Source: a bacterium (lineage in GTDB: Bacteria > JAHJDO01). From it: DNA of 8,662 nt. Made by a program: the position numbers and the translations under genes. The stretch spans positions 1 to 8,662 of the forward strand of contig JAUWOV010000074.1 of the NCBI GenBank assembly GCA_030611945.1, written 5' to 3'. Positions 1-8,662 of the stretch are shown here, one piece after another (within the stretch, counting starts at the first letter, position 1; each line of letters begins with the position of its first letter). Below the pieces are notes generated by a model that did no database searches, was not told the DNA's origin, and saw only the letters and a list, made by a program, of their open reading frames with translations.

Positions 1-2
1 CT

Positions 3-140
3 TGGCAATTAGCTAAAGATAAGGTGCCGAATCTGGACAAGCGCTTGCTTATGATTCCTCCTATTGACCTTGATACTGCGATTAGATTAGATCAGTCTTT
101 TTCTGCCCAGGGGGGTAATGATGTGTTGACCGTTCCCTAA
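3..140 (+). CDS. Possible C-terminal end of an unrecognised protein (cut by window edge)
   Basis: A plus-strand frame is open from the window edge (first full codon at 3) to a TAA at 138-140. It gives 45 residues that begin WQLAKDKVPNLDKR, pass through LLMIPPIDLDTAIRLDQ and end SAQGGNDVLTVP. I recognise no family. If real, it is the tail of a gene entering from the left and it converges on the aminotransferase, overlapping the last 54 bp of that gene on the opposite strand. A run of six G lies at 110-115. An open frame of this length can arise by chance, and no start is visible inside the window, so this is only a candidate. Confidence 0.3.
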   Translation, partial: WQLAKDKVPNLDKRLLMIPPIDLDTAIRLDQSFSAQGGNDVLTVP

Positions 141-1025
141 ATTCATAGCCTGTTTAACTATATCAACTCCTACTTTTTTACTCCATGCATTGAGAAGACG
201 ATTAGTTATCTGACCTGGTATCTTTTCGCCTATCTTCACACCGTTAATTTTAGAAATGGGTAATATGCACTGACTGGTTGTAGTAAAAAAAGCTTCATCG
301 GCATTGTAAGCATCATACACCTGAATGTTACACTCTGCTGAAGGAATATTTAATTCATCAGCTAATTCCAGCACTGTTTGCCGACTTATCCCGCAGAGTA
401 TATTATCGGGTTTTGGAGTCTGCAAAACTCCTCTGCTCACAATAAAGAAATTCCTTGATGTATTCTCAGTGATATTGCCATTTATATCCAGTAACAGACT
501 ACAAGCTTTCGGATCAATCTTTTTTGCTTCAAGATCAGCTAATACAAAGTGCATGCGGCTCCGGGTTTTCAATTTTGGGCTCATGCACACAGGAGGTATA
601 TTCCTGACAGAAAAAGGAGTAACTGCATGCGCACCCGCCTTGTAGCACCCGGCAATATTCTTAATAATAGAAGAAAGAGGTTTACAGTAAATTATAATTG
701 TTGGCGTGCGAGTAACAGTCGTGGACATCCAGAGATCATCGTTCTCATTTGCGAGTAAATGTTTATTTGCCTTCAGTACTTTATCATGAATATCTTCCAT
801 TTCATCTATGCTCTTATTGCAATTTATCTGAGCATACTGCAGTGAACTGTAAAGCCGAACCAGATGTTCCTTTAACTTAAAAGGCTTATGCTTAAAAGTC
901 CTCACTGCTTCACATACACTATCAGCCTTCTGGAATCCCACATCAAAGATAGAAATCTTCGCTTCTTTCTCAGGCACAAATCTTCCATTTAAATAAACCT
1001 TACCCTCTTGTCTCAGCACACTCAT
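87..1025 (-). CDS. Class IV (fold-type IV) PLP-dependent aminotransferase, BCAT/D-amino-acid transaminase-like
   Basis: This 312-residue protein belongs to the family that includes branched-chain aminotransferase, D-amino-acid transaminase and aminodeoxychorismate lyase. The N-terminal KVYLNGRFVPEKEAKISIFD (residues 9-28) is the family opening. K153 in SPKLKTRSRMHFVLAD is the likely PLP lysine; its distance to the LEA motif (E166) matches the D-amino-acid transaminase arrangement rather than E. coli IlvE. The segment LLLDINGNITENTSRNFFIV (177-196) carries the conserved glutamate (E187), and CGISRQTVLELADEL is the PLP-phosphate loop region. The usual FLYGDGVFE is replaced by FQKADSVCE, so substrate cannot be assigned. 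The start overlaps the acyltransferase stop as ATGA. An AGGGAG box lies only 1 nt from this ATG but 7 nt from a GTG at codon 3 (1017-1019), which could be the real start. The tail beyond about residue 290 is longer than usual and overlaps a possible convergent frame. Confidence 0.88.
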   Translation of the reverse strand: MSVLRQEGKVYLNGRFVPEKEAKISIFDVGFQKADSVCEAVRTFKHKPFKLKEHLVRLYSSLQYAQINCNKSIDEMEDIHDKVLKANKHLLANENDDLWMSTTVTRTPTIIIYCKPLSSIIKNIAGCYKAGAHAVTPFSVRNIPPVCMSPKLKTRSRMHFVLADLEAKKIDPKACSLLLDINGNITENTSRNFFIVSRGVLQTPKPDNILCGISRQTVLELADELNIPSAECNIQVYDAYNADEAFFTTTSQCILPISKINGVKIGEKIPGQITNRLLNAWSKKVGVDIVKQAMNLGNGQHIITPLGRKRLI

Positions 1026-1906
1026 TCTCCCTGCTTAGGCTGAGTTTTCCAGCGATTATGCAGCCAGAACCACTGGTCAGGATATTGCCTGATATAAGAT
1101 TCAATGATCTTTGAAAATTTGGCGGTATATTTTTTTATATCGCCATCTGCATTCTCAGAACTATAGGTATATATAGGGTTTCCAATAAGTATTCTGTGAT
1201 ATTTTCCCTCTCTTACAATAAAAGCCGGAACAACCGGCGCTCCTGTTCTTAAAGCAAAAACAGCTATTCCTTTTGCATAAGCTGCAGGTCTTCCGAAAAA
1301 ATCTACAAATACCATGTCTTTTCTTGTATTTTGATCCATTAATATAGCAACCAGTTCATTATTACTGAGCGCGCGAAATACTTTTCTAACGGGATCATTC
1401 TTCTGAATAACCTTCATTCCAACAAGCCTTCTATACCTGTCAATAGTATTCCCTATTCTTTTGTTATCTGAAAGTCTGCCAATTACATTTACAGGATATC
1501 CTCCCAGCCCAAAAGCAGCGCCCAGAAGTTCCCAGTTTCCAAAATGCGCGCCAAGCAAAATAGCTCCTTTCCCTTCTTTTAGAATTGGGTCTATTTTACA
1601 TAGCTCCGATGTATCAACAATTCTTCTTATTCTTGTTCCATTCATTCTCGGAAGCTGCAGAAATTCCAGAAGTGTTTTTCCAAGATTATGATATGTCTTT
1701 CTTGCTATCTTTTTCAGCTCAATATTGCTTTTTTGATTCCCAAAAGCGAACTTAAGATTTTTAAAAACCTGTTTTCGTCTGATTTTGAGTATATAGAACG
1801 TAAAATCTCCAAGAAGATTGCCTAAAAAAAGCATTAGATTTCTGGGTATATATCTTACACATGCAGCTACCGCTAGTCCCAAAAAATATTGATGAGTATG
1901 TCTCAT
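1022..1906 (-). CDS. Lysophospholipid acyltransferase family protein (LpxL/HtrB-like lipid A acyltransferase)
   Basis: The protein has 294 residues, the usual size for the LpxL/HtrB/MsbB family, which moves acyl chains onto lipid A or related glycolipids at the inner face of the cytoplasmic membrane. The N-terminus (about residues 7-40) is hydrophobic and probably anchors it in the membrane. The catalytic HX4E motif is clear: GAHFGNWE, with H121 and E126. It is followed by the second family block, ILMDQNTRKDMVFVDFFGRPA, and by the typical C-terminal QWFWLHNRWKT. The gene is coupled on both sides by 4-bp ATGA overlaps with the glycosyltransferase upstream and the aminotransferase downstream, which suggests one transcript. 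Its presence implies an outer membrane. Whether the acceptor is lipid A, and at which position, cannot be read from the sequence. Confidence 0.9.
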   Translation of the reverse strand: MRHTHQYFLGLAVAACVRYIPRNLMLFLGNLLGDFTFYILKIRRKQVFKNLKFAFGNQKSNIELKKIARKTYHNLGKTLLEFLQLPRMNGTRIRRIVDTSELCKIDPILKEGKGAILLGAHFGNWELLGAAFGLGGYPVNVIGRLSDNKRIGNTIDRYRRLVGMKVIQKNDPVRKVFRALSNNELVAILMDQNTRKDMVFVDFFGRPAAYAKGIAVFALRTGAPVVPAFIVREGKYHRILIGNPIYTYSSENADGDIKKYTAKFSKIIESYIRQYPDQWFWLHNRWKTQPKQGE

Positions 1907-3024
1907 GTTTTTTTATCCATCAATTCTTCATAGAGTTTTTCAGTTTTATATTTCATCTGACTTAAAGAAAAATTTTTGACAGTCTCTTTAGCAACAAGCC
2001 CCATTTTTCTAGTCAATTCTTCATTGCCAGCTAATGTCAGCATCCTATCTGCGAGAGCATCATCATCTCTGGAAGGAACAATAAACCCATTTTCTCCATC
2101 AATGATAATCTCCTTGTTACCGCCCACATCTGTTGCAACAACCGGCCTGCTGCATGCCATTGACTCTAAAACTACGTTTGAGAATCCTTCTCTAATAGAC
2201 GAAACTACTGAAAAGTCCGAGAGGTATAGCATGTCTTTTATATCATCTCTTTTGCCTGCAAAGATAATATTGTCCTTTATGTCCAATCTTTCTGAGAGAG
2301 ATTCTAAACTATCTCTCATTGGACCATCTCCAACTATCAAAAACTTTAGGTTTCTCATTCTGGGGATTATTTTTCTTGCTGCTCTCAATAAGTATTCATA
2401 TCCCTTTTGCAGATGAAGACGACCTATAGCTGCTATTACTTTATCGCCCTGCAATAAGCCCAATTTAGTTTTTTTCTCAGCTATTACTTCCTGAGAAGTT
2501 ATGTCCTTCTGCCAAAAATCCAGATCTACTCCATTATAGATAACCTCAAACTTATCAGCTGAGATATTAGCATTTTCCATATAAAAGTTTTTAACTGCTT
2601 CTGAGACTGCAATAATCTTGTTTGAATATGCAGAAAGCCATTTGTCTAAGCTTAATTGCCAATTGCTTTTCCATGTATCCACATTATGCTCATTTGCAAT
2701 TATAACAGGCACGCCTGCTAATTTTGCAGCGATCCTCCCTGTGGTGTTAGGTTTATGACAATGAGTATGTACTATATCAATATTTTCTTTCTTCATGATT
2801 GAACATAATCTATAAATGCAGACAGGATCAAACTTGAATCTGCGCGGGATTATTTTGACTGAAATTCCGGATTGTTCCAGGCAATGCCGTAATTCTCCCG
2901 ACTTGAAGCTGCATACGATAATACGATATCTCTCTTTGTTAAGTTTCGGTAAAAGCGACACCATTCTTTTCTGCACACCACCCACACCCAGATTTGAAAT
3001 TATACGTAATATTCTAATTTTCAT
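1903..3024 (-). CDS. Glycosyltransferase family 4 (GT-B fold)
   Basis: This 373-residue cytoplasmic or membrane-associated enzyme transfers a sugar from an activated donor with retention of configuration. The N-terminal acceptor domain opens with RIISNLGVGGVQKRM (7-21), the glycine-rich loop of GT4 enzymes. IVHTHCHKPNTTGRIAAKLAGVPV (84-107) is also typical. The C-terminal donor domain has AIGRLHLQKGYEYLLRA (199-215), LIVGDGPMRDSLE (229-241) and the EX7E motif REGFSNVVLESMACSRPVVA, with E279 and E287. Sugar donor and acceptor are unknown; the coupled acyltransferase suggests a cell-surface glycolipid or LPS-type product. The ATG at 3022-3024 gives the full N-terminal strand, but no strong ribosome site precedes it. 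A 47-bp gap with short direct repeats separates it from the Fic gene upstream. Confidence 0.9.
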   Translation of the reverse strand: MKIRILRIISNLGVGGVQKRMVSLLPKLNKERYRIIVCSFKSGELRHCLEQSGISVKIIPRRFKFDPVCIYRLCSIMKKENIDIVHTHCHKPNTTGRIAAKLAGVPVIIANEHNVDTWKSNWQLSLDKWLSAYSNKIIAVSEAVKNFYMENANISADKFEVIYNGVDLDFWQKDITSQEVIAEKKTKLGLLQGDKVIAAIGRLHLQKGYEYLLRAARKIIPRMRNLKFLIVGDGPMRDSLESLSERLDIKDNIIFAGKRDDIKDMLYLSDFSVVSSIREGFSNVVLESMACSRPVVATDVGGNKEIIIDGENGFIVPSRDDDALADRMLTLAGNEELTRKMGLVAKETVKNFSLSQMKYKTEKLYEELMDKKT

Positions 3025-3032
3025 TTCGCCAC

Positions 3033-3078
3033 TTATTACCTAATTTATTACCTATATTAATTAGTTATTACCTAATTT
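3033..3078. repeat. Short direct repeats TTATTACCTA (three copies)
   Basis: TTATTACCTA occurs at 3033-3042, 3045-3054 and 3065-3074. The first and third copies extend to an identical 14-mer, TTATTACCTAATTT (3033-3046 and 3065-3078). The last copy contains the Fic stop codon (TAG on the minus strand, 3072-3074). The repeats fill most of the gap between the Fic gene and the glycosyltransferase start. Their role is unknown. They could be slippage products or a trace of the event that brought in the Fic gene. Confidence 0.75.
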
Positions 3079-4142
3079 CCGGTTTTGTTCCATTTTGCAT
3101 TTCTGCCACGACCAAGACATTCAATAATCCCTTGCGCCTGAAGATCCTTGAGCACCCTTCGTATCATATCAATGCCGACACTGGGACATCTCCGCAGTAT
3201 ATCGGCGACACTGAAATCACCGGGGAAACTTTTAACGGCATCTTGAACCATTGCTGTCTTCTCACCCCTTGGTTGAGGCAGCTTTCCCAACCTTTCTTCA
3301 AATTCTTTATAAGCACTCTTAAGTATGAAGCAAATAAAATTGATATAATGCCATGGATCTTGTTTGCCTTCATGCCATCCTTCTGAACTCAGCTTTAACG
3401 TTTCGTAGTATCTTTCCTTGTTCTGTTCGATAAGACGTTCGAGACTTATATATCTTCCGATTTCAATTTTCAGATGATAGCACTGCAGAAGCATCAGCAA
3501 TCGGGAGACTCTGCCATTTCCGTCACGGAATGGGTGTATGCACAGAAAATCTAGATTGAATGCCGACAGCGCTATTAGCGGATGGACATTTGTTTTGTTT
3601 ATGCATTCCTGCCATGAATCAATCAGTTCTTTCATGCAGAAAGAAGTTTTGTCAGCAGGAACCGTTCGAAACCGTATGCTGGACGTGCCATCACGGTGCT
3701 TTTCGATGATATCGCTATTTTTTTCTTTGTATTTGCCTGCATCCCATATCTCGCCGCGTGTCAGACGATGCAGCTTTTTGCAGGTATTCTCCGTAAGTGA
3801 CAACTTTGATCCCATATCATGTATAAGATTGAGCGCTTCTCGATAGCCTCGAATCTCTTCCTCTGACCTGTCGTGAAGAAGCGACTTGCCAAAGATGATG
3901 GTGCCAATGCGTTTTTTATCAACCTCAATACCTTCTATGCGATTTGATGACACCGCACTCTCAACAAGAGCATGCTCTTTCAGTGATTTCAGTCTCTGAG
4001 GCGACTGCCTTTTATAAAGCGCCTGCCTGCCTTTTGCCTCACTGATGTCGGACAAATACCACGATGTCGTTGCAGGAATTGTATCGAGCCCTGCGATGAA
4101 CTGCTTTAATGTCATTATGCCGATAATATCACTCCTTTTCAT
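3072..4142 (-). CDS. Fic-family protein with built-in inhibitory helix and C-terminal winged helix
   Basis: Fic proteins usually transfer AMP from ATP to a hydroxyl of a target protein. This 356-residue version has a Fic N-terminal domain with an S-x-x-x-E-G inhibitory motif (SSNRIEG; S66, E70, G71), in which the glutamate normally blocks productive ATP binding; that makes it a self-inhibited class II Fic. The catalytic motif HPFRDGNGR (H203 to R211) is intact. Residues about 296-352 (DAVKSFPGDFSVADILRRCP onward to ECLGRGRNAKW) look like a winged helix, so it may bind DNA. Start choice is uncertain. From memory of the family, an ATG at codon 10 (4113-4115, MTLKQFIAGLD) fits relatives better, but AAGGAG lies 16 nt from it. 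Sampled lines are about 43-52% GC against about 32-33% in neighbours, which suggests transfer. No separate antitoxin gene is adjacent. The target is unknown. Confidence 0.9.
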   Translation of the reverse strand: MKRSDIIGIMTLKQFIAGLDTIPATTSWYLSDISEAKGRQALYKRQSPQRLKSLKEHALVESAVSSNRIEGIEVDKKRIGTIIFGKSLLHDRSEEEIRGYREALNLIHDMGSKLSLTENTCKKLHRLTRGEIWDAGKYKEKNSDIIEKHRDGTSSIRFRTVPADKTSFCMKELIDSWQECINKTNVHPLIALSAFNLDFLCIHPFRDGNGRVSRLLMLLQCYHLKIEIGRYISLERLIEQNKERYYETLKLSSEGWHEGKQDPWHYINFICFILKSAYKEFEERLGKLPQPRGEKTAMVQDAVKSFPGDFSVADILRRCPSVGIDMIRRVLKDLQAQGIIECLGRGRNAKWNKTGN

Positions 4143-4151
4143 CTAATTCAA

Positions 4152-4177
4152 TAGGGGCACAGCACGCTGTGCCCCTA
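4152..4177. repeat. REP-like palindrome, strong hairpin at the alr stop codon
   Basis: TAGGGGCACAGC (4152-4163) is followed after two bases by its exact reverse complement GCTGTGCCCCTA (4166-4177), giving perfect 12-bp arms. The alr stop codon (TAG, minus strand, 4175-4177) is part of the palindrome. The hairpin lies in the 32-bp gap before the Fic start. On the minus-strand transcript it is followed by UUGAAUUAG, not a U-tract, so it is not a classical terminator. It could stabilise the alr end of the mRNA or reduce read-through into Fic. Its form resembles dispersed intergenic palindromes of other bacteria, but only one copy is in this window. Confidence 0.8.
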
Positions 4178-5299
4178 CGAATCAATATGCACCCTTGGCA
4201 CTCTTTTACTAATCATACAGAATACTTCATTAGGTATTGTGCCTATTTTTTTTGCAATTTCTTCAACGCTTATTTGCCCCTGTCCCTGCTTGCCAATCAA
4301 AACAACTTCATCCCCTACGCATACCTCAGAAATTTTACTCACATCTATTATTGACTGATCCATACAAACTCTTCCCACAATAGGAGCTCTTTTGCCTTTT
4401 ATCAGCACCTCGCCCTTATTTGAAAGCAATCTGCTGTATCCATCTCCATATCCAATTGGTATTGCAGCAAGCCTTGCTTTTGACTTTGTTATATAGGTTC
4501 TTCCATAGCTAATTGTAGAGCCTGGTTTTACTTCCTTTATAAAACCGACTCTTGTTTTTAATGTCAAAGCTGGTTCAAGCTTGATGTCTTTTGAGACATA
4601 AGGTGACGGATACGCTCCATAGAGCATTAAGCCAGGTCGAACCATATCAAAAAAACTGTCATGAATATTTTTAGAGAGAATGGCTCCACTGTTTGCCATA
4701 TGCTTTATCGGTATTGAAATCCCGGATGTTTCTAGTTTATCCAGAATATCTTTGAACCGCTTTATTTGAAGCAGACTGAAGTTTTTATCTGCTTCATCAG
4801 CGGAAGGGAAATGTGTAAATATGCCCTCTAAGAACAGGTTTTCAAATTTGCCGAGCTCTTTTACAAAATCTACAGCATGTTCAAAGCGCTGGCCTATTCG
4901 TCCCATACCTGTATCAACTTTAATATGCACAGTTGCTTTCTCAGGGAACTCTGTCGCTTTTCTATTCAATGCTTCTGCAAAGTCCAGGTCTGCTATAGTT
5001 GGACTTATATTATATGAAAGGATATCCCCTATTTCATATTTAAATGAACAGCCAAGTATTAAAATCGGTATACCTATACCCGCTCTGCGCAGGCGGATAG
5101 CTTCTTCAATATTGGCAACACCAAGATAATCAACTCCGCTGTTCACTGCGGTTTTTGCTATCTGCGTATCTCCGTGTCCATAAGCATTTGCCTTAACCGC
5201 TGCAAGGATCTTTCTGTTTTTGCCGACTGTTTTTTTTACTTGAGCAATATTTTGCTTTATAGCTTTTAAATCAATTTGCGCAACTGTTCGATATTTCAT
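4175..5299 (-). CDS. alr: Alanine racemase (PLP-dependent)
   Basis: The enzyme interconverts L- and D-alanine in the cytoplasm and supplies D-alanine for peptidoglycan. The length of 374 residues is normal. The N-terminal TIM-barrel domain carries the PLP lysine K36 in AAVKANAYGHG (33-43), then the KVDTGMGRIG block (127-136) and HMANSGA (200-206). The C-terminal domain has the second catalytic base Y265 in STISYGRTY (261-269), then IPIGYGDGYSR (280-290) and GRVCMDQSIIDVS (309-321). All expected catalytic elements are present, so it should be active. No clear ribosome site precedes the ATG at 5297-5299; a heptamer-repeat hairpin ends about 10 bp upstream of it. The stop codon is embedded in the palindrome at 4152-4177. 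It may be read from the malic enzyme transcript or from an unseen promoter in the 102-bp gap. Confidence 0.97.
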   Translation of the reverse strand: MKYRTVAQIDLKAIKQNIAQVKKTVGKNRKILAAVKANAYGHGDTQIAKTAVNSGVDYLGVANIEEAIRLRRAGIGIPILILGCSFKYEIGDILSYNISPTIADLDFAEALNRKATEFPEKATVHIKVDTGMGRIGQRFEHAVDFVKELGKFENLFLEGIFTHFPSADEADKNFSLLQIKRFKDILDKLETSGISIPIKHMANSGAILSKNIHDSFFDMVRPGLMLYGAYPSPYVSKDIKLEPALTLKTRVGFIKEVKPGSTISYGRTYITKSKARLAAIPIGYGDGYSRLLSNKGEVLIKGKRAPIVGRVCMDQSIIDVSKISEVCVGDEVVLIGKQGQGQISVEEIAKKIGTIPNEVFCMISKRVPRVHIDS

Positions 5300-5309
5300 A
5301 TCTATAAAC

Positions 5310-5396
5310 TAGACCATGGACGATAGACCATAGACCATAGTCTTTTACTGTGGTCCATCGTCTGTGGTCTGTGGTCTATTTTGCTGTCTGTGGTCA
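5310..5396. repeat. Heptamer tandem repeats in inverted arrangement (TAGACCA / TGGTCTA)
   Basis: The left block is built of 7-mers: TAGACCA (5310-5316), TGGACGA (5317-5323), TAGACCA (5324-5330), TAGACCA (5331-5337) and then TAG. After TCTTTTACTG (5341-5350) the right block runs in opposite sense: TGGTCCA, TCGTCTG, TGGTCTG, TGGTCTA (5351-5378). A stray TGTGGTCA follows at 5389-5396. The two 31-nt arms match at about 24 positions, so the transcript can form a long imperfect stem. The element fills the malic enzyme/alr gap. It lacks a U-tract right after the stem on the minus-strand transcript, so it is not a standard terminator. Confidence 0.85.
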
Positions 5397-5401
5397 TTTT
5401 T

Positions 5402-6580
5402 TTATTTCCTTGCAACACCACTGTCCTTGGCCGCCTCTGCAACGGCATTGGAAACAGCTGTTTTTATTCTTTCATCGAATGGATTGACAATTATATAGTC
5501 ATCACTCAATTTTCTCTTGGGTATTAAGCCTGCTAATGCTTCTGCGGCTGCTATTTTCATTTTTTCATTTATATCTGACGCTCTTACGTCTAACGCGCCT
5601 CTGAATATTCCCGGAAAAGCGAGCACATTATTGATTTGATTCGGGAAATCGCTGCGACCTGTCCCAATGATCCTTGCTCCGGCATCCTTGGCATCCTTAG
5701 GCATGATCTCGGAAACAGGATTTGACATAGCGAACACAACGGCTTCCTTATTCATATTTTTTATCATTTCCCCTGTTACTAAATCAGGACCTGATACTCC
5801 TATGAAAACGTCTGCTCCAAGCATAGCATCTTCCAATTTTCCTGATAGGTTCTCATGATTTGTAACCTTAGAAATCTCCTTCTTTGCAAAATTCATATTG
5901 CCTTCTCTATTTTTGTGTATTATGCCAGCTCTATCGCATACAAGAATATTTCTACATCCTGCATTAGTAAGCAGCTTTGAGATGGCGATCCCGGCAGCTC
6001 CTGCTCCAAGGACAACAACTTTTATTTTATCTATTTGTTTGCTAACTAATTGTAAGGCGTTAATCAATGCGGCATACACAACAACTGCTGTTCCATGCTG
6101 ATCATCATGAAATACTGGAATGTCTAACCCTCTTTTAAGTTTTTCTTCTATAAGAAAACATCTTGGGGCTGATATATCTTCAAGATTAATTCCTCCAAAC
6201 CCCGGCGAAATTAGTTTCACTGTTTTTACTATTTCATCAGTATCTTGTGAATTTATACATACAGGGAAAGCATCTACGCCTCCAAATTGTTTAAAAAGAA
6301 CAGCTTTCCCTTCCATAACAGGCAAAGATGCATCTGCTCCAATATTACCTAAGCCTAAAACAGCGCTTCCATCAGTAACAATAGCTATTGTGTTCCATTT
6401 TGAGGTAAGGTCATAAATCTTCTCCCTGTTTTTAAAAATTTGTCTGCACGGTTCTGCAACTCCAGGAGTATAGGCAATACTTAAGTCATGAATGTTATCC
6501 AGTTTAACCTTGCTTTTTATTTCAAGTTTGCCTTTTGATTTTTCATGAGCATCAAGGGATTCTTTACTTAATTTTTCCAC
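5402..6580 (-). CDS. Malic enzyme (malate to pyruvate and CO2), probably NAD-dependent
   Basis: The enzyme oxidatively decarboxylates malate to pyruvate in the cytoplasm. I place the start at a GTG (6578-6580) because AAGGAG sits 4 nt upstream and the protein then opens VEKLSKESLDAHEKSKGKLE, as in relatives. An in-frame ATG at 6605-6607 would add nine residues but has no ribosome site. The GTG start gives 392 residues, normal for the short bacterial form without a phosphotransacetylase domain. Motifs from that start are Y37 in AYTPGVAEP, the catalytic lysine K92 in MEGKAVLFKQFGG, metal ligands E134/D135 in NLEDISAPR and D159/D160 in FHDDQHGTA, and the dinucleotide loop GAGAAG (192-197). An aspartate ends the next strand (ILVCDRAG), which favours NAD over NADP by inference. 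It overlaps the tsaB end by 17 bp. Confidence 0.95.
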   Translation of the reverse strand: MEKLSKESLDAHEKSKGKLEIKSKVKLDNIHDLSIAYTPGVAEPCRQIFKNREKIYDLTSKWNTIAIVTDGSAVLGLGNIGADASLPVMEGKAVLFKQFGGVDAFPVCINSQDTDEIVKTVKLISPGFGGINLEDISAPRCFLIEEKLKRGLDIPVFHDDQHGTAVVVYAALINALQLVSKQIDKIKVVVLGAGAAGIAISKLLTNAGCRNILVCDRAGIIHKNREGNMNFAKKEISKVTNHENLSGKLEDAMLGADVFIGVSGPDLVTGEMIKNMNKEAVVFAMSNPVSEIMPKDAKDAGARIIGTGRSDFPNQINNVLAFPGIFRGALDVRASDINEKMKIAAAEALAGLIPKRKLSDDYIIVNPFDERIKTAVSNAVAEAAKDSGVARK

Positions 6581-7283
6581 GCTTCTCCTTCCATTTAATT
6601 TCTGCATCCGATAATCTTACATAATTTGGTTTCAAGTCAAAATGGCTCACTTCTTTGCCTTCTTCTAACATCTTCTCACCTAAGAATGCAATACTTGAAG
6701 CATGTGGGATACCAAGATGAGAAGGGCACACAACAGCCAAATCACCCAATTCTTTTTTTAATGTATTGCAATATAGAGTTGTTGCGTTACCAATAAAGAC
6801 TGTCCTCTTTTTTATTTTCTTAACCAATTCCTCAATCGGAAGAACCATATCATCAGTCAATTTTTCCATATTTACCCTTTGCCCTTTGCCCTTTGCGCTC
6901 TCGTAAATCCCTGTATATACCTGCTTTCTTCTTGCATCTGTGATTACACATACTTGTCCAGTGTATAAATTCGTCAAGTCATATGCGATTCCATCTAGTG
7001 TAGAAACACCGGCTGTTTGAATGCCAAGCGCAATTGCCATTCCTTTTGCTGCGCTGATACCTATTCTAACTCCGGTAAAAGACCCTGGTCCTATTGAAAC
7101 AGCAATAGCTCCTATGTCTTTTGGAGTCAGCTCAACATTTGCAAGAACATGTTTTATCATCGGCATAAGACGCTGTGAATGTGTTTTTGTTATATTAGTC
7201 GTATATTCTGCAATAAGCTGGGAATTCTCCAGTATACATACACTGCAAACACTGGTAGCGGTTTCAATCCCAAGTATTCTCAT
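6564..7283 (-). CDS. tsaB: TsaB, t6A tRNA modification protein
   Basis: TsaB is a non-catalytic ASKHA-fold partner of TsaD. With TsaE it supports transfer of threonylcarbamoyl to A37 of ANN-decoding tRNAs. The 239-residue protein opens MRILGIETATSVCSV, has the diagnostic SIGPGSFTGVRIGISAAKG (63-81), and DARRKQVYTGIY (116-127). The ATG at 7281-7283 has AAAGG seven nt upstream and overlaps tsaE by 20 bp. Residues about 129-136 (SAKGKGQR) are encoded by three exact CCCTTTG heptamers, a repeat expansion that keeps the frame. The segment lies in the variable region between the N- and C-terminal halves, so the protein probably tolerates it. The gene overlaps malic enzyme by 17 bp downstream. tsaD and tsaC are not in the window, and no rimI follows. 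Confidence 0.95.
   Translation of the reverse strand: MRILGIETATSVCSVCILENSQLIAEYTTNITKTHSQRLMPMIKHVLANVELTPKDIGAIAVSIGPGSFTGVRIGISAAKGMAIALGIQTAGVSTLDGIAYDLTNLYTGQVCVITDARRKQVYTGIYESAKGKGQRVNMEKLTDDMVLPIEELVKKIKKRTVFIGNATTLYCNTLKKELGDLAVVCPSHLGIPHASSIAFLGEKMLEEGKEVSHFDLKPNYVRLSDAEIKWKEKRGKIK
6585..6590 (-). promoter_or_regulatory. Ribosome binding site AAGGAG deciding the malic enzyme GTG start
   Basis: On the minus strand TGGAAGGAGAAGC is followed directly by GTG (6578-6580). The AAGGAG core is 4 nt from the GTG. It lies inside the tsaB coding region, so translation of the malic enzyme probably couples to ribosomes finishing tsaB. Confidence 0.75.
6875..6895. repeat. CCCTTTG heptamer, three exact copies, inside tsaB
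   Basis: CCCTTTG repeats exactly at 6875-6881, 6882-6888 and 6889-6895. Three 7-mers make 21 nt, or seven codons, so the tsaB frame is kept. On the coding strand the unit reads CAAAGGG and encodes the basic, glycine-containing stretch AKGKGQR. Confidence 0.9.
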
Positions 7284-7713
7284 AAGATGCGCCTTTTGCT
7301 TGTAAAGTTATTCTTCTCTTATCCTTTCCAGTTACTTCTATGTTTACCATTAGATATTCTTCAGGCAGCATCTCCACTGCTTTATCTGCCCATTCTATTA
7401 TACATACTCCATGTCCATAGATATATTCATCCCAGCCTAAATTGTAAAGCTCGCTTGAATCTTTCAACCTGTACAAGTCAATGTGATAAACGGGAATTCT
7501 CCCGTCATACTGATTGATTATTGTGTAAGTCGGACTTGTTATATAATCTTCCTTTACTCCAAGTCCCGCGCATAAGCCATTAGCAATAACAGTCTTGCCT
7601 GCTCCTAAGCTCCCAAGCAATGCAGCGACATCACCTTGTTTTAAAAGTTTTCCTATTTTCATGCCAAGACGCACTGTCCCTTCTGGACTGTTTGTGGTAA
7701 ATACTTTTTTCAT
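7264..7713 (-). CDS. tsaE: TsaE, ATPase of t6A tRNA modification
   Basis: TsaE is a small P-loop ATPase that binds the TsaB-TsaD pair and drives its catalytic cycle in t6A37 synthesis. The protein has 149 residues, as expected. Walker A is GSLGAGKT (34-41). The switch-like segment SPTYTIINQYDG (60-71), HIDLYRL (77-83) and the Walker B-like IIEWADK (105-111) follow in the usual order. The ATG at 7711-7713 gives the standard N-terminus MKKVFTTNSPEGT; its ribosome site is weak (AGAG about 16 nt upstream). It is the first gene of the minus-strand run, and its last 20 bp overlap tsaB. I found no convincing promoter upstream on the minus strand. The TAATAT at 7719-7724 is unsupported by a -35 box. 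Confidence 0.95.
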   Translation of the reverse strand: MKKVFTTNSPEGTVRLGMKIGKLLKQGDVAALLGSLGAGKTVIANGLCAGLGVKEDYITSPTYTIINQYDGRIPVYHIDLYRLKDSSELYNLGWDEYIYGHGVCIIEWADKAVEMLPEEYLMVNIEVTGKDKRRITLQAKGASYENTWD

Positions 7714-7815
7714 GCTTTAAATATTACTCTAATTGGGGTAAAAAGGGAAGAAAGAATTTGTTGCGGCGAAAAAAATTCTGTGATACAGTAAGATATAAAT
7801 AAGGGGGTGTACACT
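7714..7815. other. Divergent intergenic region between tsaE and the DUF5678-like gene
   Basis: This AT-rich spacer of about 100 bp must hold promoters for both directions unless transcripts enter from outside. On the plus strand TTGCGG (7761-7766) with GATACA or TACAGT (7782-7789), and TATAAA at 7794-7799, are weak candidates, none with both boxes near consensus. A short palindrome CTGT-GAT-ACAG lies at 7778-7788. The purine-rich AAGGGGGTG at 7801-7809 is the likely ribosome site for the ATG at 7816. Confidence 0.5.
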
Positions 7816-8049
7816 ATGGAGAAAAGACCGAAGATTCCGCCCGAGAGATTTTGGGAAGACGAGAAATGGGCACATCGAAATTATCAGAAATTGGTAAAAG
7901 GATATGCTAATATGTGGGTGGCAGTTTTTGACAAGAAGGTTGTATGCGCAAATGAAAATTTAGGTTTGGTTGAAGAAATAATCACTAGAAAGTTTGGCAA
8001 AAAAGATGTTCCGCTAATCCATGTTGAGGACGGCGCCCATGTCTATTAG
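7816..8049 (+). CDS. Small DUF5678-like protein of unknown function
   Basis: I chose the ATG at 7816 over a GTG at 7807 because AAGGGGGTG (7801-7809) would be its ribosome site with about 8 nt spacing; the GTG is part of that site. The product has 77 residues. The first half is charged (MEKRPKIPPERFWEDEKWAH). It is followed by YANMWVAVFDKKVVCANENL and a helix-like EEIITRKFG, then the strand VPLIHVEDG. The pattern 'Y..-W-V-A-V-x-D/G-K-V-V' with a closing 'PLI.V' is what I remember of DUF5678; I cannot verify this by search. There is no signal peptide or membrane segment. It overlaps the aspartic protease gene by 11 bp, so the two are probably made together. Function is unknown. Confidence 0.8.
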   Translation: MEKRPKIPPERFWEDEKWAHRNYQKLVKGYANMWVAVFDKKVVCANENLGLVEEIITRKFGKKDVPLIHVEDGAHVY

Positions 8050-8485
8050 AATTAATCTTCAATATGCCAAGGCATTAAATCTGGAATTAATTGAGAAGGG
8101 TATTGAGGTTTGGATAAGGCGACTAACTGCACAGGTACGCTTTAAAACAAAAGATGGCTGGACACGGTCATATGAGGCAATTATTGATACGGGAGCTCCG
8201 GTGTCAGTTATCCCTCCATCCATATCGGAAGAAGTCGATAAGAATATACTTGCTGATTACGCCATTTCAGGTATCGTTCCTCATCAGGAAGCAGTATTGC
8301 CTGTAAAAGTAGCCGATGTGTGGTGTGCATTTTTGGATGAAGAAAGAATAAGTAAGTCGTTGAAAATTAAAGCATATTTGAGTACAGACCATAGAGTCCC
8401 TTTGGTCTTAGGTTTTGAGAATCTATTGTCGAAAGCAATTCTTTATAGTGATTGCAAAGGCAATAAAAGTTTTATCGAGATATAG
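8039..8485 (+). CDS. Small retropepsin-like aspartic protease family protein
   Basis: The ATG at 8039 is preceded by GAGG (8026-8029) with nine nt spacing, while an earlier in-frame ATG at 8021 has no ribosome site, so I use 8039. The product has 148 residues, the size of a single-domain retroviral-type protease that would act as a homodimer. The active-site motif is YEAIIDTGAPVSVIP (45-59), with D50 in D-T-G-A. Near the end, VPLVLGFENLLSKAIL resembles the hydrophobic-hydrophobic-Gly segment followed by a helix in retropepsins. There is no signal peptide or transmembrane segment, so it is probably cytoplasmic. It overlaps the upstream DUF5678-like gene by 11 bp. The substrate is unknown, and the neighbouring protein is an obvious candidate partner or regulator. 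No terminator is evident downstream. Confidence 0.82.
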   Translation: MSIRINLQYAKALNLELIEKGIEVWIRRLTAQVRFKTKDGWTRSYEAIIDTGAPVSVIPPSISEEVDKNILADYAISGIVPHQEAVLPVKVADVWCAFLDEERISKSLKIKAYLSTDHRVPLVLGFENLLSKAILYSDCKGNKSFIEI

Positions 8486-8532
8486 AACTCTTAACATTTC
8501 TGCATTGTAATTTTCACAAAGCAAAGAAACAC

Positions 8533-8562
8533 TTGACAATGTTTTAAAAATGTTTTTATAAT
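8533..8562 (+). promoter_or_regulatory. Near-consensus sigma-70 promoter of the LacI-family gene
   Basis: A perfect TTGACA (-35, 8533-8538) and a perfect TATAAT (-10, 8557-8562) are separated by 18 bp. Transcription should start six to seven bases after the -10 box, at about 8568-8570, which coincides with the ATG at 8569. This implies a leaderless mRNA or one with only a base or so of leader. Confidence 0.85.
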
Positions 8563-8580
8563 GTATTCATGATGAATACA
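8562..8580. promoter_or_regulatory. Odd-centred palindrome, putative autoregulatory operator
   Basis: TGTATTCAT-G-ATGAATACA is a perfect inverted repeat with 9-bp arms around a single G at 8571. It covers the last base of the -10 box, the predicted transcription start and the start codons of the LacI-family gene. LacI-type repressors bind such palindromes, and the position would block RNA polymerase, so self-repression is the simplest reading. This is inference; the binding residues of the regulator are only partly visible. Confidence 0.65.
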
Positions 8581-8662
8581 AAGAAGGAAAATACAACCAT
8601 AAAAGAAGTAGCGGAAGAAGCAAAAACGAGCATATCAACTGTATCTCGTGTTTTTAATAATC
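8569..8662 (+). CDS. LacI-family transcriptional regulator, N-terminal part (cut by window edge)
   Basis: The 31 codons before the window edge begin MMNTKKENTT and continue IKEVAEEAKTSISTVSRVF, then NN. This is the helix-turn-helix of the LacI/GalR family: the first helix IKEVAEEA, the turn, and the recognition helix STVSRVFNN. Two ATGs are adjacent (8569 and 8572). Neither has a ribosome site, and the upstream bases are the -10 box, so initiation is probably on a leaderless transcript. The sugar-binding domain and effector lie outside the window. It is in the same direction as the protease cassette, 83 bp after it, but has its own strong promoter. Confidence 0.88.
   Translation, partial: MMNTKKENTTIKEVAEEAKTSISTVSRVFNN

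What the first reader, a model, noticed from the sequence alone, without database searches (positions are those of the whole stretch)
7816..8485. Two-gene cassette: DUF5678-like small protein coupled to a retropepsin-like protease
The sequence shows a 77-residue WVAVFDKKVV protein overlapping by 11 bp a 148-residue protein with an intact D-T-G-A protease motif, with their own ribosome sites and divergent from housekeeping genes. Retropepsin folds are known to act as homodimers. The tight coupling suggests the small protein could be a substrate, adaptor or inhibitor of the protease. This would be a small cytoplasmic proteolysis or toxin/antitoxin-like module with no assigned function, and is my best candidate for an undescribed system.
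Basis: partly seen in the sequence, partly recalled or inferred. Interest (0 to 1): 0.62.

Follow-up and report, generated by a model that had tools for sequence, protein, structure and literature searches.

The report
DUF5678–retropepsin pair, toxin–antitoxin-like
Two tiny overlapping genes, one for a protease of the HIV-protease superfamily and one for its small partner of unknown function, form a mobile pair found across distant bacteria and in archaea; at this site in sister species a classic toxin–antitoxin pair sits instead, so the small protein is probably the protease's dedicated restraint.

Summary
Window 7816-8049 encodes a 77-aa DUF5678 protein; it overlaps by 11 nt gene 8039-8485, a 148-aa retropepsin-like protein with intact D50-T-G-A. 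The pairing is a rule, not chance: in 385 genomes sampled across bacteria, 28 of 45 DUF5678 hits have a retropepsin directly downstream, and one more is a natural fusion. The window's subfamily recurs in ANME-1 archaea with the same 11-nt overlap. Partners co-diverge (Mantel r 0.66, 0 of 5000 permutations). In three congeners the same site holds a Phd/YefM-PIN toxin-antitoxin pair. In a sister species another protease is cleanly missing while its DUF5678 stays; four more loci keep an intact DUF5678 beside a protease remnant without its catalytic motif. Some related proteases have other antitoxin-like partners (RHH-DUF5678, AF2212-like). Best reading: a toxin-antitoxin-like module in which DUF5678 binds and restrains the protease. 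That step is inferred; an adaptor or activator role is not excluded. DUF5678 is predicted as an ααββαβ fold without a clear PDB match. The dimeric retropepsin fold of the window protein could not be modelled confidently. No paper describing the pair was found in the library searched.

The parts
7816..8049 (+). Gene 1: DUF5678 protein, 77 aa (alternative start GTG 7807); predicted ααββαβ fold; conserved C-terminal G-A/I-H-V/I-Y tail
   Evidence: Pfam PF18929 1e-6 over cut-off; AF2 model mean pLDDT 80.8; tail conserved in the alignment
7888..8019 (+). DUF5678 domain proper (residues 25-68), with the WVAVFDKKVV hairpin
   Evidence: Pfam match
8039..8485 (+). Gene 2: retropepsin-like (clan AA) aspartic protease, 148 aa, presumably cytoplasmic (no signal peptide apparent by eye)
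   Evidence: relatives and profile tests
8039..8049 (+). 11-nt gene overlap ATGTCTATTAG, conserved in ANME-1 archaea and other relatives
   Evidence: identical overlap length and near-identical CATGTCTAYTA in L055-L058; -11 also in L007 and L011
8186..8197 (+). Catalytic motif D50-T51-G52-A53
   Evidence: D50 and G52 invariant across 20 diverse pair proteases
8402..8413 (+). Second conserved retropepsin element L122-V-L-G125 (hydrophobic-hydrophobic-Gly)
   Evidence: G125 invariant in alignment A6
7801..7807 (+). Shine-Dalgarno-like AAGGGGG of gene 1
   Evidence: Read from the sequence
8026..8030 (+). Shine-Dalgarno-like GAGGA of gene 2, inside gene 1
   Evidence: Read from the sequence
7762..7815 (+). 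Stretch where homology to the congeners ends; beyond it three congeners carry a Phd/YefM-PIN pair instead of this cassette
   Evidence: BLASTN homology stops at window 7752-7766; Pfam of the replaced genes

Best explanation
This is a toxin-antitoxin-like two-gene module. Gene 2 makes a small cytoplasmic retropepsin that should cut proteins as a homodimer, each subunit giving one Asp (D50). Gene 1 makes its cognate DUF5678 partner, translated just before it from a coupled, overlapping frame. The partner binds the nascent protease and holds it inactive; the conserved hydrophobic or aromatic C-terminal tail, which becomes the link to the protease in natural fusions, is the likeliest contact. Loss or turnover of the partner would free the protease. 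Shown: pairing, coupling, co-divergence, fusion, mobility, exchange with a true TA-type pair at the same site, protease loss with partner retained. Inferred: binding, inhibition, the tail's role, and toxicity.
For: Conserved order and tight coupling (offsets mostly -14 to +3 nt) in 28 loci plus one single-chain fusion, L026; a second fusion is cut by a contig end, L152. Same overlap in ANME-1 archaea. Partner and protease distances correlate, r 0.66, 0/5000. In G001, G002 and G003 the same tsaE-proximal slot holds Phd/YefM + PIN. In G004 the protease of the DUF5678-protease-hom locus is cleanly absent while DUF5678 stays (hom side 95% identical). Solitary DUF5678 dN/dS is about 0.07-0.15. L020, L024, L025 and L028 keep an intact DUF5678 beside protease remnants without D-T-G. 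RHH + DUF5678 in L037 (FitA-like RHH 7.7e-4, below cut-off), its protease overlapping by 4 nt. AF2212-like partner of a related protease (1.3e-9), a family Makarova et al. 2009 predict as antitoxins (PMC2701414). Patchy distribution: one member in a genus sample of about 15 genomes. Both genes under purifying selection in ANME-1 (dN/dS 0.05-0.11).
Against: The window's DUF5678 protein has no recognisable DNA-binding domain. No DUF5678-type pair was found on plasmids or viral contigs with the queries tried. The slot exchange is one site; regions between divergent genes may simply accept any cargo. DUF5678 on FtsZ and other long proteins fits a docking-domain role at least as well. Toxicity, binding and inhibition are untested. 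A solitary DUF5678 could serve another protease in trans.
Confidence: 0.5

Rival explanations
1. Adaptor or activator: DUF5678 is an obligate cofactor that brings substrates to the retropepsin or helps it dimerise, so the pair is a small regulated proteolysis machine rather than a TA-like module.
For: Same linkage, fusion and co-divergence evidence. DUF5678 also sits at the C-terminus of an FtsZ and of two long unknown proteins, as a docking tag would. The few characterised bacterial family-A2 peptidases are reported to involve other protein factors (PMC11957791).
Against: DUF5678 is kept under purifying selection where its protease is gone or gutted. Exchange with a Phd-PIN pair and swaps with antitoxin-type partners are not predicted.
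Confidence: 0.3
2. Substrate pair: DUF5678 is the protease's dedicated substrate, cut to release a signal or to switch off an autorepressor.
For: Tight coupling, low-confidence termini in the model, and an RHH-DUF5678 repressor-like protein.
Against: No shared cleavable linker is evident; conservation is in the folded core and the C-terminal tail. Some members are fused to the protease in the same order.
Confidence: 0.12
3. Ordinary accessory operon without a direct functional link; adjacency reflects shared cargo hitchhiking.
For: The genes lie in variable spots.
Against: Order, overlap, fusion and matched divergence across many families and two domains of life.
Confidence: 0.03

Closest known systems
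Type II toxin-antitoxin modules (for example Phd/YefM-PIN, HicAB, MazEF)
   Same: Two small co-directional overlapping genes, small partner first, patchy and mobile; occupies the slot that a Phd/YefM-PIN pair holds in congeners; partner swapping; partner outlives effector.
   Different: The effector is an aspartic protease of the retropepsin superfamily, not an RNase, kinase or gyrase poison; the window's partner has no known DNA-binding domain; toxicity untested.
Xre + COG2856 Zn-protease pairs (predicted TAS component, Makarova et al. 2009, PMC2701414)
   Same: Small regulator paired with a protease in a mobile two-gene module.
   Different: Metalloprotease (HEXXH) with an HTH repressor; here an aspartic protease with DUF5678. 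The main text of that survey does not mention COG5550 or retro-type proteases.
Prokaryotic single-domain clan AA peptidases (COG5550/COG3577; Rickettsia APRc; Pseudomonas RimB)
   Same: Same protease superfamily; the pair-protease profile matches the solved ApRick (APRc) and Ddi1 proteases.
   Different: In what I read, APRc and RimB are not described with a DUF5678 partner; RimB acts in the RimABK ribosome-modification operon (PMC11957791).
Pfam DUF5678 (PF18929)
   Same: The small protein is a member.
   Different: The family is listed as of unknown function; its regular pairing with retropepsins is reported here from this analysis.

Membership tests
Pfam DUF5678 (PF18929) | HMM match over the curated cut-off | tested here: met
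   28.9 bits against 23.2
Retropepsin-like proteases (clan AA) | D-T/S-G catalytic motif within a hydrophobic strand | tested here: met
   IIDTGA, D50 and G52 invariant
Retropepsin-like proteases (clan AA) | Hydrophobic-hydrophobic-Gly element near the C-terminus | tested here: met
   PLVLG, G125 invariant
Retropepsin-like proteases (clan AA) | Sequence-profile similarity to known retropepsins | tested here: met
   Pair-protease profile against ApRick protease 1.5e-8, Ddi1 1.8e-8 and retroviral proteases; window against a profile without its subfamily 1.2e-4, hhalign 95%. The window subfamily alone is weak (0.45).
Retropepsin-like proteases (clan AA) | Dimeric retropepsin fold | tested here: inconclusive
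   Model of the protease part has pLDDT about 32-60; no multimer prediction available
Retropepsin-like proteases (clan AA) | Proteolytic activity | not testable with these tools
   Needs biochemistry
Type II toxin-antitoxin modules | Two small co-directional, tightly spaced genes, partner first | tested here: met
Type II toxin-antitoxin modules | Patchy distribution and mobility | tested here: met
   Sporadic within genera and phyla; bacteria and ANME-1 archaea; different flanks within ANME-1; slot exchange
Type II toxin-antitoxin modules | DNA-binding, autoregulating antitoxin | tested here: inconclusive
   None recognised in the window protein; RHH-like N-terminus in relative L037
Type II toxin-antitoxin modules | Carriage on plasmids or phages | tested here: inconclusive
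   No hit for DUF5678-type pairs; related cyanobacterial protease pairs are on plasmids
Type II toxin-antitoxin modules | Toxicity of one gene neutralised by the other | not testable with these tools
   Needs expression tests

The most novel reading that the evidence does not exclude
A cross-domain toxin-antitoxin family whose toxin is a cytoplasmic retropepsin and whose antitoxin superfamily is DUF5678 (including divergent long-hairpin relatives), with occasional single-chain forms in which DUF5678 acts as an inhibitory prodomain.
Probability: 0.35. Interest if true: 0.82.

Novelty: new variant of a known kind. Interest (0 to 1): 0.62.

Why it matters
Retropepsin-like proteases are widespread in bacteria and archaea, yet few have a known role. 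A standing partner would give most of this branch a testable function at once, assign a role to a Pfam family of unknown function, and, if inhibition is shown, add an aspartic protease to the effectors used by toxin-antitoxin-like modules.

Tried and rejected
PADLOC, NCBIfam and PHROGs gave nothing useful for either protein. Weak DUF5678 hits inside HicB antitoxins, an RND transporter and a sigma-54-like protein were judged spurious by context; a HicB sequence scored no better than shuffles against the DUF5678 profile. The DUF5678 model has no clear PDB match: Foldseek best E 1.7, VIA best Z 3.7; this does not show that the fold is new. To look at both domains together I modelled the pair as one chain by reading the overlap with one four-letter word (TAGA=R). 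The DUF5678 part folded as before, but the protease part was low confidence, so I did not search it or read an interface from it. Viral-contig and most plasmid searches found no relatives. GC content does not mark the pair as foreign. The LacI-side flank has no counterpart in congeners beyond a 27-base match, so the exact borders of the exchange are unknown.

Full report
Observation. The window is a whole 8662-base contig of a 1.66-Mb draft genome. At 7816-8049 lies a 77-residue gene and at 8039-8485 a 148-residue gene, sharing 11 nt (ATGTCTATTAG), each with a Shine-Dalgarno-like site, and both divergent from tsaE and tsaB. The first is a DUF5678 protein over Pfam's cut-off. The second has IIDTGA and a later PLVLG, but only a sub-threshold Pfam aspartyl-protease hit. 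An alignment of 20 proteases from such pairs matches solved retropepsins: ApRick protease 1.5e-8, Ddi1 1.8e-8, and retroviral proteases. A profile built without the window's subfamily still finds the window protein (E 1.2e-4 among 5000 shuffles; hhalign 95%). I therefore accept it as a divergent retropepsin-like protein. Its fold is not confirmed: the model of the protease part is poor.

Pairing. In 385 genomes sampled across bacteria (the window's genus included), 45 places match DUF5678 at E up to 1e-3 in 33 genomes. I read the DNA around all of them. In 28 a retropepsin ORF follows directly on the same strand, usually starting within -14 to +3 nt of the DUF5678 stop; in one (L026) the two are a single 214-residue chain. 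The rest are solitary, remnants, contig ends or spurious hits. The 28 are not all independent (L014 and L022 are near-identical congeners). Conversely, of the 27 best hits with the protease profile (E below about 1e-18), all but one at a contig edge have DUF5678 or a DUF5678-like ORF upstream or fused (profile confirmation of the weak ones). A further protease group has a long-hairpin small protein upstream that is a distant DUF5678 relative by profile comparison (hhalign 95%, 9 proteins). Distances among partners and among proteases correlate strongly over 31 pairs (r 0.66, 0 of 5000 permutations reach it); shared organism history was not controlled for.

The window's own subfamily. Close relatives (34-40% identity) are in four ANME-1/Methanophagales archaea, two KSB1 bacteria and, decayed, in a Latescibacterota genome, and in two genomes of another bacterial phylum (L146, L147). 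In the four archaea the overlap is again 11 nt, within the near-identical CATGTCTAYTA, and the partner ends SGAHVY, against DGAHVY in the window. The overlap ties the partner's HV-Y tail to the protease's start, but a tail of this kind ([VI]-[HQ]-[IV]-[YF]) also ends many partners whose genes overlap differently or not at all, so the tail itself is probably under selection. Both genes show dN/dS near 0.05-0.11 among the archaea. One archaeal copy lies between prefoldin and ftsY; neither gene was found on the other three, shorter contigs.

Behaviour in the window's genus. The protease has no counterpart in the four congeners. In three of them the sequence is alignable to the window up to about 7761-7766, just before gene 1, and the place of the cassette is taken by a Phd/YefM antitoxin (3.7e-7 in the best case) and a PIN toxin (3.8e-22), themselves overlapping by 4 nt. 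The same genome has a second, very different DUF5678-protease pair before the homoserine dehydrogenase gene (L001). In sister species G004 that locus keeps DUF5678 and the dehydrogenase (90% and 95% DNA identity) but lacks exactly the protease. Four other loci (L020, L024, L025, L028) have an intact DUF5678 followed by a protease remnant lacking the catalytic motif. Solitary DUF5678 genes remain under purifying selection (dN/dS about 0.07-0.15). I found no intact pair-type protease clearly left without a partner, apart from one lower-scoring case (L095) where none was recognised.

Links to antitoxins. One DUF5678 partner carries an N-terminal ribbon-helix-helix stretch (FitA-like, 7.7e-4, below Pfam's cut-off) and overlaps its protease by 4 nt. 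A related protease follows an AF2212-like gene (1.3e-9), a family predicted as antitoxins (PMC2701414). Cyanobacterial relatives follow a different small protein, on plasmids with an 8-nt overlap, once close to HicAB.

Mechanism. The best-supported model is a TA-like module: DUF5678 binds and restrains its cognate retropepsin. Physical contact is inferred from fusions and co-divergence; inhibition is inferred from partner retention after protease loss and from the exchange with a TA pair. The main rival is an adaptor or activator; it is helped by DUF5678 domains at the C-terminus of an FtsZ and of two long unknown proteins. I call it 'TA-like', not a TA member: toxicity and neutralisation are untested, a DNA-binding antitoxin was not recognised in the window, and plasmid or phage carriage of the DUF5678 branch was not found.

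Novelty. In 5.39 million open papers DUF5678 appears once, in an unrelated plant study. Searches on retropepsins with toxin-antitoxin terms found no description of the pair. Subscription papers were not covered, and neighbourhood databases may list the association. Hence: a new variant of a known kind, with good interest because a simple expression test decides it.

Noticed in passing
L046 163-1683 (+), G315: A full-length FtsZ with a C-terminal DUF5678 domain (Tubulin 1.2e-51, FtsZ_C 1.9e-23, DUF5678 1.3e-5). One genome only; its two phylum mates showed no such long ORF in the DUF5678 search.
   Followed up: partly
L096-L099, L087; plasmid loci L141-L143: Cyanobacterial-type retropepsins follow a different conserved small protein (MSLAELL..DLSQSDKL..PYDATEAANIL), on plasmids with an 8-nt overlap; no Pfam family.
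   Followed up: partly
L088: A related retropepsin directly follows an AF2212-like (predicted antitoxin) gene.
   Followed up: partly
L053/L019 573-1616: One DUF5678 gene followed by two tandem retropepsin genes.
   Followed up: no
L101, L105, L108, L109, L111, L114, L117, L118, L123, L130, L131, L135: A large set of retropepsins with a long-hairpin small protein upstream, without a Pfam family, distantly related to DUF5678 by profile comparison.
   Followed up: partly
L010, L018, L008: Solitary DUF5678 genes in the window's genus lie among toxin-antitoxin-like genes by eye (HicB-like, DUF433-like, MNT-like ORFs).
   Followed up: no
window 3072-4142 (-): A Fic-domain protein (Fic/DOC 2.4e-15) among housekeeping genes.
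   Followed up: no
window 8533-8562 (+): A perfect sigma-70 consensus promoter (TTGACA-18-TATAAT) before the start of what reads as a LacI-type regulator cut by the contig end.
   Followed up: no
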